DNA from: Thiobacillus thioparus DSM 505
GTDB taxonomy: Bacteria; Pseudomonadota; Gammaproteobacteria; Burkholderiales; Thiobacillaceae
Reading direction: 5' to 3'
NCBI RefSeq assembly: GCF_000373385.1
Contig: NZ_KB891326.1
Location: forward strand, 23,309 to 87,308
DNA length: 64,000 nt
Position numbers and translations under genes: made by a program. Positions 1 to 64,000 of this stretch are shown here, piece after piece; position 1 is the stretch's first letter; the number at the start of each line of letters is the position of its first letter. The notes under the pieces are model-generated. The model searched no databases. It saw only the letters and a list, made by a program, of their open reading frames with translations, and was not told the origin of the DNA.

Positions 1-37
1 AGTCATCCCTCACCCCACGGATATCCTCAAGGCACCC

Positions 38-1936
38 TCAAAACAGGCTGTCCCAGGCGTCGCGCTCGGCGCGGTAGGCCATCAAGGCCTCGACGATCTG
101 CCGCTTGCGCTGGGCGCGATGCGCGGCGGACTGGATCTGGCGCCAGGCCAGCGCCTGCTCGCCGAAATTGCGGTCGATGTTGTCGATGAAGGCGCGCACC
201 TGCCGCAGCGCCTGGGCGAGGGCGGGCGCATGCTCGGCGGCCTGCAGCCACCAATGGCCGGCATGGAAGACGAGGTCGTCCAGCTGCCGGTTGCGCGCGG
301 CGATGGCGTCATGCTTCTGTTGGTACAGCGCGAGCAGTTCGGTTTCCTTCTGTGCGACGACGGCGTCGATCGCCTCCTGGGCGAAGGGCCGGGTGACGTC
401 GGCCTGTTTGACCAGCGCTTCGGTGGAAAACAGCATCAGGTCGCCGAAGAACTGGCGCTCGAATTCGTTGGAGACGTCCACGCTGGCCTCGCCCAGTTCC
501 ACGCCGGGGCGGAAGTCGTCGCCGGGGCCCGCCTCGGTGGTGCGGCGGTGCAGGTTGGGCATGTTGAAGGAGGCGAAGCGGTGGCCGATTTCGGCGGCGA
601 TCAGCCGTCCGGCGGTGGGGCCGGACATGCGCAGGCGCAGGTGGCCGAAGGGGATGACGTATTTCAGCCCGGCGTAGTTGACGATGTAGTTGCCGGGATA
701 GACCGTGCGTGCAGGCGCAAGCTGCGTGAAACCGCTGCCGTAGGCAAACCCGGTCTTGCGCGTGAGGTGCTCGCCGAAGAAGAAGGCGTTGAGCCGCTGG
801 GCAAAGTCCGCGAGGCACGCGCTGTGGTCGTGCGCGCCGGCGAGGCGGCAGGCATAGGGAAAGGTCGCCGGCTGGTTGTCGAAGCCGAACAGTTTCGCCA
901 TGTCGTGATAGGCGGCGTCGCCCACCGGCTGCGCGGGCAGGTCGTGAAACTGGCAGGCCTGGTCGGCGTGCAGGGTGGCCAGGCGGGTGAAGAAGGCGGT
1001 CACGTCGTCGAGGAAATTCGCGGCCATCACCGCCGGCGACACGGGCGGGTCGCCCACCATCTTGCCGGTGAGCATGAGGGTGTCGGTGGTGCGAAAGATC
1101 TTGTCGATGGCGTGGAAGTAGTTCAGCGCGAAGACCGCCTCTTCACCGGTGGCGGTCTGCCGGTTCACGCACAGCGACTGGTCGCTGTCGATCAGGTAGT
1201 AGAGCGTGTTGCGCCTGTCTGCGGTGAGCTGCAGGCACTTGAGGTAGCTGAGGTTGCGGTTGGCGGCCTGGCCCTTGAGCCAGAACCGGTCGCGCGGCTG
1301 GGTGGTGAGCAGCGTGCCGAGCCGTTCGCGCGTGGATGGCGGCAGGGCGTGCAGCAGGTCGTACTGTTCGGTGAGGCCGAAGTGAACGACCCGTAGGCCT
1401 TTCCGCCGGTATTCGTCGACCAGTTCGATATGGCGGCGGATATTGGCTTCGTCGCGGCTGTCCTCGCTGACGACGACCTGGATCCTGTCCCACCTGCCGG
1501 ACGCGTGGCCGCCGTAGTCGAACAGCGTGCAGACCTGGTAGATGCTCTCCAGGCAGGCGCGCAGGTGCGACGGGCGATCCGCCACCGGAATGCTGAGGAT
1601 GAAGTGGTGGCGGTCGTCGGTATGGCCATGCTGGCCGCGCTGCCGGATCAGCGCCTCCTGTTCGCGGAACAGGGCCTGGTAGCTCGCCAGCAGCGGGTGG
1701 AAGTCCGCGCCGTCGGCCCACATGGCTTTTTCCAGCAAGGGATAGCTCTGTTCGTAGAGGTCGATCAGCGCGTCGGCGTCACGGGTGGCGGCAAGACGCT
1801 TGCCGAGTTCGGCCAGGGTGGGAATCGCGCCGGAATAACGCGCGATGCAATCCTGCAGGGCCGGCGTGGCGGACGTGAAGTCGGGAGACGACATGGAGCG
1901 GGATCGGCGTTCCTGAAGCGGTCGGTTCATCGGCAC
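38..1936 (-). CDS. putative GT-A-like glycosyltransferase / hypothetical protein
   Basis: Large soluble protein of up to 632 residues that I do not recognise as a named family. Around residues 110-260 it resembles the start of a GT2-like nucleotide-sugar fold: a hydrophobic strand followed by SIPVADRPSHLRACLESIY, then an acidic YYLIDSDQS segment that could be a DXD-type metal site. The C-terminal 150 residues are rich in Ala, Gln and Arg and look helical. There is no signal peptide or membrane segment. The start is uncertain: ATG codons at 1936, 1930 and 1894 are all in frame, none has a strong ribosome binding site, and the one at 1894 (MSSPDF...) looks most natural. It stands alone, with the vapC-like gene 150 bases upstream on the same strand. 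The coding call is firm; the sugar-transfer function is inference. Confidence 0.6.
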   Translation of the reverse strand: MPMNRPLQERRSRSMSSPDFTSATPALQDCIARYSGAIPTLAELGKRLAATRDADALIDLYEQSYPLLEKAMWADGADFHPLLASYQALFREQEALIRQRGQHGHTDDRHHFILSIPVADRPSHLRACLESIYQVCTLFDYGGHASGRWDRIQVVVSEDSRDEANIRRHIELVDEYRRKGLRVVHFGLTEQYDLLHALPPSTRERLGTLLTTQPRDRFWLKGQAANRNLSYLKCLQLTADRRNTLYYLIDSDQSLCVNRQTATGEEAVFALNYFHAIDKIFRTTDTLMLTGKMVGDPPVSPAVMAANFLDDVTAFFTRLATLHADQACQFHDLPAQPVGDAAYHDMAKLFGFDNQPATFPYACRLAGAHDHSACLADFAQRLNAFFFGEHLTRKTGFAYGSGFTQLAPARTVYPGNYIVNYAGLKYVIPFGHLRLRMSGPTAGRLIAAEIGHRFASFNMPNLHRRTTEAGPGDDFRPGVELGEASVDVSNEFERQFFGDLMLFSTEALVKQADVTRPFAQEAIDAVVAQKETELLALYQQKHDAIAARNRQLDDLVFHAGHWWLQAAEHAPALAQALRQVRAFIDNIDRNFGEQALAWRQIQSAAHRAQRKRQIVEALMAYRAERDAWDSLF

Positions 1937-2029
1937 GGGGGCGTTGCGAGCGCGGGCCCGCTGCGAGGCAGAAGTGTAATAGTACCTGCCTGCGCATCAA
2001 ATCCGGGTGGATAGGGTGGAGTCAACAAG

Positions 2030-2054
2030 CGGGGGCGTCCTGGTCCAACCCCCG
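2030..2054 (-). terminator. weak GC-rich hairpin downstream of vapC
   Basis: CGGGGG at 2030-2035 pairs with CCCCCG at 2049-2054 around a 13-base loop, 35 bases past the vapC stop codon. There is no U-run after it in the leftward direction, so it is at best a weak or factor-assisted terminator. Confidence 0.3.
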
Positions 2055-2088
2055 GAATAACAAGCGAGGGTAAATATCGATGCGCCGC

Positions 2089-2511
2089 TTACAGGGCCCA
2101 GGGATTGAATACCTGCGGAAGCAGGCCGAAATCCTGTACGTTGCGCGTGACTACGGTGAGGCCGTGGCACTGGGCGGTGGCCATGATCAGGCCATCCATC
2201 ACCGGGAGGGGGCGCCCAGCCAGTTCGGACTGGGCGGCGAGTTGCGCCCAGCCGTGCAAGGCAGCGGCGTCGAGGGGCAGAATGCGGCCGGCGAAGCGCT
2301 GTTCCACCTTGCCCAGCCATGCGGTGAGTTTCTGGCTGCGGCGAGGGTCGGTTGCGCGCAGCTTGAGGATGCCCTTCTCGATTTCGCCCAGGGTGATGAC
2401 GCTGAGATGGAGGCTGGTTTCGTCCTGCTCGTCCAGCCAGGCGATGACCTGCGGCGCGGGCGATTTCCTGATGTATTCGGAGAGGACGCAGGTGTCCAGC
2501 AGCCAACTCAT
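2089..2511 (-). CDS. vapC: VapC-family PIN-domain toxin (RNase)
   Basis: A 140-residue PIN-domain protein, predicted toxin of a type II toxin-antitoxin pair that cleaves RNA. It opens with MSWLLDTCVLSEYIRK, which holds the first PIN acidic residue. Further acidic sites follow at ITLGEIEKGI and VMDGLIMATA, and it ends with the usual VVTRNVQDF strand, so the PIN catalytic acids appear present. Length is normal for VapC. The ATG at 2511 overlaps the TGA of the antitoxin gene (ATGA), so the two are translationally coupled. It is most like the chromosomal FitB/VapC group paired with Phd/YefM-type antitoxins. Confidence 0.9.
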   Translation of the reverse strand: MSWLLDTCVLSEYIRKSPAPQVIAWLDEQDETSLHLSVITLGEIEKGILKLRATDPRRSQKLTAWLGKVEQRFAGRILPLDAAALHGWAQLAAQSELAGRPLPVMDGLIMATAQCHGLTVVTRNVQDFGLLPQVFNPWAL

Positions 2512-2762
2512 AGCTCGACGTTGCGACCGGTGTCCGGGCTGCGAGTGAAGTCCAGGTCCTTGCCTGCGAGGTCGGGCTGCAACAGCGCGGCGGAGAGCTT
2601 GCCCCGACGCGGGCGGGTGAACTTTGCGTAGGCTTCCACCGACACCACCACAGCCGTCGGCTTGCCGTGCACGGTGACGACCTGGGCGTCGCCGCTTGCG
2701 GCATCCTTGATGAGCTGGCTCAGGTTGTTTTTCGCTTTCTGCAATTGCCATTCGCTGTTCAT
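2508..2762 (-). CDS. vapB: Phd/YefM-family antitoxin of the VapC pair
   Basis: An 84-residue antitoxin. The N-terminal half (residues 1-50: WQLQKAKNNLSQLIKDA and then VVTVHGKPTAVVVS) is the classic Phd/YefM DNA-binding fold. The basic, Pro-rich tail (residues 50-84) would wrap the toxin. AGGAG lies six bases before the ATG at 2762. Its TGA overlaps the toxin start. A perfect inverted repeat 16 bases upstream of the start suggests autorepression by the antitoxin or the complex, as is known for Phd/YefM families. Confidence 0.9.
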   Translation of the reverse strand: MNSEWQLQKAKNNLSQLIKDAASGDAQVVTVHGKPTAVVVSVEAYAKFTRPRRGKLSAALLQPDLAGKDLDFTRSPDTGRNVEL

Positions 2763-2777
2763 GGTGAACTCCTGCTT

Positions 2778-2800
2778 ATTCTGGCTAGTCTGGCCAGAAT
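2778..2800. promoter_or_regulatory. inverted-repeat operator of the toxin-antitoxin operon
   Basis: ATTCTGGC (2778-2785) and GCCAGAAT (2793-2800) form a perfect 8-base inverted repeat separated by TAGTCTG. It sits just upstream of the antitoxin start, the usual place for the operator through which a Phd/YefM antitoxin represses its own operon. Binding is inferred. Confidence 0.6.
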
Positions 2801-2851
2801 ATAGCACGGTGCCGGCGAATTGACCATCTCCCGCTTCATTAGGCGATCGGC

Positions 2852-3106
2852 TCATGCCCGTATTCGTACCCGCTTCTCCACCGTCAGCACCTCGCCCGCC
2901 GCATCCACCACCGCATACAGTCTCGGTGCCGGGCGGCCGGCCCAGGACGGGCCGGGGGTGGGGCTGTCCAGGTAAATGACCTGGGCGCCGTCGAACTGCT
3001 TTTCGACCTGTCCGTTGGCGAGCAGGTCGTTCAGGGCGTCGATGGAAATCCCGCGCCGCTTCATGTGGCTGAAGGCGAGGGCGCTGATCTTTCCGAGTTT
3101 CATCAT
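2852..3106 (-). CDS. small hypothetical protein, DUF4258-like
   Basis: An 84-residue basic protein with no signal peptide. The layout ISALAFSHMKRRGIS, then a short helix, then VEKQFDGAQVIYLD and RLYAVVDAAGEVLTVEKRVR resembles DUF4258-type small proteins, which are often found near toxin-antitoxin genes; this assignment is tentative. AGGAG precedes the start. It is divergent from lexA, and the two LexA boxes lie in the 125-base gap between the genes, so it might also respond to DNA damage. Confidence 0.7.
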   Translation of the reverse strand: MMKLGKISALAFSHMKRRGISIDALNDLLANGQVEKQFDGAQVIYLDSPTPGPSWAGRPAPRLYAVVDAAGEVLTVEKRVRIRA

Positions 3107-3146
3107 GAGGGTTCTCCTGCTTGCCTGCGCGGGTGCGGCCCGCGCA

Positions 3147-3216
3147 TTGGCGTTTTACGGGTTCAGTCTTTATACTGTACAAGCATACAGTAACTATACT
3201 GTACATGTATACAGTA
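3147..3216 (+). promoter_or_regulatory. lexA promoter with two LexA (SOS) boxes
   Basis: Two perfect CTGT-N8-ACAG boxes of the E. coli consensus lie at 3175-3190 (CTGTACAAGCATACAG) and 3199-3214 (CTGTACATGTATACAG), 24 bases apart, so they face the same side of the helix roughly two turns apart. A candidate promoter, TTGGCG (3147-3152), 18-base spacer and TATACT (3171-3176), overlaps the first box. Binding would therefore block RNA polymerase, which is standard for lexA autorepression. Confidence 0.9.
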
Positions 3217-3231
3217 TTTGGAGGAAGCCCC

Positions 3232-3834
3232 ATGCGAGATCTGACCCGTCGCCAGGAAGAAATCCTGAACCTGATTCGTGAGTGGATGGAGACCACCGGC
3301 CTGCCGCCGACGCGCGCCGAGATTGCGCAGCACTTCGGTTTCAGTTCGCCGAACGCGGCCGAGCAGCATCTCAAGGTGCTGGCGAAGAAAGGCGTGCTGG
3401 ATCTGGTGCCGGGGACGTCGCGCGGCATCCGGTTGAAGGGCGATGGCGGAGTGCCGCTCGTGGGCCAGGTGGCCGCAGGCAGCCCGATCCTGGCGCAGGA
3501 GAACATCGAGCGGCATTACCAGTTCGACGCCGCGATGTTCAATCCGCGCGCGGACTATCTGCTCAAGGTGCGCGGCATGAGCATGAAGGATGCCGGCATC
3601 CTGGACGGCGACCTGCTCGCGGTGCATCGCAACACCGAGCCCAAGGCGGGGCAGGTCGTGGTGGCGCGGATCGGCGACGAGGTCACGGTGAAGCGCTTCC
3701 AGAAACGGGGCAACACGGTGCGACTCCTGCCGGAAAACCCCGATTTCGAGCCGATCGTCGTCGACCTCACGCGTCAGGAACTGGTCATCGAAGGGATCGC
3801 GGTCGGCGTGATCCGCAACGGCAATGGCTTGTGA
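3232..3834 (+). CDS. lexA: LexA repressor
   Basis: Transcriptional repressor of the SOS response; it self-cleaves when RecA filaments form on single-stranded DNA. It has 200 residues, the normal length. Residues 1-70 form the winged helix-turn-helix ([14 protein letters not shown], then [15 protein letters not shown]). The Ala-Gly scissile bond lies in GQVAAGSPI, the catalytic Ser in [10 protein letters not shown], and the Lys in DEVTVKRF, so it is intact. The ATG at 3232 was chosen over an upstream in-frame ATG because GGAGG sits just before it and the SOS boxes lie immediately upstream. The opposing gene and the toxin-antitoxin pair next door are on the other strand. Confidence 0.97.
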
Positions 3835-3845
3835 TCGCGATCCAT

Positions 3846-3911
3846 GGCGTGAACGGGGAAGGCGGCCTGTCGTCGTTCACGCCGTATGCCGCCGCGCCCG
3901 GTATACCGGGC
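3846..3911 (+). terminator. two dyads downstream of lexA
   Basis: GGCGTGAAC (3846-3854) pairs with GTTCACGCC (3875-3883). A second, perfect 16-base palindrome, GCCCGGTATACCGGGC, follows at 3896-3911. No long T-run follows either, so these may form a weak terminator or a binding site. They are the only notable features between lexA and the next gene. Confidence 0.4.
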
Positions 3912-4044
3912 TTGAATAAGCCCTGGTAATCTCTCGCACTACACGATAAAAATCGCTCGGTTCCGGATGCGTTTCCGGGCCAGGAATACAGTCGGCGGAT
4001 TCGCGTTGTATGGATCCATGGTCCGTTACAAACCCATAAAAATC

Positions 4045-4881
4045 ATGGCGCGTCGCAAACAAAGCCCCGTTGAAGACCTGATCGAGATCACCGGCAAGCT
4101 CCCCTGGTGGGTGGGCGTGGCGCTCGCGCTGGTGGCGTATGTCGGACTGCACAGCCTCGCGATCCGTGAAGTGGCGGCAGTCGTCCAGCCCGGAAAGATG
4201 GGCGATTTCGTCAACCAGACGGTGTTCAAGACGCTGGCCGGCGTGGGCCAGTATCTGCTGCCCGCCGTGTTCCTGGCGGGGGCGGGTCTGTCTGCCTATG
4301 GCCGCTACACGCGTCGCACCTTGCACCAGACGGTGGCCGCGAGTCCGGATCACGCCGCGCTGAACGACATGAGCTGGAAGAAGTTCGAGGCGCTGGTGGG
4401 CGAGGCGTTCCGGCGCAAGGGCTATTCGGTGACGCAGACCGGAGGCGATGGCCCCGATGGCGGGGTCGACCTGGCCTTGAAGAAGGGCGGCGAGTTCTTC
4501 CTGGTGCAGTGCAAGCAGTGGCGGGCGATCCGCGTGGGTGTGAGCATCGTGCGCGAACTCTACGGGGTGATGGCGGCCCGGGGTGCGGCCGGCGGCTTCG
4601 TGGTGACGTCCGGCGTGTTCACGGACGAGGCGCTTGCGTTTGCCAAGGGCAAGAACATCGAACTGATGGACGGCAAGGCGCTGCACGCACTGATCAGCGG
4701 CGTGACCGCGCCGCCCCGGTTTTTCCGGGACCCGCTCAGTATCACGACGAACGGCGCGCCGTTCTGCCCCGAATGCCAGAGCCGGATGGTGAAGCGCAAG
4801 GCCAAGCAGGGCAGCCGGGCGGGCCAGGCATTCTGGGGCTGTATCCGCTACCCGGACTGCCGGGGTTCGCGGCCGATCTGA
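4045..4881 (+). CDS. membrane-anchored Mrr-like restriction endonuclease with topoisomerase-type zinc finger
   Basis: A 278-residue protein with three parts. Residues about 20-85 hold two hydrophobic helices (WWVGVALALVAYVGLHSL and QYLLPAVFLAGAGLSAYG). Residues about 105-210 are a PD-(D/E)xK Mrr-type nuclease: the catalytic string is GGDGPDGGVDL ... FFLVQCKQWR, giving the D...QxK pattern. Residues about 230-278 form a topoisomerase I-type zinc ribbon (CPEC ... CIRYPDC). Mrr-type enzymes cleave modified or aberrant DNA. The start at 4045 is a judgement; in-frame codons at 3967 and 4018 also exist and none has a good ribosome binding site. No methylase lies next to it, so it is an orphan. Confidence 0.8.
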   Translation: MARRKQSPVEDLIEITGKLPWWVGVALALVAYVGLHSLAIREVAAVVQPGKMGDFVNQTVFKTLAGVGQYLLPAVFLAGAGLSAYGRYTRRTLHQTVAASPDHAALNDMSWKKFEALVGEAFRRKGYSVTQTGGDGPDGGVDLALKKGGEFFLVQCKQWRAIRVGVSIVRELYGVMAARGAAGGFVVTSGVFTDEALAFAKGKNIELMDGKALHALISGVTAPPRFFRDPLSITTNGAPFCPECQSRMVKRKAKQGSRAGQAFWGCIRYPDCRGSRPI

Positions 4882-4980
4882 GTGAGGGCGGGCAGGACGG
4901 GGTCAGGCTGGACGGCATAAACGGTCTAGAGTGAAAGAAGCCCCTCTCAGCAAGGGCGCAATCACGACGAGGTGCGGACG

Positions 4981-5598
4981 ATGAGCACGATGGAAGCGGG
5001 ACAGGTACAGGAAGCCGGCGCGGTCAGGCTGCCTCCACCCGAAAAGGTGGGCGGTATCCCCTTGATGCAGGCGCTGAAGGCGCGGCATTCGGCGCGGGAA
5101 TTCGATGGCAGGGCGTTGCCGTTGCAGGTGCTGTCGAACCTGCTGTGGGCGGCGAACGGCGTGAACCGGGCGGATACGGGGCAGCGCACGGCGCCGTCGG
5201 CACGCGACTGGCGCGAGACCGATGTGCTCGTGATCACCGCAGAGGGCGCGTATCGCTACGATCCGCCGACGCATGCCTTGTCCCGGATGGTGGCCGGCGA
5301 TCTCCGCCCGCTGGCGGGCGTGCAGGATTTCGTGGCGACCGCGCCGGTGAACCTGGTGTACGTGGCGGACCTCGATCGGACGGGCGAAGCCAGCGCGGAA
5401 GAAGCAGCGTTCTACAGTGCAACCGATGCCGGTTTCATCGCCCAGAATGTGTATCTCTATTGCGCATCGGCCGGCCTCGCCGGGGTGGTGCGCGGCCAGC
5501 TCGATCGCGCGGCGCTGGGCGCTGCCCTGGGGCTGGGCCCGAATCAGCGCATCACGCTTGCGCAAACGGTGGGCTATCCGGCCGGCAGCGATAAATAA
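4981..5598 (+). CDS. nitroreductase family protein (SagB/ThcOx-like)
   Basis: FMN-dependent oxidoreductase fold of 205 residues. Typical features are LMQALKARHSAREFDGRALP near the N-terminus (phosphate and FMN contacts), LSNLLWAANGVNR, the central Tyr-rich AYRYDPPTHAL segment and a late GFIAQNVYLYCASAGLAG helix. The substrate is unknown; relatives act on quinones, nitro compounds or heterocycles in peptides. ATG at 4981 has GAGG eight bases upstream and is preferred to the GTG at 4972. No RiPP precursor or cyclodehydratase gene is nearby, so a peptide-modifying role has no support here. Confidence 0.85.
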   Translation: MSTMEAGQVQEAGAVRLPPPEKVGGIPLMQALKARHSAREFDGRALPLQVLSNLLWAANGVNRADTGQRTAPSARDWRETDVLVITAEGAYRYDPPTHALSRMVAGDLRPLAGVQDFVATAPVNLVYVADLDRTGEASAEEAAFYSATDAGFIAQNVYLYCASAGLAGVVRGQLDRAALGAALGLGPNQRITLAQTVGYPAGSDK

Positions 5599-5621
5599 CG
5601 CATCGGGACGCGGCCTTACCC

Positions 5622-5714
5622 ATGCCCCGATTCGTCAAGATCCTGTTGGCCTGCCTGATTTGCCTGAGCGTGGTGGGCGGCCTGGCGTGGTGGGCCCAGC
5701 GGCTGCTGGCATGA
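5622..5714 (+). CDS. 30-residue single-span membrane peptide
   Basis: A short frame starting MPRFVKILLACLI and continuing as one hydrophobic helix to a TGA that overlaps the ATG of the MOSC remnant (ATGA). It sits 24 bases after the nitroreductase. The positive N-terminus plus one transmembrane helix is typical of real small membrane proteins, but there is no homology I can name and the ribosome binding site is poor. Confidence 0.45.
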   Translation: MPRFVKILLACLICLSVVGGLAWWAQRLLA

Positions 5715-6014
5715 GGTCGGGACCGGATCGAACGGCGGCCGTCACGGACGCCGCCAGCCTGCGCGACCTGACGACTCGCTTTGCCCGTCCGGGCCGGATC
5801 GAGGCGATTTATATTCGGCCCCTGCGCCGGGGTGGTACTGGAAGTGATGGGGCATTGCGATCCCTGTTCGCGTATGGAGGCGGTGCTGGGACCGGGCGGT
5901 TACAACGCGATGCGCGGACATGGCGGGGTGAATGCCCGTATCCTGGCAGGCGGCACGATCCGGGTGGGCGATGCGGTGACGGGCGAAGTAGCCGACATCC
6001 CCGACTTGGTGTAG
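5711..6014 (+). pseudogene. MOSC-domain protein remnant (internal deletion and frameshift)
   Basis: MOSC proteins carry sulfur for molybdenum-cofactor enzymes. The first 40 residues (ending in [16 protein letters not shown]) are in one frame. Around position 5830 the family signature resumes in another frame, with [20 protein letters not shown] and [20 protein letters not shown], ending at 6014. The join skips about 65-80 residues present in normal family members, so this is an internal deletion with a frame change rather than one base error. The MOSC Cys lies in HCDPCS. The 5' start is coupled to the small membrane peptide. The remnant is unlikely to be functional. Confidence 0.8.
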
Positions 6015-6056
6015 GCGAGGGTGCCTGCGGGCTCACGAATCATGAGAGGAGGTCGT

Positions 6057-6308
6057 ATGAAAACGAAAATCGGATTGATGACGCTGCCGCTGCTGTGTGC
6101 GGCCAATCTTGTCCTGGCGCAGGAGCCTGCGCCGGCCGCTGCGGCTGCACCGGCCGACATCGCTGAAGCGCCGACCACGGCCCAGACGCCGGCGCAAATG
6201 GCGCCGAGCAAGCCGATACGGCGGCAGGGGCGCGACATGCGCCGCTGTCTGAAGCTGAAGACCAACGAGGCGATCATCCGCTGCGCCGAGCCCGGACGTA
6301 AGCCGTAA
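6057..6308 (+). CDS. small exported protein
   Basis: An 83-residue protein with a clear Sec signal peptide (MKTKIGLMTLPLLCAANLVLAQ). An Ala/Pro-rich spacer follows, then a basic C-terminal part with two Cys (DMRRCLKLKTNEAIIRCAE). It looks like small periplasmic Cys-pair proteins of unknown role. GAGGAGG precedes the ATG at 6057, which favours this start over upstream in-frame ATGs at 6021 and 6042. Confidence 0.75.
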   Translation: MKTKIGLMTLPLLCAANLVLAQEPAPAAAAAPADIAEAPTTAQTPAQMAPSKPIRRQGRDMRRCLKLKTNEAIIRCAEPGRKP

Positions 6309-6430
6309 GTGCGGGCGACCAGCAATCCGTCGCAGGCGGATCGAATGAGGGGTGGAATTCGGGTATCTTCTCGCTGCGTGTCCGAACGAGATCGGACACG
6401 CAGCCCCTTTCCCTGACGACTGGAGTTCCC

Positions 6431-6925
6431 ATGCGCGCTTCCTTATCAAAACACATCGCCCTTGCCTTGTTCGTGACCGGCCTTTTCGCTGCCAGCCCGG
6501 TCCTGGCCGACAAACCGGACTGGGCCGGTCATGGCAAGCCGGACAAGGCCGCGAAGGGCGGCCATGACGACGACCGCAGGGAGACGCGCGGCGACGGCGA
6601 CGTTCAGGTGAGCGTGCATTTCGGCGATCGCCAGCGCGAAGTCGTGCGCGAGTATTACCAGGACAGCTTCCGGCATGGGAACTGCCCGCCGGGGCTGGCG
6701 AAGAAACACAACGGCTGCATGCCGCCCGGTCAGGCCCGGAAATGGCAGCTTGGGCGGCCGTTGCCGCGCGACGTGGTGTACTACGATCTGCCGCCGCGCG
6801 TCGTGGTGAGCCTGGGCGTGCCGCCCGCCGGCCACAAGTATGTGCGGGTGGCCGGTGATATCCTGATGATCGCGATCGGCACCAGCATCGTGGTCGATGC
6901 CATCGACGACCTTGGCGGCATGTAA
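6431..6925 (+). CDS. RcnB-family periplasmic protein
   Basis: A 164-residue exported protein. The signal peptide is at residues 1-26, followed by a His/Asp/Lys-rich linker (KPDWAGHGKPDKAAKGGHDD). The C-terminal half is the conserved RcnB-like module: CPPGLAKKHNGCMPPGQARK, then LPRDVVYYDLPP, YVRVAGDILMIAIGTSIVVD. The E. coli RcnB protein modulates nickel and cobalt efflux in the periplasm, but many relatives have no known metal link, so the role here is open. A strong terminator follows. Confidence 0.8.
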   Translation: MRASLSKHIALALFVTGLFAASPVLADKPDWAGHGKPDKAAKGGHDDDRRETRGDGDVQVSVHFGDRQREVVREYYQDSFRHGNCPPGLAKKHNGCMPPGQARKWQLGRPLPRDVVYYDLPPRVVVSLGVPPAGHKYVRVAGDILMIAIGTSIVVDAIDDLGGM

Positions 6926-6942
6926 GCGGGTCGTGCATCGCG

Positions 6943-6979
6943 AACAGGGGCCAGGCATTGCCTGGCCCCTGTTTTTTTT
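6943..6979 (+). terminator. Rho-independent terminator
   Basis: A perfect 14-base-pair stem (6943-6956 with 6960-6973), ATT loop, and a run of eight T at 6972-6979. It ends transcription from the RcnB-like gene before the convergent metallo-hydrolase gene. Confidence 0.95.
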
Positions 6980-6997
6980 GGGCATCCGTCGAGTCCG

Positions 6998-7615
6998 CTA
7001 CCGTTCGAGCCTGTCGAGGAATGCTTGCAGGCCCGACCGGGCGCCGCCGATCCAGGGTGCGCCGTGAGCGAACAGCAGATGATCGAATTCGCGGTCGCGC
7101 AGATGCTTCAGGAACGCCTTGCGCAAGCCGCGCTTGACGCCTTCCGGGTCGTCGCCCATGTAGGCGTCGGGCACGAAACCGAGCCGGCCCCGTTCGCGCA
7201 CGATGGCGTCGCCGACGCTCAGGATGCCGCCATGCAGCGGCAGGTAGAGCGCGGTTTCCTCGGGGCATAGCGCCGCAACCTTGAGCGCGAGCACGCCGCC
7301 GGGCAGGGTCTTGCCGTGGCTGAAGCCGCGCACCTTTTCGCCGTGGGTGAATTCGTGAAGGCCGTCCTTGTGGCACCAGACCTGCGCGCCGTAACGCTCG
7401 GCGAAGCGGTCGCTGTGGCGATAGTGGTGGCGGTTGGTTAGGTAGATGTGCTGTGGCGCGTCGTGCGCGGCGAACCACTCGATGCCCTGCGCGGGCACGC
7501 GCGGATCGATCAACACGGGCGGGTCGGTGGCGTGGAGGTAATAGGAATGGACGTAGGCCTGGATGCCTTCGTGGAAAGTCTTCCAGTGAAACACGCCGGG
7601 CAGGATTTCCTTCAT
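6998..7615 (-). CDS. MBL-fold metallo-hydrolase-like protein
   Basis: A 205-residue protein with the metallo-beta-lactamase fold layout: ILPGVFHW at the start, a long loop, YLTNRHHYRHSDRF where the HxHxDH metal motif normally lies, LHGGILSVGDAIV for the second metal segment, and FDHLLFAHGAPW near the end. The first motif is changed (NRHHYRHSD instead of THxHxDH), so metal binding may be altered. The start at 7615 (MKEILPG) was chosen because the upstream extension looks non-coding and overlaps the divergent gene's leader. Substrate unknown. Confidence 0.8.
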   Translation of the reverse strand: MKEILPGVFHWKTFHEGIQAYVHSYYLHATDPPVLIDPRVPAQGIEWFAAHDAPQHIYLTNRHHYRHSDRFAERYGAQVWCHKDGLHEFTHGEKVRGFSHGKTLPGGVLALKVAALCPEETALYLPLHGGILSVGDAIVRERGRLGFVPDAYMGDDPEGVKRGLRKAFLKHLRDREFDHLLFAHGAPWIGGARSGLQAFLDRLER

Positions 7616-7737
7616 GGCAGAGTCGCTTTCTTCCGGACCGTATCGTTCCAGTAAAGCCGATGAAAGGTGCAAAGGAAAGCGCTCGTGCGGGGCAGTTGCC
7701 GTCTATACAAAAGAGGACGGGTCTGGAGAATCATCCG

Positions 7738-8442
7738 ATGCACACGCTTCCCGGCATACTGATCACCGGCGCCAACCGCGGCCTCGGACTGGAATGGGCG
7801 CGACAGTACGCCGAGGCCGGCTGGCAGGTGATCGCCAGCTGCCGTCATCCGGAGGCGGCCGACGAACTCAAGGCCCTGGCCGGCCGGCATCCACGCCTCA
7901 GCGTGCATCGGCTCGACGTGACCGACGGCGAGCAGCTGCGCACGCTGCAGCTCGACCTGGAGGACGCCCGCATCGACGTGCTGCTCAACAACGCGGGCGT
8001 GTACCTGGACAAGTTCATGGGCGCCTTCGGCGGCATCGACTATGACGTCTGGCTGCGTACGTTCGCCGTCAATACGCTGGGGGCGGTGCGGGTGAGCGAG
8101 GCCTTTGCCGGGCACTTGGCCCGCAGCGAGAAGAAACTGGTGGTGGCGATCAGCAGCCACATGGGATCCATCGCCGAGATCGGCGCGCCAGGAAACTATG
8201 CCTACCGTTCCAGCAAGGCGGCGCTGAATGCCGCCATGAAGGGCCTTACGTATGCCTTGGCGCAATATGGCATCGGCGTCCTGCTGCTGCATCCGGGCTG
8301 GGTGGGCACCCGCATGGGCGGCCCGGATGCGATGCTCACCCCGGCGCAGAGCGTGCGCGGCATGCGCGCCCTGGTGGACAATTTCCGGATGGAACTGAAC
8401 GGACGTTTCTTCCGCTACAACGGCACCGAGATTCCCTGGTGA
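7738..8442 (+). CDS. short-chain dehydrogenase/reductase
   Basis: A 234-residue NAD(P)-binding oxidoreductase of the classical SDR family. The Rossmann glycine motif is in ITGANRGLGLEWAR, the NNAG motif in LLNNAGVY, the catalytic Ser-Tyr-Lys in AISSHMGSIAE and YAYRSSKAAL. The end of the protein is short, close to the CsgA/sniffer-like subgroup. GGAG precedes the ATG at 7738. It is divergent from the MBL-fold gene and convergent with the Spy-like gene. Substrate unknown. Confidence 0.92.
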   Translation: MHTLPGILITGANRGLGLEWARQYAEAGWQVIASCRHPEAADELKALAGRHPRLSVHRLDVTDGEQLRTLQLDLEDARIDVLLNNAGVYLDKFMGAFGGIDYDVWLRTFAVNTLGAVRVSEAFAGHLARSEKKLVVAISSHMGSIAEIGAPGNYAYRSSKAALNAAMKGLTYALAQYGIGVLLLHPGWVGTRMGGPDAMLTPAQSVRGMRALVDNFRMELNGRFFRYNGTEIPW

Positions 8443-8451
8443 TCCCTGCGA

Positions 8452-8475
8452 GAGCAGGCCGCCCTGCTCACTTTT
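8452..8475 (+). terminator. terminator after the SDR gene
   Basis: GAGCAGG (8452-8458) pairs with CCTGCTC (8463-8469) around CCGC, followed by ACTTTTC. The hairpin overlaps the last codons of the convergent Spy-like gene. Confidence 0.65.
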
Positions 8476-9064
8476 CGGGAGTGGGTGCCCAGCCCTTGCG
8501 CCAGTAGCTGCGCAGCTTCTCCTTCTGTTCCTTGGTGAGGAGGGCCTCCATGCGCGTGTGCGCCGCCACGGCGGAGTCGTACATTTTCTGCTGGAGTTTG
8601 CCGAATTCCTTGTAGGCTGCATCGATGGCGGCCTCGTCCCGTTTCGGGGCCTGGTTCAGGTCGCGCAGCCTGGCCTGCTGGTCCATCATCTCGCCCATCA
8701 GGGCCCAGTGCGCCTTGCGGGTCTCGTCCTGGATCTTGTTGATCTTGGTTTGCTGCTCTGGGGTCAGGTCGAGCCCGCTGCCCCAAAATGGGCCCATCAT
8801 CCCGCCCCCCATCATGCCCGGGCCCATGCCGTACCCACCCATCATGCCGGGGCCCATGCCGTATCCACCCATCATGCCGGGGCCCATGCCATATCCGCCC
8901 ATCATGCCGGGGCCCATGCCGTATCCGCCATAGCCGTTCATCATGCCGGGCCCATATTGCGGGGGCGGGGGTGAATCGGCCGCCAGAAGGGCCGGGGCGG
9001 TTCCGCTCAAGAGTGCAGCAAGACTGAAGGCCGCAAGCCGGCTGACAGGTCGTGTGGTGTTCAT
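8468..9064 (-). CDS. Spy/CpxP-family periplasmic protein with Gly-Met repeats
   Basis: A 198-residue exported protein. Residues 1-28 are a signal peptide. Residues about 36-92 form a Gly-Met-Pro-Tyr low-complexity region with four ten-residue repeats of the type GGYGMGPGMM. Residues about 98-190 are the helical Spy/CpxP/LTXXQ module, with DLTPEQQTKINKIQDE and ALLTKEQKEKLRSYW as the two LTxxQ-like boxes. Such proteins act as periplasmic chaperones or metal sensors (CpxP, CnrX, ZraP); Met-rich repeats suggest copper or silver binding, which is inference. AAGGAG precedes the ATG. Probably co-transcribed with the SHOCT gene upstream. Confidence 0.88.
   Translation of the reverse strand: MNTTRPVSRLAAFSLAALLSGTAPALLAADSPPPPQYGPGMMNGYGGYGMGPGMMGGYGMGPGMMGGYGMGPGMMGGYGMGPGMMGGGMMGPFWGSGLDLTPEQQTKINKIQDETRKAHWALMGEMMDQQARLRDLNQAPKRDEAAIDAAYKEFGKLQQKMYDSAVAAHTRMEALLTKEQKEKLRSYWRKGWAPTPEK
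8821..8940 (-). repeat. four 30-bp tandem repeats within the Spy-like gene
   Basis: Units at 8821-8850, 8851-8880, 8881-8910 and 8911-8940 are nearly identical, with the last one diverging at its end. Each encodes GGYGMGPGMM. Copy-number change by slippage would leave the frame intact. Confidence 0.9.
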
Positions 9065-9121
9065 GGCGATCTCCTTTCAAGAGAGGGGTCGAGGAAACGG
9101 TCGGATATTCATGCGTGCCGC

Positions 9122-9391
9122 CTATTTCTCCAGGAGGTCGTCGCGTTTCTGGAGATACTCGTCGCGGCCGATGTCGCCGCGCGCGTAGGTTTCCTTGAGG
9201 ATGTCGAGGGGCGTTTTCTGTTCCGGCCGGATGTCGAGGCCGCCCTTGTCGCGGGGCCTGAAAAACAGATATTTCAGCAGGGCGATGACGAGGAGGAGAG
9301 GAATTCCCCACATCAGGAGCATCCATATGCTGCCGAACAGCAGGCCGAATCCGCCATCGAACATCCAGCCGTGATTGTATGGGGCGTACAT
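9122..9391 (-). CDS. SHOCT-domain membrane protein
   Basis: An 89-residue protein with one hydrophobic segment (LLFGSIWMLLMWGIPLLLVI) followed by a SHOCT motif (LDILKETYARGDIGRDEYLQKRDD, here abbreviated by its ends LDILKET and DEYLQKRDD). SHOCT proteins with one helix are often linked to copper or oligomerisation roles. The start at 9391 (MYAPYNHG) is chosen because the upstream extension is not conserved-looking. It is 57 bases upstream of the Spy-like gene on the same strand. Confidence 0.85.
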   Translation of the reverse strand: MYAPYNHGWMFDGGFGLLFGSIWMLLMWGIPLLLVIALLKYLFFRPRDKGGLDIRPEQKTPLDILKETYARGDIGRDEYLQKRDDLLEK

Positions 9392-9529
9392 GGTGTCCTG
9401 AGTTGTTTGGGTTGCAGGGGGAGTGAATCCTGATGAAACCGAGATGAAACAGTGGGCTTCAGCGGCTGGCAGCCAACTCAATATAGCCTCGCATGGCTCG
9501 AATACAAGCGGGTGTCCCCGGCACGCCCG

Positions 9530-9904
9530 CTAGCGGGGTGCGTCTGCTTCGTCGGTGTGCCGTCCCAGCCGATAGGCGATCGGCAGCACGATGGCCGCCG
9601 CCAGCGTCGGCACCCAGTAGATCAAGTCGTCTGCGTAGCCGTCGTAGCGGAGGTAGCGCTCGGATGCGACCAGCACCAGGTTGGCAGCGAGCAGCAGCAG
9701 GCCGGTGGCGAGCAGCCAGGGACCGCGCAGGCTTTCAATGAACAGGCCATAGAGCAGGAAAGGCATCAGCACGGCCAGCAGGATGCCGGGTTCGAGCAGA
9801 TAGGCGACATGGTAGAAGGGAACGAGGGATGCGGCGGCAGCCAACCCGAGTCCGAGCAGAATGATGAGATAGGCCGCCGGACGGGGATCCTGGGTGAGGG
9901 CCAT
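9530..9904 (-). CDS. four-helix membrane protein of unknown function
   Basis: A 124-residue hydrophobic protein with about four transmembrane helices (AYLIILLGLGLAAAASLVPF, then ILLAVLMPFLLYGLFI, GPWLLATGLLLLAANLVLVA, YWVPTLAAAIVLPIAY). I recognise no family. AAGGAGG lies just before the ATG at 9904, which settles the start. It is upstream of the SHOCT and Spy-like genes in the same direction, so the three may form one envelope-stress unit. Confidence 0.75.
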   Translation of the reverse strand: MALTQDPRPAAYLIILLGLGLAAAASLVPFYHVAYLLEPGILLAVLMPFLLYGLFIESLRGPWLLATGLLLLAANLVLVASERYLRYDGYADDLIYWVPTLAAAIVLPIAYRLGRHTDEADAPR

Positions 9905-10074
9905 GACACGCCTCCTTGGCATGCAAGTGGAATCGATTCGACCCGTTGGACCGGGGCAGGGTTTCACCCTGTTGTAGAGAAATATTATTGGGCACGCATC
10001 GGTGCCCTAGGAGGCAGGTCTTCATTTGCCGGCCGCACGTCGAACGACTGCGGCCGGCGAGGCTGTCGTGCGGT

Positions 10075-10617
10075 CTAGCCGCCCCAGGTCCGCACGCGTC
10101 CGACGTCCAGATGCACGAAGTCGGATGCGGGATAGTAGCCGACGCCGCCGCCTTGCAGCGCGAGCCCGGTCTGGCGCAGGTCGGCCAGCGCCACGCCGGG
10201 AATGCGGATGTCGATGGCTTTGCCTTCCATGTGCAGGCTGTGCTTGGCGACACCGGAGGAGCGTTCCGACAGCAGGTGGTTGGTGGCGGGCGAACGGTAG
10301 CCGGAAATGACCTGGAAGGGTTGCGAAGAGCCGAGCGCGAGGTCGACGCGGCTGAGCAGGTCCAGCAGCTGAGGGTCGATGGCCGCGACCTGATCGTTGC
10401 GAAAGTCGCGCAGCACGTGGTTGATTTCGGCGAGGGACTCCGGGACGTAGTCGCCCTGTACCCAGTAGGCCAGGTTGAGGCTCTCGCCGGTGTGCAGGTT
10501 GTGGAAACGCAGCCGGCGCTCGGGCGCGGTCTGCCACGCATTCGCCATGGCAGGAAGCGGCATCGCGGCGGCCAGCAGGCCCAGTTTGAGAAATTTGCGT
10601 CGGCTGACGTGCTTCAT
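10075..10617 (-). CDS. TAT-exported YcbK-like peptidase (DUF882, M15 family)
   Basis: A 180-residue periplasmic protein of the YcbK/MepK group, which are M15-type murein endopeptidases. A twin-arginine signal is at the start (SRRKFLKLGLLAAAMPLPA). Zinc-site signatures are SGYRSPATN, HSLHMEGKAIDIR and FVHLDVGRVR, giving the H...D...HxD pattern. It ends directly after the last motif, as in the family. Its ATG overlaps the stop of the L,D-transpeptidase gene (ATGA), so both are made together. This fits a role in trimming peptidoglycan cross-links. Confidence 0.92.
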   Translation of the reverse strand: MKHVSRRKFLKLGLLAAAMPLPAMANAWQTAPERRLRFHNLHTGESLNLAYWVQGDYVPESLAEINHVLRDFRNDQVAAIDPQLLDLLSRVDLALGSSQPFQVISGYRSPATNHLLSERSSGVAKHSLHMEGKAIDIRIPGVALADLRQTGLALQGGGVGYYPASDFVHLDVGRVRTWGG

Positions 10618-11531
10618 GGTTGTCCTTTCGATCCGTTGCCTGGCAGGCGGCCCACTTCCTCGGCCAATCCATCCTGAGCGGCGATTACGGCGTCCACTTT
10701 AGGCCAATCGATGGACTGGCTCAAGCCATTGGCTTCAGCCAGATCGCGCACGGTTCGCGCGGGGTCGATTCCCTTCTTGTAGATGTCCCGATGGACTTCG
10801 AGCAGGATGCGGCCGTCTTCGATCACCGCCAGCAAAACCGGCTGGTAAATAAGACGTCCCTGCATTCCGACCCGCACCTGGTCGAAAAGTTCCGCAATAT
10901 CATCGGGATGCAGGCGAATGCAGCCATGGCTCTGGAAATGGTAGACGCTCGCCGGCGCGATGGTGCCGTGGATGCCGTAGCCCCACAGGTTCAAGCCGAG
11001 CCAGTGTTTGCCCAGGGGATTGTCGGGACCGGGGGGCACTTCCTCCTGCACGATTTTCCCTTCGCGACGCATCTCTTCCTGAATCGATTTGGGCACGAGC
11101 CAGGGCTTGTTCGCCTGCCGATTGACGATCCTGAATTCGCCCTGCGGGGTGGGCCAGCTGGGCTTGCCCAGGCCGACGGGATAGGCGGAAACCAGCTTGC
11201 CCTGGCCGAAGTTGAACAGCATGCGCTGAGGGAGGTTGACGAGGATGCCGTCGTCGAGCGCCGCCGGGACGATGTGGGGATGGCGGACGTGGAGCAGTTG
11301 GCCGGGGTGGAGCCTGGCGTTGGCGGGCAGGGCGTTCTGCCGGGCCAGCAGTTTGGGCTCCAGGCCGAAGCGGGCGCCGATGGCGGTCAGAGAATCACCC
11401 TGCTGGACGGTGTATTCAGTGTCACTGCCCGTCACCCGGTGGGAAAGTGGCGGTAGATCCTGCGCCAGGGCCGGAAGGCTGGAGACGGCAAGAAGGCATA
11501 CGAAGAAACTGCGGCGCGCTAAAGAAATCAT
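10614..11531 (-). CDS. L,D-transpeptidase (YkuD) with LysM domain
   Basis: A 305-residue exported enzyme. Residues 1-23 are a signal peptide (ARRSFFVCLLAVSSLPALAQ). Residues about 38-85 form a LysM peptidoglycan-binding domain (YTVQQGDSLTAIGARFGLE). Residues about 95-235 form the YkuD domain, with the catalytic string GIHGTIAPASVYHFQSHGCI holding the SHGC(I)R motif. It makes 3-3 cross-links or attaches proteins to peptidoglycan. The start at 11531 is preferred because the upstream extension has no signal sequence. It is co-transcribed with the YcbK-like gene and may share a transcript with the glucan synthase gene 160 bases upstream. Confidence 0.93.
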   Translation of the reverse strand: MISLARRSFFVCLLAVSSLPALAQDLPPLSHRVTGSDTEYTVQQGDSLTAIGARFGLEPKLLARQNALPANARLHPGQLLHVRHPHIVPAALDDGILVNLPQRMLFNFGQGKLVSAYPVGLGKPSWPTPQGEFRIVNRQANKPWLVPKSIQEEMRREGKIVQEEVPPGPDNPLGKHWLGLNLWGYGIHGTIAPASVYHFQSHGCIRLHPDDIAELFDQVRVGMQGRLIYQPVLLAVIEDGRILLEVHRDIYKKGIDPARTVRDLAEANGLSQSIDWPKVDAVIAAQDGLAEEVGRLPGNGSKGQP

Positions 11532-11693
11532 CAGTGTGTTTTTGGGGTTGTGTGCCAAGCTCGGCCGTCCGGCTCCGCATGCCGGGGATTGCCAGGTTTC
11601 CGGTTCATCGCGCAACCGGTTCGCCGGTTTTTCGCTCGGAGGCATGGGTAACCCCCGGCAACCCGTCTCATTCCAGTCCTTCAGGTTGCCAGG

Positions 11694-14600
11694 TTATCGA
11701 TGCATTTCGGGCTGGATCATGATGCGCACGTCGGCCGTGTGGTTTTGGCGATCGTCGATCAGAGGGATGGTCCCGTCGGGATGTTCTATCCCATCCACCG
11801 TCACGTGCATCGCGCCGTGCTGCGCAGCATCGTCGGTCTGCGTCTGCGACACGGCGATATGATAGACGGTTTCCCGATAACGGTAATGCAGCTTGAATGC
11901 CTGCCAGTCGGCAGGCAGACACGGGGCGAAATGCAGCTTGTCCACGTCCAGCCTGAGGCCGAGCAGGGATTCCACGATCAACCGGTACATCCAGCCGGCG
12001 GAACCGGTGTACCAGCTCCATCCGCCCCGGCCAGTATGTGGTGAAACCGCATACACGTCGGCGGCGACGACATAGGGCTCGACCTTGTAGACCGCCACGC
12101 TCTCCGCCGATTTGCCATGATTCACCGGATTGATCATGGCCAGCAATTCCCACGCGCGCTGGCTGTCACCCAGGGCGGCAAACGCCATGACGGTCCAGAT
12201 CGCGGCATGGGTGTATTGTCCGCCGTTCTCGCGCACGCCGGGAACGTAGCCCTTGATGTAGCCCGGGTCCATGTCAGCGGTGTCGAATGGCGGGTCGAGG
12301 AGCTGGATCAGCGCATGGTCGCGCCGCACCAGATGCGCATAGACGGCATCCATCCCCATGCGCGAACGTTTGGCGTCGCCGGCGCCGGACAGGACGGACC
12401 AGCTTTGCGAGATCGAGTCGATCCGACATTCGACGTTGCCCGCCGAGCCTAGCGGTGTGCCGTCGTCGAAATATGCGCGGCGGTACCAGGCGCCATCCCA
12501 GGCGTTCTGCTCGATGCGCTGGCGCAGCTGTTCGGCTTCGGTCCGGCACTGAGCGGCAAAGGCCCCGTCGCCCTTCCGTTCCGCCAGTTCGGTGAAGCGC
12601 GTCAGCACGTCGTACAGGAAGAAAGCCAGCCAGACGCTTTCGCCCTTACCGTGCAGGCCCACTAGGTTCATGCCGTCGTTCCAGTCGCCGGAGCCGATTA
12701 GCGGCAGGCCATGTTCGCCAAAGCTCAGGCCGTGCCGGATGGCTCGCACGCAGTGCTCGTACAGGCTGGCCGACTCGGCGGCGTGACCCGGAAGATCGTA
12801 ATACGAGTCGTCCTCGGGGCTGACCGGGCGGCCTTCGAGGAAGCCAACGGATTCGTCCAGTACGCCGGTATCGCCGGTACTCAGCACGTAACGGCACACC
12901 GCCAGCGGCAGCCACAGGTAATCGTCGGAACAATGGGTACGTACGCCCCGGCTCGTCGGCGGATGCCACCAATGCTGCACATCTCCTTCGACAAACTGAT
13001 GTGCGGCGGAGAGCAGCAATTGCTCGCGTACGCGTTGCGGCTCGGCGTGGATCAGCGCCATCACGTCCTGCAACTGGTCGCGGAAACCGAAGGCGCCGCC
13101 CGACTGATAGTAGCCGCTGCGTGCCCACAGTCGACAGGCTAGCGTCTGGTAGACCAGCCAGCCGTTGGTCAGCACGTCGAGCGCCGGGTCCGGAGTTTCC
13201 ACCTGGACTGCGCCGAGGCTGTGGTTCCAGTACTGCCACACCGCTTCGAGCGCCGCGTGCGCGGCGGCCGATCCACGGAATTGACGCACCAGCTTGCGCG
13301 CGTCGCCGCCGCCGCGCCTGCCGGCCTGGCCCAGGCGGAAAACGATTTCGCGCTCTTCGCCATCGGCCAGATCGAATCCTATCTGGATCGCGGCGCAGGG
13401 GTCGAGTGCCGCGCCCGTCTTGCCGGAAAGCCGCATACGCCCCATCGCCGCCGGATTCCTGAGCGAGCCGTTCCGCCCGATGAACTCGGCACGGTCACAA
13501 CTGATCGTACGGCGGTTTGACTCATCCGCATCGAAGAATGCAATGCGGTCGGCGAATTCCGTGTTGTAGGGGTTGCGCGCGAACAGCGCACCGCTGTCGG
13601 CATCCATTTCGGTGGTCACGTGCATGGTCGATTTCGGTCGCAAATCACCCAGTACCCACTCCACGTAGCCCGTCGCTGAAAGCTGCCGCGGGCGGCCCGA
13701 GACGTTACGGACTTTCAACATCGAGAACTTGACCGCTGCATCCAGGGCCACGTAAACCCACAGTTCGGAGACGATGCCATCTTCGGTATGCTCGAACACG
13801 CTATAGCCGAATCCGTGGCGGCTGACATACGCATTGACGCCGCGGGCCGGCAGTGGCGTGGGTGACCAGAAATGGCCGGTTTCCTCGTCCCGCAGATAAA
13901 ACGCTTCGCCGCCGGCATCGGACACCGGATCGTTGTGCCAGGGCGTGAGACGATATTCGTGTGCATTCTCGCTCCAGGTATACGCCTGGCCGTTCTCGGA
14001 AATGACCGTGCCGAAATGCGGGTTCGCCAGCACATTCACCCATGGCGCGGGGGTCACCTGCTCGGCCGTGGTGGTCACGACATACTCGTGCCCGTCCGGG
14101 GTGAATCCGCCCAGCCCGTTGTGCAGGATGAGGTCGCGCGACGGCAACGGATTGTCGGATGGCGACTCGGCGCGGTACGTGCGGGTCGGCTGCAGGCGTG
14201 GCATGCGCACATCCCTCAGGCTGCGGCGGTTGATCTGTTCTGCCAGCGTACCGCGGCTGTCGCTGAGGATGACGCGTGCGACCGACTGGAACAGGATGCG
14301 ATCTTCGTTCGATATCTGTTCCGCAGATCGCACGAAGATGCCACCCGGCCGGTCGATGACATGCGCTTCGACCCCTGCCGCAATCAAACCGATAATCTGG
14401 TCCTGCAGCACTTGACGGTAACCGGCCCGGTCTTCGTTCCAGATTACCAGGTCCACTGCCAGACCTTTCAGGCGCCAGTAGGCGTGCGCCTGCACCAGTT
14501 GCCGCACCAGTTCGATATGGGCGCCGTCTCCGATCTGCAACAGCACGATGGGCAGGTCTCCGGAAATGGCGTAGCCCCACAAGCCGGATTGGCCACGGCG

Positions 14601-17600
14601 ATTCTGCAACAGAATACTGGCGTCGGCGCGCAGCGAGGCGTGGGCATAGATCACGGAATTGGCCAAGCGTCCGTAGAGTTGCGCGTCGGCTTCGCTGGCA
14701 TTGAGCTGGCGCAACACCACCTGGGCGTGCGTCCAGGCCAGATCGAAGACGCGGTCCGCGAGCCGCCGATCCTGATATTTTTCGACCAGCCCCAATGCAG
14801 CATCGCGGGTGTCTGCCATGCCGCTCACCATATCGATGGCGATCGTCTGATCCGGATCGAGCGTGACGGTGTAGCGGATGGCGACAATCGGATCCAGCAC
14901 CGATCCCTGGCTGCCCGACAGCACGCCCGATGGCATGTTGCCCAGTGCTTGGGGGGCGGCGACGGTGTGGCCGCGGCCAATGAATTGCATGCGATCCGTC
15001 TCATAGGACACGGTATCGATGGCTGCGCCGTGCGCTGCCATCAGGTGGAACATCCACGGCGTGGGCTCGGTTCGCGAGCGCGGCCGACGCGTGCAGAGTA
15101 TCGCGTGGCGCTGTTCGACGATTTCGGTCTGCACGAACAGATTGCTGAAGGCATGGTGCAGCGCATCGGCGGCAGGTACGGACAGCACTACCTCCGCGTA
15201 ACTCGTCACCGCGATGGTGCGGCGCGTGGGGGCGCGGTTGGTAATGTGTACGCGGCGCAGTTCGATGTCGTCTTCCGGCGATACCACGATATCGGTATGC
15301 GTCTCGAAGTCTTCGTCGCGACGGCGGAATTCTGCCCGGCCTTCGGAGAAAATCACTTCGTAATGCTGTGGCTGTTTCAGCGTCGGTTGATATGCGGTCG
15401 ACCAGACTTCGCCGCTGCGCTCGTCGCGCAGATAACAGAACGTGCCCCAGGCATCGCACGTCGTGTCCTCGCGCCAGCGGGTGACGGCGAGATCCTTCCA
15501 GCGGCTGTAGCCGCCGCCGGCGTTGGTGATCATGACGTGATAGCGGCCATTGGACAACAGCTGTACTTCCGGCGTCGGGGTATTGGCGCTGCTGAACACG
15601 CGTATCGGTGCTTCCACTGCAGCGGCAGTCGGACGGATATCGGATAGCTGGGCGGTCTGCGGGAACAGCGCCGTGGCCCTGGGAACCCGCTCCTGGAGCA
15701 GCAGCAAGGTGGCCTGGAACAGCGGGTCCGACTCGAAGCGTTTCTGCATCGGGCGATCCAGCAGCAGATAGGCAAGCGAGAGCAGGCTCATTCCCTGGTG
15801 ATGCGCCATATAGGATCGCACCACCGCTCTCGATTCGCCGCGTCGTTGCCGTGACGGGGTGTAGTCGACGGCTTCATAGAAGCCGAATTTTCCTTCCAGT
15901 CCTTCTGCGCTGAGCCGCTGCAGGTTCAGGCACGCGGCTTCGGGCGCCACCATCAGCGCCAGCACCGTGGCATAGGGTGCGATGACCAGATCGTCGGCGA
16001 GCCCGCGTTTGAGTCCCAGGCCGGGCACGCCAAATGCCCGGTACTGGTAGTTGAAATGGACGTCGACCAGGTTGTAGCCGGATTCCGACATGCCCCACGG
16101 AACGCCGAGTTGCCGCCCGTAGTCGATCTGTCGCGCCACCGCCGCCTTGTAGGTCTGGTCGAGCAGGGTGTTGTCAAAGTTGGGCATCACCAGGAGCGGC
16201 ATCAGATACTCGAACATCGAGCCGCTCCACGATAAAAGTACCGGTTCACCGCCAGCGGTTGTGAGCAGGCGCCCCAGGGCAAACCAACTCTCTTGCGGGA
16301 CTTGCCCCTGCGCAATCGCGACGAAGTTGATCAATCGCGCTTCCGAAGCCAGCAGGTCGTAGTAGCTCGTGTCGCGCCGCAGTTCGTCTACGTTGTACCC
16401 GATCGCCAGCAGGCGCGACGTCTTGTCGTACAGGAAGTCATACGCCATGTTCGCAAACGCACCTGCTTGCTGCGCAAGATGTTCGATTGTCGCAATCCGT
16501 TCGGATGCGCGCTGGCCAGCCAGCGTGATGCATTGTCGAAACGCATACAGCCACTCGCGTTCGGCCGGCGTCGGGGACGCGCCGAGTCGACGCTCGATGG
16601 TCGGCATGCATCTGTCCTCGATGCGTGCCAATTCCCGCAAGGTCGGGATGGCACCGAGGCCGAGATCCTCGCCGAGTTCGTCCGGTGCGGCCGGCAGTAA
16701 CAGCCAGGGTGCGAGAAACGACAAGTCGTCGAGGGCGGCATGGCATTGCCTCGCCAGCGCCCGCGCCCACCAGCCCATATCGCTTTCGGAGGTGGTCTCG
16801 GAGAGGACGGCGCTGGCGTGATCCAGGGTCGGGTGGTGCGCGGAATCCTCATCTGCCTGCAGGTACAGCGCGGTGTCCGCATGCCGTCTTTCCTCGGCCG
16901 GTCCGTGTGCACCCTCGGTTGAAGTGGGCTTCCGCAAGACGGCCTCGGGGCTGTCGGCAAACTCCGACGCGCGCTTTGCCAGCTGGTCGAGGTACTGCCA
17001 TGCCAGCGCGAGCGTGGTGGGACCCGATTGGCTTGCTGCCTCGATATCCGCCTGCAATCGGGCAAGCAGTCCAGTTGGGTGACTTCCCGCAGCCTCCACC
17101 AAAACCCTCAGCGTGTCGTGCAACCCGTCGAGCCACGGTGCGCCCACGATCCTGTCATCGGCAAGTGCGAGCAGGCCCACCCGCAAGGTCAGCAGGTGGC
17201 CTGCAAGGTTGCCGCTGTCCACCGTCGAAACATAAGACGGATGCAGCGGTTGCAGCGTTTGCGTGTCGTACCAGTTGAAGAAGTGGTTGCGATACCGTGC
17301 CAGATTGTTCATGGTGTCGAGCGTATGTGCCGTGCGCTCTACAAGTTGTCCGGCCGGGATATAGCCGAAGTCGTAGGCCGTCAAATTCGCGAGCAGCGCC
17401 ATCCCCATGTTGGTTGGCGAGGTGCGATGCGCCACGGCGGCGCCGCGATATTCCTGATAGTTGTCGGGCGGCAGCCAATGATCTTCCGGGCCGACAAATG
17501 TCTCGAAGAATGCCCAGGTCTTGCGCGACACTTTCCGCAGGAAGACGGTCTGCTCAGGTGTCAGCTGCGCTTCGCGGCGCGCGAGCGGCTGCCCGGTCCA

Positions 17601-20600
17601 CCAGACGATCGCAGGCGAGGCCAGCCACAGCAGCAGAATTGGGGTAGCCGCCAACACCACCATGGGCTTGAACAGTAGGAGAAAGAGTAGGGTGACAAGG
17701 GCGATCGACGGGGCGATCCACATTGCGCGCAAAGCGGCGGCGAAGTCGGTGCGATTGCTGCGTGCTGCCTCGCCTGATGGATTCCATTCGAGCAGCCGGC
17801 GGCGGTTGAACAGCATGCGTCCGATCGTGCGTCCGATCGCGTCGAGGCTGAACCAGGCTTCGAAGGGCAGGCAGGCCAGGGCGAAGGCCGCCTGCATCAG
17901 GCGCTGGCTGGCCGCGTCGAGCATGGCGGCCAGATGCTGGCCCGGCCGGACCTCCTGCGGCTTGTGGAAGAGTTCCACCACCGAGGCAATCAGAGGCGGG
18001 ATCAGGAAGATGCCAATTACTGCCAGGGACCATAATCCAGGCGAGTCGAGCATCGTCCAGCCCAGCAGCAGCAGCAGCGTCACTGCCATGGGCACGAGGC
18101 TGCGCCGCAGATTGTCGAACAGTTTCCATTGCGATAGCCACGACAGCGGGTTCTTCAGCCGGCGCTTGCCGGGCCCGGGGACACGCGGCAACAGCCATCC
18201 TGGCAATTGCCAATCGCCGCGTATCCACCGATGACGGCGGCTCACGTCCGTGCTGTAGTGCGCCGGGTAATCCTCATACAGATGCACGTCGCTCAACAAG
18301 CCGGCACGCACATAACAGCCTTCCAGCAGGTCGTGGCTGAGAATGCGATTCTCGGGAAAGCGATCGTTCAGCACCCGCTCGAACGTGTCCACCTCATAGA
18401 TGCCCTTGCCGATAAACGAGCCTTCACCGAACACGTCCTGGTAGACGTCCGAGATGGCACGGGTGTAGGGGTCGATGCCTGGCTCGCCCCCGTTCAGGCG
18501 CGCGTAGCGCGTGCGGTTTGTGCCTGCCAGGCTCACGCTGACGCGCGGTTGGAGAATGCCGTAGCCCTCGCTCACGCGCTGCAGTTTTTCGTCGTAGCGA
18601 GGACGATTCAGCGGATGCGACATGGCTCCCATCAATTCGCGTGCAACGTCGCGCGGGAGCTGCGTGTCCGTGTCCAGGGTGATGACGTACTTTACGTCCA
18701 GAAGGCAGGTTGTATCGCCTACGATGCGCGAGAACCGTTCGCCGGCCTTATCGTGGGTGTCGCCGCGCAGCAAGGCATTCAGGTCGGCCAGCTTGCCGCG
18801 TTTGCGTTCGTAGCCCATCCAGACACGCGCCTGCGGATTCCAGCGGCGCGGACGGTGAAAGAGAAAAAACAGGCTCGTTTCCCCGCCATATTTTTCGTTC
18901 AGCGCCTCGATGCGAGTCTGCGCCAGTTGCAACAGTGGTTCATCCCCCGCCAGCATTTCTTCGTTCGCATCGCGAAAATCGGTCAGCAGGCCGAAATACA
19001 GATTGCTGTCCCGATTCGCCAGAAAGCGCACTTCCAGCGCCTCGACCAGGTCGTCGACGTTCTGGGGATCAGTGAGCATCGTCGGCACGACGACCAGCGT
19101 CCGCGATTGCGCGGGAATCCCTGCGGAGAAATCCATGCGTGGCAGCGGCTGCGGCGGCACCCACAAGGTCGCCACCCAATTCACCAGGGTGTGCGCCAGC
19201 TGGCTGGTGGACAGCAGTGCCAGCAGACCGATCGGCAACAGCCAGTCGAGGGATACGTCCTGGGCATGTGCCATTGCCAACAGGCCGGCGCTGAAGAGCA
19301 GCGTGAGCAGCGTGATTGCACCGAGATACACGGCCAATGGACGCGGCTTCACCAGATTTGCGAGCATGCCCGCAGCAGAATGGCGCATCTGCGACCGCGC
19401 TTCGAGTGTGTCCAGGCCCCGGCCAACCAGGTAATAGCCGACATGCGTCATGCGCGCGTCGGCTTCCGGCTGCACGGCCTGCGCTTCCTGGGCGAGCTGG
19501 ATCGCGCGCCGGGCCACCTCGACCTCCGGGAGCGGGCTCCGCTTCGCGATTTTTTCGATCGCATGGCGATAACGGTCGCGGCTGGCAAAGTCCATCCCCG
19601 CGTAGGCACCGGCGGGATCGTCGCGCAGGGTTCGCTCGACAATACTCATGGTTTCGACGAACTCGCGCCAATCCATCGCGCCCAGGAAGCGCAGGCTGCC
19701 GATGCTGTTGCTGATCGAAACCTGGTCGGCGGCCTGCTGCTGGTTTCCCGATTGCACCAATTGCTCGATGGTCTGTCCCGACTCGGCCAGAACCTGCTCG
19801 ATCCAGGTCAGCGGCAATGCAAGAGCAAGGCCCTGCCCTTGCAGCCGGCGCGTGAATTCCGATACGAATGGGGTCGACATCGGCGGATGCGAGCGCGCCA
19901 TGTCCGCGATCACCAGCACCAGGCTTTTCGGATCTTTCTCCGCGGTGGCCGTCATCAGTTCTGCCCAGCTGCTTGCGATATCGCGGTCTACCCGTCCGGC
20001 GGCGATACGAACGGCAACGCGACGCAGGTTCTCGATCAAGGCCAGCCGCAGCATGATGGGGATGGCCCACAACTCGCCCAGCTTGAGCGGGCTGACTGTC
20101 TGATAGGCGGCGACGAAACGGCTGAGACTTTCTGCGTCCACCCGGCCGTCGCCGTGCGAAATGACTTCCAGCGCGATGTCATACACCCGCGGTAATCCAG
20201 CCGAAGGGCCATTCATCAATCGCGGCAGTTCCCGGCTGTAGCCCTTGGGGAAGTGGCGCCGGGCGGTGCGGATCTGTTCCTCGACCAGATAGAAGTTGTC
20301 GAGCAGCCATTCGCTGGCCGGCGTGATTTGCTGGTTGGCTTTTACCGCAGCCGTGAGCCGGCCGCAGACGCCGATCAGGATCGCTTCATTCGCCGCCAGA
20401 CGCGGCAGGATCTGATCGTGCGGGCGTTCCTGCGTCAACGTGTGCATGGCAGCGAGCCGCTTGCCCCGCTGCTCCATCTGGTCGGCATTGAACAATTCCG
20501 CGCGTAGCGGTGGCTCATCGAAGGATTGCTGGATGGGGGTGCCGCCGTCGCGCAGGTTTGCTCTGAGTTGGAGAATGCAACGGGAGAAACGACTGTCGCT

Positions 20601-20621
20601 GGTTTTCATGTGGTGGAGCAT
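11694..20621 (-). CDS. ndvB: cyclic beta-1,2-glucan synthase (NdvB/Cgs-type)
   Basis: A giant inner-membrane protein of 2975 residues that makes cyclic beta-1,2-glucan, an osmoregulated periplasmic glucan. Known NdvB/Cgs proteins are about 2830-2870 residues, so this is slightly long. Residues 1-420: cytoplasmic N-terminal part. About 429-485: first membrane helices. About 505-810: GT84 transferase domain, with DTDTQLP at about 650 and RRHRWIRGDW at about 795. About 840-1050: more membrane helices. About 1060-1560: glucoamylase-like DUF3131 region. C-terminal half: two beta-sandwich segments and the GH94 phosphorylase domain with GSGDWNDGMNLVG, which sets chain length. Start could be the ATG at 20621 or 20609; neither has a good ribosome binding site. 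No frame break was seen. Confidence 0.93.
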   Translation of the reverse strand: MLHHMKTSDSRFSRCILQLRANLRDGGTPIQQSFDEPPLRAELFNADQMEQRGKRLAAMHTLTQERPHDQILPRLAANEAILIGVCGRLTAAVKANQQITPASEWLLDNFYLVEEQIRTARRHFPKGYSRELPRLMNGPSAGLPRVYDIALEVISHGDGRVDAESLSRFVAAYQTVSPLKLGELWAIPIMLRLALIENLRRVAVRIAAGRVDRDIASSWAELMTATAEKDPKSLVLVIADMARSHPPMSTPFVSEFTRRLQGQGLALALPLTWIEQVLAESGQTIEQLVQSGNQQQAADQVSISNSIGSLRFLGAMDWREFVETMSIVERTLRDDPAGAYAGMDFASRDRYRHAIEKIAKRSPLPEVEVARRAIQLAQEAQAVQPEADARMTHVGYYLVGRGLDTLEARSQMRHSAAGMLANLVKPRPLAVYLGAITLLTLLFSAGLLAMAHAQDVSLDWLLPIGLLALLSTSQLAHTLVNWVATLWVPPQPLPRMDFSAGIPAQSRTLVVVPTMLTDPQNVDDLVEALEVRFLANRDSNLYFGLLTDFRDANEEMLAGDEPLLQLAQTRIEALNEKYGGETSLFFLFHRPRRWNPQARVWMGYERKRGKLADLNALLRGDTHDKAGERFSRIVGDTTCLLDVKYVITLDTDTQLPRDVARELMGAMSHPLNRPRYDEKLQRVSEGYGILQPRVSVSLAGTNRTRYARLNGGEPGIDPYTRAISDVYQDVFGEGSFIGKGIYEVDTFERVLNDRFPENRILSHDLLEGCYVRAGLLSDVHLYEDYPAHYSTDVSRRHRWIRGDWQLPGWLLPRVPGPGKRRLKNPLSWLSQWKLFDNLRRSLVPMAVTLLLLLGWTMLDSPGLWSLAVIGIFLIPPLIASVVELFHKPQEVRPGQHLAAMLDAASQRLMQAAFALACLPFEAWFSLDAIGRTIGRMLFNRRRLLEWNPSGEAARSNRTDFAAALRAMWIAPSIALVTLLFLLLFKPMVVLAATPILLLWLASPAIVWWTGQPLARREAQLTPEQTVFLRKVSRKTWAFFETFVGPEDHWLPPDNYQEYRGAAVAHRTSPTNMGMALLANLTAYDFGYIPAGQLVERTAHTLDTMNNLARYRNHFFNWYDTQTLQPLHPSYVSTVDSGNLAGHLLTLRVGLLALADDRIVGAPWLDGLHDTLRVLVEAAGSHPTGLLARLQADIEAASQSGPTTLALAWQYLDQLAKRASEFADSPEAVLRKPTSTEGAHGPAEERRHADTALYLQADEDSAHHPTLDHASAVLSETTSESDMGWWARALARQCHAALDDLSFLAPWLLLPAAPDELGEDLGLGAIPTLRELARIEDRCMPTIERRLGASPTPAEREWLYAFRQCITLAGQRASERIATIEHLAQQAGAFANMAYDFLYDKTSRLLAIGYNVDELRRDTSYYDLLASEARLINFVAIAQGQVPQESWFALGRLLTTAGGEPVLLSWSGSMFEYLMPLLVMPNFDNTLLDQTYKAAVARQIDYGRQLGVPWGMSESGYNLVDVHFNYQYRAFGVPGLGLKRGLADDLVIAPYATVLALMVAPEAACLNLQRLSAEGLEGKFGFYEAVDYTPSRQRRGESRAVVRSYMAHHQGMSLLSLAYLLLDRPMQKRFESDPLFQATLLLLQERVPRATALFPQTAQLSDIRPTAAAVEAPIRVFSSANTPTPEVQLLSNGRYHVMITNAGGGYSRWKDLAVTRWREDTTCDAWGTFCYLRDERSGEVWSTAYQPTLKQPQHYEVIFSEGRAEFRRRDEDFETHTDIVVSPEDDIELRRVHITNRAPTRRTIAVTSYAEVVLSVPAADALHHAFSNLFVQTEIVEQRHAILCTRRPRSRTEPTPWMFHLMAAHGAAIDTVSYETDRMQFIGRGHTVAAPQALGNMPSGVLSGSQGSVLDPIVAIRYTVTLDPDQTIAIDMVSGMADTRDAALGLVEKYQDRRLADRVFDLAWTHAQVVLRQLNASEADAQLYGRLANSVIYAHASLRADASILLQNRRGQSGLWGYAISGDLPIVLLQIGDGAHIELVRQLVQAHAYWRLKGLAVDLVIWNEDRAGYRQVLQDQIIGLIAAGVEAHVIDRPGGIFVRSAEQISNEDRILFQSVARVILSDSRGTLAEQINRRSLRDVRMPRLQPTRTYRAESPSDNPLPSRDLILHNGLGGFTPDGHEYVVTTTAEQVTPAPWVNVLANPHFGTVISENGQAYTWSENAHEYRLTPWHNDPVSDAGGEAFYLRDEETGHFWSPTPLPARGVNAYVSRHGFGYSVFEHTEDGIVSELWVYVALDAAVKFSMLKVRNVSGRPRQLSATGYVEWVLGDLRPKSTMHVTTEMDADSGALFARNPYNTEFADRIAFFDADESNRRTISCDRAEFIGRNGSLRNPAAMGRMRLSGKTGAALDPCAAIQIGFDLADGEEREIVFRLGQAGRRGGGDARKLVRQFRGSAAAHAALEAVWQYWNHSLGAVQVETPDPALDVLTNGWLVYQTLACRLWARSGYYQSGGAFGFRDQLQDVMALIHAEPQRVREQLLLSAAHQFVEGDVQHWWHPPTSRGVRTHCSDDYLWLPLAVCRYVLSTGDTGVLDESVGFLEGRPVSPEDDSYYDLPGHAAESASLYEHCVRAIRHGLSFGEHGLPLIGSGDWNDGMNLVGLHGKGESVWLAFFLYDVLTRFTELAERKGDGAFAAQCRTEAEQLRQRIEQNAWDGAWYRRAYFDDGTPLGSAGNVECRIDSISQSWSVLSGAGDAKRSRMGMDAVYAHLVRRDHALIQLLDPPFDTADMDPGYIKGYVPGVRENGGQYTHAAIWTVMAFAALGDSQRAWELLAMINPVNHGKSAESVAVYKVEPYVVAADVYAVSPHTGRGGWSWYTGSAGWMYRLIVESLLGLRLDVDKLHFAPCLPADWQAFKLHYRYRETVYHIAVSQTQTDDAAQHGAMHVTVDGIEHPDGTIPLIDDRQNHTADVRIMIQPEMHR

Positions 20622-20981
20622 CCCTTACCGGTAAGCCGATTCCTGGATGGACCGGGCAGCGGCCCCATGGGGAAACGGCTGCCAGGGTTCGTCCCTTCTC
20701 GACTGCGACACAAACTCGCCGTCCCCCGAATACGCGACCTCGCGGGCCGAGCAGATGGGCGGATTGGTCAGGAGGATCGATCCTCCTGTATCAGCATAGT
20801 GCAATGCGCATCCCGCACCCCACCCCTTTCTCGTATGGCGAACCGCTCCAGCAAGCACCGCCGCCCGACGGCTATGCCGGGATACCGCGAACCACTCACG
20901 GCCGGATGAGGAGAAACTGGGGTGAAGAGGGTTTGCCCGGAAGTCCGACGCTGTGATTGGCGGGTTCGATTGTGCGCAGTG
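20622..20981. other. intergenic region upstream of ndvB with a 20-bp palindrome
   Basis: These 360 bases hold no convincing gene. Two perfect dyads stand out: CTTACCGGTAAG at 20624-20635, directly against the ndvB start, and CAGGAGGATCGATCCTCCTG at 20769-20788. The first overlaps the region where the ribosome would bind; the second is about 150 bases upstream. They may be regulator sites for ndvB, or the second could be a terminator of the infA operon, although no T-run follows it. Confidence 0.6.
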
Positions 20982-21287
20982 TCAAAGACTCCACGGTTTG
21001 GCCAGGTTCCAGCCGATGCCACGGCAATAGGTACAGGGCGCGCTGTCGCGTTTTCCGGTGCCGTTGCAGCTCGTGCATTGTTTCCAGCAGGCGTCGCGCG
21101 TGGCGACGGCAACGATGCCGCTGCAGCGCGCCCCGCGCCGGATGCGGATGCAGCGCTGGCCGACGGATTCCTTGCGGTAGGTGATGGCGCCGCAGGCCTT
21201 GCAGACGCCGACAGGATGCGGCTTGGCGACTTCGCGCACAGGAGTGGTGGGCGAATCGGTTTCATGCATGACCGCCTGCCCTTGCAT
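20982..21287 (-). CDS. small zinc-ribbon protein with DnaJ-like CxxCxGxG motifs
   Basis: A 101-residue protein of unknown function. The C-terminal half has CKACGAITY, then CSGIVAVATRDACWKQCTSCNGTG and CTYCRGIGW; the last two are CxxCxGxG-like zinc motifs as in the DnaJ Cys-rich domain. A second in-frame ATG is at 21269. The ATG at 21287 shares its A with the TGA of infA, so translation is probably coupled. A link to ribosome or chaperone function is plausible from this position but not shown. Confidence 0.7.
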   Translation of the reverse strand: MQGQAVMHETDSPTTPVREVAKPHPVGVCKACGAITYRKESVGQRCIRIRRGARCSGIVAVATRDACWKQCTSCNGTGKRDSAPCTYCRGIGWNLAKPWSL

Positions 21288-21553
21288 CAGTTGAATTTTC
21301 TGAACGTGGCCGGCCGTGGCGCCTGGACGTGGGTGTCCTTGTGACGGAAATTGATGCGGCCCTTGGTGAGATCGTAGGGCGACATTTCGATGGTGACCTT
21401 GTCGCCGGCCAGGATGCGGATGCGGTGCTTGCGCATTTTGCCGGAGGCGTAGGCGGTGATTTCAAAGCCGTTGTCCAGCGTGACGCGGAAGCGGGTTTGC
21501 GGGAGGACTTCGTTGACGACGCCTTCCATTTCTACAAGTTCTTCTTTTGCCAT
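21287..21553 (-). CDS. infA: translation initiation factor IF-1
   Basis: An 88-residue IF-1, which binds the A site of the 30S subunit with IF-2 and IF-3. The OB-fold signature is complete: [20 protein letters not shown], then [17 protein letters not shown] and [16 protein letters not shown]. It carries a C-terminal tail of about 15 residues ([13 protein letters not shown]) beyond the 72-residue E. coli protein, as in the second infA copy of many Betaproteobacteria. GAGGAA precedes the ATG at 21553. It lies outside any ribosomal protein operon, which also points to a second copy, perhaps cold- or stress-linked. Confidence 0.95.
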
Positions 21554-21859
21554 GGCGTGATTCCTCATGATGACCGGGGCACGATGGAGCCGTGCGCTGG
21601 CATGGGTGGATAGGCGAAAGATCGCAGTGGAACTGCGGCAGCCGCGCCCGGGCGCGCGGTAATGATGCCAATGAGGAAAGCCGACAGAGTGCCCGCTGGG
21701 GGCAGGAGGAGACTGACCAAAAGACCAATTCGTCAGGCCAGTATGAGGAGCAGGGCACATCTTGGCAAGGCGGGTGACCAGCCTCCGCGGCTGGACTGGG
21801 CTGCAGGCGAGCACGTGGTCCGCGTTGCCCGGAAAAGCCGCCACGAGCGCCGCGTGCCG
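21554..21859. other. intergenic region between mscS-like gene and infA
   Basis: About 300 bases without a gene; presumably the infA promoter and leader. There is a perfect 14-base palindrome CGCGCCCGGGCGCG at 21643-21656 and a small CGCAG/CTGCG hairpin just before it. I see no clear promoter boxes or riboswitch. A long leader would fit cold-shock control of infA, but this is only a possibility. Confidence 0.5.
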
Positions 21860-22954
21860 CTAATTGGCCGCGGCTTCTGCGGCGGTGGATTCGAGGTGCA
21901 CGGTACGGGTGGGGAAGGCGATCTCTGCGCCATGCGTCCGGATGATGGCCGCGATTTTCAGCAGCACGTCCTGCTTGACCTCGTGGTAGTGCACCCACTC
22001 GACGGTTTTGGTGAAGGTGTAGATGAAGAAATCCAGCGACGACGCAGCAAACTGGTTGAAGTTGACGATGAGCGTGGCATCGGTGTCGATCTCGGGGTGG
22101 CCCTGCAACATGGCCTTCACGTCGGCGACGATGGGGGCCATCTTGTCGAGGTCGACATAGCGGATGCCGATGGTTTCCTTGATGCGCCGGTTGGTCATGC
22201 GGGTGGGATTTTCCACCACGATGGTGGTGAACAGCGCGTTGGGCACGTAGATCGGATTCTTGTTGAAGGCGCGTACGCGGGTGTGGCGCCAGCCGATGTA
22301 TTCCACCGTGCCCTCGATCTGGTGGTCAGGCGAGCGGATCCATTCGCCCACAGTGAACGGCCGGTCCAGATAGATGGTGAGGCCGCCGAAGAAATTGGCC
22401 AGCATGTCCTTGGCAGCAAAGCCGACGGCGATGCCGCCGATGCCGCCGAACGCCAGCACGCCGGACACGCTGAATCCGAGGTTCTGCAGGATGACCAGCA
22501 CGGCCACGACGATGATCGAGACCCGTCCCAGCTTGGAGAGTGCGTCGATGGTGGTGGAGTCCACGCCGCGTCCCGTTTCGACGCCGCGGACGAGGATGTT
22601 GCGCGAGGCCTGGCTGATCAGTCGCATCAGGAACCAGGCCAGTGCGACGATGATGAGGGTATTGCGGGTCGGCAGAACGAAATCGAAGACCGGAGTGCCG
22701 AGATGCTGATGCACGATCTGGATGGCGTAGGTTGCGCCGGTCACCCACAGGATGAGCGTGAGGGGTTTGCGCATGGCCTTGATCAACGCGTCGTCCCAGA
22801 CGGTTGCGGTGCGTGCGGCGATTTTTTCGATGCGACGCAGCAGGTAGTGGGCGCCGATGTTGAGCAGGGTGACGGCGCCGAGGATCGTCAGCACCTGAGG
22901 CAACCACGACGAGGCAAGGAAGTCGAGACCGATTCGTTGGATCAGATCGTTCAT
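21860..22954 (-). CDS. MscS-family mechanosensitive channel
   Basis: A 364-residue inner-membrane channel that opens under osmotic downshock. There are about four transmembrane helices in residues 15-190. The pore helix carries the typical Gly/Ala pattern in GVLAFGGIGGIAVGFAAKDM, followed by LANFFGGLTIYLDRPFTVGE, the most conserved MscS string, and the beta domain with TRVRAFNKNPIYVPNA. It ends with the soluble alpha-beta domain (FNQFAASSLDFFIYTF). It is longer than E. coli MscS (286) because of extra N-terminal helices, like YbdG/YnaI. Presence near ndvB is consistent with osmotic adaptation. Confidence 0.93.
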   Translation of the reverse strand: MNDLIQRIGLDFLASSWLPQVLTILGAVTLLNIGAHYLLRRIEKIAARTATVWDDALIKAMRKPLTLILWVTGATYAIQIVHQHLGTPVFDFVLPTRNTLIIVALAWFLMRLISQASRNILVRGVETGRGVDSTTIDALSKLGRVSIIVVAVLVILQNLGFSVSGVLAFGGIGGIAVGFAAKDMLANFFGGLTIYLDRPFTVGEWIRSPDHQIEGTVEYIGWRHTRVRAFNKNPIYVPNALFTTIVVENPTRMTNRRIKETIGIRYVDLDKMAPIVADVKAMLQGHPEIDTDATLIVNFNQFAASSLDFFIYTFTKTVEWVHYHEVKQDVLLKIAAIIRTHGAEIAFPTRTVHLESTAAEAAAN

Positions 22955-23086
22955 TGAGGGTGAAATCAGGATAGGAATGTCTCTCGGGATTCTATTGGAA
23001 AGCAGTGCATCAATCTTCCCGAACCACGCGCGGGCGTGCGGCGGTTTCCTATACTGAACCCTTAGGGAAAATTTGAGGAGTCGAAC

Positions 23087-23545
23087 ATGAACCAGAGGAT
23101 TGCATTGCCGGTCTTGTTGTCGCTCGCCTTGATCGGGGGCTGTGCGGAGATGGGCAGCCTGGGCGGAACGAAATACGGTGAGACCGGGGGCTCGGTCGCG
23201 AGCCAGTCGGACCGTAACGGGACCATTGCCCAGTTGGAAAACATCCAGGTGGACGACAAGTACAAGCTCGGGGTGGGTACGGCCGTAGGGGCGGTGGCGG
23301 GCGGCCTGCTTGGCTCGGGAATGGGCGACAGTACCACGGCCACGGTGGCGGGTGCGGTGTTGGGCGGTGCGGCAGGTACCTATGCCCAGAGCAAAATCGC
23401 TAAAAAGGAGGCACAGCGAGTCACCGTTGACATGGTAACCGGGGGGCGCGTCACGATTACGCAGCCGACGGATGGCCGCCTGCGGGAAGGCATGCGCGTG
23501 CGCGTTGAGGGCAGCGGCGAGAACGCCCGGGTGGTACCGCGATGA
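23087..23545 (+). CDS. glycine-zipper 2TM outer-membrane lipoprotein (SlyB/Pcp-like)
   Basis: A 152-residue lipoprotein. The signal peptide ends in the lipobox LIGGC, with Cys at residue 19. Residues about 62-105 form a Gly/Ala-rich double glycine zipper (GVGTAVGAVAGGLLGSGMG and ATVAGAVLGGAAGTYA). The C-terminal part (VDMVTGGRVTITQPTDGRL) matches the SlyB/Pcp tail. Such proteins stabilise the outer membrane. GAGGAG precedes the ATG. Confidence 0.88.
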   Translation: MNQRIALPVLLSLALIGGCAEMGSLGGTKYGETGGSVASQSDRNGTIAQLENIQVDDKYKLGVGTAVGAVAGGLLGSGMGDSTTATVAGAVLGGAAGTYAQSKIAKKEAQRVTVDMVTGGRVTITQPTDGRLREGMRVRVEGSGENARVVPR

Positions 23546-23676
23546 GAAAGTGGTGGGCCTGAGGCGGTTCTTGAGGTGGCCTCGTCAAAGGAGCGGGTTG
23601 CCGCCCACACGATACGTCCGGCACGCGGTGAGGCGGCGGAAGGCTGTGTGCCAACCGCCGCCGCCGCCCACTGCTG

Positions 23677-24252
23677 CTATCGCGCCCGGCCCGCCGCAGT
23701 GGCGGCCGGCACCTCGACCAGTTTGCCGCTCTTCACGTCGTAGATGTAGCCGTAGATGGGGATGTTTCCGGGTACCAGCGGATGGGCGCGGATGCGTAGC
23801 ACGTCTTCGAGCACACTCTGCTCCTGATTGGGAATAGTGAGCCAGCTGATGTGCTCGCCTTCGGGCGATCCGCCGCCGCCCGCATCGTGCCAGCCGCTGG
23901 CGTCGACGGGCGGTCTTCAGACTGCTGCGCAGCAGCTTGCGCATGACCTCGTCGGTGAAGGTCTCCTGCCGCAATCGGTGTGGTGGATGACGAACCACTC
24001 GCGGGTACCCAGCAGCTTGTAGGAAATGACCAGCGAGCGGATGGCGTCATCGCTGGCGCGGCCGCCGGCATTGCGGATGACATGGGCGTCGCCCTCCGCG
24101 AGTCCGGCATATTGGGCCGGATCGAGGCGGGCGTCCATGCAGGTGAGGATGGCGAAGTGTCGGCCCGGCGGCATGGGCAGGCTGCCTTTATTGCCGAAAT
24201 TGGATGCATAGCGCTGGTTGGCGGTCAGGACTTCATTCACGACGGTACTCAT
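23677..24252 (-). pseudogene. beta-class carbonic anhydrase with two frameshifts
   Basis: The reading frame starts with AAGGAG and [16 protein letters not shown] and contains the zinc-site segments [11 protein letters not shown] and HHTDCG, so the Cys, Asp-Arg, His and Cys residues of beta-carbonic anhydrase are present. Just after HTDCG (about 23983) the frame breaks: the expected ATG-GAG reads AG-GAG, one base short. It resumes as [16 protein letters not shown] and shifts again near 23910, continuing as [20 protein letters not shown] and then [19 protein letters not shown] to the stop at 23677. As read, translation ends at 23917 and gives 111 residues with the zinc ligands but no C-terminal part. 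Real decay or sequence error cannot be told apart here. Confidence 0.85.
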
Positions 24253-24552
24253 GCTTGTCTCCTTATCCACGCCGCGATGACTGGATCTGCGGGGGCGTCG
24301 CGGATTCGGTCCGCCGCGTCGATTGGCTTGCCTGGGTGGGTGAAGGTCGCCAGGCAGGTGGAAAATTCGAGAACCCAGTATAGGAAACAGGCAAGCGGAC
24401 GAATCAAGAGGCGGGCTGGTCGATATGGCAAAACTCTGCATGATCGTATGGGAATACTGTAATTCGTACCGCCCGCCATGAATATTTTTGACGGTACACC
24501 TGACGGCATCTGTCGGTATGATGGCAACGTCACATAATCATCTTGGTCTGTC
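24253..24552. other. divergent intergenic region between carbonic anhydrase and the fusion gene
   Basis: About 300 bases with promoters expected on both sides. The right end is AT-richer and has a repeated CTGACGG/CTGTCGG motif (about 24498-24516). No tRNA gene or tRNA 3' end was found here, although a DUF4102 integrase gene normally starts next to one. Confidence 0.5.
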
Positions 24553-27500
24553 ATGGCCCGTACTGCCATACCTCTTACCGATCGCCGTATCCGCCAGACG
24601 CGTCCAGCGGCCAAGCCGCTCAAGCTGGCAGACGGCGGTGGCATGTATCTGCTGCTGAATCCAGATGGCTCACGGTACTGGCGGCTGGATTACCGTTTTG
24701 GCGGGAAACGCAAGACCCTGGCTCTCGGGGTATACCCGGAGGTGACGCTGGGCGAGGCAAGGCGGCGCCGCTGTGCCGCCCGGGCGTTGCTGGCGGAAGG
24801 GCGTGATCCAGCCGCAGAGAGGAAGGCAGGCAAGGCCGGCAAACCACAACCCGACGGGAGCGAACAGGCCTATGCCCTGGCGCTCCTTGGCGAAGGTGTG
24901 TGGGACTGGGATTTGCGTAGCGGTCGGGTGCGGCACAACCCGCAGTGGGCGCGCCTGATGGGCCTGGATGAGCAGCAGTCGGAGCATACCTGGCAGGAGG
25001 CCATTGCCTGCCTGCAGGAGCAGGATCGGGCCGGTGTGATGACGGCGATCCGGGCCTGCCTCAATGGCAAGGCGGTGTTCGATCGCGAACATCGAATCCG
25101 GCACGCCGACGGTACCTTGATCTGGCTACATAACCGGGGCGAGGTTGTGGAACGCGATGCCGAGGACAACCCGCTGCGCATGGTGGGCAGCCTGCGCGAG
25201 GTGACCGAACAGCGGCGCGAGGCGCTGGTCATGCGGCAGCGCAATCTGTTGCTGCAGATCATCGCGGCGGTGAACGAAATGCTGATGGCGGAGCGGCCCG
25301 AGCACGAGCTGATGGCGCGCATCTGTCAGGAACTGGTGCGGGACGACCTGTTCCGCATGGCCTGGGTCGGTCTGGTGAACAAGGATGGCGTCACGGTCGA
25401 TTCGGTGGCGGAGGCGGGCTTCGAGAATACGTATCTGCCCAAGGCGGAAATCCGCTGCGACGATTCTCCCCAGGGCCAGGGGCCCACCGGGACCGCCATC
25501 CGTCTGGGCATTACGGCGATCAACGACGACACCGAGACCAATCAACAGTTTGCGCCGTGGCGGGAACGTGCGCTCATCCATGGTTATCGATCTTCGGCTG
25601 CGACGCCGTTGCGGGCGTATGGACGGGTCATCGGCGCTCTGACGGTTTACAGCGAAGAGCCCCATGCGTTCGGCCCGGAAAAGGTGATCCTGCTGGAGAA
25701 GCTGGCTGCCGATCTCGGCGTGGCCATGGGCCATCGCGCGGCCTTGGCCGCATTGCGCGAGAGCGAAGAACGTTTCCGTCTGCTGCTGGACGCATCCCCC
25801 GAGGCGATTTTCGGGGTCGACAGCCAGGGCATCTGCACGTTCGTGAATCCGGCCTGTCTCGACATGCTGGGCTACACGCAGGCGGAAGTCCTTGGCAAGG
25901 GTATTCATGCCCTGATCCACCACAGCTATCCGGACGGGCGCCCCTATCCGAAGGAGCAATGTCACATTCGCAGTTCCACCCTGGAGGGCAAGCCCACCCA
26001 TGTGGACAGCGAAGTGCACTGGCGCAAGGATGGCACCAGCTTCCCGGTCGAATACTGGTCCCATCCCATGTACCGCAACGGCCAGCTGGTGGGGGCAGTG
26101 GTCAACTTCATCGACATCAGCAAACGCAAGCGGATGGAGCAGGCGCTGCGCGAGAGCGAGGAGCGCTACCGCCTGATTTCCAGCGTGTCGACCGACCTGC
26201 TGTACTCCTGCATGCAGACGGCGGCAGGGGATCTGATCATCGACTGGGCGACGACTTCGGCGGATCAGGTCTTCGGTTATTCGCTGGATGAAATCATGGC
26301 CAAAGGTTGCTGGCGCCATCTCGTTCACCCGGATGATTTCGCCGAATTCGATCGCAATATTGCCCATCTCGCGCCGGGGCAGCGTAGCGAATGCGAGCTG
26401 CGCATCCTGGCAAAGGACGGCGCCATCCATTACATCCGCGCGTATACGCTGGCCGTGGAGGCGGAAGACGACAAGGTCGGGAACCGCCTGTACGGCGCCT
26501 GCCAGGATATTACCGAGCGCAGACAGGCGGAGGCGCGCATCGAATTTCTCGCCCATCACGATGTCCTTACCGGCCTGCCCAACCGCGTGCTGCTGCGCGA
26601 CCGTTTCGAGCAGGCGCTGGCCAGGGCGCAACGGTCGCAGAGTCTGGTGGCGATGCTGTTCCTAGACCTCGACAATTTCAAGCGGGTGAACGATACCCTG
26701 GGACATGTTGCGGGCGACCAGCTCTTGCTGGAGGCCGTCAAGCGGCTGATGCACAGCACGCGCGACAGCGACACCATCAGCCGCCAGGGCGGGGACGAAT
26801 TCATCCTGCTCCTCAACGAAATCCCGGACATGGAAACGGTGGAGCGCGTCGCGGCAGACATCCTCAGGTTGCTGGCCGAACCGGTGGAGATCAACGGACA
26901 CGCGATGAACGCCTCCTGCAGTATCGGCATCGCCATGTATCCGCAGGATGGCAGCGACTTCGACAGCCTGTTGCAGAAGGCCGATACGGCCATGTACAAC
27001 GCCAAGGATGCGGGCCGTAATACCTATCGCTTCTTCGACGACCGCATGAACCGGCAGGCCCGCGAGCACCTGATGCTGCAAAACCGTCTGCATCAGGCGC
27101 TCTACCGGGCCGAGCTGCTACTGCACTACCAGCCGCAACTGGACGCCGACAGCGGCAAGGTGACCGGCGTGGAGGCGCTGCTGCGCTGGCACAACCCGGA
27201 ACTGGGCGACATATCGCCGGCCCGCTTCATTCCGGTGGCGGAAGACAGCGGTCTGATCGTGCCCATCGGCGCCTGGGTGATCGAACAGTCCTGCCGGCAG
27301 GCCCAGGCGTGGCGGCAGGCGGGATTGCCGGATATCACCATGTCGGTCAACCTGTCGGCCCTGCAGTTTCGCCGTGCCGGCCTGATCGAGACCGTGGCGG
27401 GCGCGCTGGCGCGCAGCGGGTTGTCGCCGCAGCTGCTGGAGCTGGAGCTGACCGAATCCATCCTGCTGCAGGATGTGGAGAACACCCTGGACACGGTTCG

Positions 27501-27831
27501 GCAGTTGAAAGCCCTGGGCATCCGGCTGGCGATCGACGACTTCGGCACGGGCTATTCCTCGCTCAGCTATCTCAAGCGTTTTGCCGTCGACCGGCTCAAG
27601 ATCGACCAGTCTTTCGTGCGCGACATCCACACCGACCCGGATGATGCCGCCATCGTCAGCGCCATCATCCAACTGGCGCGCAGCCTGCGGCTGGGCATCA
27701 TTGCCGAAGGCGTGGAAACGGCGGAGCAACTGGCGTTCCTGCGCGAGGCCGGGTGCAGCGAAGTGCAAGGCTACCTGTTCAGCCGGCCGCTGGCACCGGC
27801 GGCGATGGATGCGTTCCTGCGCATGCCCTGA
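24553..27831 (+). CDS. DUF4102 integrase arm-binding domain fused to PAS-GAF-PAS-PAS-GGDEF-EAL
   Basis: A 1092-residue hybrid. Residues about 6-92 are a phage-integrase N-terminal arm-binding domain (DUF4102): LTDRRIRQTRPAAKPLKLAD, then GGGMYLLLNPDGSRYWRLDY and LALGVYPEVTLGEARRRR. It continues in the same frame into PAS (105-222, VWDWDLRSG), GAF (232-395), PAS (402-528), PAS (530-658), GGDEF (660-828) and EAL (838-1090). The GGDEF site is intact (RQGGDEF at 744-750) with an RDSD inhibitory-site motif at 737-740. EAL residues are intact (VEALLRW at 873, [14 protein letters not shown]). It could both make and break c-di-GMP under sensory control. No integrase catalytic domain is present. Start ATG is the only one that keeps the DUF4102 domain. 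Confidence 0.93.
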   Translation: MARTAIPLTDRRIRQTRPAAKPLKLADGGGMYLLLNPDGSRYWRLDYRFGGKRKTLALGVYPEVTLGEARRRRCAARALLAEGRDPAAERKAGKAGKPQPDGSEQAYALALLGEGVWDWDLRSGRVRHNPQWARLMGLDEQQSEHTWQEAIACLQEQDRAGVMTAIRACLNGKAVFDREHRIRHADGTLIWLHNRGEVVERDAEDNPLRMVGSLREVTEQRREALVMRQRNLLLQIIAAVNEMLMAERPEHELMARICQELVRDDLFRMAWVGLVNKDGVTVDSVAEAGFENTYLPKAEIRCDDSPQGQGPTGTAIRLGITAINDDTETNQQFAPWRERALIHGYRSSAATPLRAYGRVIGALTVYSEEPHAFGPEKVILLEKLAADLGVAMGHRAALAALRESEERFRLLLDASPEAIFGVDSQGICTFVNPACLDMLGYTQAEVLGKGIHALIHHSYPDGRPYPKEQCHIRSSTLEGKPTHVDSEVHWRKDGTSFPVEYWSHPMYRNGQLVGAVVNFIDISKRKRMEQALRESEERYRLISSVSTDLLYSCMQTAAGDLIIDWATTSADQVFGYSLDEIMAKGCWRHLVHPDDFAEFDRNIAHLAPGQRSECELRILAKDGAIHYIRAYTLAVEAEDDKVGNRLYGACQDITERRQAEARIEFLAHHDVLTGLPNRVLLRDRFEQALARAQRSQSLVAMLFLDLDNFKRVNDTLGHVAGDQLLLEAVKRLMHSTRDSDTISRQGGDEFILLLNEIPDMETVERVAADILRLLAEPVEINGHAMNASCSIGIAMYPQDGSDFDSLLQKADTAMYNAKDAGRNTYRFFDDRMNRQAREHLMLQNRLHQALYRAELLLHYQPQLDADSGKVTGVEALLRWHNPELGDISPARFIPVAEDSGLIVPIGAWVIEQSCRQAQAWRQAGLPDITMSVNLSALQFRRAGLIETVAGALARSGLSPQLLELELTESILLQDVENTLDTVRQLKALGIRLAIDDFGTGYSSLSYLKRFAVDRLKIDQSFVRDIHTDPDDAAIVSAIIQLARSLRLGIIAEGVETAEQLAFLREAGCSEVQGYLFSRPLAPAAMDAFLRMP

Positions 27832-27914
27832 CGTGTCCCGGCGCCATTTCCCCTTCACGTGGGGCGTTGGCAGTTCTATGCTGAAAGGATGTCGAATGTC
27901 GCGAGTCTCTGTTC

Positions 27915-28184
27915 ATGAGTCACAAGCACGAGAATTTGTTGCGGACGATTTTCGAAGGACCGGTCAGCGGCAACGTTCATTGGCGCGAGGTGGAAGCGAT
28001 GCTGGCGCATCTGGGTGCCAACGTGGAACCGCACCATGGTGCGAGCTTCCGTGTGGTGCTGAACGGCGTGGAAGGTTTCCTGCACCGCCCGCACAACAGC
28101 AATACCTGCAGCAAACAGGAGTTGCGGCATGTGCGCGATTATCTGGTGTCGGCAGGCGTGGAACTGCCGCAGGGCAAGGCATGA
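27915..28184 (+). CDS. HicA-like small protein (orphan)
   Basis: An 89-residue protein of the type often annotated as HicA-family toxin. It holds the dsRBD-like pattern NVHWREVEAMLAHLGANVEP, then GASFRVVLNGVEGFLHRPH and LRHVRDYLVSAGVELP. HicA proteins are mRNA interferases with an active His; the His residues in HGASF and HRPH fit loosely. No hicB antitoxin gene is next to it, so it may not be a toxin. Its TGA overlaps the next ATG (ATGA). There is no clear ribosome binding site. Confidence 0.7.
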   Translation: MSHKHENLLRTIFEGPVSGNVHWREVEAMLAHLGANVEPHHGASFRVVLNGVEGFLHRPHNSNTCSKQELRHVRDYLVSAGVELPQGKA

Positions 28185-28504
28185 GCGTCGCCCTGCGTAA
28201 TGGCCTGGTATCCGCCGTGCTGGCCACGGCCCTCGGCCTGATGCCCGTCTCCGCACTCGCCCAGCAGGATGGCACCGTCAGCGGCGACAAGACCACCGAC
28301 ATGGTGGTGGACGCGGTAATCATGCGGCCATTGGGACTGGCGGCCACGGTGGTTGGGACGGTGCTGACCGTGGTGGCATTGCCTTTCACCATCCCCAGTG
28401 GCAGCGTGGAAACGTCGGCACGGCAACTGATCCTCCGACCGGCGGACTATACGTTCAAGCGGCCGCTGGGCGATTTCAGCGACAGCGGCGAGGACGGGCA
28501 CTAG
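28181..28504 (+). CDS. conserved exported or membrane protein of unknown function
   Basis: A 107-residue protein with a signal peptide (LVSAVLATALGLMPVSALAQ) and a second hydrophobic stretch (GLAATVVGTVLTVVALPFTI). The string LPFTIPSGSVETSARQLI followed by PADYTFKRPLGDF is a conserved signature of small proteins often labelled multidrug transporter without evidence. It is translationally coupled to the HicA-like gene. Confidence 0.75.
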   Translation: MSVALRNGLVSAVLATALGLMPVSALAQQDGTVSGDKTTDMVVDAVIMRPLGLAATVVGTVLTVVALPFTIPSGSVETSARQLILRPADYTFKRPLGDFSDSGEDGH

Positions 28505-28664
28505 CGTCCGACTGCCGCCCCGCAATCGGATCAGGTTGCATTTCACCGCGGGACCGGTGCCGAACATCTCGAGACCAAAGGGGCTCCACGCCGCCAGACA
28601 CGTGGGAAGCGGATTCCTGTCCATCGCTGGAACGTTTTTTATGGCGGCGATCGATAAATAATAT

Positions 28665-28692
28665 TTGTAAGGGGATATTTTGTTTCTATAGT
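28665..28692 (+). promoter_or_regulatory. candidate promoter of the formate dehydrogenase operon
   Basis: TTGTAA (28665-28670) and TATAGT (28687-28692) are 16 bases apart in an AT-rich stretch unusual for this window, about 42 bases before the fdoG start. No FNR (TTGAT-N4-ATCAA) or sigma-54 site is visible. Confidence 0.4.
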
Positions 28693-28733
28693 TTTTCCAT
28701 GCGTGCCTGAATTCACGAGAATGGAGGACCGAG

Positions 28734-31700
28734 ATGCAAGTGACCCGGAGACAGTTTTTCAAGATATGCGCAGCGGGGGTCGGCAGCTCCAGCCTCGTTG
28801 CGTTGGGATTCGCGCCTGGCGAGGCCCTGGCGGAGGTGAGGGCATTCAAGCTGGCACGCACCACCGAAACCCGCAACACCTGCCCCTATTGCTCGGTAGG
28901 TTGCGGCCTTTTGATCTACAGCCTGGGCGACAAGGCCAAAAACGCACCCGGCGAAATCATGCATATCGAAGGCGACCCGGATCATCCGGTGAACCGCGGT
29001 ACGCTCTGCCCGAAAGGGGCGGGTCTGCTGGATTTCGTACACAGCCCGGGCCGGCTCAAGCAGCCCGAATACCGTGCGCCCGGCAGCAAGGAATGGACGC
29101 CCATTTCCTGGGATGACGCCTTCACACGTATCGCCAAGCTGATGAAGGACGACCGCGACAAGAACTTCATCGCCAAGAACGACAAGGGTGAAACGGTGAA
29201 TCGCTGGGTGTCCACCGGCATGCTCGCCGCCTCCGCTTCCAGCAACGAAACCGGCTACCTGACGCAGAAGATCGCGCGCAGCCTGGGGATGCTCGCATTC
29301 GATAACCAGGCGCGTGTCTGACACGGTCCGACGGTGGCAAGTCTTGCCCCGACGTTTGGCCGCGGTGCGATGACCAACCATTGGGTTGACATCAAGAACA
29401 CGGATCTGGTTTTGATCATGGGCGGCAATGCTGCCGAGGCACACCCATGCGGCTTCAAATGGGTGACCGAAGCGAAGGCGCATCGCAAGGCCAGGCTGAT
29501 CGTGGTCGATCCGCGTTTCACGCGCTCGGCCGCGGTGTCGGATTATTACGCGCCGATCCGTGCCGGCACGGATATCGCCTTCCTCGGCGGGGTCATCAAC
29601 TATCTGCTGAGCAACGACAAGATCCATCACGAATACGTGAAGACCTACACCGATTTCAGTTTCCTGGTGAAGGACGAATTCGCGTTCAATGACGGCCTCT
29701 ACTCCGGCTATAACCCGGAGAAACGCAGCTACGACAAGTCCACCTGGGGCTACCAGGTGGGCGCCGACGGCTATGTCGTCACCGACCCGACGCTGCAAAA
29801 CCCCCGCTGCGTATATCAGATGATGAAAGCGCACTACGCACGCTACACGCCGGACGTGGTGTCGTCCATCTGCGGCACCCCCAAGGAGGCCTTCCTCAAG
29901 GTGTGCGAGATGATCGCCGGGACCGCCACGCCCAACAAGACCATGACCATCATGTACGCCCTGGGCTGGACGCAGCACTCTCAGGGCTCGCAGAACATCC
30001 GTACAGGCGCGATGGTGCAATTGCTGCTGGGGAACATCGGCGTGGCGGGCGGCGGCATGAACGCGCTGCGTGGTCACTCCAACATCCAGGGACTGACCGA
30101 TCTGGGGTTGCTGTCCAACCTGCTCCCGGGTTACATGAGCTTGCCCAATGATGCCGAGCAGGACTACAAGGCCTACGTCGAGAAGCGTGCCTCCAAGCCG
30201 CTGCGCCCGGGCCAGCTCTCCTACTGGCAGAACTACAACAAGTTCTTCGTCAGCAACATGAAGGCGTGGTGGGGCGACGCCGCCACAGCGGAAAACAACT
30301 GGTGCTACGACTGGCTTCCCAAGCTCGACAAGGGCTACGACCTGCTGCAGGTGTTCGAGAACATGAATCAGGGCAAGGTCAACGGCTACATCTGCCAGGG
30401 CTTCAACCCGCTGGCCTCGGCACCCTGCAAGGTGAAAGTGTCCGGCTCACTCGCCAAGCTCAAATATCTGGTGATCATCGACCCGCTGGCCACCGAGACC
30501 TCGGAGTTCTGGCAGAACCACGGCGAATACAACGACGTGGACCCGGCCAAGATCCAGACCGAGGTGTTCCGCCTGCCTTCCACCTGCTTCGCGGAAGAAG
30601 ACGGTTCGCTGGTCAGTTCCAGCCGTGTGCTGCAGTGGCACTGGAAGGCTGCGGAACCGCCGGGCGATGCCAAGGGCGATCAGGAAATCATGGCTGGCAT
30701 CTTCCTCAGGTTGCGCGACCTGTACAAGAAGGGCGGCGGCGCCTTCCCCGATCCCATCCTCAACTTGACCTGGAAGCATCGCCAGCCCGAGTCGCCGTCA
30801 CCCGAGGAACTGGCCAGGGAATTCTCCGGCAAGGCGCTGAAGGATGTCACCGACCCGAAGGATCCGGCCAAGGTCCTGGTGAAGGCCGGCGAGCAGTTGA
30901 ACGGCTTCGCCGAATTGCGCGACGACGGCTCCACTTCCTGCGGCTGCTGGATCTTCTCCGGTGCCTGGTCGGAGAAGGGCAACCTCATGGCGCGGCGCGA
31001 CAACAGCGATCCCTATGGCATCGGGCAGACGCTGAACTGGGCTTTCGCCTGGCCGGCCAACCGGCGTGTGCTGTACAACCGCGCCTCGTGCGACCCGAGT
31101 GGCAAGCCTTACGATCCGACGCGCAAGCTGATTGCCTGGGATGCCGCCAGCGGCAAGTGGGGGGGCGCCGACATTCCGGACTTCAAGCCGGACTCTCCGC
31201 CGGAAGACGGGATGAATCCCTTCATCATGAATCCGGAAGGCGTGGCGCGCTTCTTCGCGGTGGGCCTGATGGCGGAGGGCCCCTTCCCCGAGCACTACGA
31301 GCCGATGGAATCGCCGTTGGCGAACAATCCGATGCATCCGAAGAACGAGATGGCACGGGCAAACCCTGCCGCGCGGGTGTTCAAGGAGGATTGGGCAAGC
31401 TTCGGCAAGCCGGACCAGTTCCCCTATGTGGGCACCACTTATCGGCTCACCGAACATTTCCACTTCTGGACCAAGCACGCTCGGCTCAACGCCATTATCC
31501 AGCCGGAGCAGTTCGTGGAAATCGGCGAGGACCTGGCCAAGGAGAAGGGCATCAAGGATGGCGATCATGTCCGGGTAAGGTCCAAGCGCGGTTTCATCGT
31601 CGCAGTGGCGGTGGTGACCAAGCGCGTGCGTACGCTCGACGTCGAGGGCCGGAAAGTACATACCGTGGGCATGCCGATTCACTGGGGGTTCATGGGGCTG

Positions 31701-31805
31701 ACCAAGAATGGCTATATCACCAACACGCTCACACCCTTCGTGGGCGATGCCAACACCCAGACGCCGGAATTCAAGGCGTTCCTCGTGAACATCGAGAAGG
31801 TTTAG
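28734..31805 (+). CDS. fdoG: formate dehydrogenase-O/N alpha subunit, selenoprotein with in-frame UGA
   Basis: Catalytic subunit (1023 residues) of the respiratory formate dehydrogenase, oxidising formate to CO2 with a molybdenum-bis(MGD) cofactor. Residues 1-33 are a TAT signal (TRRQFFKICAAG). The first 4Fe-4S cluster motif is TCPYCSVGCGL ... LCPKGAG. An in-frame TGA at 29319-29321 is residue 196, in the context NQARV-U-HGPTVASLAP, the same place as the selenocysteine of E. coli FdnG/FdoG. The reading frame continues without a break to the stop at 31805, so this is one gene and not two. GGAGG precedes the ATG. fdoH, fdoI, fdhE and the Sec machinery follow on the same strand. Exported folded with FdoH; active site in the periplasm. 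Confidence 0.97.
29319..29357 (+). promoter_or_regulatory. bacterial SECIS element and selenocysteine codon of fdoG
   Basis: The TGA codon at 29319-29321 is followed by a stem-loop whose top is GGCAAG/CTTGCC with a GU-containing loop. SelB binds this element and brings Sec-tRNA to the ribosome. The encoded residues match E. coli fdnG here, and the hairpin position relative to UGA is as expected. selA, selB and tRNA-Sec genes lie 5-9 kb downstream. Confidence 0.9.
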
Positions 31806-31814
31806 GAGGCGGCC

Positions 31815-32690
31815 ATGGCACTGCAATCACTCGACATCAAGGCCCGGTCCGCCACCACCACCCCTTCGCCCAATGTGCGCATCGAGGGAGCGGGCCCTGT
31901 TGCAAAATTGATCGACATCTCGAAATGCATCGGCTGCAAGGCGTGCCAGGTGGCATGCATGGAATGGAACGACCTGCGCGACGAGGTCGGCACCAACGTC
32001 GGCGTCTACGACAATCCTCGCGACCTCACGGATCAATCGTGGACCGTGATGCGCTTCTCCGAGGTGGAGGTGGAACAGGGCCGGCTGGAATGGCTGATCC
32101 GCAAGGACGGCTGCATGCATTGCGCCGACCCGGGCTGCCTGAAGGCCTGTCCGTCGCCGGGTGCGATCGTCCAGTACTCGAATGGCATCGTGGATTTCCA
32201 CGAGGAAAACTGCATTGGCTGCGGCTATTGCATCACCGGCTGCCCCTTCAATATTCCGCGCATTTCGAAGAAGGACAACAAGGCGTACAAATGCACGCTC
32301 TGTTCCGACCGCGTGGGGGTAGGGCTGGAGCCGGCCTGCGTGAAGACCTGCCCGACCGGGGCAATCGTGTTCGGCTCCAAGGTTGACATGATTCACCATG
32401 CCGAGGGCCGCATCACCGATCTCAAGGAGCGCGGCTACAGCAATGCGGCGCTATACGATCCCAAGGGGGTCGGCGGAACGCACGTGATGTATGTGTTGCA
32501 ACACGGAGACAAGCCCGAGTTGTACGCGAATCTGCCCAAGGATCCGAATATCAGCCCGTTGGTCAGCCTATGGAAGGGTGTGACCAAGCCGCTCATGAGT
32601 CTTGGCCTGGGCTTGGCTGTCTTTGCCGGTTTCTTCCATTACGTGACGGCAGGTCCCAAGGAGGTGGAGGAAGAAGAAAAGACGGATTGA
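31815..32690 (+). CDS. fdoH: formate dehydrogenase beta subunit (four 4Fe-4S clusters)
   Basis: Electron-transfer subunit of 291 residues. Four ferredoxin-type Cys groups are visible: [41 protein letters not shown] and CTLCSDR ... [12 protein letters not shown]-terminal helix ([18 protein letters not shown]) anchors it in the membrane. The twin-arginine signal is on FdoG only, so the two subunits are exported together. AGGAGG precedes the ATG, nine bases after the fdoG stop. Confidence 0.97.
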
Positions 32691-32732
32691 ATCGTCCGCT
32701 TCCCTTCACTTTTCCGACCTCAAGGAGCGATC

Positions 32733-33350
32733 ATGAGCAAGCCTATACAACGCTACACCGCCCGGGAACGCAGCAACCACTGGATCGTGGCCATCGCCTT
32801 CGTCCTGGCCGGCCTGTCGGGGCTGGCGCTGTTCCATCCGGCCTTTTTCTTCCTGACGAATCTGTTTGGCGGCGGTCCCTGGACCCGCATCCTGCACCCC
32901 TTCATCGGCGTGGTGATGTTCCTGTTTTTCATGGCAATGGCGGCGAGATTCTGGCGGCTAAACCATTTCACGGCCGCCGATCGTCAGTGGATGGCGCGCA
33001 TCGGGGATGTCATCAGGAACCGCGACCGGGGATTGCCTGAAATCGGCAAGTACAACGCCGGACAGAAGTATCTGTTCTGGACTATGGTGGTGAGTATTCC
33101 CCTGTTACTGCTGTCGGGTATCGTGGTCTGGCAACCCTGGTTTGCGCCGTATTTCCCCATCTGGCTATTGCGCATTGCCGTGGTCGTCCATGCGCTGGCT
33201 GCCTGGATCATGATTCTCGGCATTATCGTGCATGTCTATGCGGCCATCTGGGTCAAGGGCTCGGTTCGCGCCATGACGCGCGGCACGGTTTCCGAAGCCT
33301 GGGCCAAACATCATCATCGCGCCTGGTATCGCGAGATGACCGGCAAGTGA
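32733..33350 (+). CDS. fdoI: formate dehydrogenase gamma subunit, cytochrome b556
   Basis: A 205-residue membrane protein with four transmembrane helices that passes electrons to quinone. Haem-ligand His candidates are in ERSNHWIVAIAF, RILHPFIGVV and VVHALAAWIMILGIIVHVY, matching FdnI/FdoI. The C-terminal HHHRAWYREM is also typical. GGAG precedes the start; 42 bases separate it from fdoH. Confidence 0.96.
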   Translation: MSKPIQRYTARERSNHWIVAIAFVLAGLSGLALFHPAFFFLTNLFGGGPWTRILHPFIGVVMFLFFMAMAARFWRLNHFTAADRQWMARIGDVIRNRDRGLPEIGKYNAGQKYLFWTMVVSIPLLLLSGIVVWQPWFAPYFPIWLLRIAVVVHALAAWIMILGIIVHVYAAIWVKGSVRAMTRGTVSEAWAKHHHRAWYREMTGK

Positions 33351-33384
33351 TTGCAATGCATGACAAGGAAGGATTGATGCGCGC

Positions 33385-34299
33385 ATGACGACCACACTCC
33401 TGCAGCCCGGCGAAATCGAAGCCGCGGCCGGCGACATTCCCGAATTGCGGTTGCCGCCTGCTGATCTGTTTCTCACGCGTGCGCACCGGCTGGATCAGCT
33501 CGCCGAGGGCCATACCCTCGGCGACTATCTGCGTTTTGTCGCGCGTCTCGCCCGCGCTCAGCAGGCGGCGCTGGACGCCGGCCCGGCGGGAGAGCCGCCT
33601 GCGGCCGACAGGCTTGCGCAGTGCCGCGAGTATCAGATGCCGCCGCTGGCGCCTGCCGGCCTCGGCCTGCCGGCGGGCTGGCGCGATACGGCCCGACACC
33701 TGGCCCAGGCGGTCAAATCGGGTTTGCCGGCGCCAGGCCAGGCGGTACTGGAATCGATTCCGGACAGCGAAGATGCCTGGCTGGATGCGCAGGCCACGCG
33801 ACTGATCGAGGGGAATACACAAGACCTCGACGCCGCCATCGCGCCGGTAATCGGCGCCGCCCTGCAAGTGCACTGGACTCACCTTGCGCGCCAGCTCCAT
33901 CCCGGGCACGTGGCGCGACCCGAGCATCCCAATCTGTGCCCCGTATGCGGCTCGCATCCGGTCAGTTCGGTAGTGCGCATCGGCGGGGCCGCGAATGGCC
34001 TGCGTTATCTGTATTGTGTGCTGTGCAGTTCGGAATGGCATGTGGTCCGAGCCAAATGCAGCAACTGCGACAACACCCGCGGCATCGCCTACTATCATCT
34101 GGAAGGGAAGGAGCGGATCGTACAGGCCGAAAGCTGCCCGGCGTGCCAGACCTATCTGAAAGTCGTCCAGCAGGAGAAAGATCCGCTGGCCGACCCGGTG
34201 GCCGATGACCTCGCCACCCTGACGCTGGACCTGCTCATGGACGAGGCGGGCTTCGCCCGCAGCGGAATCAACTGGTATCTGATCCACGGCCTGACCTGA
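33385..34299 (+). CDS. fdhE: formate dehydrogenase accessory protein FdhE
   Basis: A 304-residue cytoplasmic protein needed for maturation of the respiratory formate dehydrogenases. Four CxxC groups form the rubredoxin-like metal sites: [26 protein letters not shown] and CPACQTYLK. The N-terminal helical half matches the family, as does the length. AAGGAAGG lies about 12 bases upstream of the ATG. It is the last gene of the formate dehydrogenase unit before selA. Confidence 0.95.
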
Positions 34300-34330
34300 C
34301 TGCTCACTCACCGACAAGGGATTGTCTATC

Positions 34331-35728
34331 GTGCATAGCGCCCCCCATCCGCCCTCGATCGATCGCGTCCTCAACTGGACGGCCGTTTCCCCACTGATTG
34401 CCGAATACGGTCGCGAGCCCGTGCTTGCCGGCGTGCGCAGCGTACTCGACCGCACACGCCAGGCAGCGCGCAGCGGCGACCGGGTCGATTACACCGAGCC
34501 TGCAGTGACGGCCCAACTTGCCGCGCATTTGTCGCAGCACAATGCATCCCGCCTGAAACGGGTATTCAATCTCACCGGAACGGTGCTGCATACCAACCTG
34601 GGGCGCGCACCGCTGCCGGAAGAGGCGGTAGAGGCGCTGCTGCTGGCGGCCCGCCATCCCTGTGCGCTGGAATACGACCTCGAAACCGGTGGCCGCGGCG
34701 ACCGCGACGACGTCGTCGAGTCGGTGCTGTGCGAGCTCACCGGGGCCGAGGCGGCCACCGTGGTGAACAACAATGCAGCGGCGGTATTCCTGCAGCTCAA
34801 CACGCTTGCCATGCGCAAGCAGGTGATCGTGTCGCGTGGCGAACTGGTGGAAATCGGCGGGGCCTTCCGGGTGCCGGACATCATGAGTCGTGCGGGCGCC
34901 AAGCTGGTCGAGGTGGGCACCACCAATCGCACGCACCTGCGCGACTTCGAGGGTGCCATCGGCCCGCGCAGCGCCATGTTGATGAAGGTGCACGCCAGCA
35001 ACTATGCCATCCAGGGGTTTACCGCCAGCGTGCCGGAGACGGAGCTGGCGCAGCTTGCGCATGCCCACGAACTGCCGTTCGTGATCGACTTGGGCAGCGG
35101 CATGCTCGTCGATCTGGCGCGCTTCGGCCTGCCGCACGAACCGACGCCGCAGGAGTCGATTGCAGCCGGGGCCGATCTGGTCAGTTTCAGCGGCGACAAA
35201 TTGCTGGGCGGGCCGCAGGCCGGCATCCTGGTGGGCCGCCGCGCGCTGATCCAGCGCATCAAGAAGAACCCGCTCAAGCGCGCGCTGCGCGTTGGCAAGC
35301 TGACGCTGGCGGCGCTCGAGGCGGTTCTGCGCCTGTATCGCGATCCCGACCGTCTGGGCGATCGGCTCACGACCTTGCATATGCTCACCCGACCGCCGGA
35401 CGATATCCAGAGTCAGGCCGAACGTCTGCTGCCGCGCATGCAACAGGCGCTTGCCAACTGGCCGGCGAGCGTGTCTGCCGAGCCGGCCCTGTCGCAGATC
35501 GGCAGCGGTTCGCTACCGATCGACCGCCTGCCGAGCCATGCGCTGGTCGTGCGGCCTTGCACCCGGAAAAGCGGCGTACTGCACGAGATCGAAGCGGCGC
35601 TGCGCGGCCTGCCCGTACCGGTGATCGGCCGTATCGCCGACGGTGCCTTGCGTCTGGATGTGCGTTGTCTGTCTGCGACAGACGAAGCGGATTTCATCGG
35701 CCAACTCGCGAAGCTGGCCGCCTGCTGA
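34331..35728 (+). CDS. selA: L-seryl-tRNA(Sec) selenium transferase
   Basis: PLP enzyme of 465 residues that turns Ser-tRNA(Sec) into Sec-tRNA(Sec) using selenophosphate. The PLP lysine lies in [16 protein letters not shown]. Other signatures are [33 protein letters not shown] and [14 protein letters not shown]. The start is taken as GTG at 34331 because AAGGG lies about ten bases upstream; a TTG at 34322 is also in frame but too close to it. It follows fdhE by 31 bases and is probably in the same transcript. Confidence 0.95.
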
Positions 35729-35753
35729 TCACGTGAGAGAGAAGGAACAGTGC

Positions 35754-36851
35754 ATGCAACGACGCGATTTCCTGATGACCTCCGCTGCACTGGCTGCAGG
35801 GTCGGCATGGCCTGCCAGCCAGACCATGACGGAATTCGATCCGTCGCCAGAGGATGGCTGGCGAACGTTTGAAGTGACACACCGGGTGGAAGTGCTCAAG
35901 CCGCAGGGTGCAACCCGTGTCTGGTTGCCGCTTCCCTCCATGCAGGAACAGGACTGGATCCGGCCCATGGGCAATCTATGGCAAGGCGATGCCGACCGCG
36001 CGCACCTGCTGCGCGACCAGGAGCGTGGCGTCGATATGTTCTATGGCGAATGGGCGCCGGAGAAGAAGCCGGTACTGGAAGTGACCAGCCGATTCGCCAC
36101 GCGCGACCGTGCCATCGATCTGACCCGCGCCGGACAGGCGGTCCCGCTGTCTGCTTCGATGCACCGCCGCTATACCCGGGCCACGAAGCTGCTGCCCACC
36201 GACGGCATCGTCAGGAAGACTGCACTCGACATCACCCGCGGTGCGAAAACCGACCAGGACAAGGCGCGGGCCATATACGAGTGGGTGGTCGACAACACGG
36301 CGCGTAATCCGAAGACCCGCGGCTGCGGACTCGGTGATATCCGCTTCATGCTGGAAACCGGCGACCTGACGGGAAAATGCGCCGACCTCAATTCCCTTTA
36401 CGTCGGCCTTGCACGGGGCGCCGGCCTGCCGGCACGTGATGTCTACGGCATCCGCGTGGCGGACTCGCGCTTCGGCTACAAGAGCCTGGGCAAGAGCGGC
36501 GACATCAGCAAGGCCCAGCACTGCCGTGCCGAGGTATGGCTCTCCGGACACGGCTGGGTGCCGGTCGATCCCGCTGACGTGCGCAAGGTGATGCTGGAGG
36601 AACCGCCCGGCGGCCGCAGCCTCACCGACGAAATGGTGGTTGACGTGAGGAAGCGCCTGTTCGGCGCCTGGGAGATGAACTGGCTGGCCTACAACACCGC
36701 GCACGACCTGCCGCTGCCAGGATCGCGCGACGTCACGCTGCCTTTCCTCATGTATCCGCAGGCCGAAACCGCCGACGGCATGCTGGACAGCCTGGACGCG
36801 TCGAGCTTCAGCTACCGCATCACCTCCAAGGAAATCACGGCGCCATCATGA
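35754..36851 (+). CDS. TAT-exported transglutaminase-like protein
   Basis: A 365-residue protein with a TAT signal (MQRRDFLMTSAALAAGSAWP) and a transglutaminase-like cysteine-protease fold. The Cys site is in TGKCADLNSLYVGLARGAGL, the His in QHCRAEVWLSGHGWVPVDP and the Asp in VDPADVRK. Such proteins may be peptidases or amidases rather than cross-linkers. GAAGGA precedes the ATG at 35754; the in-frame upstream extension overlaps selA and is not coding. Its stop overlaps the selB start (ATGA), so it is translationally coupled to selB. The reason for a periplasmic enzyme between selA and selB is not known to me. Confidence 0.88.
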   Translation: MQRRDFLMTSAALAAGSAWPASQTMTEFDPSPEDGWRTFEVTHRVEVLKPQGATRVWLPLPSMQEQDWIRPMGNLWQGDADRAHLLRDQERGVDMFYGEWAPEKKPVLEVTSRFATRDRAIDLTRAGQAVPLSASMHRRYTRATKLLPTDGIVRKTALDITRGAKTDQDKARAIYEWVVDNTARNPKTRGCGLGDIRFMLETGDLTGKCADLNSLYVGLARGAGLPARDVYGIRVADSRFGYKSLGKSGDISKAQHCRAEVWLSGHGWVPVDPADVRKVMLEEPPGGRSLTDEMVVDVRKRLFGAWEMNWLAYNTAHDLPLPGSRDVTLPFLMYPQAETADGMLDSLDASSFSYRITSKEITAPS

Positions 36852-38755
36852 TCGTCGGTACAGCCGGGCACATCGATCACGGCAAGACGACGCTGGTGCA
36901 CGCGCTCACCGGCGTCGACACCGACCGGCTCGCCGCCGAGAAGCTGCGCGGAATTTCCATCGAGCTGGGTTACGCCTACCAGCCCTTGCCCGGCGGCGGG
37001 GTGCTGGGTTTCGTCGACGTACCCGGTCATGAGCGTTTCATTCACACCATGCTCGCCGGTGCGGCGGGGATCGATTTTGCCCTGCTGGTCGTGGCAGCGG
37101 ACGACGGCGTGATGCCGCAAACGCGCGAGCATCTCAACATCCTCCACCTGCTCGGCATCGAACACGGCGCCGTGGCGCTGACCAAGATCGACCGGGTCGC
37201 GCCCGGGCGCCTGACCGAAGTCAAGCGCGATCTGCATCAACTACTGGCCGAAACGGCGCTCGCAAACATACCTATATTTCCGGTTGCCGCACCGGACGGA
37301 CAGGGTATCGATGCCCTGCGCACGCATCTGCACGAAGCCGCGCAGGCCATGCCTTCGACGACAGCCGACGGCGGATTCCGGCTTGCGGTCGACCGCAGCT
37401 TCACCTTGAAAGGTGCGGGCACCATTGTCACCGGTACGGTATTCGCCGGCAGCATCCAGGTGGGCGACGATTTGGTGGTGACGCCATCCGGTCGGCCGGT
37501 TCGCCTGCGTAGCCTGCATGTGATGAACCGCCCGGCGCAGTGGGGGCAAGCGGGAGAGCGTTGTGCCCTGAACCTTCACGGCGTGGGCAAGGACGAGATT
37601 GCGCGTGGCGACTGGATCGTGGCACCGCGCCTGCACGCGCCGACCGCACGGTTCGACGTGCGGCTGACGCTGTCGCTGCAGGCGCCAACGGCCCTCGTGC
37701 ACTGGGCGCCGGTCCATCTGCACCTGGGTGCGGCCCATGTCATGGCGCGCGTGGCGCTGCTGGAAGGCGAGAGCCTGTCTCCGGGCGGCAGTGCGTTGGC
37801 GCAGCTGGTCACGGACCGTCCGCTCGGCACACTCCATGGCGACCGTTTCATCCTGCGCGACGCCGATGCCCGCCACACGATCGGCGGCGGCAAGGTGCTC
37901 GATCCCGATGCGCCCGCACGCAAGCGCAAGACGCCGCTGCGGCTGGCGGAACTCGCCGCGCTGGATCTCGCCGACACTTCGCAACGGCTGTATCAGTTGC
38001 TCAGTCTCCGCGGACTCGACCTTGACAGGCTCGCCATCCACTGGAACGTCAAGGACCCGGCTGTGCACCTGCCGATCGACAGCACGCTGGTGCGTGCCGG
38101 TCATGCCACCTGGGCGTTTTCCGCCGCGCACTGGACAAGCCTGCAAGACAAGCTGAGCACCGGTCTCGCGGCGTTTCACGAACGTTTCCCTGACGAGCTG
38201 GGTCCCGATGCCACGCGTGCCAGGCGCATGTTCCTGCCGGCACTGCCGGCCGCCGCGTTCGCCGCGTTGACGGACGCATTGTTGACGGCGGGCGTTTTGC
38301 AGCGCAGCGGCCCCTGGCTGCATGTGCCGACACACAGCATTGCGCTTAGCCGTGAGGAGGATGCGCTCTATCAGCGCATCCTTCCCTGGCTGGAAGAAGG
38401 AGCCTTCGACCCGCCCTGGGTGCGCGATCTGGCCCGACGCGCGGGGCGCGACGAGGTGTCGATGCGGTGTCTGCTGCAAAAGCAGGCGCGCCAGGGAAAG
38501 CTGTATCAAGTGGTGCGCGATCTGTTCTATCTGCCCGAAAGCGTGGCGCAACTGGCGGCCCTGGTGCAGGAACTGGAGCACATGAGCGGCGAGACGCGTG
38601 CTGCCGAATTCCGCGATCGCAGCGGCCTGAGCCGCAAGCGCGCGGTGCAGGTGCTGGAATTTTTCGACAGGGTGGGCTACACACGTCGCGTGCGCGAAGC
38701 GCACCGATTGCGCAATGCCGATCTGTTCGGCAGGATGATGGATCATGCTGCTTGA
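36848..38755 (+). CDS. selB: selenocysteine-specific elongation factor SelB
   Basis: A 635-residue GTPase that carries Sec-tRNA to UGA codons marked by a SECIS hairpin. G1 is GHIDHGKTTL, G3 is DVPGHERFI and G4 is TKID, all intact. EF-Tu-like domains II and III follow, then four winged-helix modules (about residues 380-635) that bind the SECIS. Slightly longer than E. coli SelB (614). The ATG overlaps the stop of the transglutaminase-like gene. Confidence 0.96.
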   Translation: MIVGTAGHIDHGKTTLVHALTGVDTDRLAAEKLRGISIELGYAYQPLPGGGVLGFVDVPGHERFIHTMLAGAAGIDFALLVVAADDGVMPQTREHLNILHLLGIEHGAVALTKIDRVAPGRLTEVKRDLHQLLAETALANIPIFPVAAPDGQGIDALRTHLHEAAQAMPSTTADGGFRLAVDRSFTLKGAGTIVTGTVFAGSIQVGDDLVVTPSGRPVRLRSLHVMNRPAQWGQAGERCALNLHGVGKDEIARGDWIVAPRLHAPTARFDVRLTLSLQAPTALVHWAPVHLHLGAAHVMARVALLEGESLSPGGSALAQLVTDRPLGTLHGDRFILRDADARHTIGGGKVLDPDAPARKRKTPLRLAELAALDLADTSQRLYQLLSLRGLDLDRLAIHWNVKDPAVHLPIDSTLVRAGHATWAFSAAHWTSLQDKLSTGLAAFHERFPDELGPDATRARRMFLPALPAAAFAALTDALLTAGVLQRSGPWLHVPTHSIALSREEDALYQRILPWLEEGAFDPPWVRDLARRAGRDEVSMRCLLQKQARQGKLYQVVRDLFYLPESVAQLAALVQELEHMSGETRAAEFRDRSGLSRKRAVQVLEFFDRVGYTRRVREAHRLRNADLFGRMMDHAA

Positions 38756-38785
38756 AGCGATCGACTGGAGAATCGAGTTTCAATT

Positions 38786-38881
38786 GGAAGGGAAGCGTGC
38801 CTGGTGGTGCGGCCGGACTTCAAATTCGGTTGGGGGTGTCAGTCGCTCCCGGGTGGGTTCGACTCCCACTTCCTTCCGCCA
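38786..38881 (+). tRNA. selC: tRNA-Sec (anticodon UCA)
   Basis: A 96-nucleotide gene with encoded CCA. The acceptor stem is eight base pairs (GGAAGGGA with TTCCTTCC, one G-U), the mark of tRNA-Sec. The anticodon TCA is at 38820-38822 in the loop CTTCAAA. A long extra arm (GGGGGTGTCAGTCGCTCCC) and the T-arm GGTTCGACTCC follow. It starts 31 bases after selB, completing the selenocysteine cassette. Confidence 0.97.
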
Positions 38882-38978
38882 CAATTCCGGGTACCCGCTA
38901 CCCTTTAGCCTTGAACCGGGCCGGAAGGATTTGGCCGGGATCTGACGACCCCATTCAGCCTATTCGGCGTCTTCGGCG

Positions 38979-39815
38979 TCATGATGCCTTGGGCGTGCGG
39001 ACCATTTCCCCGACATCGTCGATCTTGTCATGCAACATGTTGATTCTGTGGGCGAGCCACTGGATTTCGGCATGCGCCCTGCGGTTGACGTCGAAATCGA
39101 GTTCGCTCCGCAGGCGATCTTTTTTGTCCTGACGGTTCTGGCTCATCATGATGATAGGGGCCTGTATTGCGGCAAGCATCGAAAGAAAAAGGTTGAGCAG
39201 GATGAAAGGGTAGGGGTCCCATGCCTTGCTGCCCAGCTCGACGTTGATGGCGGAGTACACGGCGAGTATCACGGCAAACGCCATGATGAACGTCCACGAG
39301 CCACCGAAGGATGCCACGACGTCGGCGACCCGTTCGCCCAGCGTCTCGGCCTCTTCGATCACATCATTCGGGTTGCGTGCGGCACGGAGACGGACAAGTC
39401 TTTCCGCGGCATGGAACTGCTTGCCCATGACGGTCATCAGGTCCAGGCCGGCGTCCGGTTTCTTCCTCAGGAGAACGGTGATGTCATGGAGATCCACTTC
39501 GATGCATTCAGTTTCTTCGACGGCCGTGGCTTCAGTCTGGTGCGGCGTCTGCGCCAGCATCGAGGCGAAGCCGAATACGTCGCCATGGCTGGGCATGTCG
39601 AGAAGCACGACCTGGTTGTCCTCGTCGATGGTCGTGACCTCGACGGAACCCGAGACCATGATGAACGCGCGTTCGCTCAGGTCGCCGATCTTGAAGATCC
39701 GCTGGCGCGGCGTGAATTTGCGCAGTTCGACCTGACTGGCGAGGACGGCGAGCTCTTCGTCGTCGAGCAAGGAAAACAGTGGGACTTCTTTAAGGACAAC
39801 GACGCTACAGGCCAT
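38979..39815 (-). CDS. cyclic-nucleotide-binding and DUF1003 membrane protein
   Basis: A 278-residue protein. Residues about 10-125 form a cNMP-binding domain (LFSLLDDEELAVLASQVELR, FKIGDLSERAFIMVSGSVEV, GDVFGFASMLAQTPH). Residues about 150-260 are DUF1003, with two transmembrane helices (WTFIMAFAVILAVYSAIN and PFILLNLFLSMLAAIQAPII) and the conserved MMSQNRQ string. The cNMP site lacks the full phosphate-binding RTA motif, so ligand binding is open. Start at 39815 has GGGGGA nearby. It is convergent with tRNA-Sec. Confidence 0.88.
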   Translation of the reverse strand: MACSVVVLKEVPLFSLLDDEELAVLASQVELRKFTPRQRIFKIGDLSERAFIMVSGSVEVTTIDEDNQVVLLDMPSHGDVFGFASMLAQTPHQTEATAVEETECIEVDLHDITVLLRKKPDAGLDLMTVMGKQFHAAERLVRLRAARNPNDVIEEAETLGERVADVVASFGGSWTFIMAFAVILAVYSAINVELGSKAWDPYPFILLNLFLSMLAAIQAPIIMMSQNRQDKKDRLRSELDFDVNRRAHAEIQWLAHRINMLHDKIDDVGEMVRTPKAS

Positions 39816-40175
39816 GGTTTTCCCCCGTATTGCAAACACTGGGCCTCCCGCTTCGGCAGGCCGGAATGGACGACAATTTGCCGGCAGTTTAAGAGGGATC
39901 GGGTCTGAAGAAGTTCCTTTTTTTCAGAGGTGGAGGATGCTGCCAAACAACGGCATCATTCAAAAACGCAGATGGACGCATTCCATCTGCCGATTGGCTC
40001 CGGACTCAGGCGCCTTGCCCATTCGCCGGCGTATGCTCCGTGTCTGCCGTTTTTTGTGCGCGGCGCTGCGGTGGCCTTGGATGTCGTCGTCGGCGATGTG
40101 CTGTTCATCCTGGCACACGCTTGGCAACATGACTGGCGCGCGTTTAGTGTCGCCGGCAAACCCGCGTTTGAATCA
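39816..40175. other. intergenic region between kinase gene and cNMP/DUF1003 gene
   Basis: About 360 bases. It holds a leftward terminator at 39961-39989 and probably the promoter of the cNMP/DUF1003 gene near 39830-39930. I see no convincing gene, although parts are rich in possible codons on the plus strand. Confidence 0.5.
39961..39989 (-). terminator. Rho-independent terminator of the leftward kinase operon
   Basis: CAGATGG (39969-39975) pairs with CCATCTG (39983-39989) around a seven-base loop. Read leftward it is followed by CGTTTTTG. It sits about 190 bases past the stop of the kinase/ATPase gene. Confidence 0.65.
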
Positions 40176-41702
40176 TTAAGCCTCAATTGGCACAACTTGC
40201 TCGTCCGGCCCCAGCGGTTCCTGGGTGTCGAGCTGATGCTGCAGCACGGACAGGTCGGCCTCCGACGCATCGCCGCCCGCGCGAGCGCGCTCGACGATGC
40301 GCTCACGCAGGGTGGCGACGGGCACCGGAAAATCGAGAATATGAAATGCGGTGCCGCGCGATTGCGCTGTCTCGCGCAGCAGGTCGCGCTGCCAGCGGGC
40401 AATGAAGGTGGCGTCGACGATGACGGGCCAGCCGGCATCCAGGAGCGCGCCGGACAGTCGGGCGAGATACGCGTAGGTGCGTTGGGTGGCATCGGCGCCG
40501 TAGAGCTGCTGTCCGATGCCTGATCCGCTGTGGGCCATGGCGTCGAGCCCGGCGAGGCGCTTGCGTTCTACATCGGAGCGCAAGCGGATCGCGCCGGGGG
40601 CCTGCATCAGTTTGCGGGTGGCGGTGGTCTTCCCCGATCCAGACAGGCCGTGCGTGATATCGAGCCGGGCGGGCAGGGGGTGCGTCAGTGTCGTCGCCAG
40701 ATGCAATAGCGTGCGCATCTCGGCGAACGCGGCATCGCGTTCGGGGTCCGCGGTCTGGGCGGTGCGGATGGAGGCAATCTTGGCGCGCACGAGTGCACGA
40801 TAGACGGTGTAATAGCACAGCAGGGGGAGCCCGGCATAGTCGCCGGTCTGCTCCAGCCAGGTATTGAGGAACAGCCAGGCCCACTCGGCATGGCCGCGCT
40901 GCAGCAGGTCCATGTAGCAGAACGCGACCTCGGACTGGATATCGATCCAGCGTAACTCGGGGTTGAATTCGATGCAGTCGAACACGAGCAGCCGGCCGTC
41001 GACCCAGGCGAGGTTGCCCAGATGCAGGTCGCCGTGGCATTCGCGCACGAAGCCGTCGACCTTGCGGGTCTCCATCAGCGGGGCGAGCCGGGCGTGCTCG
41101 GTCTCGCTCCAGCGGCGCAGGGCGTCGAGTTGCGCGTGGTCGGCCGGGTTGTCGAGGTGGGCCGCGATCTGGGCGAAGTTCTGGGCCACCGGGTTCCAGA
41201 TGGCGTCCGGACTGCCCCATGGACTGCCTTGTCCGGCTCGTGCGCAGCCTTCCGTATGGAAGCGGGCGAGGATGGTGGCGATGGCTTCGACGTGTTGTGC
41301 CGACATTCGACCTGCCGCATCGAACCGGTCGAGCGTAGCGTCGGGCGGGAACTGGCGCATCTTCACGGCGTACTCGAATGTCTCGCCGCTGCCGTTGAGG
41401 TGCGGGGCGGCCGGTGTGCCGGTGATGGGGACGACGTCGAGATAGATGTCGGGCGCGAGCCGCCGGTTGAGCTGAACTTCGTCGCAGCAGGCGTGCAGGC
41501 GCTTGCCGAGGCTGCTGAAATCGAGGAAGCCGAGATCCAGCGGCTTCTTGATCTTGTAGGCGAACGCGCCCGTGAGCAGAACGTAGGAGATATGCGTTTC
41601 GATCACCTGCACCGGGCCGGCGGGGTGATCGTAGCAGGCCGGATCGTGCAGGCTCCGGATCAGTTCGGCCAATTTCGGCATCGATCCCGACGGGGCGTTC
41701 AT
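40176..41702 (-). CDS. APH-type kinase fused to AAA/P-loop kinase domain
   Basis: A 508-residue two-domain protein. Residues about 20-310 resemble aminoglycoside phosphotransferases: ETHISYVLLTGAFAYKIKKP, then the catalytic loop FVRECHGDLHLGNLAWV and LVFDCIEFNPELRW. Residues about 335-500 form a P-loop kinase of the zeta-toxin/gluconate-kinase type with Walker A GLSGSGKTTATRKL and the lid segment LRSDVERKRLAG. The substrate is unknown; such proteins are widespread in Proteobacteria and not tied to drug resistance. The frame begins at the ATG at 41702. It is 26 bases past the hibernation-factor gene in the same direction. Confidence 0.88.
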   Translation of the reverse strand: MNAPSGSMPKLAELIRSLHDPACYDHPAGPVQVIETHISYVLLTGAFAYKIKKPLDLGFLDFSSLGKRLHACCDEVQLNRRLAPDIYLDVVPITGTPAAPHLNGSGETFEYAVKMRQFPPDATLDRFDAAGRMSAQHVEAIATILARFHTEGCARAGQGSPWGSPDAIWNPVAQNFAQIAAHLDNPADHAQLDALRRWSETEHARLAPLMETRKVDGFVRECHGDLHLGNLAWVDGRLLVFDCIEFNPELRWIDIQSEVAFCYMDLLQRGHAEWAWLFLNTWLEQTGDYAGLPLLCYYTVYRALVRAKIASIRTAQTADPERDAAFAEMRTLLHLATTLTHPLPARLDITHGLSGSGKTTATRKLMQAPGAIRLRSDVERKRLAGLDAMAHSGSGIGQQLYGADATQRTYAYLARLSGALLDAGWPVIVDATFIARWQRDLLRETAQSRGTAFHILDFPVPVATLRERIVERARAGGDASEADLSVLQHQLDTQEPLGPDEQVVPIEA

Positions 41703-41728
41703 GTTTGCGCGTCCGGGAGCGGGGCAGT

Positions 41729-42034
41729 TCACAACTGCCGCGCGTAGTCTTCCAGTTGCCGCTTGGCGGCGTCGAAGGCGTCGCGCAGCGCGATGTAGAC
41801 ATCCTCGTTGGCCTGTTTGTCGACCACGATTTCCGAGCCGGGTACGCCGAGGTCGATGCGGACGTTGAAGAGCTTGCCCTGCTGGTGATGCTTGGCGGGC
41901 TGTTCGATCACGACGCGGCAGCTGATGATGTCGGCAAAGACCTGTTCGAGTTTCTGTGCCTTCTCGCGGATGTGGGTGTCGAGGGCTTCGGAAGAAGGGA
42001 TGTCGCGGAAGGTGATTTGAAGCGGGGTTTTCAT
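41729..42034 (-). CDS. short ribosome hibernation-promoting factor (HPF/RaiA family)
   Basis: A 101-residue protein of the HPF/YfiA fold, which dimerises or silences 70S ribosomes in stationary phase. Signatures are MKTPLQITFRDIPSSEALDT, HIREKAQKLEQVFADIISC and VYIALRDAFDAAKRQLEDYA. GGAG precedes the ATG at 42034. A close paralogue with an added domain is at 57361. Likely co-transcribed with the TraR/DksA gene 47 bases upstream. Confidence 0.92.
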   Translation of the reverse strand: MKTPLQITFRDIPSSEALDTHIREKAQKLEQVFADIISCRVVIEQPAKHHQQGKLFNVRIDLGVPGSEIVVDKQANEDVYIALRDAFDAAKRQLEDYARQL

Positions 42035-42081
42035 GATGGCTCCGTTGGATTGGGGTGAAGGCAGGCCAGCCCTGCTTCCGG

Positions 42082-42480
42082 TTACATTTTTGGGTGGCCT
42101 TCCTGCGCGTAGTGCTTTTCGCGCTGCTCCTGGCAGACGATGCAGCGCTTGGCGGTGGGATAGGCCTGCAGGCGGGTGAAGCCGACCTCATCCCCGCAGT
42201 CGATGCAGACGCCGTATTCGCCGTTCTTGATGCGCTGCAACGCGGCTTCGATGTCCCGCATTCCATCAATATGGCGATCCAGAATCGTGAGGTTGAAATC
42301 CGCCAGCGCATTCGCCATCGACTCGTCGCCGGCGTCACCCGGCTCGCTGTTGAGCAGGTCGATGCGATGCTGGTTGCCCGAGTTTTCCAGTTCGTCGCGC
42401 ACTTCACGCAAGAGCGCCTGGTAATCCGCTTTCAGTTTTCGGGTCAGCTGTTCAAGCTGGGGGTGAGTAAGTGCGGCCAT
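42082..42480 (-). CDS. TraR/DksA-family zinc-finger protein
   Basis: A 132-residue DksA-like protein that may bind the RNA polymerase secondary channel. It has a coiled-coil N-terminal half (PQLEQLTRKLKADYQALLRE) and a zinc finger CIDCGDEVGFTRLQAYPTAK ... CIVCQEQ with four Cys. AGGAGG lies next to the ATG at 42480. The group with four Cys keeps full zinc binding. It fits a stringent-response role in this island, which is inference. Confidence 0.92.
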   Translation of the reverse strand: MAALTHPQLEQLTRKLKADYQALLREVRDELENSGNQHRIDLLNSEPGDAGDESMANALADFNLTILDRHIDGMRDIEAALQRIKNGEYGVCIDCGDEVGFTRLQAYPTAKRCIVCQEQREKHYAQEGHPKM

Positions 42481-42529
42481 CGAACCTCCTGCGCATATTG
42501 TGATTGGATCAGAACCTGCCTTTAATCTA

Positions 42530-42545
42530 AGGATAGCAATATCCT
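42530..42545. other. small palindrome between TraR/DksA gene and FGase gene
   Basis: AGGATA and TATCCT form a perfect six-base inverted repeat around GCAA, touching the stop codon of the N-formylglutamate amidohydrolase gene. It lies in the AT-rich promoter region of the TraR/DksA gene. No T-run follows, so it is more likely an operator than a terminator. Confidence 0.35.
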
Positions 42546-43302
42546 ATTTAAAAGGCGACCGGATTTCGTGGCATGCATGCGTCCCGGCGCCTTGGCATTC
42601 GAGCGTGGCGGCGTGAAAAGTCTCGACCACGATATTCTGCGTCGCGCGCCAACGACGCGCGCCAGGCAATACATGCTTCTGATTGATTTCCAGTTCGATC
42701 CCGACATACAGGTCGGGCGGGAACCGGCGGCGCAGGAAAGCGGTGAAGCCGTCCGACCTGCCCGTATAGGGGTAATTGCGGCGCACCTTCAATTCGGGGG
42801 CCTGTGACTTCAGCCGGGCCTGCCAGCGGTGGCACAGTTCGGCCTCGCCGGCGCGCGCCGGATCGTAGAGCAGGCCGATATCGGCATTGCGGGCCACGCC
42901 GTCGAGCACCGGCGTGAAGCTATGGGAGGCGAGGTGGATCACCCGGCTGCCGCGCGCGATCGCTGCGGCGACCTGTGCTTCGACAGCGGACCGGTAGGGC
43001 AGGTAGACCCTGTCCAGGATTTCGCGGCGGACAGTGGCGGGCGCATCCCGGGTGGCCTCGGAATACAGCTTCGGATGGCCGATCGAGCGGTTGAGGTCGA
43101 TCAGCAGGCGGCTGGTGGTGGAGACGAACAGGGGGGCGTCCAGCATCCAGGCCAGTTTCCGGGCCACGGCCAGCGCGCCGGGGTCGTATCCGCGGTGGCT
43201 GTGCAGCAGGGCCTCGAGGCCCGCAAACAGGGCGCGGTAGCGCGGCGGTATGCGGTTGCCGCCATGCTCGCAGGTGATCAGGATGTGGTCTGTGTGCGCC
43301 AT
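42544..43302 (-). CDS. N-formylglutamate amidohydrolase family protein
   Basis: A 252-residue zinc-dependent amidohydrolase. The fold signatures are ILITCEHGGNRIPPRYRALF, LHSHRGYDPGALAVARKLA, TTSRLLIDLNRSIGHP and VIHLASHSFTP, the last two holding metal or substrate His and Arg. The family hydrolyses N-acyl amino acids, but many members in ligase clusters have no link to histidine breakdown, and no hut genes are nearby. It starts four bases after the GCS2 gene and ends the four-gene ligase operon. Its own substrate is probably the ligated product, which is inference. Confidence 0.88.
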   Translation of the reverse strand: MAHTDHILITCEHGGNRIPPRYRALFAGLEALLHSHRGYDPGALAVARKLAWMLDAPLFVSTTSRLLIDLNRSIGHPKLYSEATRDAPATVRREILDRVYLPYRSAVEAQVAAAIARGSRVIHLASHSFTPVLDGVARNADIGLLYDPARAGEAELCHRWQARLKSQAPELKVRRNYPYTGRSDGFTAFLRRRFPPDLYVGIELEINQKHVLPGARRWRATQNIVVETFHAATLECQGAGTHACHEIRSPFK

Positions 43303-43306
43303 GGCT

Positions 43307-44542
43307 TCAGTCCACGAACATCCGGCCCGTTTCCAGGCAGTCGCATAGCGCGCGGTAGACCGCCTGCAGATGCGCTTTCGACGCGTCCGTCCCGATCGCC
43401 CGCAGAATGCGGCGGGCCAGCGGCCCCTGTTCCAGGATCACGCGCAACGGATCGTGCCAGGGGCCGCCATGATCCGGCAAGGTCGTTTCGACGAGGTGCT
43501 GCCATAGCGCACCGGCCTGGCATGAACGGCCGGGAAAGCCCAGCAGCCGCAGATAGCCGGCATCGTCGATCGTGGCCGCTTCGGCGTCGCGGATGCAGGC
43601 GGACAGGATTTGCGCCAGGGCATCCGTGCCTAAAGCCTGCTGCGTGGCGAGCGGCGACCATTTGCCGTCGTAGAGCGCCCGAATGGCGGCCGTGGCGGCG
43701 GCGGCGATGGCAAGGTCGGCTAGCGGACATTCCTGCACGTCGATCACACGGATCTCAAGGGCGTTGCGCTCGAAGCGCGGGATCGCCGCGCGGGCGTTGA
43801 GCCATTCGTGCCGCAGCACGCCCGCGGGATCGAGCGGCGCGATGTCGCGGTACATCGGCGCCAAAACCTGCGCCTCGTAGTCGGCGCGGCAGGTAGTGGT
43901 GTCCGGGGTCACCTGGCCGATCACCGAGGGGACGCGCGTGACGGCCGTGCTGTAGGCCGCCATGCGGGTATCCAGATAGCCGCTCGCCGTGCCGTCGATG
44001 ATGGGCGAGCTCGCGGCGAGCGCCGGCAGGATGGGCAGCAGCAGCCGCACGGCGGCATGCAGCCGGGCGAACTCGTCATCGCCGGCGAAGGGCAGGTTGA
44101 GGTGCATGCTTTGCAGGTTGGCCTGGCCGTGCTGCCGGCAGCCGAAGACGCGGTCGTAGGCCTGGTAGATGGGGGCGTGGTCGTGGGGCCACAGGCGCGT
44201 GTCGGCGGCGGGGTTCATCCATGGATGCATGCCGGCCGGCATGAGCCGGGCACCGAGGGGCGCCAGTAGCCGGTCGATGACGCCGACCTCGGCCTGGAAT
44301 CCTGCGGCAAGGGGTTCGAGCGCGGGCTCGGGGCGGATGTTCTTCAGCTCGACGAGATGCAGCACGATCTCGTTGGACCAGCCGAAGCGTCCGCGATCGA
44401 CCTCCAGGCCATTGCTTCCCGAGGCTACCCGCAGCAGGGCGTCGGCGATCGGCATGACCGATAGCGTCTGGCGATCCACGATCATGTATTCCAGCTCGAT
44501 GCCGTAGCCCGCAAAGGCGTGCAGCGCAGGGGGCGCACGCAT
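43307..44542 (-). CDS. GCS2-family glutamate-cysteine ligase-like carboxylate-amine ligase
   Basis: A 411-residue ligase of the glutamine-synthetase fold. Signatures include FAGYGIELEYMIVDRQTL, GWSNEIVLHLVELKN, AGMHPWMNPAADTRLWPHDH and NLQSMHLNLPFAGDDEFARL, which carry the metal and ATP site residues of GCS2. The family joins a carboxylate, often the gamma-carboxyl of Glu, to an amine. Here it is part of an operon, sharing its first base with the stop codon of the RimK-like gene, so the real product is likely not glutathione. The start is the ATG at 44542. Confidence 0.9.
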   Translation of the reverse strand: MRAPPALHAFAGYGIELEYMIVDRQTLSVMPIADALLRVASGSNGLEVDRGRFGWSNEIVLHLVELKNIRPEPALEPLAAGFQAEVGVIDRLLAPLGARLMPAGMHPWMNPAADTRLWPHDHAPIYQAYDRVFGCRQHGQANLQSMHLNLPFAGDDEFARLHAAVRLLLPILPALAASSPIIDGTASGYLDTRMAAYSTAVTRVPSVIGQVTPDTTTCRADYEAQVLAPMYRDIAPLDPAGVLRHEWLNARAAIPRFERNALEIRVIDVQECPLADLAIAAAATAAIRALYDGKWSPLATQQALGTDALAQILSACIRDAEAATIDDAGYLRLLGFPGRSCQAGALWQHLVETTLPDHGGPWHDPLRVILEQGPLARRILRAIGTDASKAHLQAVYRALCDCLETGRMFVD

Positions 44543-46011
44543 CAGGCGCTCACCCGCTTGCGCGCTTCGATGCGGCGAACGAACGAGCCCATGATCTCGC
44601 GGTAGAGCGCATCCTTCAGCACACCGTCCTCGTTGCCGGCATCGACGTTGGGATTGTCGTTGACCTCGATGATGTAGCAGCGGTTGCCCACCTGCTTGAT
44701 GTCGACGCCATAGAGGCCGTCGCCGATCAGGTTGGCCGCCTTGAGCGCGATCTTCACCACCTCTTCCGGCGCTTCGGCCACCGCCACGGCCTCGACCGGG
44801 CCTTCCTCGTAGCCCGTGCACCCTGCCTCGCGTCGAACGATCTGCCAGTGCCCGGCGGCCATGAAGTACTTGCACACGAACAGCGGCCGCCGGTCGAGGA
44901 TGCCGACGCGCCAGTCGAATTCGGTGGGGAGGAATTCCTGGGCGACGATGAGCTCGGATTTCTGCAGCAGCGCGGTGACCTGTTCGAACAATTCCTGCTC
45001 CGACTCCACCTTGGCCACGCCGAGCGAGAACGAGCTGTCCGGCTGCTTGAGCACGCACGGCAGCCCGAGGTTGGGGATGATCTGTTCGACGTTGTCGCGG
45101 TGCACCATCAGCGTCCGCGGCGCAGGAATGTGGTGTCGGGTGAGCAGCTCGGCGAGATAGACCTTGTTGTTGCACTTGAGGATGGAGTCCGGATCGTCGA
45201 TGACCACCAGGCCTTCCGCGGTTGCCCGCCGCGAGAAGCGGTAGGTGTAGTGATTGGCGAAGGTGGTGTCGCGGATGAACAAGGCGTCGAACTCCGGCAG
45301 CCGGGCAAGATCGGTACGGGTGATGAATTCCACGTCGAGTCCGACGCCCTCTGCGGCCTTCTCGAATTTCTGCAGGGCACGCGCGTTGGAAGGCGATTCC
45401 GGATTCTCGGGGTCGTGCAGGATGGCGAGGTCGAAACGCGGCGCACGACGCTTGTGCGTGCGCCGCCGGTGTCCCATGAAATACGCGGTGGCGGCCTCCA
45501 CCACGAAATCCTGATGATGCGGCGGGATGTCGCTGGTGGCGATGGCGCGCACGCTGTGCAGGCGCCAATGCTCGCGGTGACGCTCGAAATGCGCGCGCAA
45601 CAGGGGCGCTTGCAGCAGGCTGAAAAGCCGGTGGCTCAAGGCATCGTGGCGGATCGCCACGTTGCGGCCGAAGTAGATGCTGAGCTCGAATGCGTCCGAC
45701 TTGATGGGCGCGAGCGACTTCTGCACCAAGTCGTCGAGATTCTCGGTGAGCAGTCGCACCAGGTTCTGCGATTGCAGGTCCTCCATCGTGCTCACCCGGG
45801 GCAGCGGCTTGTGGCCACGCGCCTCGGCCAGCAGGGAGACGTAGTAGCCCAGGCTTTGATAGCGATAGGAGCGGCACAGGTTGAAGGCCTTGACCGAACG
45901 CCCCTCGCCATAGGCGGGGTCGGTCAGATAGGCGCGCGCCGACACGACGCTCACGCCGGGGATGTCGAGCGGCCAGTCGTCCGGGTTGTCGACGACGATG
46001 AGGATGCTCAC
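44542..46011 (-). CDS. RLAN-domain RimK-like ATP-grasp ligase
   Basis: A 489-residue peptide ligase. Residues about 1-170 match the RimK-like ATP-grasp N-terminal (RLAN) domain (VVSARAYLTDPAYGEGRSVK, SIYFGRNVAIRHDALSHRLF). Residues about 280-475 are the ATP-grasp core: LKCNNKVYLAELLTRHHIP, LPCVLKQPDSSFSLGVAKV, GDGLYGVDIKQVGNRCYIIE and VNDNPNVDAG for metal and ATP binding. RimK-type enzymes add amino acids to a carboxylate. It starts with GTG at 46011, overlapping the stop of the C39 gene (GTGA). Product unknown. Confidence 0.92.
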   Translation of the reverse strand: MSILIVVDNPDDWPLDIPGVSVVSARAYLTDPAYGEGRSVKAFNLCRSYRYQSLGYYVSLLAEARGHKPLPRVSTMEDLQSQNLVRLLTENLDDLVQKSLAPIKSDAFELSIYFGRNVAIRHDALSHRLFSLLQAPLLRAHFERHREHWRLHSVRAIATSDIPPHHQDFVVEAATAYFMGHRRRTHKRRAPRFDLAILHDPENPESPSNARALQKFEKAAEGVGLDVEFITRTDLARLPEFDALFIRDTTFANHYTYRFSRRATAEGLVVIDDPDSILKCNNKVYLAELLTRHHIPAPRTLMVHRDNVEQIIPNLGLPCVLKQPDSSFSLGVAKVESEQELFEQVTALLQKSELIVAQEFLPTEFDWRVGILDRRPLFVCKYFMAAGHWQIVRREAGCTGYEEGPVEAVAVAEAPEEVVKIALKAANLIGDGLYGVDIKQVGNRCYIIEVNDNPNVDAGNEDGVLKDALYREIMGSFVRRIEARKRVSA

Positions 46012-46742
46012 AGATCGTCCCGGGGCGCCGCCCGCGGCGGATAGACCAGCAGCAGGTTGGCGTCGTGGGTCACGATGCCGAGCAGCACCGCGCCGATGAG
46101 GCGATCGATGTTGACCCAGTATTCGTGCGACGGGCTGTAGGGGTGGCGCCAGTAGGGGTCGGCCACCAGCACGCTGCGCTTCTTGCGGTCGTAGCCTGCG
46201 AGCACGACGAAGTGGCCGGCCGGCAGGCCGCGAATGTCGTCAGGCAGGTCGTCCGGTCCATATTCCCGCGCCGCGCGATACAGGTAGGTGGAACTGAGGC
46301 CGGTGATGATGGGCAGGTTGCGACGCAGCAGGCCGCGGATCAGGGGACGCGAGAGATCGGTCAGGCGCAGGCGTCCGCCCAGGCGCAGGAATTCCAGGTA
46401 GCCCTCGGTGACGCGTTGCAGCCGGGCATCCTGCTTCTTCTCCCCCTGCTGCCGCTGCAGGCGCTCGGCGATGTCGACTCCGGGCACAAACCAGGTGGGA
46501 TCGAACACGGTCAGGTTGTAGGTGTAGAGGGTGGCCTGGTAGCCCTGGCGCAGGGCATCGCAGGCCAGAAAGATGGCGAAGGTGCCGCCGTGCTCCAGTT
46601 TGCGGGTGCGGGCAATCACGTCCGCAAGCGGAACGTCCGTACCCCAGTAATTGTAGACGGCCTGCAGGCAGGTGGGACCGCAGGTCGTCTCGTCCGGCTG
46701 CGGCAGCATCGTGAGCGGCAGGCGCAGCGTGATGGGATGCAT
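46008..46742 (-). CDS. C39-family cysteine peptidase of the ligase operon
   Basis: A 244-residue soluble C39-like peptidase, the first gene of the four-gene operon. The catalytic Cys is in PDETTCGPTCLQAVYNYWG and the His/Asp in AGHFVVLAGYDRKKRSVLVA followed by DPYW. It lacks the transporter part of bacteriocin exporters, and no double-Gly leader peptide gene was found nearby. It may cut the ligase product or a target protein. Start ATG at 46742 has GGGGAG about ten bases upstream. Confidence 0.88.
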   Translation of the reverse strand: MHPITLRLPLTMLPQPDETTCGPTCLQAVYNYWGTDVPLADVIARTRKLEHGGTFAIFLACDALRQGYQATLYTYNLTVFDPTWFVPGVDIAERLQRQQGEKKQDARLQRVTEGYLEFLRLGGRLRLTDLSRPLIRGLLRRNLPIITGLSSTYLYRAAREYGPDDLPDDIRGLPAGHFVVLAGYDRKKRSVLVADPYWRHPYSPSHEYWVNIDRLIGAVLLGIVTHDANLLLVYPPRAAPRDDL

Positions 46743-46800
46743 GAAACGGTTCTCCCCAAGAAACGTCATGGGCCTGTCGGGTAGACGGGGCGGCGCCGGC

Positions 46801-47295
46801 CTAGCGCGTCCACACCACGCGCAACAGGTTCTCCTGCTCGTTGTAGTGGTATTCCAGTTCGCCCTGGTAGGCGTGATGCAGCGCTTCGCCGATGCCGCGG
46901 GCGAGATGGATGTCGGTGGTGGTAATCAGGAGGCCGTCATCCTCGTCCTCGATTTTCATGATCCGCTTCAATGGATGCTCGGCCTTGGCGTGCGCTTCTT
47001 CGTTTCTGGCCAGGTGCAGCAACTCCTCGCGGTGATCCTTGAAGAACGGGCCGTTCACGCTCACATACCCGGCCGGGTAGTCGTCATGGATGCGGTGGCA
47101 TGCCGGGCACATCTCCTCGTGGGCCTGAACGGGTTTCACCAGCCATTGCCAGCGGCCATCGTGGAATACGGCACCGCATTGCGGGCAAACCGTGGGTTCC
47201 GGCAGCTTGTGCTTGGCCTTGTAGGCGTCGTGCCGGGTTTCCTGGACCAGACGATCGCGGCGGACGGGGTGGAAGTCTGTGAATCGGGATTTCAT
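46801..47295 (-). CDS. BCAM0308-family zinc-ribbon protein
   Basis: A 164-residue soluble protein with two Cys pairs: VCPQCGAVFHDGRWQW and EMCPACHRIHDDYPAGYVS. The rest (ITTTDIHLARGIGEALHHAY) matches the family named after Burkholderia cenocepacia BCAM0308. Function is unknown. GAAGGAG precedes the ATG at 47295. It is the next gene upstream of the C39 operon, 58 bases away. Confidence 0.85.
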   Translation of the reverse strand: MKSRFTDFHPVRRDRLVQETRHDAYKAKHKLPEPTVCPQCGAVFHDGRWQWLVKPVQAHEEMCPACHRIHDDYPAGYVSVNGPFFKDHREELLHLARNEEAHAKAEHPLKRIMKIEDEDDGLLITTTDIHLARGIGEALHHAYQGELEYHYNEQENLLRVVWTR

Positions 47296-47329
47296 GTTGT
47301 GCTCCTTCAGTGATGACAAAAAGATCTGC

Positions 47330-48226
47330 TTACATCCACTCTTTTTCCGCGGCTGGGCGCTGTTCGCCCCACAGCGCGCCGGGCGGCAGATCGAGCAGGG
47401 AATAGGCGCCCGCCTGCAACGACGGCAATGCGCGCGCGGCGGCCAGCATCATCCGCGCAGCCAGTCCCGCCTCGTCGTAGCGGGCTTCCAGCAGGAAGGA
47501 GGCATGGCCGGCTTCGCCAGCTGCAGCGCGGCGTTCCAGCACCACGCCACGGTTGGTCTCTTCCAGCGCGGCAATACTGGGTACCGAGAACACCCGCGTC
47601 TCCTCATCGCAAAAGAGGGGATCGTTGATGAGGGCGTTCTCCACCTCGGTTGCATTGGCCGACGGCTCCAGTTCGACATAGACATAGCGCTGACGGCGGC
47701 CTTCAGGGGACTGAAGCTCTGTCGCCAGCGCCTGTTTCACCCCCTTGATGCCTGCCGCGGCCAAGGTGTGGTGCAGGCTGGTCCCAATGTGCAGGCTGGT
47801 TTCCGTATGACCGCGCGGCGCCAGCTGCGCGAACTGGCTGCGGAAGAGGGAGAGGGCGCCGGGATCGCAGCCCGCGCCGACGATGGCGGGTAGCTTGTGG
47901 CGCAGTGCGTCACGATGGATTTCCGCCTTGTGGCCCAGGAAGGATTCGCCGTGAAGGCGGGCGCATTCGACCACGGGAATGCGGCTTTGCAGCAGGGCTT
48001 GCGCAACGCCCATGACTGCATCGACCGGAACGCAGATGAGTGCGGCATCCACGTAGTCGAGTTCGCTGACATGGGTTACGGAAGGGGCTTTCAGCCAAGC
48101 TTCCTCTGCACGCTCAGGTCGCCGTACCACGCCTGCCAGTTCAGCAGTCCGATCGGCAGCGATGGCCTCGGCGCATTTGCGCCCCAGGCGCCCCAACCCG
48201 ATGATGGCAAGCCGAATTTTTTTCAT
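47330..48226 (-). CDS. diaminopimelate dehydrogenase-like Gfo/Idh/MocA oxidoreductase
   Basis: A 298-residue NAD(P)-dependent enzyme. It opens with the Rossmann motif RLAIIGLGRLGRKCAEAI; VVECARLHGESFLGH and VGAGCDPGALSLFRSQFAQL resemble meso-diaminopimelate dehydrogenase. It could form or use a diamino acid; whether it makes DAP for lysine or feeds the neighbouring ligases is not known. Start at 48226. It is 34 bases upstream of the BCAM0308 gene in the same direction. Confidence 0.8.
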   Translation of the reverse strand: MKKIRLAIIGLGRLGRKCAEAIAADRTAELAGVVRRPERAEEAWLKAPSVTHVSELDYVDAALICVPVDAVMGVAQALLQSRIPVVECARLHGESFLGHKAEIHRDALRHKLPAIVGAGCDPGALSLFRSQFAQLAPRGHTETSLHIGTSLHHTLAAAGIKGVKQALATELQSPEGRRQRYVYVELEPSANATEVENALINDPLFCDEETRVFSVPSIAALEETNRGVVLERRAAAGEAGHASFLLEARYDEAGLAARMMLAAARALPSLQAGAYSLLDLPPGALWGEQRPAAEKEWM

Positions 48227-48384
48227 GTTGTTACGCCGGCAGGATGGACGCGGTCCGTATGTAAAAAACACTTTTATTATTCATGTTAGTTAGTAGGCAT
48301 GAAACGCGCTACGCGAATCACCGCGCGGTTTCAACAGCCCCCAGCGGCAATCGAGAGGCAACGCCTACCCCGCCGTTGTGCCGG

Positions 48385-48546
48385 CTAGGCCTTGTGTTCC
48401 AGTGCAATCCCGGCCATCTCGACGGCCACGCCCAGAGCAAGCACCAGCAGCCCTGCCCATATTTCGGGCGCCAAGGCCATCAATACGCCACCCAGCACCA
48501 CCAAAGCTGCTGCCAGTACGCGTCTTGTTCGCCGCTTTCTCAACAC
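48385..48546 (-). CDS. 53-residue two-helix membrane protein
   Basis: A short frame with GTG start at 48546 and GGAGG nine bases upstream. The product is basic at the N-terminus (LRKRRTRR) and then has two hydrophobic helices (VLAAALVVLGGVLMALAPEI and LLVLALGVAVEMAGIA). Both the ribosome binding site and the residue pattern support a real gene. It follows the next gene to the right by 27 bases, so they may form one unit. Confidence 0.7.
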   Translation of the reverse strand: MLRKRRTRRVLAAALVVLGGVLMALAPEIWAGLLVLALGVAVEMAGIALEHKA

Positions 48547-48573
48547 GCAGAGGTTCCTCCATTCCTGACCGGG

Positions 48574-49074
48574 CTACTCGTAGCACAGAACTTTTTCGGC
48601 GGACATGTCGGCGCCGAATCGCTCGATCAGCGACTCGATCTCCGGCAACAGCGTATCGTCTTCGTCGTCTTCCAGTGCGCCGTCGCCCACCAGCCTGGCG
48701 CCCAGCCCCGCCAGGAGGGCGTCCCGGACGGTCGCAAGCGTAGGCGGATTTTCGCGGTTCTCGTCGTTGACCACCGATTCGATCGCGCGCGAGAGCGGTT
48801 CGCTGGCGTTGGCCTGCGCGAAATCGACGGCCAGTGCGGCGGCGCCGAACGCCTCGATGAGCGCGTCCAGTTCGTCGAGGAGCGATTCGCTGACGTCGAA
48901 GTGATGCATGCGCTCGGCCTCGTTGAAATCGGCTGGCAGCAGGTCGCCGAGAAAGCAACGCACCGCCATGAGCGTGACGGGCTGCTCGCACTCCGGATTC
49001 TTGATCCGGCTATTGAGCAACGCCGACAGATGCGGGCTGACGCGACTGGCGACAGCGATGGAATTACGGGTCAT
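48574..49074 (-). CDS. hypothetical acidic protein
   Basis: A 166-residue acidic, mostly helical protein with no signal or membrane segment. I recognise no family. Asp/Glu-rich stretches (GALEDDEDDTLLPEIESLIE) alternate with Leu/Ala helices. The ATG at 49074 (MTRNSIAVAS) was chosen over an upstream in-frame one. It is divergent from the APH-like kinase gene. Confidence 0.7.
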   Translation of the reverse strand: MTRNSIAVASRVSPHLSALLNSRIKNPECEQPVTLMAVRCFLGDLLPADFNEAERMHHFDVSESLLDELDALIEAFGAAALAVDFAQANASEPLSRAIESVVNDENRENPPTLATVRDALLAGLGARLVGDGALEDDEDDTLLPEIESLIERFGADMSAEKVLCYE

Positions 49075-49224
49075 GGCTTTTCCTGTTTGTCTGCGGGGCA
49101 AAAGGCAGGATCATGAATTTTTCAACCCCGCTGCCTATATCAATGTATAGCAGATGGTTTTCCGGTCTCGCGCCATGCAGTGAATGTGATGCATGATTGA
49201 ATCAAGGACATCCAGCCGAAGGCG

Positions 49225-50277
49225 ATGAACACCAGCCACCCCCAGCACGTTTCGGCCCGGCCTGACGAGGTTGCTTCCCTCGAGGCCAAGCTCGCTCTCC
49301 TCGGACAGCCGGACACCTATCCGGAGGCGACCGCGCGGGTGGACGCGGTGGAGACCCACATGTCCTGGGTTTTTCTCACCGACACCCATGCTTACAAGCT
49401 GAAGAAGCCGGTGCGCTATCCCTATCTCGACTTCAGCACGGTCGAGGCGCGGCGCCTGGACTGCGAACGGGAGGCGAGGCTCAACCGCCGCCTGGCGCCC
49501 GAGGTCTACCTTGGAACGGTGCCGCTGGTACTCGATGCGGCAGGGTGCCTGCATCTGGGCGGGGAAGGGGAGACAGTGGACTGGCTGGTGCGGATGCGGC
49601 GGCTGCCGGCGGATCGCATGCTCGATCATCTGCTTCGCAGCGGGACGGTCACGCAGCCCGAAATCACCCGGCTGGCCCGTCGGCTGGCCCGCTTCTACGC
49701 TACGGCCGCGGTGGAGTCGATCACGCCCGTGGCCTATCGGCAGAGCCTCGCTGCGTGGATCGGGGACAATCTGCGCGAACTGGCCAGCCCGGAATTCGGC
49801 TTCGATCCGGACGTGGGGGAGGCGCTGGCCCACTCCCAGTTAGGTTTCCTGCAAGACCACGCCGACCTGTTCGATGCTCGCGTGCGGCAGGGCCACATCG
49901 TCGAGGGCCATGGCGACCTGCGGCCGGAGCATGTGTGCCTGCTGCCCGAGCCAGCTGTTATCGATTGCCTGGAGTTCAACCGCACGTACCGTATCCTTGA
50001 TCCGGCCGACGAACTGGGCTATCTGGCGCTCGAATGCGAGCGGTTGCATGCCTCGCAGGTGGGGCGCTGGCTGCTGGAGGCGTATCGCGAAGCGAGCAGC
50101 GATGCGCCTCCCGATGCCCTGATCCACTTCTATCAGAGCTGCCGGGCGGTGCTACGCGCCAAACTCGCGCTGTGGCACCTGCGGGACGATGGGCGGCATC
50201 CGCCGGACAGATGGATCGAAACGGCCCGGGACTATCTCGAATCGGCACGGCGGCATGCCGCCCAGACGCAAAGCTGA
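49225..50277 (+). CDS. APH-type kinase (single domain)
   Basis: A 350-residue protein like the N-terminal half of the 508-residue protein at 40176, without the P-loop domain. Matching segments are VETHMSWVFLTDTHAYKLKK, RLNRRLAPEVYLGTVPLV and the catalytic loop IVEGHGDLRPEHVCLL then AVIDCLEFNRTYRI. Its substrate is unknown. The gene pair suggests duplication within the island. AAGGAC lies upstream of the ATG. Confidence 0.86.
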   Translation: MNTSHPQHVSARPDEVASLEAKLALLGQPDTYPEATARVDAVETHMSWVFLTDTHAYKLKKPVRYPYLDFSTVEARRLDCEREARLNRRLAPEVYLGTVPLVLDAAGCLHLGGEGETVDWLVRMRRLPADRMLDHLLRSGTVTQPEITRLARRLARFYATAAVESITPVAYRQSLAAWIGDNLRELASPEFGFDPDVGEALAHSQLGFLQDHADLFDARVRQGHIVEGHGDLRPEHVCLLPEPAVIDCLEFNRTYRILDPADELGYLALECERLHASQVGRWLLEAYREASSDAPPDALIHFYQSCRAVLRAKLALWHLRDDGRHPPDRWIETARDYLESARRHAAQTQS

Positions 50278-50284
50278 GGTTCGC

Positions 50285-51271
50285 TCAGTCCTGCAGTAGC
50301 TCGACCAGTGAACCGCCGCTGTGCAGGCGGCTAATCGCCTCGGCGACCAGCGGCGTCGAGTCCAGCACCTCGACCCGCTGGCCGAGCAGCGCCGGCGGCA
50401 GCCGGAAGGGCGGAATGGCATCGGTGACCAGCACTTTCTCCAGGGCCGCATCGGCCAGCACCCGTTCTGCCGCGCCGGCGAACATGCCGTGGGTGGCTGC
50501 GGCAAACACCCGCCTCGCCCCCAGCGCCTTGCAGGCCCTGGCGGCACGCGCAAGGGTGGTGCCGCTGCTGATGAGGTCGTCGATGATGAGGGCGGTCATG
50601 CCACCGACCTCGCCCACCACCGCCTCGCCGGACACCACGCCTTCGCTGCGGCGCTTTTCCATGAAGGCCGACCCGACGGGCCGGCCGAGCGCACGGGCCA
50701 GGGCGTCGCGCAGGGCATCCGCCCGCTTGACGCCGCCGGCGTCCGGCGACACCACCACGACGGGTTCGTTCCCCAGCCGTGCCGCGAACCAGGCGACGAA
50801 CAGGCCGCGGGCTTCCAGGTGTTCGGCCGGGATGCGGAAGGCATTCTGGTAGGCGGCCAGGTTGTGCACGTCGAGCGTCACCACCCGGTCGGTGTCCACC
50901 GCCTCGAACAGCTGGGCGACATAGCGGCTGCTGACCGGGTCGCGCGGCTTGGTGCGGCGGTCCTTGCGGGAATAGGCGAGATAGGGGCAGACCGCGGTGA
51001 CCCGGGCGGCCGAGGCGTCCTTCAGCGCGCCGATGAAGAACAGCAGGCGGACCAGCTTGTCGTTGGCGCTGATGCCCGGCTCGCCATAGAGCGAGTGGAT
51101 CACGTACACGTCCCGGCCGCGCACGTTTTCCAGCGGCCGCGCCTTGTGCTCGCCATCCTCGAATTCGCGTTCCTCGTGGCTGCAGAGCGGGGATCCCAGC
51201 GCCGCGGCCACCCGCTTGCCGTAGGCGCGGCTGGCGTCAAGGGCGAACAGGCAAAGCGCATCCTCGGTCAT
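50285..51271 (-). CDS. ribose-phosphate diphosphokinase (PRPP synthetase)
   Basis: A 328-residue enzyme making PRPP from ribose 5-phosphate and ATP. The signatures are the flexible loop [37 protein letters not shown] and the PRPP loop [17 protein letters not shown]. It is not in the usual prs position beside a ribosomal or ipk gene. It is divergent from the nicotinamidase/nicotinate phosphoribosyltransferase pair, whose second step uses PRPP. The start ATG at 51271 was chosen from the family length. Confidence 0.93.
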
Positions 51272-51363
51272 CGAACTGTCTCCTCGCGTCTGAAGGCGCT
51301 GGCATCGCCTGAATAATATGCCAGACTTGAAACAAGCACCGGCCCACAAGAAAGGCGAAAACC

Positions 51364-51534
51364 ATGCAACCCAAGGAATGCTTTTATCGGGAGCAGTTCG
51401 GCTACTGCTGGCTGGAGGATGGCCAGTGGCTGTTTCAGGCCGTGGATGTGCATGAGAAGCCGCAGGGCGAGCCCGTCAAAGTCGAACTGGGTGAACTGGT
51501 CTTCCACCACGATCAGGACGAGGAACTGCATTAG
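51364..51534 (+). CDS. 56-residue conserved-looking small protein
   Basis: A short soluble protein ([20 protein letters not shown] ...) with many aromatic and acidic residues and a tail [16 protein letters not shown] precedes the ATG. It sits 50 bases before pncA on the same strand, so it is probably in that operon. Function unknown. Confidence 0.65.
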
Positions 51535-51584
51535 CACGCGCTGAACCGCGTATCCCCTGCATCGTCCCATCGGAGCATGCCTCC

Positions 51585-52199
51585 ATGAACCCCACGACCG
51601 ACACCCTGGATCCCGAGCGCTGGCACGTGCAGCCGGGCGACGTGCTGCTGGTGACGGACATTCAGAACGATTTCCTCCCTGGGGGCAGCTTGGCGGTGGC
51701 CGGCGGCGACGACGTGGTGCCGATACTCAATCGCTATATCGGCGAATTCGTGGCGCACGGCCTGCCTGTCTATGCGACGCGCGACTGGCATCCGGAGGGT
51801 CATTGCTCGTTTCATGCGCAGGGCGGGCCATGGCCGGTCCACTGCGTGGCAGGCACGCAGGGTGCTGAATTTGCGGCAACGCTTAGGCTGCCGACCGACA
51901 CCACGGTGATCTCCAAGGCAACCTTGTGGGGTCAGGAGGCCTATTCCAGCTTTCAGGGCACCGATCTGAATGGCCGCCTGCGCGCAGGCGGCATTCGCCG
52001 GCTGTTCATCGGCGGGCTGGCCACCGACTACTGCGTGCTCAACACGGTACGGGATGCGCGACATCTCGGTTACGAGGTGTTCGTGCTGGCCGACGCGATC
52101 CGCGCGGTGGACGTTCATCCCGGCGACGGGCAGCGTGCCGAGGCAGAGATGACGAGCCTCGGCGCGCGACGAATCACGCTGAGCGGCCGCGCTGCATGA
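51585..52199 (+). CDS. pncA: nicotinamidase
   Basis: A 204-residue isochorismatase-fold enzyme that turns nicotinamide into nicotinate for NAD salvage. The catalytic Asp is in VTDIQNDFLPGG, the metal site in TRDWHPEGHCSF, the Lys in ISKATL and the Cys in GLATDYCVLNTVRDA. The ATGA overlap couples it to the phosphoribosyltransferase gene downstream. Confidence 0.95.
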   Translation: MNPTTDTLDPERWHVQPGDVLLVTDIQNDFLPGGSLAVAGGDDVVPILNRYIGEFVAHGLPVYATRDWHPEGHCSFHAQGGPWPVHCVAGTQGAEFAATLRLPTDTTVISKATLWGQEAYSSFQGTDLNGRLRAGGIRRLFIGGLATDYCVLNTVRDARHLGYEVFVLADAIRAVDVHPGDGQRAEAEMTSLGARRITLSGRAA

Positions 52200-53527
52200 A
52201 TTCCGCAGCCAGCGTCCTGCTCACTGATCTGTATCAGCTCACCATGCTGCAGGGCTATCATGACGCCGGCATGGCGGAGACCGCGGTGTTCGAGTTTTTC
52301 GTGCGCAGGCTGCGCCCGGCGCGCGGTTTCCTGCTGGCGGCGGGGCTCGATCAGTCCCTGGACTATCTGGAGCAGTTGCGTTTTTCCACCGCGGAACTGG
52401 AATGGCTGGCGTCGACCCGGCGCTTCAGCGAGGATTTCCTCGCCTCGCTGGAAACGCTGCGCTTTACCGGCGACGTCCACGCGATGCCGGAAGGCACGGC
52501 ATTCTTCCCCAACGAGCCGATCCTGCGCGTGACCGCGCCGATCGCGCAGGCGCAACTGGTGGAGACGCGGCTCATCAACCTGCTGCATCTCGAGACCCTG
52601 ATCGCGTCCAAGGCCGCACGCTCGGTACTGATGGCGCCGGACACGCTGCTGGTGGACTTCGGCCTGCGCCGCGCTCATGGCGCTGAGGCGGGCCTGCTGG
52701 CGGCGCGCGCGAGCTATCTCGCCGGCTTTTCCGGCACCTCGACGGTACTGGCAGGCCAGCAGTTCGGCATTCCGCTGTTCGGCACCATGGCGCATTCCTT
52801 CATCCAGGCGCACGACGACGAGACGCTGGCCTTCGAGCATTTCGCCCATGCGCAGCCCGGCAACGTGGTGCTGCTGATCGATACCTGGGACACCGAAGCG
52901 GCGGCGCATAAGGTGGTGGCGCTGGCCCCGCGTCTGGATGCCGCCGGCATCCGCATCAAGGGCGTGCGCATCGATTCGGGCGATCTCGCCGAGCATGCCC
53001 GCCGGGTGCGCCGCATCCTCGACGCCGGCGGCCTCGGCCACGTCATCATCTTCGCCAGCGGCGACCTCGACGAGTTCGCGCTGCGCGACATGCTGGCGGC
53101 CGGTGCGCCGGTGGACGGCTTCGGCGTCGGCACCCACCTGGACACGTCGAGCGATATGCCTTACCTCGATTGTGCCTACAAGCTGCAGGAATATGCCGGC
53201 CGCGCGCGCCGCAAGCGCTCCGAAGGCAAGGCCACCTGGCCCGGGCGCAAGCAGGTGTACCGCCAGCATGACGTCGACGGCCGCATGGCCCGTGACGTCG
53301 TCACGCTGGAAAGCGACGCCCAGGCGGGCGAGCCGCTGCTGGTTCCGGTGATGCGCGGCGGGCGCCGCCTGGCGCAGGCACCAAGCTTGCCGGACATCCG
53401 ACGCCACGCCGCGGCAAATCTCTCACGGCTGCCGGAGCCCTTGCGCCGTCTGGAAGCCTTCGACTATCCGGTGGAAATCACCCCTCCGCTGCACCAACTC
53501 GCCGCGGCGGTCGACCGCACCGCATGA
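52196..53527 (+). CDS. pncB: nicotinate phosphoribosyltransferase
   Basis: A 443-residue enzyme joining nicotinate and PRPP to nicotinate mononucleotide. Signatures are LLTDLYQLTMLQGYHDAGM, FVRRLRPARGFLLAAGLDQ, VDFGLRRAHGAEAGLLAARA, GTSTVLAGQQFGIPLFGTMAHS and IRIDSGDLAEHARRVR, the last of these near the PRPP site. It is the type-2 length. With pncA it gives a complete two-step nicotinamide salvage, and PRPP could come from the divergent gene at 50285. Confidence 0.95.
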   Translation: MNSAASVLLTDLYQLTMLQGYHDAGMAETAVFEFFVRRLRPARGFLLAAGLDQSLDYLEQLRFSTAELEWLASTRRFSEDFLASLETLRFTGDVHAMPEGTAFFPNEPILRVTAPIAQAQLVETRLINLLHLETLIASKAARSVLMAPDTLLVDFGLRRAHGAEAGLLAARASYLAGFSGTSTVLAGQQFGIPLFGTMAHSFIQAHDDETLAFEHFAHAQPGNVVLLIDTWDTEAAAHKVVALAPRLDAAGIRIKGVRIDSGDLAEHARRVRRILDAGGLGHVIIFASGDLDEFALRDMLAAGAPVDGFGVGTHLDTSSDMPYLDCAYKLQEYAGRARRKRSEGKATWPGRKQVYRQHDVDGRMARDVVTLESDAQAGEPLLVPVMRGGRRLAQAPSLPDIRRHAAANLSRLPEPLRRLEAFDYPVEITPPLHQLAAAVDRTA

Positions 53528-53555
53528 CCTTGCCAAAACTAACTAAATTGAAAGT

Positions 53556-55985
53556 ATGACAACTCTCCTCCCTCTTTCCCCAGACCGCCTCTATCGCCCC
53601 TGCGATGTCGAGCGGTTCACGTTCACGACCACGGCCGAGCTCGACGACCTGACCGATGGCATCGGCCAGATGCGCGCCATCGACGCGGCGCATTTCGGCA
53701 TCGGCATGCGCCATGCAGGCTACAACCTCTACGTCATGGGACAGCCTGGCAGCGGCAAGCGCACGCTGATCCGGCAGCTGCTCGATCATCGTGTGGACAA
53801 GGAGGCCAAGCCGGCCGACTGGTGCTATGTCCACAATTTCAGCCAGTCGCACAAGCCGCGCGCGATCCGGCTCCCCGCCGGAATGGGGGCGCGTCTGCAC
53901 GCCGACATGCAGCAACTGGTGACGGAACTCCAGGCCACGATCCCCGCGGTGTTCGAGGGCGAGGAATACCGGCAGCGCCTGAGCCAGATCGACGAGGAAT
54001 ACGGCGAGCGCCAGACGCAGGCCTTCGTCGCAGTGGGCGACGAAGCGGGCAAGCAGGGCATCACGCTGCTGCGTACACCGAACGGTTTTTCGTTTGCGCC
54101 GGCCAAGGGCGACGAGGTGATGAGTCCGGACGACTATGACAAGTTGCCGCCCGAAGAGAAAACGCGTTTCGAGCAGGCGATCGCCAGCCTGCAGGAACAG
54201 CTGGAGAAAGTCATTCGCCAGGTCCATCAATGGCGGCGCGAACGCATCGAGCGCGTGCGCAAGCTCAACGAGGAGGTGGTGCTGTTCGCCGTCGGCCACT
54301 TGATCGACGACCTGCGCAGCAATTATGCGGATCACCCGGCCGTATGCAGCTATCTCAACGAGGTGCAGCAGAACGTCGTCGAAAGCATCGACGAGTTCCG
54401 CCATCCCAAGGAGGCCCTGTCGGGCCTCGCCGCGCTCACCGGCCAAATGCCCGATTTCAGCCGGTTCCGCGTCAATCTTCTGGTGGGGCGGGATGGCACA
54501 AAAGGCGCACCGGTGGTCTACGAGGACCATCCCACCTACCAGAATCTGCTGGGACGGGTCGAGCACGTTTCCCAACTCGGCGCGCTGGTGACCAACTTCC
54601 TGCTGATCAAGCCGGGCGCGCTGCACCAGGCCAACGGGGGTTATCTGCTGCTGGATGCCTTCAAGCTGCTGACCCAGCCATTTTCCTGGGAAGGCCTGAA
54701 GCGCGCCCTGTCCACCCACGAAATCCGCATCGAGTCGCTCGGCCAGATGTACAGCCTGGTCAGCACCGTGTCGCTGGAGCCGGAGCCGATCCCGCTCGAT
54801 GCCAAGGTGATCCTGATCGGCAACCGCCTGCTGTACTACTTGCTCGCCCAGTACGATCCCGAGTTCGGCGAACTGTTCAAGGTGGCGGCGGACTTCGAGG
54901 ACGAAGTCGAGCGCAGTGCCGACAACGACCTGCTGTACGCGCGTCTGGTCGCGACCCTGGCGCGCCGCGACACGCTGCGGCCGTTCGATCGCGACGCCGT
55001 GGCGCGCGTGATCGAGCATAGCGCACGCCGTGCCGAGGATGCGGAGAAGCTCTCCACCCACATGGAGAGCCTGGCCGACCTGGTGCGCGAAGCCGATTAC
55101 TGGGCGGCGCAAGACACGCGCAAGGTGGTGGCGCGAGCCGACGTCGAGCGCGCGATCGAGGCGCAGATCAGGCGTTCGGACCGCCTGCGCGAGCGCTCGC
55201 ACGAAGCCATCCTGCGCGGCATCCTGCATATCGACACCGAAGGCGAACGGGTGGGGCAGGTGAATGGCCTGTCGGTTTTCCAGCTCGGCGACTTCAGCTT
55301 CGCCCAGCCTTCGCGCATCACTGCCAACACCCGCCTTGGCGAAGGCGAGCTGATCGACATCCAGCGCGAGGTCAAACTGGGCGGTTCGATCCACTCCAAG
55401 GGCGTGCTCATCCTGTCCTCCTTCCTGGCGTCGCGCTACGCCGCCGAACAGCCGCTCTCGCTGGCGGCCAGCCTGGTGTTCGAGCAGACCTACGGCCAAG
55501 TGGAAGGCGACAGCGCCTCGGTGGCGGAGTTGTGTGCGCTGCTGTCCTCGCTGGCGAATGTGCCGATCCGGCAGTCGCTGGCGGTGACGGGCTCGGTGGA
55601 TCAGTTCGGCCGGGTGCAGGCGATCGGCGCGGTGAACGAAAAGATCGAGGGCTACTTCGACATCTGCAGCAAACGCGGCCTCAGCGGCCAGCAGGGGGTC
55701 GTGATACCCGCGTCCAATGTGGCGCACCTGATGCTGCGCCGCGATGTGGTCGACGCTGCCGCGGCAGGCCGCTTCCATATCTATGCGGTGGAAACGGTGG
55801 ATGAAGCGCTCGAGTTGTTGACCGGCATTGCCGTGGGGACGCCGGATGCCGACGGCACGCTGCCGGAAGGCAGCCTCAACCGGCGCGTGGCGCAGCGGCT
55901 CGCGCATCTGGCCGAACTGCGCCGCAAGTTTGCGAAGAAAGCCGTATCCAGTAGCGGCGGCAGCCATGAGCAAAACGAGGAATGA
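53556..55985 (+). CDS. Lon-like (LonB-type) ATP-dependent protease
   Basis: An 809-residue protein of the Lon-C/LonB group. Residues about 50-330 hold the AAA region, with Walker A LYVMGQPGSGKRTLI, an inserted coiled coil (about 190-280) and Walker B GGYLLLDAFKLL. Residues about 580-780 are the S16 protease domain with catalytic Ser in EGDSASVAELCALLS and Lys in AVNEKIEGYFDICSK, so both residues of the dyad are present. It degrades proteins, probably under stress. The ATG at 53556 has only a weak AAAG upstream. The Usp gene overlaps its end. Confidence 0.93.
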   Translation: MTTLLPLSPDRLYRPCDVERFTFTTTAELDDLTDGIGQMRAIDAAHFGIGMRHAGYNLYVMGQPGSGKRTLIRQLLDHRVDKEAKPADWCYVHNFSQSHKPRAIRLPAGMGARLHADMQQLVTELQATIPAVFEGEEYRQRLSQIDEEYGERQTQAFVAVGDEAGKQGITLLRTPNGFSFAPAKGDEVMSPDDYDKLPPEEKTRFEQAIASLQEQLEKVIRQVHQWRRERIERVRKLNEEVVLFAVGHLIDDLRSNYADHPAVCSYLNEVQQNVVESIDEFRHPKEALSGLAALTGQMPDFSRFRVNLLVGRDGTKGAPVVYEDHPTYQNLLGRVEHVSQLGALVTNFLLIKPGALHQANGGYLLLDAFKLLTQPFSWEGLKRALSTHEIRIESLGQMYSLVSTVSLEPEPIPLDAKVILIGNRLLYYLLAQYDPEFGELFKVAADFEDEVERSADNDLLYARLVATLARRDTLRPFDRDAVARVIEHSARRAEDAEKLSTHMESLADLVREADYWAAQDTRKVVARADVERAIEAQIRRSDRLRERSHEAILRGILHIDTEGERVGQVNGLSVFQLGDFSFAQPSRITANTRLGEGELIDIQREVKLGGSIHSKGVLILSSFLASRYAAEQPLSLAASLVFEQTYGQVEGDSASVAELCALLSSLANVPIRQSLAVTGSVDQFGRVQAIGAVNEKIEGYFDICSKRGLSGQQGVVIPASNVAHLMLRRDVVDAAAAGRFHIYAVETVDEALELLTGIAVGTPDADGTLPEGSLNRRVAQRLAHLAELRRKFAKKAVSSSGGSHEQNEE

Positions 55986-56784
55986 GCGGCCTGCGGGTCT
56001 GAGGATATGGGTGGCGCTGGACGCGTCGCCGCGCGGCGCCGCCGCGCTGGCCGCCGCCGCCGCCCTGGCGCAGGAACTCGATGCCGAATTGGCCGGGCTG
56101 TTCGTCGAGGACGTCAATCTGCAGCACCTCTTCGGCCTGCCTTTCGCGCGCGAATACAGCGTGTTGACGGGGGCGGCGCGCCCGTTGTCGCAGGGGGAGG
56201 TGGAGCGGACCTGGCGGCACCAGGCCGCGGCCATGGAGCGCCTGCTGTCCGAGGCGGCAGGACGCCAGCGTTTGCGCTGGTCTTTCCGAGTGGCGCGCGG
56301 CAGGGTGACGGCAGAAGTCAGCACGCTGGCCCATACGTTCGACCTGATCGTACTGGGAAAGCTGGCCGGCAGCCGCGTGGTGGCGGTCACCCGGACCACG
56401 ATGCGCCTGGGCGACAGGCCCCCACCGCCGCGCGAGGGGCCGGTGATGGTGCTGTTCGAGAACGTGTCCGCTTCCGCAAGCAGTCTGGCCATGGGGGTCA
56501 TGCTAGCGCGCCGCAACGGAGCCGAACTGGTCGTGCTGGTCAGCGCGGCAAGCAAGGACGCGTATCGAGCGGCCTGCGCGATCGCCCGGTCTGCGCTCAA
56601 GGACCGGGGCGCTGCAGGTCGCTGCGTATGGTTGCCGACGCTGGACGAGGCCAGCCTGATCCAGACAGCCAAGAACGAGATGGCGGGTTGCCTGGTGCTG
56701 GCTGACCGCGAACGTTTCCTCAGGCAGGCGGGCTTCGAACGGATGGTGGACGAGATCGAATGCCCGATCGTATTGACCCATTAG
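55966..56784 (+). CDS. two-domain universal stress protein-like
   Basis: A 272-residue protein that looks like tandem UspA modules. The first opens with LRIWVALDASPRGAAALAAA and ends with FDLIVLGKLAG; the second (GPVMVLFENVSASASSLAM ... CLVLADRERFL) is more diverged. The ATP-binding G-2x-G-9x-G(S/T) motif is not clear in either half. It overlaps the Lon-like gene by 20 bases, so they are co-transcribed. Confidence 0.8.
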   Translation: MSKTRNERPAGLRIWVALDASPRGAAALAAAAALAQELDAELAGLFVEDVNLQHLFGLPFAREYSVLTGAARPLSQGEVERTWRHQAAAMERLLSEAAGRQRLRWSFRVARGRVTAEVSTLAHTFDLIVLGKLAGSRVVAVTRTTMRLGDRPPPPREGPVMVLFENVSASASSLAMGVMLARRNGAELVVLVSAASKDAYRAACAIARSALKDRGAAGRCVWLPTLDEASLIQTAKNEMAGCLVLADRERFLRQAGFERMVDEIECPIVLTH

Positions 56785-56852
56785 GCCAGTTGCCCAACCC
56801 CGCGATCCACATGGACTAGGACCAGATTGAAGACAGGATAAGGAGAAGCATC

Positions 56853-57324
56853 ATGGCCATCATCGGCATCGATCTGGGGACGTCGAACTCCGCCGCCGCG
56901 GTATTGCGCGGCGACCGTCCCGTCATCATCCCCAGCGCCGAGGGCGTGAGCCTCGGCGGCAAGGCGTTCCCCAGCTACGTGGCGATGGTCGCCGACGGAC
57001 AGATGCTCGTCGGTGAGCCGGCCCGTCGGCAGGCGGCAGCGAATCCCGAGGGCACCGCCACCGCCTTCAAGCGCAAGATGGGGCAGCGCGAAACCATCAC
57101 GCTGCGCGACAAGGCCTTCACCCTCGAACAGCTGTCCGCCTTCCTGCTGCAGAAAATCAAACGTGACGCCGAAGCCTTCCTCGGCGAGGCGGTCACGCAG
57201 GCGGTGGTCACCGTTCCCGCCTACTTCGACTGACGATCTGCTGGCGTTGCTGGCAGAGGAGCTAGGGGCGATCGCCCGCCTGATTACGCACGAGCAGGAC
57301 AAGGAAATCAGGACCCGGTATTGA
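56853..57324 (+). pseudogene. truncated Hsp70/DnaK fragment
   Basis: AAGGAG and an ATG start a good Hsp70 N-terminus ([57 protein letters not shown]), which stops at TGA 57231 after 126 residues, just where family members continue with the nucleotide-binding core. Dropping one T would extend the frame into DLLALLAEELGAIARLITHE ... up to 57324, but that tail is not Hsp70-like. The layout suggests a deletion that joined the start of an Hsp70 gene to the end of another gene. The fragment lacks most of the ATPase and the whole substrate-binding domain. Confidence 0.8.
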
Positions 57325-57360
57325 CTGCGCGATTCATTACATCGACGAAAGGATGACAAC

Positions 57361-57912
57361 ATGAAGACACCCCTGCAAATCACGTTTCGCGACATTGAGC
57401 ATTCCGATGCGCTGGAGGCGCATATCCGCGAAAAGGCCGAGAAGCTTGAGACTGTTTTCGAGCCGATCATGTCCTGCCGGGTGGTGGTGGAAATGCCCCA
57501 TCAGCACAAGCACCAGGGTAGGTTCTTCAACGTGCGCATTGATATCGGCGTGCCGGGCAGCGAAATCGTGGTGAACCGCGATCGGCATGAAGATATCTAT
57601 GTCGCCCTGCGCGACGCCTTCGATGCCGCCAGGCGCCAGCTCGACGACTATTCCCGGCGCCTGCGCCGCGAAACCAAGGTCCACGATACGGAATACATCG
57701 GCGAGGTGGTGCGCCTCTATCCCGACGAGGGGTATGGCTTCATTCGGCGCACCGACGGCGACGAACTGTATTTCAATGCTGACAATCTGGTGAATGTCAC
57801 GCTCACCCAGCTCGACGAGGGCGACGCCGTGAAATTCATCGAGGACAGGTCGATTGCCGACAGCTTGCAGGCCAAGCGCGTGAGCGTCGGCCAACACCAC
57901 CTGCCGGAGTAG
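57361..57912 (+). CDS. HPF/RaiA ribosome hibernation factor fused to cold-shock-like domain
   Basis: A 183-residue protein. Residues 1-100 are an HPF domain closely similar to the short paralogue at 41729 (MKTPLQITFRDIEHSDALEA, VYVALRDAFDAARRQLDDYS). Residues about 112-180 look like a cold-shock OB fold (GEVVRLYPDEGYGFIRRTDG, YFNADNLVNVTLTQLDEGD), where GYGFIRR fits RNP1. RNA binding plus ribosome binding would suit a hibernation role at low growth or cold. AAAGGA precedes the ATG. It is convergent with the HhH-type gene. Confidence 0.92.
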   Translation: MKTPLQITFRDIEHSDALEAHIREKAEKLETVFEPIMSCRVVVEMPHQHKHQGRFFNVRIDIGVPGSEIVVNRDRHEDIYVALRDAFDAARRQLDDYSRRLRRETKVHDTEYIGEVVRLYPDEGYGFIRRTDGDELYFNADNLVNVTLTQLDEGDAVKFIEDRSIADSLQAKRVSVGQHHLPE

Positions 57913-57913
57913 A

Positions 57914-58594
57914 TCAAGCGGTGCGACGGCGCATGGCCCGGCGCCGGAGGCGCAAGCCCTCGCGCATCAGCGCTGCCTCGAACTCGGCAAAGGCGGACGC
58001 CGGTTGTCCGTCGGCAGCCCATACCTGTTGCAGTTGGGCAAGCGCGCGGTCGGCGTCATGGACAGGAGGCTGTAGATAGCCCAGCGCGTTTGCCGCAGCC
58101 AAGGCCAGTGGCGACAGCGGCGGCTCGGCCCGGGACCAGATGCCGCGCAGTTCGCGCAGGAAGATGCCGACGGTGGTGTCGCCGATTCCCTTGCCCAGGG
58201 CCTTGAGCCGGTTTTCCAGGTCGCGCGGATCGGCGGCCGCGTCATGCAGGACATCGAGGTTGCCGCCGTAATCGCGCATCAGCGCGTCACACGCCTCAAG
58301 CAGCTTGGTGGCGGTTTTGTAGTCGTAGCGCACGTAGCCGCCGGCATCGAGGATGGCCACCAGGCCATCCCAGCCAGTTGCCAGGATACGCCCTGGCGTG
58401 AGCACGCCGCGGGCGGAGAATTTGCGCCAGGTACGGCTTGCGAGCGATTCCGAAATGCGCGTGCCGTAGAGCACGGCGGCGAGAAACCACTTGAAGCGCT
58501 CGCCCGCGTCGGGCGCGTCGAGTTCGATGCCGAGTTCGCTGGCGTAGCGGCCGCCCCGGCTTGCCACTAGATTGGCCGGGGTGATTCTGCTCAT
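57914..58594 (-). CDS. HhH-GPD/endonuclease III-like protein
   Basis: A 226-residue protein with the layout of HhH-GPD base-excision enzymes (AAVLYGTRISESLASRTWRK, ALGKGIGDTTVGIFLREL as a helix-hairpin-helix), without an FeS cluster loop. The catalytic Lys and Asp of endonuclease III are not clear, so enzymatic function is uncertain. Its ATG at 58594 overlaps the stop of the CapA-like gene (ATGA). The C-terminus is Arg-rich (LRLRRRAMRRR). Confidence 0.7.
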   Translation of the reverse strand: MSRITPANLVASRGGRYASELGIELDAPDAGERFKWFLAAVLYGTRISESLASRTWRKFSARGVLTPGRILATGWDGLVAILDAGGYVRYDYKTATKLLEACDALMRDYGGNLDVLHDAAADPRDLENRLKALGKGIGDTTVGIFLRELRGIWSRAEPPLSPLALAAANALGYLQPPVHDADRALAQLQQVWAADGQPASAFAEFEAALMREGLRLRRRAMRRRTA

Positions 58595-59583
58595 GGCATG
58601 GGCCCGTAAACCAGCCATCCGGCATGGCGTTGGAGGGCGGTACCCAGTTCGCCGCACAGCCTTTCCATGCGGGCGGCGATGGCCTCGAAGTCCGCGCCAT
58701 GCGCCAGCGCGACGCGTGCGATGTCGAGCGTCACCGGAACCAGTTCGATGCGCTGCAGCCGTCCCCGGTCGAACATGAGCTTGAACAGGCAGGAATGGTC
58801 GTTGCGCAGCACGGGATCGACGGCATAGTCGTCGATGAAGTCGCCGGTGTCATACAGAATGGGTTTGCCCTGGTGGATCTCGATCCCCTGGCAGAGGTGC
58901 GCGCTGTGGCCGTAGACCACGTCCGCGCCGAGTTCGATCACACGCCGGGCGAAACGGCGGAAGTCCGGGGCAGGGCGCTCGACGAAATTGGCGCCCCAGT
59001 GGTTGGAGAAGACGACCCAGTCGGCGCCGGCCGCCCGCGCGCGCCCGATCGCGTCCGCCACGCGCGCCAGCGTATCCGCCTCCAGCGAAACCTCCAGATA
59101 GTGCGTGCCGGGATGCAGCCTGGCGGCGGCGAAGTCCGGCTGGTTGTCGGTGCAGGCGAGCAGCGCCACCCGGCAGGGCGATGCGCCGTTCACCTCGAGC
59201 AGGGCGGGTGCGGCGGCCTCCACGATATCGAGACCGGCGCCGGCATGGCGGATGCCGGCGGCGTCCAGCGTGCGCAGCGTGTCGCGCAGGCCCCGCACCT
59301 CGAAGTCCAGCACGTGGTTGTTGGCCAGCGCGCAGGCGTCGATGCGCGCCGCCTGCAGGAAACGCACGGCACCTGGGTCGGCGCGGAAGTGGAACGGCTT
59401 CCAGCTGCACGTCCACGGCTGTGCATGCCGGGTCAGCGCGCATTCCAGGTTGGCGATGCGCAGGTCCGCCTGCAAGAGGTGCGGCAGCACGTCGCCCCAC
59501 ATGTCCTGCGGGCGCATGTGCCGCAGCGCCGCGTCGACGCCGCGGCCGAGCATGACATCGCCGAGCAGGGCCAAGGTGAACAT
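58591..59583 (-). CDS. CapA-family poly-gamma-glutamate synthesis-like protein
   Basis: A 330-residue metallophosphatase-fold protein of the CapA family. Signatures are LALLGDVMLGRGVDAAL at the start, IANLECALTRH, ALANNHVLDFEVRGLRDTL, VVFSNHWGANFVERP and VVYGHSAHLCQGIEIHQGKP, which hold metal and active-site His, Asp and Asn. Bacillus CapA works with capB and capC; none is here, so the role is unknown. No signal peptide is seen. It is in an operon with the PolX-like gene (two bases apart). Confidence 0.88.
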   Translation of the reverse strand: MFTLALLGDVMLGRGVDAALRHMRPQDMWGDVLPHLLQADLRIANLECALTRHAQPWTCSWKPFHFRADPGAVRFLQAARIDACALANNHVLDFEVRGLRDTLRTLDAAGIRHAGAGLDIVEAAAPALLEVNGASPCRVALLACTDNQPDFAAARLHPGTHYLEVSLEADTLARVADAIGRARAAGADWVVFSNHWGANFVERPAPDFRRFARRVIELGADVVYGHSAHLCQGIEIHQGKPILYDTGDFIDDYAVDPVLRNDHSCLFKLMFDRGRLQRIELVPVTLDIARVALAHGADFEAIAARMERLCGELGTALQRHAGWLVYGPMP

Positions 59584-59585
59584 GG

Positions 59586-61310
59586 CTACATGGTGCGCCT
59601 GAGCAGGTGCCGCAGGGATGCCAGCGGACGGGTGTTGAGCACGTTGTCCTTTTCCAGCCAGCCGCGCCGCGCCTGGCCGACGCCATACTGGAGATTGGCG
59701 AAATCGAAGGTGCTGTGCGCGTCGGAATTGATGCTGACCCGCACGCCTTCCTCCTTCGCCATCTGGCAGTGTGTATCCAGCAGATCGAGGCGATCCGGGT
59801 GGGCGTTGAGTTCGAGGAAGCAGCCGCGATCCTTTGCATGGCGGATGATGCGCAGCATGTCGACGTCGTAGGGGTCGCGCTGCTCGATCAGGCGTCCGCT
59901 GGGGTGGGCCAGCAGCGTGAAGTGGGGATGGTCCATGGCGCGCAGGATGCGTTCGGTCTGCTTGGCGCGCGACAGATGGAACTGGCTGTGCACCGCGCCC
60001 ACCACCAGGTCGAGCCGGCCCAGCACCTCGTCCGGCAGGTCGAGGCTGCCGTCCTCCAGGATGTCGACCTCGATGCCCTTCAGCAGGGTGATGCCGTCGA
60101 GTTCCGCGTTGAGGCGGTCGATCTCGTCGCACTGGCGCGCCAGCCGCAGCGGATCGAGGCCGTGCGCCACGGTGAGGTGGCGCGAGTGTTCGGTGATGGC
60201 GAGATAGTGCAGCCCCATCCCCTTCGCGGCGAGCGCCATCTCGCGCAGGCTGTCGTGGCCGTCGGTGGCCTTGGTGTGCGCGTGCAGGTCGCCGCGCAGG
60301 TCGGACAGTTCCACCAGCTTCGGCAGGCGGCCTTCGCGTGCCGCCTCGATTTCGCCGCGGTCCTCGCGCAGTTCCGGCGGGATGTAGGGCAGGTCGACGC
60401 TTCGATAGACCGAGATCTCGTCGTCGCCGGCAATGCGCTCGCTGCCGCGGAACACCCCGTATTCGTTGATCTTGAGGCCGAGCTTCTGCGCAAGGCGGCG
60501 GATTGCGATGTTGTGCGCCTTGGAGCCGGTGAAATAATGCAGCGCCGCGCCGTAGGCCTGTTGCGCCACCACCCGCAGGTCGACCTGCAGGCCGCTTTTG
60601 AGAACGACGCTGGCGCGCGTGCTGCCGGCCGAAAGCACGTCGGCCACCTCGTCGTAGGCGGTGAAATGTGACATCACGGGGCTGTCTGCCGCAGCGGTGA
60701 CCAGGATGTCGAGGTCGCCCACCGTCTCGCGCATGCGGCGGAAACTGCCGGCCACCGTTACTTGGTCGACTCCGGGCACGGCCTGCAGGAACGCGGTGAG
60801 CGTCCCTGCATACTGCGCCGCCACCGCCAGCTTGAAGCGGCGCGCCTGACTGACGTGGGCTTCCACCGCCTGCAGGATGTTGAGTTCGGTTTTTTCGCCG
60901 AAGCCGGGCAGGGCACGGATACGCCCGTCGCGCGCCGCGCGGTACAGCTGCTCGACGGTCTGCACCTCGAGGTCGTGGTACAGCGCCTTGACGCGCTTCG
61001 GCCCCAGGCCGGGAATCTGCAGCAGTTCGGTGACGGCGGGCGGCAGTTCGCGCCGCAGGCGATCGAGCAGGCTGCAGCGGCCGGTGTCGACGATTTCGCG
61101 GACCTTGGCGGCAAGGTCGTCGCCGATGCCGGGCAGCCGGGTCAGGTCTTCGCCTTTTTCCAGCAGCGCACGCGCCTCCTGCGGCAGTTCGCCGAGTGTG
61201 CGCGCGGCGTTCCGGTAGGCGCGGATGCGGAACGGGTTGGCCCCCTGGATTTCCAGACGGTCGGCGATTTCCTCGAAGACGGCGGCGATGTCGGCGTTGT
61301 GGACGGGCAT
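59586..61310 (-). CDS. polX: PolX-family DNA polymerase with PHP domain
   Basis: A 574-residue X-family polymerase for repair. Residues about 5-110: helix-hairpin-helix segments (LTRLPGIGDDLAAKVREI, LLQIPGLGPKRVKAL). About 110-310: polymerase core with DLDILVTAA as catalytic Asp motif (GDLDILV). About 335-574: PHP domain with metal motifs LHAHTKATDG, ITEHSRHL and INSDAHST, giving 3'-5' exonuclease in relatives. AAAGGA precedes the ATG at 61310. Confidence 0.93.
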   Translation of the reverse strand: MPVHNADIAAVFEEIADRLEIQGANPFRIRAYRNAARTLGELPQEARALLEKGEDLTRLPGIGDDLAAKVREIVDTGRCSLLDRLRRELPPAVTELLQIPGLGPKRVKALYHDLEVQTVEQLYRAARDGRIRALPGFGEKTELNILQAVEAHVSQARRFKLAVAAQYAGTLTAFLQAVPGVDQVTVAGSFRRMRETVGDLDILVTAAADSPVMSHFTAYDEVADVLSAGSTRASVVLKSGLQVDLRVVAQQAYGAALHYFTGSKAHNIAIRRLAQKLGLKINEYGVFRGSERIAGDDEISVYRSVDLPYIPPELREDRGEIEAAREGRLPKLVELSDLRGDLHAHTKATDGHDSLREMALAAKGMGLHYLAITEHSRHLTVAHGLDPLRLARQCDEIDRLNAELDGITLLKGIEVDILEDGSLDLPDEVLGRLDLVVGAVHSQFHLSRAKQTERILRAMDHPHFTLLAHPSGRLIEQRDPYDVDMLRIIRHAKDRGCFLELNAHPDRLDLLDTHCQMAKEEGVRVSINSDAHSTFDFANLQYGVGQARRGWLEKDNVLNTRPLASLRHLLRRTM

Positions 61311-61390
61311 GCGGTCCTTTCCTTCATGCTTTGGCGTATTGCAGGAACCAGGGCTGCATGTGAATGATAGAAGCCGGAACCCGGATTCGC

Positions 61391-64000
61391 TCAGGCCGTA
61401 CGCCGTTCCCGGATGAAGACCAGGACCGATTCCGCTGTCAAAGGTTTGCTGAACAGATAACCCTGCATGAAATCGCAGTGATGCGAGGCCAGTAAATGGC
61501 GCTGCGCTTCGGTCTCCACGCCCTCGGCGATCACGGCCAGGCCGAGGCTGTGCGCCAGCGCGATGGTGGCGGTGCAGATGGCGACGTCGTTGCTGTCGCT
61601 TTCGATGTCGCGTACGAAAGATTGATCGAGTTTCAGAGTGTGGATCGGCAGCAGCTTGAGATAGCTGAGCGAGGAGTAGCCCGTACCGAAATCGTCGATC
61701 GACAGGCGTACGCCCAGGTTGCGCAACGCCTTGAGCTGACTGATGCTGGCGGCCGGGTCGTGCATGGCAACCGATTCGGTGATTTCGAGCTCCAGGTCGG
61801 TGCCTTTCAGGCCATGCTTTTTCAATGCCCCTGCGACATGGGCCAGCAGGATGGCGGAGTGCAGTTGATAGGCGGACAGGTTAACGGCCATGCTGAAGTC
61901 GGCGATGCCGATATCGCGCCATGCGCGGAGCTGGCGGCAGGCTTCATCCAGCACCCATTCGCCCAGCGGCAGGATCAGGCCGGTTTCCTCGGCAATGGGG
62001 ATGAATTCGGCTGGCGGCACCAGGCCCATGCGAGGGTGGCGCCAGCGTACCAGCGCCTCGAACCCGACGATGCGGCCGCTCCGGCTGTCGAACTGGGGCT
62101 GGTAATGCAGTTCGAACTCTTTGTTTTCCACGGCCACCCGCAAGTCATGGTCCATGGTCAGCCGCTTCATGGCGGCCTGGTTCATCTCGGCCGTGAAGAA
62201 CTGGACATTGTTGCGTCCCAGCGATTTGGCGTGATACATGGCGGTGTCGGCGTTCTTCATCAGCGTTTCGCTGTCCTCCCCGTCGTCCGGGTAGAACGCG
62301 AGGCCGATGCTTGGCGTCGAATGCAACGCATCTTTCCCGATACGATAGGGCTGGGATAGCGTGTGCAGGATCTTGTCGGCGACGCGGGCCGCGGTCGTGG
62401 CGCCTTCCACTTCGGTCAGCACCACCACGAATTCATCGCCGCCGAGACGGGCCACGATGTCGCTTTCGCGTACGCTGTCGCGCAGGCGTTGCGCCACGTC
62501 CTTGAGCAATGCGTCGCCCACTGCATGCCCGAGCGTGTCGTTGATGGTCTTGAAGCGATCCAGATCCAGAAAGATCACCGCCAGCGCACGCTGTTCCCGA
62601 TGGGCCATGGCGAGTGCCTGCTCGAGTTGACCCTGCAGGCTGAAGCGGTTGACCAGGCCGGTAAGGGCGTCATGGTAGGCCAGCTGACTGATTTGTGCTT
62701 CGGCCAGTTTGCGTGCGGTGATGTCCGTGAAACTGGTGATGTAATGGGAAAGGTGGCCGTCGGGATCGCGCACGACCGAGACCGACATCCACTTCGGATA
62801 GAGTGAGCCGTCTTTTCGCCGATCCAGCACCTCGCCTTGCCAGTAGCCTGCCTGTTCGAGGGCGGCCGCCATCGCCTGGTCGGTGTCGTCGAGTGCCTGA
62901 CTGGCCATCAGGATATGCGGATGCTCGCCTCGAATGTCGTCGATGGCGTAGCCCGTCAGGCGAGTGAAGGCCGGATTCACCGCCAGGATGCGGTTGTGGC
63001 TGTCGCTGATGAGGATGGCTTCGCCGCTGTGTTCGAACACGTTGGCATAGAGCCGCAATGCTTCCTCCGCCTGCTTGCGCTGGGTGATGTCCTGCACGGT
63101 GCCCGTGGAGCGGACCGCGTTGCCTTCAGCGTCGAAATGCATTTCGCATCGTTCGTTCACCCATTTGATGCGGCCGTCCGGCATGCATATCCGATGGCTG
63201 ATCTCGTACGGCTTGCGGTTCGTCAATGAGTCGAGGTAGGCCTGATTGACCCGTTCGCGGTCCTCGGGGTGCACCGCGTCCATGAATGCCTCGTACGATG
63301 CGCCAAAGGTGTTCTGGTCCACCTCGAAAAGGCGGAAGGTCTCGTCCGACCAGGCCAGCGTATTGCTGGCCACGTCGAACTCCCAGCTGCCGACCTGAGC
63401 GATGCGCTGTGCTTCGTTCAGACGCGTTTCGCTTTCCTTGAGGGCGGCTTCGGCCAGCTGTTTTTCCGTCACGTCGGTGCCGATACTCACCATGAATTCC
63501 ATCTCGCCCTGTTCGTCCGGCAATACGGAATTCGACCATTCGATCAGGCGCCGCGCCCCGTCCCGGGCGACCCAGTGGTTGGTGTGTGATCCTCTCAAGG
63601 ATTGCGGATTGCGAACGAGTGCGTCGAACGCCTCCTGGTGCACCCGGTCGCGTTCCTCCCGCGGCAGCAGAAAATCCCAGACGAGCCGCCCCTCGACTTC
63701 TGCGAACGCGTAGCCGGACAATTCCTCGCAGGCGCGATTGAAGCGGCGGATGCGGCCTTCACGGTCGAGCACGACCACCAGCGCTCCGGCCTTATCAAGA
63801 ATCGCGCCCTGCAGCATGGAGAGCTTGCGCAGCTCGTGCGAGCGCGCTTCCACCTGGGCTTCGAGCGTATGGTGGATATTCTCCAGCGCATCCGTCATAT
63901 GGTTGAAGGCATGGGCCAGATGGCCCAGCTCGTCGGGGCCGTCCTGCGGGGCACGCTGCGACAGATCGCCGGCGGCGATGCTGTCGGCCACCCGGGTGAG
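61391..64000 (-). CDS. HAMP-PAS-PAS-PAS-GGDEF-EAL signalling protein (5' end outside window)
   Basis: At least 869 residues; the start lies beyond 64000. The visible part opens inside a HAMP domain ([18 protein letters not shown]), followed by a coiled coil, PAS (about 58-180), PAS (190-305), PAS (312-430), GGDEF (about 435-600) with RLGGDEF intact and RESD inhibitory site just upstream, and EAL (about 610-860) with FEALVRW and DDFGTGYSS intact. The HAMP implies an upstream transmembrane sensor. It could both make and degrade c-di-GMP. It is a second such enzyme in the window, without the DUF4102 part. Confidence 0.93.

Follow-up and report, generated by a model that had tools for sequence, protein, structure and literature searches.

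The DNA analysed here, referred to as the window, is a stretch of 64,000 nucleotides from Thiobacillus thioparus DSM 505. On its forward strand, a single intact open reading frame (24553..27831) encodes a fusion protein of 1092 amino acids that begins with an integrase arm DNA-binding domain (Pfam Arm-DNA-bind_3; residues 8-92, 24574..24828). Within this domain, the stretch 24688..24717 holds the codons of three class-marking residues, D46 (24688-24690), R53 (24709-24711) and T55 (24715-24717). The arm is followed by a first PAS domain (residues 126-213, 24928..25191), a GAF domain (residues 248-392, 25294..25728) and a second PAS domain (residues 406-523, 25768..26121), all assigned by Pfam, and by a third PAS domain with approximate borders, which corresponds to a second PAS_3 stretch (residues about 540-655, 26170..26517). 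The C-terminal part comprises a GGDEF domain with intact GGDEF and RxxD motifs (residues 667-823, 26551..27021) and an EAL domain with intact catalytic residues (residues 844-1079, 27082..27789), both identified by Pfam and motif alignment. The resulting Pfam order, Arm-DNA-bind_3, PAS-GAF-PAS-PAS, GGDEF, EAL, in one intact frame, bears out the preliminary description, which had noted an arm domain (DUF4102) joined in frame to a PAS-GAF-PAS-PAS-GGDEF-EAL protein.

The same description had regarded the GGDEF, EAL and RxxD sites as intact, and this extends to the relatives of the protein: the GGDEF motif and the RxxD I-site are invariant in all 32 fusions aligned, as are EALLR, ELTE, DDFGTG, KID, EGVE and QG in the EAL domain, which we take to be its catalytic motifs. 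The fusion protein is a predicted c-di-GMP enzyme that has the motifs of both the GGDEF and the EAL domain intact and, judging by the homology of its arm, one that is joined to a DNA-binding domain. The predicted fold of the arm region matches the integrase arm domains 3ju0, 3jtz and 3rmp, the last of which is titled 'recognition of attP substrates by P4-like integrases'. Neither a core-binding nor a tyrosine-recombinase catalytic domain is found among the 11 Pfam families matched in the protein, indicating that it is not a recombinase, and these matches likewise include no HTH family, the N-terminus being Arm-DNA-bind_3.

To follow up the question of whether the fusion exists in one assembly only, we searched 56 genomes of the window's genus, the sulphur bacteria here called Thiobacillus. 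An intact fusion is present in 33 of them, in frames of 824-1244 residues and with arm domains 60-98% identical to that of the window protein. One further copy is frameshifted (G020) and another is cut at a contig end, with its arm region outside the assembled part (G008). The remaining 21 genomes, some of them incomplete assemblies, show no fusion, indicating that the gene is dispensable. The sensor block between arm and GGDEF domain varies among nine domain-scanned relatives, being PAS-GAF-PAS-PAS, lacking the first PAS or the GAF domain, or containing an additional PAS domain; beyond these nine, protein length ranges from 816 to 1231 residues.

Gene order around the fusion is largely shared. 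At least two common neighbours lie beside it in 23 of the 33 genomes, one in four and none in six, counted over flanking stretches that are often short. Upstream, the common neighbours are an IF1-like gene, MscS, a glycine-zipper lipoprotein gene and a carbonic anhydrase gene; downstream, a HicA-like gene starts 64-89 bp past the stop codon and is followed by formate dehydrogenase. In three genomes (G014, G046 and G048) the gene has moved, as no common neighbour appears there although over 6 kb of sequence flank it on either side. We also considered that the fusion and its HicA-like neighbour form one unit, and rejected this, because the HicA-like gene occurs in 39 of the 56 genomes, ten fusionless ones included. 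Eight of these ten were examined (G003, G013, G015, G016, G021, G023, G026 and G045), and each has an empty site, with an upstream neighbour 143-607 bp before the HicA-like gene; the separate genes in related strains that the preliminary description had considered are not what these genomes contain.

In an rpoB tree of 35 genus and 8 same-family genomes, in which some inner nodes are weak, fusions are scattered across the whole genus, while the 33 fusion arm domains form one clade (support 0.968). We read this as one old gain of the fusion, followed by up to about ten losses on the rpoB tree. Pairwise Nei-Gojobori sums, over pairs that are non-independent, give dN/dS values of 0.207 for the arm, 0.186 for GGDEF, 0.163 for EAL, 0.259 for GAF, 0.317-0.524 for the PAS domains and 0.646 for the linker; by this measure, purifying selection acts on the arm with almost the same strength as on the GGDEF and EAL domains. 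A second, independent collection of genomes was scanned as well; among the best 80 of 187 relatives in it, 31 are loci of the Thiobacillus type, of which 30 have arm and GGDEF/EAL in one reading frame and one is frameshifted. These 31 loci are labelled Thiobacillus (19), Thiobacillaceae (1), Hydrogenophilales (4), Proteobacteria/Gammaproteobacteria (6) and Rhizobium (1; L064).

Outside the genus, no fusion was seen in the collections sampled. Among the same best 80 of 187 relatives, GGDEF/EAL is absent from the other 49 arm reading frames. Nine genomes that belong to the family but to other genera also showed no fusion: five have no match at 1e-15, three have frames of 162-442 residues among the matches listed, and the ninth has a match that falls outside those listed. 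Non-genus frames reach 601 residues among the matches listed for an order sample (399 genomes, E 1e-15), and frames outside the window's own genome measure at most 502 residues in a class sample (369 genomes, E 1e-20). GGDEF/EAL occurs in the arm reading frame of none of 79 viral loci that have one, and matches occur in 258 plasmid and 232 phage records, where the features in the best 15 of each are integrases or genes labelled as hypothetical, as unknown or by a number, or have no annotation. Within the genus, no unfused orthologue of the C-terminal part is found among the matches listed, in which other GGDEF-EAL proteins reach about 41-57% identity.

Upstream of the gene, the forward strand carries two apparent arm-type repeats, TGACGGTA (24489..24496) and TGACGGCA (24501..24508), with a period of 12 bp. 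This direct repeat, TGACGGTA-N4-TGACGGCA, lies 42-48 bp upstream of the start codon and is present with at most one mismatch in 26 of 33 fusion promoters, while none of 640 dinucleotide-preserving shuffles came below four mismatches. The motif holds 1.58 bits per position, compared with 0.32 in the 60 bp upstream and 0.53 in the 28 bp downstream, a contrast that is partly by construction, since the 27 representatives, drawn from the 29 promoters that have no more than three mismatches, were aligned on the motif itself. In the same 27 representatives, positions -26, -25, -20 and -19 from the repeat pair reach 0.83-1.27 bits; they belong to a TTCGTACC box (24463..24470, forward strand), which appears as TT[TC]GTACCA in many relatives and may be a third, inverted site. 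A -10-like TATGAT (24517..24522, forward strand) was read by eye, relatives having variants such as TAGGAT and TAAGAT, most of them shifted downstream by one base, and T and A at +29/+30 past the motif start hold about 1 bit in the 27 representatives. A sigma-70 scan of 24200-28300 returned no promoter-like site. CCGTC precedes many start codons; we read the GTACC box and CCGTC as possible remnants of inverted arm sites.

If one mismatch is allowed, the window's own genome contains a single double site, at the fusion promoter, and no second one was found; with up to three mismatches there are 46 matches, against 3 for the reversed pattern. Among the matches listed in a genus-wide pattern search, which reach into G027 and do not include G000, seven are exact, all at fusion promoters (G001, G007, G012, G017, G018, G022 and G024). 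The eight empty sites have no repeat pair, the best candidates in 260 bp showing 4-7 mismatches, so the gain or loss of the DNA site accompanied that of the gene. Departures from the motif also occur beside intact genes: two promoters have two mismatches (G014 and G030), the pair is degenerate in G028 and G044, repeat 1 alone is kept in G025 and G032, and G049 has neither repeat. The last five genomes have no good pair, yet their arm residues 46, 53 and 55 stay D-R-T. Divergence of the arm correlates with that of the repeats (rho 0.54, p 0.001, n=33), which is weak evidence of joint decay, as sister genomes are non-independent and two of the replacements involved, T at positions 52 and 60, also occur in integrases.

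Like repeats are found upstream of integrase genes, for example at L149, L127, L132, L133, L105 and L101. We therefore compared 132 distinct integrase arms with their upstream DNA, a set that is biased by having been collected with the fusion arms as query. By their repeats, 36 were classed as ACGG, 49 as GGGGG (GGGG class) and 5 as TTGG, the other 42 being unclassed and outside the counts given below for arm residues; of 2640 shuffled upstream sequences, 55 were assigned to a class. Repeat copies lie in both orientations in 30 of the 36 ACGG-class integrases, and a direct pair with a period of 12 or 13 bp occurs in 22 of the 36, compared with 3 of 1800 shuffles, where the 36 were chosen for two copies and the shuffle pairs counted on one strand only. 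With 20 pairs at 12 bp, the period is mostly that of the fusion promoters. One-mismatch pairs also occur at apparent island ends where no arm reading frame is present (0 of 12 fetched stretches), six of them about 55 bp from a common GAAACAATTGAGTGGGA, presumably the 3' end of guaA, an island target. Judging by their position before integrase genes and at apparent island ends, the repeats seem to be arm-type sites that belong to mobile elements, and both the arm domain and its sites seem to have been retained in the fusion.

The match between arm and repeats can be followed to single residues. Between ACGG- and GGGG-class integrase arms, mutual information is 0.98 each at positions 53 and 46 and 0.85 at position 55, with the next position at 0.46: 35 of the 36 integrases of the ACGG class have D-R-T, all 49 of the GGGG class have K-E, and all 5 of the TTGG class have A/S-Q-T. 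R44 is present in every arm of the ACGG and GGGG classes, R48 in most, and positions 46, 53 and 55 are all placed on two long strands in the arm structure model. On a tree built without these three columns, repeat class changes 12 times by parsimony, against a mean of 28 with shuffled labels, indicating that the class is neither one clade nor random. Among classed viral arms, ACGG accounts for only 1 of 25. The three residues track repeat class in integrases, and since they are D-R-T in 33 of 33 fusions, the fusion arm is of the class that suits the repeats upstream of its own gene. The two integrases resident in the window's genome belong to other classes (KER and AQT); with a single double site in this genome, they leave the fusion promoter as the likely target of the arm.

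We propose that the fusion arose, in the Thiobacillus ancestor or close to it, when the 5' end of a P4-type integrase gene, arm domain together with upstream arm-type repeats, was joined to a PAS/GAF-GGDEF-EAL gene, the core-binding and catalytic parts of the integrase being lost. The product would be a c-di-GMP enzyme, probably a dimer, with arm domains that bind the repeat pair in its own promoter. This binding would most likely repress the fusion gene, much as integrases repress their own promoters, while the state of the PAS/GAF domains and c-di-GMP bound at the I-site or the EAL domain would most likely alter DNA affinity. The protein would then be a 'trigger enzyme' that regulates itself, as PdeL does. 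Our confidence in the parts of this scheme differs: we are fairly sure that the protein binds the repeat pair and consider autoregulation of its gene likely, we rather favour repression over activation, and we give even chances to a gating of DNA binding by signal or c-di-GMP. Repression is preferred because the repeat pair overlaps the likely -35 region; taking TATGAT as the -10 element, the repeats span about -40 to -21, a promoter placement that relies on conservation and on the -10 element read by eye. The sequences show an intact, conserved fusion of single origin, with matched cis-site and specificity residues and with intact active-site motifs, and we hold the scheme as a whole, a captured arm with its arm-type sites in an autorepressing c-di-GMP enzyme that binds its own promoter, to be reasonably probable. 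Two suggestions of the preliminary description gain support in this way, namely that c-di-GMP turnover may be tethered to a DNA site, the candidate 24489-24508 matching the specificity class of the arm, and that the protein may be a regulator made by recombination, the candidate site apparently having been acquired together with the arm.

A recent accident or assembly artefact without consequence might be suspected from the 21 genomes without a fusion and from the frameshifted copy in G020, but 33 of 56 genomes hold intact copies that form one clade, 23 share common neighbours, the gene is under purifying selection and the fusion recurs in the scan of a separate genome collection; we reject this explanation, whose probability we regard as negligible. 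More weight, though still clearly the lesser share, belongs to an arm that no longer binds DNA and serves as a dimerisation or structural cap, the repeats remaining merely as an inherited part of the promoter. This would explain why the gene stays intact where the repeats are damaged (G025, G032, G028, G044 and G049), and arm substitutions such as K52Q/T and V60T/F in G028, G044 and G049 suggest relaxed contacts, though T at both positions occurs in integrases. Such a cap is, however, hard to square with repeats that are better conserved than the -10-like region (in an alignment on the repeats), with an arm dN/dS of 0.207 and with the invariance of precisely those residues that track DNA class.

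The arm might also still bind arm-type repeats but have the arm sites of islands as its main targets, where it would compete with island integrases and couple island stability to c-di-GMP or a PAS/GAF signal. Fusion genomes (G001, G012, G014, G024 and G007) do carry TGACGGTA-N4-TGACGGTA pairs with one mismatch at what appear to be island ends, and D-R-T suits such sites; but an island end of this type is also present in the fusionless G013, the genome of the window offers no further good double site and only integrases of other classes, and the conserved site is the one in the promoter, so we consider this improbable. Equally doubtful is a sensor-gated transcription factor in which c-di-GMP and PAS/GAF signals would move the dimer on and off the repeats both at the promoter and, in strains with D-R-T class islands, at the ends of these; if true, one second messenger would control both a life-style decision and island mobility.

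Under the favoured scheme, a DNA-reading domain of a mobile element and, seemingly, its DNA sites were acquired jointly and have been retained in a host signalling enzyme for as long as the genus has existed, and the small class of DNA-binding c-di-GMP enzymes would gain a non-HTH domain. The code at positions 46, 53 and 55, in turn, links P4-type integrase arms to the class of their upstream repeats, is testable, and would aid the annotation of island arm sites. The preliminary description knew of no account of this combination, and in the literature searched, with subscription papers mostly outside its scope, we found none of an arm domain-GGDEF/EAL fusion by title or text. While DNA-binding c-di-GMP enzymes as such are known, we rate one with a domesticated integrase arm domain as new.

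The two halves of the fusion each have familiar counterparts. PAS-GAF-GGDEF-EAL composite proteins have the same domain order and active-site residues as its C-terminal 990 residues, but lack the N-terminal arm domain. The DUF4102 domain is described in PMC8138268 as the characteristic feature of the IntSXT integrase subgroup. These P4-like integrases share with the fusion the arm fold and sequence, upstream arm-type repeats and, in many, the 12-bp period, but are recombinases, whereas core-binding and catalytic domains were not found in the fusion. According to PMC2951348, IntS of KplE1 represses its own gene, with TorI and IntS sites near -35/-10 implicated, and single arm-site mutations never relieved repression without promoter damage. 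Its arm-site region overlaps its own promoter, as predicted for the fusion; IntS, however, is a full integrase with TAAA in its P' sites, whereas the fusion sites read TGACGG. The working model for the fusion is PdeL (YahA) of E. coli, a DNA-binding trigger phosphodiesterase that, according to PMC5052742, binds and regulates its own promoter, activating it at low c-di-GMP. Both proteins are c-di-GMP enzymes with an N-terminal DNA-binding domain and an EAL domain, but PdeL combines a LuxR-like HTH with EAL only, whereas the fusion combines an integrase arm, PAS/GAF sensors and GGDEF plus EAL. Binding and regulation of the own promoter, known for PdeL, are predicted for the fusion from its matched site and residues, and where PdeL activates itself from a far-upstream site, the fusion sites overlap the likely -35 region, from which we propose repression.

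The fusion gene, which joins an integrase arm domain to a PAS-GAF-PAS-PAS-GGDEF-EAL enzyme, occupies more than one genomic setting in Thiobacillus. At three loci, L050 (genome G046), L051 (G014) and L056 (G048), none of its usual neighbours turned up in flanks extending more than 6 kb in either direction, and the gene has therefore been moved or transferred at least once.

In the window, the fusion is directly followed at its 3' side by a HicA-like gene (27915-28184, + strand; 26.0 bits, slightly below the cut-off of 27), which is present in 39 of the 56 genus genomes, 10 of these 39 being fusionless. Further downstream lies a gene which, by its sequence, we take to encode the formate dehydrogenase alpha subunit (28734-31805, + strand); it contains an in-frame TGA at residue 196 (NQARVUHGP) and is followed 7 kb downstream by a tRNA-Sec gene (38785-38881, + strand), making this a selenoprotein locus. 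On the other side, a presumed carbonic anhydrase gene (about 23585-24252, - strand) looks broken in this genome, as its reading switches from one frame to another; matching copies are present in relatives, and the frame break could be an assembly fault.

Arm-type TGACGGTA pairs were found about 55 bp from a common GAAACAATTGAGTGGGA in several Thiobacillus genomes (loci L304, L305, L306, L308, L309 and L313), apparently marking island ends, which probably sit in guaA. Among the integrase loci within L001-L173 and L224-L303, the class of upstream repeat is tracked by arm-domain residues 46/53/55: D-R-T goes with TGACGGTA, K-E-x with GGGGGTA/GGGGGCA, and A/S-Q-T with TTGGTA. The three residues may constitute a recognition code for P4-type integrases.
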